Source of the DNA: a bacterium
GTDB taxonomy: Bacteria > SM23-31 > JAUVVT01
Reading direction: 5' to 3'
DNA length: 8,151 nt
Assembly (NCBI GenBank): GCA_030616165.1
Contig: JAUWXV010000167.1
Span: 1-8,151, forward strand
Positions 1 through 8,151 of the stretch are shown here, one piece after another. Positions within the stretch are counted from its first letter, which is position 1; the number at the start of each line of letters is the position of its first letter. The notes under the pieces were generated by a model. The model saw only the letters and a program-made list of their open reading frames with translations, made no database searches and had not been told where the DNA came from. A program made the position numbers and the translations under genes.

Positions 1-13
1 AATTATTGTTATA

Positions 14-41
14 GTATGGACAACCCGAGGGTTGTCCATAC
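14..41. repeat. REP-like perfect palindrome (13-bp arms, 2-nt loop)
   Basis: The arm GTATGGACAACCC (14-26) is followed by GA and then its exact reverse complement (29-41). The element stands out as a GC-rich island in very AT-rich non-coding DNA. Its foot is GTAT, one base from the GTAG tetranucleotide that precedes REP hairpins. It lies about 320 bp upstream of the peptidase promoter and is not followed by a T-run, so an intrinsic terminator is less likely than a dispersed palindrome. Only its hairpin form is certain; membership of a mobile REP family is inferred from similar elements elsewhere in the window. Confidence 0.75.
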
Positions 42-360
42 AAGACTGATGAATAGTGTAAATATTCAATTTATTAAACCATTTTATTAAATTTTGAAAT
101 ATAAATTTTTTTTGTATCGCAATTTTTGGGTAATATATATATAATTTTTTCAGTAGACTCTAAGAAATAGTTTTTATTAGAAATAAATTTAATGAAACAA
201 ATATTTATGAATTATTCAGGTTATTTGAATTTTTGTTTTTATTTTCAGAAATTTTGAATATTTTCATTCTCAAAATAATTCCTTATTGGTTTCAACATTC
301 TAACTAATTTTAAGTTTTAAGAAACTATTATTAAAAAAATGATATTTTATAAGAAATTAT
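42..360. other. AT-rich non-coding leader
   Basis: About 320 bases with no credible reading frame on either strand and no RNA-like conserved structure that I can recognise. It is almost wholly A/T with many homopolymer runs. It ends where the promoter of the M14 peptidase gene begins. Confidence 0.5.
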
Positions 361-389
361 TTGACTAAAGATGGAAATTATGTTATATT
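361..389 (+). promoter_or_regulatory. Sigma70-type promoter of the M14 peptidase gene
   Basis: TTGACT at 361-366 matches the -35 consensus at five of six bases. After a 17-base spacer comes TATATT at 384-389, also five of six. The TG at 381-382 forms an extended -10 (TGT before TATATT). Transcription would begin near 396, leaving a leader of about 40 bases before ATG 436. The TTG of this -35 box is also the first possible start codon of the open frame, which is a strong reason not to start the protein there. Confidence 0.6.
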
Positions 390-435
390 TTTTCATAATA
401 AACTAATATATAATAAAATATTAATGGTGAGGGAA

Positions 436-3015
436 ATGAAATTAAAGATAAGAAATTGTTTTCTGATTTTATTTCTTGGTTTAATTTTAAGCCTTAATGC
501 CCAGATAATATCTTCTCCTGAAAGTTTTCTTGGCTTTAAAGTTGGAGAAGATTATAAATTGGCGAGCTGGGAGCAGATAGTAAATTATTTTAATCTTCTT
601 GATGAATCCTCTGATAAAATTCGTGTTACCGAACTTGGAAAGAGCACGGAAGGAAATCCATTTATTATGGCAGTTGTTTCTTCATCGGAGAATATGTTGA
701 ATCTTGACGAATATAAAAGTATTGCGAGACGTCTTGCTGTTGGAGGGATAAGCGAGCAACAAGCAGGGAGGCTTTCAAAGGAAGGGAAATCGGTTTTATT
801 GGTCACATGCGGTATTCACGCTTCAGAGGTAGGTGCCGCCCAGATGTCAATGGAACTTGCCTACAAATTGATAACCGAACAGACACCCGAAAACAGGGAA
901 ATTCTTGATAACGTGATATTTCTCCTTGTACCTTCTTTTAATCCGGATGGTTTAATAATGGTCAGGGATTGGTATAATAAATATTTACAGACTCCCTATG
1001 AAGCAAGCGGGATGCCCTGGCTCTATCACAAGTATACCGGACACGATAATAATCGGGATGCATTTATGCTTACACAGGTTGAATCTCAGTATGTCACAAA
1101 GATTTTATACAAAGATTGGTTTCCGCAGGTTTATCTTGATGCCCATCAGATGGGCAGGAGCGGTCCGAGACTATTTGTTCCCCCTTTTGCAGACCCTGCC
1201 AATCCTAATGTTGACCCTTTAGTTTGGAGAGGGATTGCCCTTATGGGCTCCCATATGGCAGCAGGGCTTCAGGCTAATGGTCACTCCGGAGTTGTTTCAA
1301 ATGCTATGTATACCGGATGGTGGGAGGGGGCTTTTCTTATGGAGGCGTTTTTCCATAACTGTATTGGACTTCTTACCGAGATGGCAAGTGTCAATATAGC
1401 AAGCCCTGTGTTTCAACGGTTTTCAGAATTAAGCGGGGCTCGAAGGGGAATGCGCGGGTATGAAATTGCGATGAATTTTCCTGACCCATGGAAAGGAGGA
1501 TGGTGGAGACTGAGAGACATTGTCGATTACGAACTAACGGCTTCTTTTTCCTTATTAGATGCTTGTGCAACCTATAAAGAAGAATTGCTTTATAATATAT
1601 GGAAAATGGGGAACAATGCGGTGGAAAAAGGAAAGAATGAGCCCCCTTATGCTTATATAATTCCTAAAAAACAGTGGGATACACCAACTTCATTAAAGAT
1701 GCTTGATGTACTTATTCAGGGAGGGATTGAGGTTCATAGGTCGCGAAGTTCATTTATTGCTGATGGAATAGAATATCCAGAAGGTACCTATGTTATACTT
1801 ATGTCTCAGCCTTACAGGGCTTTTGCAAAGGATATGCTTGAACCCCAGAAATACCCTGATATTCGTCAATATGCTGATGGACCCCCGGTACCCCCTTATG
1901 ATGTTGCGGGATGGACTCTACCCTACCAAATGGGGGTGAAGGTTAGAGAAGTTATAACCCCAATTCAAGGCGACTTTGTGACGGTAAATAAAATTGAAAT
2001 GCTAAAGGGAGAAGTACCTTCAGATAAAGGAGATGAATATATTCTCAAACATAATACAAATAACAGTATTATTGCTGTTAATAGGCTTCTTAAGGATGGT
2101 TATGAATTGTATTTATCGGCTGATAAAATCAAAGTGGGTGAAGAGGAATATCCTTCAGGAACTATAATAATTTCATCAAAGACGGGAATATACGAAAAAT
2201 TAAAATCCCTTGCAGAGGAACTTTCACTGGAGTTTGTATCGGCATCAAATTCAATCCCCGGGAAGGGTTATAAAGTGAGAAAACCGAGATTTGGTATGTA
2301 TAAACCCTGGTCAGCAAGTATGTCAGAAGGCTGGAACAGATGGTTATTGGAAAAATATGAATTCGAATTTAAAAATATATTAAATTCAGAGATGAAAGCA
2401 GGTACTCTTAATGAGCGATATGATGTTATATATGTACCGGATATACGTGCCGAAGGAATAATAGAGGGAAGAGCCGAAGGAACAGTTCCGCCGGCGTTTG
2501 CTAAAGGGATAGGGAATGAAGGGCTTGCTAATTTGAAGGAATTTGTCAAAAATGGCGGTACATTAATTATGCTTGATTCTGCCTGTGAGTTGGTTATTGG
2601 GGAATTGGGTCTCCCGGTTGTAAATGTGCTGAAGGGTATTGATTCAGAGAAGTTTTTCTGTCCTGGTTCAATTTTAAAGATTGAGGTGAATAATAATCAT
2701 CCAGTTGGATTTGGTATGGAAAATGAAGCGGCTGCAAATTTTTCCCGAAGCCCTGCTTTCAGAGTTATTCCATCGTTTAATATAGATGCAGAAGTGGTTG
2801 CGAAATATCCCGCTAAAAATCCACTTATGAGCGGATGGATTCTTGGTGAGAAAAATATTTTTAATAGAGCAGCAGTTGTAGATATTCCTTACGAAAAAGG
2901 GCATGTCATTTTGATAGGATTTAATGTGATACAGAGAGCGCAAGCATATGGGACTTTCAAAATCTTATTTAATTCAATATTTTATGGCGCTTCTGAACTG
3001 ACCGAACTGCCGTAA
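436..3015 (+). CDS. Secreted M14-family zinc carboxypeptidase with GATase-like C-terminal region
   Basis: Product of 859 residues from ATG 436. The frame stays open to TTG 361, but that codon is the -35 box. ATG 436 has GGTGA five bases upstream and opens directly on a signal peptide: K/R-rich start, hydrophobic residues 8-20, likely cleavage LNA/Q after residue 22. ATG 424 is the alternative. The peptidase domain spans about residues 40-390. Zinc ligands appear to be H128 and E131 (IHASE) and H237 (LDAHQMG); the catalytic glutamate is E315 (LLTEMAS). FNPDG (168-172) and NNRD (205-208) fit the substrate-binding part of the M14 fold, so the active site looks complete. The last 250 or so residues, with a VKNGGTLIMLDS segment near 705-716, resemble the class I glutamine-amidotransferase-like fold found behind M14 domains in large bacterial family members. 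Probable role: trimming of peptides or peptidoglycan-derived peptides in the periplasm or outside the cell. Substrate unknown. No obvious terminator follows. Confidence 0.9.
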   Translation: MKLKIRNCFLILFLGLILSLNAQIISSPESFLGFKVGEDYKLASWEQIVNYFNLLDESSDKIRVTELGKSTEGNPFIMAVVSSSENMLNLDEYKSIARRLAVGGISEQQAGRLSKEGKSVLLVTCGIHASEVGAAQMSMELAYKLITEQTPENREILDNVIFLLVPSFNPDGLIMVRDWYNKYLQTPYEASGMPWLYHKYTGHDNNRDAFMLTQVESQYVTKILYKDWFPQVYLDAHQMGRSGPRLFVPPFADPANPNVDPLVWRGIALMGSHMAAGLQANGHSGVVSNAMYTGWWEGAFLMEAFFHNCIGLLTEMASVNIASPVFQRFSELSGARRGMRGYEIAMNFPDPWKGGWWRLRDIVDYELTASFSLLDACATYKEELLYNIWKMGNNAVEKGKNEPPYAYIIPKKQWDTPTSLKMLDVLIQGGIEVHRSRSSFIADGIEYPEGTYVILMSQPYRAFAKDMLEPQKYPDIRQYADGPPVPPYDVAGWTLPYQMGVKVREVITPIQGDFVTVNKIEMLKGEVPSDKGDEYILKHNTNNSIIAVNRLLKDGYELYLSADKIKVGEEEYPSGTIIISSKTGIYEKLKSLAEELSLEFVSASNSIPGKGYKVRKPRFGMYKPWSASMSEGWNRWLLEKYEFEFKNILNSEMKAGTLNERYDVIYVPDIRAEGIIEGRAEGTVPPAFAKGIGNEGLANLKEFVKNGGTLIMLDSACELVIGELGLPVVNVLKGIDSEKFFCPGSILKIEVNNNHPVGFGMENEAAANFSRSPAFRVIPSFNIDAEVVAKYPAKNPLMSGWILGEKNIFNRAAVVDIPYEKGHVILIGFNVIQRAQAYGTFKILFNSIFYGASELTELP

Positions 3016-3208
3016 TTCATAAATAATTTATTTTGTAAGTACATAAATATTGTTCTCTCCCTATTAAATACATTTTTACAAACAGGATATATTTTATTGT
3101 TTTTGAATCTCAGGAGCATATCGAAATTAAATCATTAACATTTTTGAAATAAGTATAATTTTTTTCATCCTAATCACAGTAAAAGGTAGTGTTAAAATTT
3201 CTAATTCT

Positions 3209-3706
3209 ATGAAAAAAAATATAAATTCGCGTAGGGGTGAACTTGTTCACCCTGATGATTATTTTTCCTATCGAAAGAATTCTTTGCGTTTAAAAAACTT
3301 TGATTATCGCTTGCCTGGTCCTTATTTTGTTACAATCTGCACAAATAAAAGGATAAATTTGTTTAAATGTTCTACTGTTCGTGATAAACTGACAGAGATA
3401 ATTAAAACCGTAGGGTCGGATTTATCCGCCCAAATCCATAGCATTTCTATTGCCACAGACCATATTCATGGACTATTCAGTTTACCGGAAGACAAAAAAG
3501 TTTCTTTATCTAAATTTGCAGCAATAACAAAAGTTCGCATAACACAATTTTTCCGAGAAGGGCGGGTAAACCCGCCCCTACGCGTATGGCAGCGAGGATT
3601 TTATGACCATGTGATAAGGAATGAAAATGATTTTTTAGAGAAAGTACAGTATATGGAAAATCATCCAATAAAAGAAGAAAGCAATACTTACATTGAGTGG
3701 CATTGA
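3209..3706 (+). CDS. REP-associated tyrosine transposase (RAYT, Y1/HUH family)
   Basis: 165 residues. The family signature LRLKNFDYRLPGPYFVTICT lies at residues 26-45, the metal-binding HUH pair is H85/H87 (ATDHIHG), and the catalytic tyrosine is probably Y132 in VWQRGFYDHVIRNE. YMENHP (148-153) matches the usual C-terminal YIexNP motif. Family members are single-strand DNA endonucleases that recognise REP hairpins with a GTAG foot, and they usually occur as single chromosomal copies. All key residues are present, so the enzyme may be active. Two stretches look inserted relative to the family core: residues 7-15 (SRRGELVHP) and 118-125 (GRVNPPLR). Both are translated REP-like palindromes, annotated separately. 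The start is ATG 3209, the only ATG upstream of the core. It lacks a Shine-Dalgarno sequence. TGTTAAAAT (3190-3198) could be an extended -10 giving an almost leaderless mRNA, but there is no good -35. TTG 3284 is a less likely start. Confidence 0.9.
   Translation: MKKNINSRRGELVHPDDYFSYRKNSLRLKNFDYRLPGPYFVTICTNKRINLFKCSTVRDKLTEIIKTVGSDLSAQIHSISIATDHIHGLFSLPEDKKVSLSKFAAITKVRITQFFREGRVNPPLRVWQRGFYDHVIRNENDFLEKVQYMENHPIKEESNTYIEWH
3228..3252 (+). repeat. REP-like hairpin within the RAYT coding region, element 1
   Basis: The foot CGCGTAGGGG (3228-3237) contains GTAG at 3231-3234. The hairpin is GGGTGAAC (3235-3242), loop TT, GTTCACCC (3245-3252), a perfect 8-bp stem. It is read in frame as residues 7-15 of the transposase, ahead of the conserved core, where family members need no such sequence. 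It has the same length and foot as element 2 in the opposite orientation. Confidence 0.8.
3560..3584 (-). repeat. REP-like hairpin within the RAYT coding region, element 2
   Basis: Read on the minus strand, the foot CGCGTAGGGG (3584 down to 3575) with GTAG leads into GGGCGGGT, a TT-containing loop and ACCCGCCC. On the + strand the arms are GGGCGGGT (3560-3567) and ACCCGCCC (3570-3577), a perfect 8-bp stem. It encodes GRVNPPLR (118-125), placed between the HUH motif and the catalytic tyrosine without disrupting either. It is inverted relative to element 1. Confidence 0.85.
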
Positions 3707-3779
3707 TAATTTTTGCGAGATGGGCGGGTAAACCCACCAGAGGCGGACAAGCCCGCCCTAAGAATATGGCATTGACAAT
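3698..3779. repeat. 13-base direct repeat flanking the composite REP element
   Basis: TGGCATTGATAAT (3698-3710) contains the last two codons and the stop of the RAYT gene. TGGCATTGACAAT (3767-3779) repeats it with one mismatch. Between them lie 56 bases that hold the double hairpin. This is what insertion with target duplication, or slippage, would leave. One alternative is that the right copy is partly element sequence, because TATGGCA also follows element 2 (3585-3591). Confidence 0.55.
3722..3759 (-). repeat. Composite (two-hairpin) REP-like element downstream of RAYT
   Basis: Two hairpins stand in tandem: 3723-3738 (GGCGGGT, AA, ACCCACC) and 3742-3757 (GGCGGAC, AA, GCCCGCC). Each has one C-A or A-C mismatch on the + strand. 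On the minus strand both mismatches become G-T(U) wobbles and both loops read TT, so the minus strand is the structured one, as for element 2. The minus-strand foot is TTAGGG in place of GTAGGGG. The outer GGGCGGG and CCCGCCC arms (3722-3728 and 3752-3758) could also pair with each other. Confidence 0.75.
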
Positions 3780-3802
3780 GATTTTTATAGTGCCTTTATA
3801 AT
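3772..3802 (+). promoter_or_regulatory. Candidate promoter of the Gfo/Idh gene
   Basis: A perfect -35 TTGACA (3772-3777) and a perfect -10 TATAAT (3797-3802) are separated by 19 bases, two more than optimal. Transcription would start near 3809, leaving a leader of about 94 bases before GTG 3903. The -35 box lies in the right copy of the 13-base repeat; the left copy reads TTGATA at the same place. In AT-rich DNA one box can arise by chance, but two perfect boxes are less likely. Confidence 0.4.
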
Positions 3803-3890
3803 TTGTAAGATAAATGTAATAGCGACCAGAAGTTCATCATAATAACTATAATAATATCTGAAATTTTTTGACAAAACTCAATAAAATTAC

Positions 3891-3896
3891 AGGAGA
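3891..3896 (+). promoter_or_regulatory. Ribosome binding site deciding the GTG start at 3903
   Basis: AGGAGA lies six bases before GTG 3903. This is the best-placed site in the region, and it fixes a GTG start immediately ahead of a signal-like N-terminus. Confidence 0.75.
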
Positions 3897-3902
3897 TATA
3901 TT

Positions 3903-5018
3903 GTGAAAAATTTTCATTTCAAGTGTGTTCTTATTTGTCTTATTTTTATTATTTTTACTTCAATCGCTGTGACATCTGAAACAGCGGGAAAACAACCCCC
4001 TAAATTCCGATTAGGAATAATAGGATTATTACACAGTCATGCGTGGGGCAATCTAAGAGCCATAGCGAAGATGCCGGATGTGGAAATTGTCGGTATTGCT
4101 GAATCTGCTGAGATGCTCCGAAATGAAGCAGAGAAATATGTTCCGGACGTTAAATTTTACAATAATTATAATGTGATGCTCGAAGAGACCAAGCCGGAGG
4201 CTGTCTGGGCTTTTGTTGAAAATAATCGACATCTGGAGATTGTGAAAGCATGTGCACCAAAGGGGGTTCATATCATATTTGAAAAGCCGTTGGCGTCAAC
4301 ATTTGCTAACGCTAAGGAGATGCTTAGGCTTGCAAAAAAGCACAATGTGAATTTGATGACCAATTATCAGATGGCATGGTGGTCTTCGAACTATGTGGCT
4401 CATGATGCTGCTTCTTCAGGTGAAATAGGAGATGTTTGGAGGGTGCATGCTATAATAGGTCACGGTGGTCCTGGCGTAGCAAATGAACCTAAAAAAAGAG
4501 CAGGTGATTATTTTCTTGAATGGCTGAATGATGAGGAGAAAAACGGAGGTGGTGCTATTATAGATTTTGGATGTTATGGAGCTTTGTGGGCATGCTGGTT
4601 TTTAGGGAAACCACTATCTGTTCAGGCGGTAGTAAATTTCCGCAGACCAGACAGATACAAGGTCGACGATAATTCAGTTATTCTCTGTAAATACCCGAGA
4701 GGTGTAGCCATTCTGGAGGGGTCCTGGTCTCTGCCGAGAAGTTTTCAGGATTTGGAGGTCTTTGGTGATAGAGGGAGTTTATATATAACGGGAAGAAACG
4801 TGGAGATGAGGGTAAGAAGAGAAACAAATAATTTAGAATTGCCTCCATTACCTGAGAACAGGAGCTCCGCTATTTCATATTTGATTGACCATATCCGAAG
4901 AGGTGTTCCTGTTGAAGGTTTAGTTGGACCTGAAATTAATTTGGATGTTGTTGAAATTATGGAGGCGGCTAAAATTTCAATTAAGACTGGAAAATCTGTT
5001 TCCCTGCCATTGGATTAA
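3903..5018 (+). CDS. Exported Gfo/Idh/MocA-family oxidoreductase
   Basis: 371 residues from GTG 3903. Residues 1-24 look like a Sec signal or anchor: K2, K7, then a hydrophobic run at 9-23. There is no twin-arginine motif and no clear lipobox. The Rossmann domain starts at RLGIIGLLHSHAWGN (36-50), in which the usual GxGxxG is altered: LHSHA follows GIIGL. FEKPLA (126-131) is the family EKP motif, with K128 the likely catalytic lysine. GGGAIIDFGCYGALW (215-229) is the substrate-domain motif, and Y225 stands where glucose-fructose oxidoreductase and dihydrodiol dehydrogenase have tyrosine and many relatives have histidine. The C-terminal part (140-340) fits the family's alpha/beta substrate domain, and the length is normal once the signal is removed. 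Such enzymes use NAD(P) to oxidise or reduce sugars or cyclitols; exported members often keep the cofactor tightly bound. The true substrate is unknown. The gene ends 113 bp before nagA, so co-transcription is possible but not shown. Confidence 0.88.
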   Translation: MKNFHFKCVLICLIFIIFTSIAVTSETAGKQPPKFRLGIIGLLHSHAWGNLRAIAKMPDVEIVGIAESAEMLRNEAEKYVPDVKFYNNYNVMLEETKPEAVWAFVENNRHLEIVKACAPKGVHIIFEKPLASTFANAKEMLRLAKKHNVNLMTNYQMAWWSSNYVAHDAASSGEIGDVWRVHAIIGHGGPGVANEPKKRAGDYFLEWLNDEEKNGGGAIIDFGCYGALWACWFLGKPLSVQAVVNFRRPDRYKVDDNSVILCKYPRGVAILEGSWSLPRSFQDLEVFGDRGSLYITGRNVEMRVRRETNNLELPPLPENRSSAISYLIDHIRRGVPVEGLVGPEINLDVVEIMEAAKISIKTGKSVSLPLD

Positions 5019-5076
5019 TAATCCTTTGGATTAAAGTTAATATCAAAGATTTAGAAATATTTTAAAGTTTTTTTGC

Positions 5077-5100
5077 GCAACTTTTTTATAAAAAAGTTGC
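5077..5100. repeat. 24-bp perfect palindrome between the Gfo/Idh gene and nagA
   Basis: GCAACTTTTTTA (5077-5088) is followed directly by its exact reverse complement (5089-5100). The stem is A/T-rich, has no spare loop, and is not followed by a T-run on either strand. It is therefore a poor intrinsic terminator. An operator or attenuating hairpin just upstream of nagA is possible, as is an accident of AT-rich sequence. No GTAG foot is present. Confidence 0.6.
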
Positions 5101-5131
5101 AAATATAAATATAATTCTAATTCATATAATA

Positions 5132-6295
5132 TTGAAATTGATAGATAAATTAATCATAACGAATTGTGATATTATAAGCCCTTTTGAAGAGAAGGCAGAT
5201 GCTGAAATACTTATTGATAAAGCTAAAATTATTAAAATAGGTTCGAGTGGAGATTTTTCAAAAAAGGATAATATTATTGACGCTGAGGGCAGGATTGTAT
5301 CTCCGGGTTTTATAGATGTTCACATCCAGGGTGCAGGCGGAGCCGACGTTCTTGACGGCACGTATGACGGTCTTTCCGCTATATCAATGACTTGTGCTAA
5401 GTTTGGAGTAACCGGTTTCCTTGCCACAACTGTATTCCGGCCTGACGGTGATAACAGACATCTGAGTAATGTTTGTGAGTCTGCGAAAAAAAATCTCGGA
5501 GGAGCACAACTTCTTGGTATCCATATCGAAGGACCTTTTATCGCACCCGAAAAAAAGGGCATGATTAAATCCGACTGTATATGTGAACCATCTGAAAAAG
5601 CACTTGATGAAATCTTAAAAATCACCGAAGGGAATTTACGTTTGATGACAATTGCACCTGAGTTGGAAAATAGTACGACAATAATCAAAAGTCTTGTAAA
5701 AAGTGGAGTAGCAGCATCATTCGGACATTCAAATGCTACATATGAGCAAACAGTTAAAGGGATTGTCTCCGGTATCAGTCATGTTACACATCTATTTAAT
5801 GCAATGCCTTCAATACACCATCGAGAACCAGGTCCTATACCGGCGATTTTTGAAGATGATAACATAACAGCGCAAATAATATTTGATGGAGTCCATATCC
5901 ATCCGACTATACTTAAGTTTGCAACTAAAATTCTTGGTGAGAAGCGATTTGTAGTAATAACGGATGGAATGCAGGCGATGGGTCTTCTAGATGGTAAATA
6001 TGTATATAACTATCTGGAATATGAGTCGAAAAATGGTACTGCCAGATACCTTGACGGAACACTTATTGGAACTTCCTTGGGAATTTGTCAATTAGTTAAG
6101 CGATGTGTTAAATTATCTGATAATACACTCCGTACAGCAATAAGAGCGGCATCATTCAATCCAGCGTATACTCTGGGAATTGAAGGTAAAAAAGGGAGTA
6201 TTGAAGTTGGAAAAGATGCTGATATTGTTATCCTTAATAAAGACCTTTCGGTATGGAAAACAATTATTAATGGTAAAATTGTCTATGAGGAATAA
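5132..6295 (+). CDS. nagA: N-acetylglucosamine-6-phosphate deacetylase
   Basis: 387 residues, the usual length for NagA. The enzyme removes acetate from GlcNAc-6-phosphate in the cytoplasm, giving glucosamine-6-phosphate, during use of amino sugars from chitin, glycans or recycled cell wall. Amidohydrolase fold: PGFIDVHIQG (58-67) with H64 but not a full HxH; HIEGPF (131-136) with metal ligand E133; GHS with H199; THLFNAM with H220; FDGVHIHP (251-258); TDGM with catalytic D278. A/G-rich C-terminal beta segments (GKDADIVIL, 360-368) close the small sandwich domain. All residues matching the E. coli metal and catalytic set (E131, H195, H216, D273) are present. The start is TTG 5132, the first usable start after the upstream in-frame stop at 5063. 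There is no Shine-Dalgarno sequence and no upstream ATG. The neighbouring oxidoreductase suggests sugar catabolism, but nagB, nagK and a transporter are absent from the window. Confidence 0.93.
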   Translation: MKLIDKLIITNCDIISPFEEKADAEILIDKAKIIKIGSSGDFSKKDNIIDAEGRIVSPGFIDVHIQGAGGADVLDGTYDGLSAISMTCAKFGVTGFLATTVFRPDGDNRHLSNVCESAKKNLGGAQLLGIHIEGPFIAPEKKGMIKSDCICEPSEKALDEILKITEGNLRLMTIAPELENSTTIIKSLVKSGVAASFGHSNATYEQTVKGIVSGISHVTHLFNAMPSIHHREPGPIPAIFEDDNITAQIIFDGVHIHPTILKFATKILGEKRFVVITDGMQAMGLLDGKYVYNYLEYESKNGTARYLDGTLIGTSLGICQLVKRCVKLSDNTLRTAIRAASFNPAYTLGIEGKKGSIEVGKDADIVILNKDLSVWKTIINGKIVYEE

Positions 6296-6403
6296 AATTA
6301 AGGATAAGATATATCGTGTTCTAAATATTTCTGAATGAGTCAAAATTATTTTTATATTATTGTGGAATCTGAATTTTTTTTGTGAATAAGGTTAAGATGT
6401 TAA

Positions 6404-6429
6404 TAGGACAGACAAGAATGTCTGTCCTA
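6404..6429 (-). repeat. REP-like palindrome with GTAG foot
   Basis: TAGGACAGACA (6404-6414), loop AGAA, then TGTCTGTCCTA (6419-6429), a perfect 11-bp stem. Read on the minus strand it begins GGTAGGACAG, so GTAG (6430 down to 6427) sits at the foot as in REP sequences. The stem is unrelated to those in the RAYT gene. Confidence 0.8.
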
Positions 6430-6457
6430 CCAAATAAATATTCTGAATCACGCACTT

Positions 6458-6498
6458 TCTCTGTTGGTGACAACACCAACCCGAAGGGCACGCAGAGA
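6458..6498. repeat. Branched palindromic element (possible REP/BIME-like)
   Basis: The outer arms TCTCT (6458-6462) and AGAGA (6494-6498) enclose two hairpins: GTTGGTG-ACAA-CACCAAC (6463-6480) and CCC-GAA-GGG (6480-6488, sharing C6480). This gives a branched fold in a GC-richer patch. It lies 28 bases after the preceding palindrome. No GTAG foot is visible. It may be another repeat family or a terminator-like structure. Confidence 0.6.
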
Positions 6499-6662
6499 GC
6501 TGATACCTGATTCTATAATTTTTTAGATGTGATTTTTAAAAAGTCTTGATTGATTTATTTAATTTTTATATATTTCAAAGAAAAAGAAAATTAATTAAAT
6601 GGTTAATTCATAAATTGTTCTTACAAAATAAAATCATGTTTAAGTAAAATAACAAATATTGA

Positions 6663-6692
6663 TTGAGTTATATGTGGAAAATTATCTATAAA
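6663..6692 (+). promoter_or_regulatory. Candidate promoter of the membrane protein gene
   Basis: TTGAGT (6663-6668, four of six) and TATAAA (6687-6692, five of six) are separated by 18 bases. The start would lie near 6699, about 28 bases before the ATG. The match is modest in AT-rich DNA, so confidence is limited. Confidence 0.35.
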
Positions 6693-6726
6693 GTTATAAA
6701 AATATATATTTTAATAGGAGAAAGAT

Positions 6727-7446
6727 ATGTCAGATAATGCAATGACATTTGATATTGAACTGTGTTTCAGAGAAAGCCTTGAAGCATATCGAAGAAATAT
6801 CTTAATTTTTATTATAGCATCTTTGACTGTGAGTGTATTAGGATTCATTACCATATTTATTCTAATGGGACCACTTCTGGCTGGTTTTATGATGATGATT
6901 CTGTGTTCTATGAGAGAAGAAGTTACACCTAAATTTGATGACCTGTTAAAATACTTTCCCCGATTTGGTACTCTTTTCCTTGGATTCTTTATACCAGTCA
7001 TCTGTAGTTTTATAGGGTTAATATTTTTAATCGTTCCCGGACTTTTGATATTTACTGTATGGATGTATGTTCTTCTTTTTATAACTGATAAAGGGATGGG
7101 GATTTGGGATGCCCTGAAAGCAAGCTTTAATCTCGTTGTAAATAATAACATTTGGAAACACCTTATTCTTTTTATAATAGCATTTGCCATACAATCCATT
7201 GCGGCTGCTCCACAGGGACCTTTCGGTATTATTTTATGTGTTCTTGCAGCACCTCTTACTATCGGTCTTATAGTTTCAGCATATCGTCAACTCGTGGAAA
7301 AAGAATCTGTTGAAATCAAAGAAGAAGTTCCACCAAAAGAAGAGAAAACAGAAACTAAACCTCAAGAGGAAAAACCTCCTGAAAAAGAATCTGAAAAACG
7401 CCCCCCAGAAAAAAAAGAACCACCTGTTCAACAAGGAGAGGAATAA
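6727..7446 (+). CDS. Uncharacterised multi-pass membrane protein with charged Pro/Glu/Lys tail
   Basis: 239 residues. ATG 6727 is preceded by AGGAG (6716-6720) at six bases, a good ribosome site. Residues 1-22 are soluble and polar. Hydrophobic stretches lie at about 24-46, 48-61, 82-104, 105-119, 144-160 and 166-188, suggesting four to six membrane segments. LIVPGLLIF (101-109) followed by DKGMGIWDALKASFNLV (121-137) matches a pattern common in poorly characterised bacterial inner-membrane proteins, where an IVPG helix precedes a D-kGmg-w-AL-S loop (similar to GPDPase-membrane-domain and BPSS1780-like families). I recognise the type but not a function. Residues 190-239 are almost entirely P, E and K, probably a disordered cytoplasmic tail of fairly balanced charge. 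The gene stands alone, with its own promoter candidate and no close partner in the window. It is complete at both ends. Confidence 0.85.
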   Translation: MSDNAMTFDIELCFRESLEAYRRNILIFIIASLTVSVLGFITIFILMGPLLAGFMMMILCSMREEVTPKFDDLLKYFPRFGTLFLGFFIPVICSFIGLIFLIVPGLLIFTVWMYVLLFITDKGMGIWDALKASFNLVVNNNIWKHLILFIIAFAIQSIAAAPQGPFGIILCVLAAPLTIGLIVSAYRQLVEKESVEIKEEVPPKEEKTETKPQEEKPPEKESEKRPPEKKEPPVQQGEE

Positions 7447-7494
7447 TTTAATATAAGATTATTTCAGTTTCTCTATCTTTAATCTATTTACAGA

Positions 7495-7776
7495 TCATCT
7501 GTTGCATGATTCTGTTTTTAAAGTTAACCTTACAATGATTCTGACATCACCCGGTTTCGCTTTCTTTGTTGACTTTATTAGAAAAAGTGCTTTATACACT
7601 TCACTTTTCATTAACTTATTGAAAGAGGTGCATTCTTGAGATGAAATTTCACACCCTTCCAGGAATATTAATTTAAAACTCCACTCATAAACCGGTTCAT
7701 AATCATCCTTTAAATCACTATTTTTATTACTTCCACATTTTCAATGCAAAATATCAATGCTTTTATTTTAGAAGGA
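7495..7776 (-). pseudogene. Possible decayed minus-strand gene
   Basis: On the minus strand a frame is open for 81 codons (7740 down to 7498, stop TGA at 7497-7495). Its composition is protein-like: DYEPVYEWSFKLIF, then KAKPGDVRIIVRLTLKT near the end. It has no start codon in its first half (first Met at codon 44). A second minus-strand frame, encoding KIKALIFCIENVEVIKIVI, runs in from the MITE side and stops at 7712-7710, overlapping the first by 28 bases. One small indel would join the two. This fits a frameshifted remnant cut by the element at 7777-7862. No family is recognised, and an unused chance frame is a real alternative. Confidence 0.25.
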
Positions 7777-7862
7777 TGCTGAAAAAGTAGATTACCACGT
7801 CCCGAGTACTCGGGACGTGGCAATCTCGCCTCAAATTGACTATTTATTTGACTTTTTCAGCA
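7777..7862. mobile_element. MITE-like element with 12-bp terminal inverted repeats
   Basis: TGCTGAAAAAGT (7777-7788) and ACTTTTTCAGCA (7851-7862) are perfect inverted repeats bounding 86 bases. The interior carries a near-perfect 38-bp palindrome and no reading frame. TGCTGAAAAAGT-type ends resemble those of some insertion sequences, but I cannot assign a family. No clear target-site duplication is seen at the borders. An element of this form would be non-autonomous and moved in trans. Alternatively, it is one long imperfect stem-loop. Confidence 0.6.
7789..7826. repeat. 38-bp near-perfect palindrome with adjacent GTAG
   Basis: The arms 7789-7807 and 7808-7826 are reverse complements except for A7794 against C7821, with no loop. 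The core is CCACGTCCCGAGT and its complement, much more GC-rich than its surroundings. GTAG at 7787-7790 overlaps the left foot, as in the REP-like elements near the RAYT gene. Confidence 0.8.
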
Positions 7863-8119
7863 GTCTCTTGGAATTAATCAAAAGTTAGTATATTATTATA
7901 GTCTTAAAGCAAAACGTTTGCAACTACTTGATTCTAAATGAATTATAAAAATTTATCCAATTTGATAAATGATTAACCGATTTAAAGTTTCAAAGATAGA
8001 TGAGGGCTGTAAAATTCAGCAATAATGGGGTTTTACAAAAATGATTAATTGAAATGTAATGAAAGATTATATTTTGAATAAGAGAGGGATTTTGGAGATA
8101 GAGAAGATTGAGATGTAAT
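7863..8119. other. Non-coding stretch right of the MITE-like element
   Basis: AT-rich, without a credible reading frame on either strand. The only recognisable item is the minus-strand promoter at 7895-7923. Together with 7447-7494 and the elements in between, this makes about 700 bases without an intact gene after the membrane protein gene. Confidence 0.5.
7895..7923 (-). promoter_or_regulatory. Minus-strand sigma70-type promoter
   Basis: Read on the minus strand: TTGCAA (7923-7918, four of six), a 17-base spacer, then a perfect TATAAT (7900-7895). Transcription would start near 7888 and run leftward through the MITE-like element into the possible decayed gene. It may be the relic promoter of that gene, or may drive a short untranslated RNA. 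Confidence 0.45.
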
Positions 8120-8150
8120 GCTGGCGAAGGTAAAGAACACCTTCGCCAGC
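8120..8150. repeat. REP-like hairpin at the window edge
   Basis: GCTGGCGAAGGT (8120-8131) and ACCTTCGCCAGC (8139-8150) form a perfect 12-bp stem around AAAGAAC. It is GC-rich and set in AT-rich non-coding sequence. The window ends one base later, so its right flank and any tandem copy cannot be seen. Confidence 0.7.
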
Positions 8151-8151
8151 G

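Follow-up and report, generated by a model that had tools for sequence, protein, structure and literature searches.

In-frame REP hairpins in a RAYT gene and their probable relation to the ends of the element

Results

The window analyzed here, a stretch of 8,151 nucleotides from a bacterial genome (GTDB lineage SM23-31, contig JAUWXV010000167.1), contains a RAYT (TnpA-REP) gene whose reading frame passes uninterrupted through three GTAG-footed hairpins, REP1, REP2, and REP3 (Table 1). Sequence comparison with the nearest relatives suggests that REP1 and REP3 form the two ends of the element itself. An earlier note on this DNA had cited the Rickettsia palindromic elements as precedent for in-frame palindromes. 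REPs in the frame of a RAYT gene are not a new phenomenon, and the direct precedent concerns RAYT genes themselves: subclass 2.4 RAYT genes hold internal REPs that leave the frame intact and generally lie in the stretch from HUH to Y (Quentin et al. 2018, PMC6006769). In the open-access literature, we found no other paper on REPs inside RAYT genes.

Table 1. Features of the RAYT gene, its hairpins, and related repeats (window positions unless a contig is given)
Feature	Position	Strand	Basis or counterpart
RAYT (TnpA-REP) gene, 165 aa	3209..3706	+	HUH motif DHIH, WQ, Y148; PF01797, NF047646, and 4ER8 matches
REP1: CGC-GTAG foot and hairpin, in frame near N terminus; probable left-end REP	3228..3252	+	Counterparts in L114 and L115
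REP2: third in-frame REP, one broken pair, GTAGGGTCGGATTTATCCGCCC	3410..3431	+	Intact in paralogue L040
HUH motif DHIH codons, residues 84-87	3458..3469	+	Alignment
REP3: probable right-end REP, inverted and in frame; falls in the helix C-strand 4 loop	3560..3584	-	Different REP at same L114 site
Codon of probable catalytic tyrosine Y148 (invariant residue)	3650..3652	+	Alignment; Y motif assignment per PMC6006769 Table 1
Segment past gene end: copy of REP3 neighborhood (TTTTTGCGAGA..REP..GAATATGGCA) joined to gene tail, absent in paralogue	3695..3765		blastn
Dispersed repeat with decayed RAYT DNA and HUH codons, mostly beside internal REP, ending in CTTTTTTCAGTAGACCCTAA	C42:19.4-19.7k, C121:12.1-12.4k, C140:12.7-13.0k, C302:24.8-25.0k, C136, C86, C147, C301, C317		L194-L205

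The RAYT identity proposed in the earlier note, with intact catalytic residues, was upheld by profile, alignment, and structure comparisons. The open reading frame (ORF) matched the Y1_Tnp profile PF01797 with 37.3 bits and the NCBI REP-associated tyrosine transposase model NF047646 with 73.6 bits, about 6 bits below its cutoff of 80, and a profile of the window protein and 18 relatives matched the E. coli RAYT structure 4ER8 at 1e-20. The predicted fold of the window protein, with a pLDDT of >90 over most of the core, superposes on 4ER8 at 2.4 Å (Foldseek, 4.2e-08). In the alignment, the HUH motif is DHIH, Y148 is invariant, and the W motif corresponds to W127. The protein therefore has the Y1 HUH transposase domain with the HUH, W, and Y motifs that characterize the RAYT/TnpA-REP family, and its gene is tied to genome-repeated GTAG-footed REPs, as is also expected of that family. 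Individual loci and their open frames served to assess gene context. The same genome carries a paralogue that is 85% identical (L040, C302:9014-9508) as well as other RAYTs, and a 5'-truncated RAYT copy in which the REP1 loop is expanded by 12 bp (GGGTGAACCCGAAGGGTAGGCTTGTTCACCC) lies at C259:24372-24557 (L086).

The two 25-mers described in the earlier note, now REP1 and REP3, lie at the places and on the strands given there, both fold as hairpins, and their four compensated inner pairs are as described. The description was nonetheless incomplete, since a third REP (REP2) was missed, as was a degenerate, expanded REP just past the stop codon (3722-3761). In a blastn comparison, C283:3708-3738 matched positions 440-470 of the paralogue query at 94%. 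As single-stranded DNA, REP1 and REP3 fold into 7- to 8-bp stems (-6.2 and -9.0 kcal/mol, with z scores of -3.1 and -2.7, respectively). Synonymous-codon shuffles of the window ORF never produced two such hairpins (0/3000) and produced one in 37/3000, which, together with the shuffles of the RAYT survey described below, excludes a chance palindrome. In the predicted structure, the REP1 residues are disordered and REP2 and REP3 occupy surface loops, REP2 lying between the helix at residues 55-71 and the strand at residues 75-81, ahead of the HUH motif. The paralogue also has three GTAG hairpins in frame; its REP2 is perfect, its REP1 has a 7-bp stem, and its REP3 carries TTC in place of CGC before GTAG. 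REP1, REP2, and REP3 of the window gene do not match one another.

From the alignment, a clean 24-nt insertion was rejected, as REP2 brings no length change relative to L114, the closest homologue, and REP3 brings only 1-2 residues. Since only these 1-2 residues are added relative to most homologues, the REP3 "insertion" may be a replacement. REP1, for its part, may be sequence of the 5' flank into which the ORF extends and not an insertion. A codon-substitution comparison of the REP1 segment, aimed at whether it is translated, gave only a few changes (2 synonymous and 4 non-synonymous codons in 25).

The earlier note had also suggested a search of the source genome for further copies of the pattern. 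The 22-nt pattern GTAGGGGN5TTN5CCC was found in 52 copies in the 3.74-Mb window genome, against 0-1 for the reversed control, and the hairpins are thus members of a REP family spread over the genome. The counts in five further genomes of this class were 0, 0, 0, 1, and 3; the genome with 3 copies is from the same family as the window genome and gave no RAYT match. A more generic pattern, GTAGGGGN{11,15}CCC, gave too high a background in relatives for reliable REP counts in several genomes. Among 15 distinct REP variants, double changes occurred at 4 of 8 pairs, 94% of cells pair, and 18 cells changed on both sides; this covariation score was reached by 0/500 shuffles, with only the five inner pairs being informative because the search pattern fixed the outer G/C bases and the TT loop. 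The idea that the folded structure is kept while the sequence changes thus holds across the variants. The compensated differences between REP1 and REP3 need not have arisen in the gene, however, because both stem types already recur as identical copies elsewhere in the genome; with both subtypes so common, in-place compensatory evolution is superfluous as their source.

In the window genome, 44 distinct REP sites were examined. Only 5 of them lie in a frame of >105 codons, and all five are in the two RAYT genes, which make up about 1 kb of 3.7 Mb; none of the 39 examined REPs outside these genes lies in such a frame. CGC precedes GTAG at 8 of roughly 45 sites examined (about 36/44 without CGC). 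Since most dispersed copies lack CGC and the genome has other RAYTs, any assignment of the whole dispersed family to the window RAYT is tentative. Several other repeats were observed in this genome. On C6 and C112 (L009-L011, L023-L025), several GTAGGGGCGAATTTATTCGCCC copies that have their flanks in common (ccatgaccc...tctttatt) lie only a few kb apart, as an array-like REP subfamily. Within the window, positions 6399-6432 form a palindrome (TAGGACAGACAAGAATGTCTGTCCTA) with a GTAG/CTAC foot, also present in L021 and L041, that is probably another double-foot REP family, and positions 7776-7862 hold a unit of MITE-like form in which TGCTGAAAAAGTAG ... GACTTTTTCAGCA enclose a perfect CACGTCCCGAGTACTCGGGACGTG palindrome.

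The earlier note had proposed an alignment with close homologues to see whether some lack the hairpin residues. The protein of L114 (49% identical) begins after the REP1 position and so lacks the residues that REP1 would encode; 7 bp ahead of the L114 ATG there is a REP that shares the REP1 foot (CGCGTAGGGG), and the REP3 site is occupied by a REP of the same kind with a different sequence. L115 carries one CGCGTAG REP in frame at its N-terminal end and the inverted counterpart 34 bp beyond the stop. In these nearest relatives, the left REP is thus found near the start codon, whereas the right one falls within the gene or shortly after it. REP1 (+) and REP3 (-) of the window gene are likewise inverted relative to each other, with REP3 inside the gene. 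The CGCGTAG foot is present on 6/6 REPs, i.e., two each of L114, L115, and the window gene (its intact REPs), and is rare among the sites examined in the window genome, which is why we read REP1 as the left end of the element, probably its flanking REP, and REP3 as the right end. Di Nocera et al. (PMC3733652) also describe repeats at the flanks of RAYT genes that extend into the 5' or 3' end of the gene. Phylogenetic analysis places the window gene, the paralogue, L114, and L115 in one clade (100/98), which branches inside a 55-row clade where 44/55 have in-gene REPs, against 4/31 in the other clade.

In a survey of 88 RAYT ORFs, which are homologues of the window gene and not a random sample, 70 hairpins were found in 49 ORFs, against 1-4 in synonymous shuffles, and this enrichment recurs across phyla. 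REPs before the HUH motif are mostly in the (+) orientation (16 to 1). After it, 38/43 REPs precede the helix C lysine; besides the window gene, its paralogue, and L114, only two others have a REP after this lysine. Three Clostridia-type genomes provided 14 RAYT genes, in several of which the REPs were placed inside the gene by search coordinates. Within each of these genes, the two REPs are the same or almost the same (mean edit distance, 0.57). REPs of different RAYTs in the same genome are separated by an edit distance of 8.4, and 0/100000 permutations were as close as the true pairs. Such matched pairs fit one REP family per enzyme, and selection, gene conversion, and repeated local copying are all compatible with them. 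Clostridia genomes G147, G149, and G150 (L223-L246) have several RAYT paralogues apiece, and every one of these genes contains a matched inverted REP pair of its own.

RAYT coding DNA is also found away from the RAYT genes. At least 9 other genome sites carry the coding stretch of the HUH motif, usually beside REP2 and with an inverted REP next in line past a deletion of ~73 bp. Read in the RAYT frame, the fragment consensus is R-I-H-C-A-V-T-A-stop-D-R-I-H-stop-L-F, compared to R-I-H-C-V-V-I-A-V-D-H-I-H-G-L-F for the same stretch of the paralogue. Since the fragment frame has stops and the paralogue is intact, the direction is from gene to repeat. These decayed fragments, most of them beside an internal REP, lend indirect support to the suggestion that the transposase could move its own coding DNA. 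They appear, however, to have been carried within a different repeat that has ends of its own, and perhaps reflect one export event and not ongoing movement; their full-length copies lie in this larger repeat, which ends in ...CTTTTTTCAGTAGACCCTAA and may have done the spreading. At window positions 143-163, TTTTTTCAGTAGACTCTAA is a near-match to the right end of the RAYT-fragment repeat and a possible solo end.

Discussion

Taken together, we consider it probable that the window holds a REPtron, a RAYT gene that carries REP hairpins of its own, in which REP1 and REP3 are the element ends and the right end now lies inside the gene. By analogy with E. coli TnpA-REP, the protein would recognize the GTAG-footed hairpin as single-stranded DNA and would copy or move REPs plus some adjoining DNA. 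If it prefers sites near its own gene, REPs would settle in or beside that gene wherever frame and fold tolerate them, and the right end of the inverted REP1/REP3 pair would in this manner have come to lie in the gene ahead of the catalytic tyrosine. The biochemistry of the E. coli system (PMC8266576) is the source from which we infer that the protein may also cut or regulate its own gene.

Other origins for the in-gene REPs were weighed against the REPtron. Palindromes arising by chance from codon usage have practically no probability, being refuted by the codon shuffles and by the identical copies found genome-wide. It is quite unlikely that the in-gene REPs are passive survivors, with REPs inserting anywhere, a few in-frame ones persisting in dispensable loops, and the RAYT gene acting as a neutral host. 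REPs in unrelated genes of several species have been published and their neutrality argued (PMC3733652), and the predicted disorder or loop position of the hairpin residues would agree with such tolerance. Passive survival nonetheless sits poorly with the 0/39 examined non-RAYT REPs in frames of >105 codons, against five in two RAYT genes, and with the recurrence of the enrichment across phyla.

Doubtful, but conceivable, is that selection keeps the in-gene REPs as self-regulatory sites, either because the protein binds the hairpins of its own gene or mRNA or because RNA or DNA structure tunes expression, so that each RAYT would have a matched cognate pair. The closeness of the pairs in the 14 RAYT genes relative to those of paralogues would be expected on this basis, as would the orientation bias before the HUH motif; yet gene conversion or repeated local copying also yields matched pairs, and in the window gene the three REPs are unmatched and REP2 has a broken pair while its frame is undecayed.

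What looks new here is the REP3 site, the lineage with the extended foot CGCGTAG, the matching of in-gene REPs in other RAYTs, and the export of coding fragments. These observations bear on the spread of REPs and on what links a given RAYT to a particular REP family. A gene with REPs inside it joins enzyme and substrate in one sequence, the comparison of in-gene and dispersed REPs makes cognate pairs assignable by computation, and the RAYT-derived fragments represent one route from gene to miniature repeat. As a speculative generalization that we hold only tentatively, RAYT genes in many phyla would hold a cognate inverted REP pair in their own coding sequence, matched within the gene and distinct from those of paralogues; the substrate would be built into the gene, where it could act as an address or as a switch that limits the enzyme itself, and gene pieces bounded by REPs could seed new non-autonomous repeats.

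Compared to known systems, the window gene shares with TnpA-REP subclass 2.4/Bertels RAYT group 4 the Y1 HUH transposase, the WQ motif, and GTAG REPs with a G-C bottom stem that lie in the gene with the frame undisrupted, including one between HUH and Y. It differs in its HUH motif (DHIH instead of NH[IFV]H), in its Y motif (YMENHP, or YIENHP in the paralogue, instead of YIxNNP), in the position of REP3, which follows helix C (residues 100-117) instead of lying between strand 3 and helix C, in the almost complete lack of added length, and in its extra N-terminal REP. Judged by its DHIH motif and its REP3 position, the window lineage is not a clean 2.4 member. E. coli TnpA-REP (PDB 4ER8) and its REPtron resemble the window RAYT in fold, GTAG-footed REP, HUH motif, and tyrosine, whereas the E. 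coli REPs are bulged and flank the gene instead of lying inside it, and the proteins are 25% identical. REPINs and BIMEs, which are inverted REP dimers, have in common with the window family that inverted REP pairs are dispersed in the genome; unlike them, some units of the window genome hold decayed RAYT coding DNA between the REPs. Finally, Rickettsia palindromic elements and other intragenic REPs (PMC3733652) are also palindromes in frame in genes, but they are found in many unrelated genes, whereas in the window genome, among the sites examined, only RAYT genes carry them.
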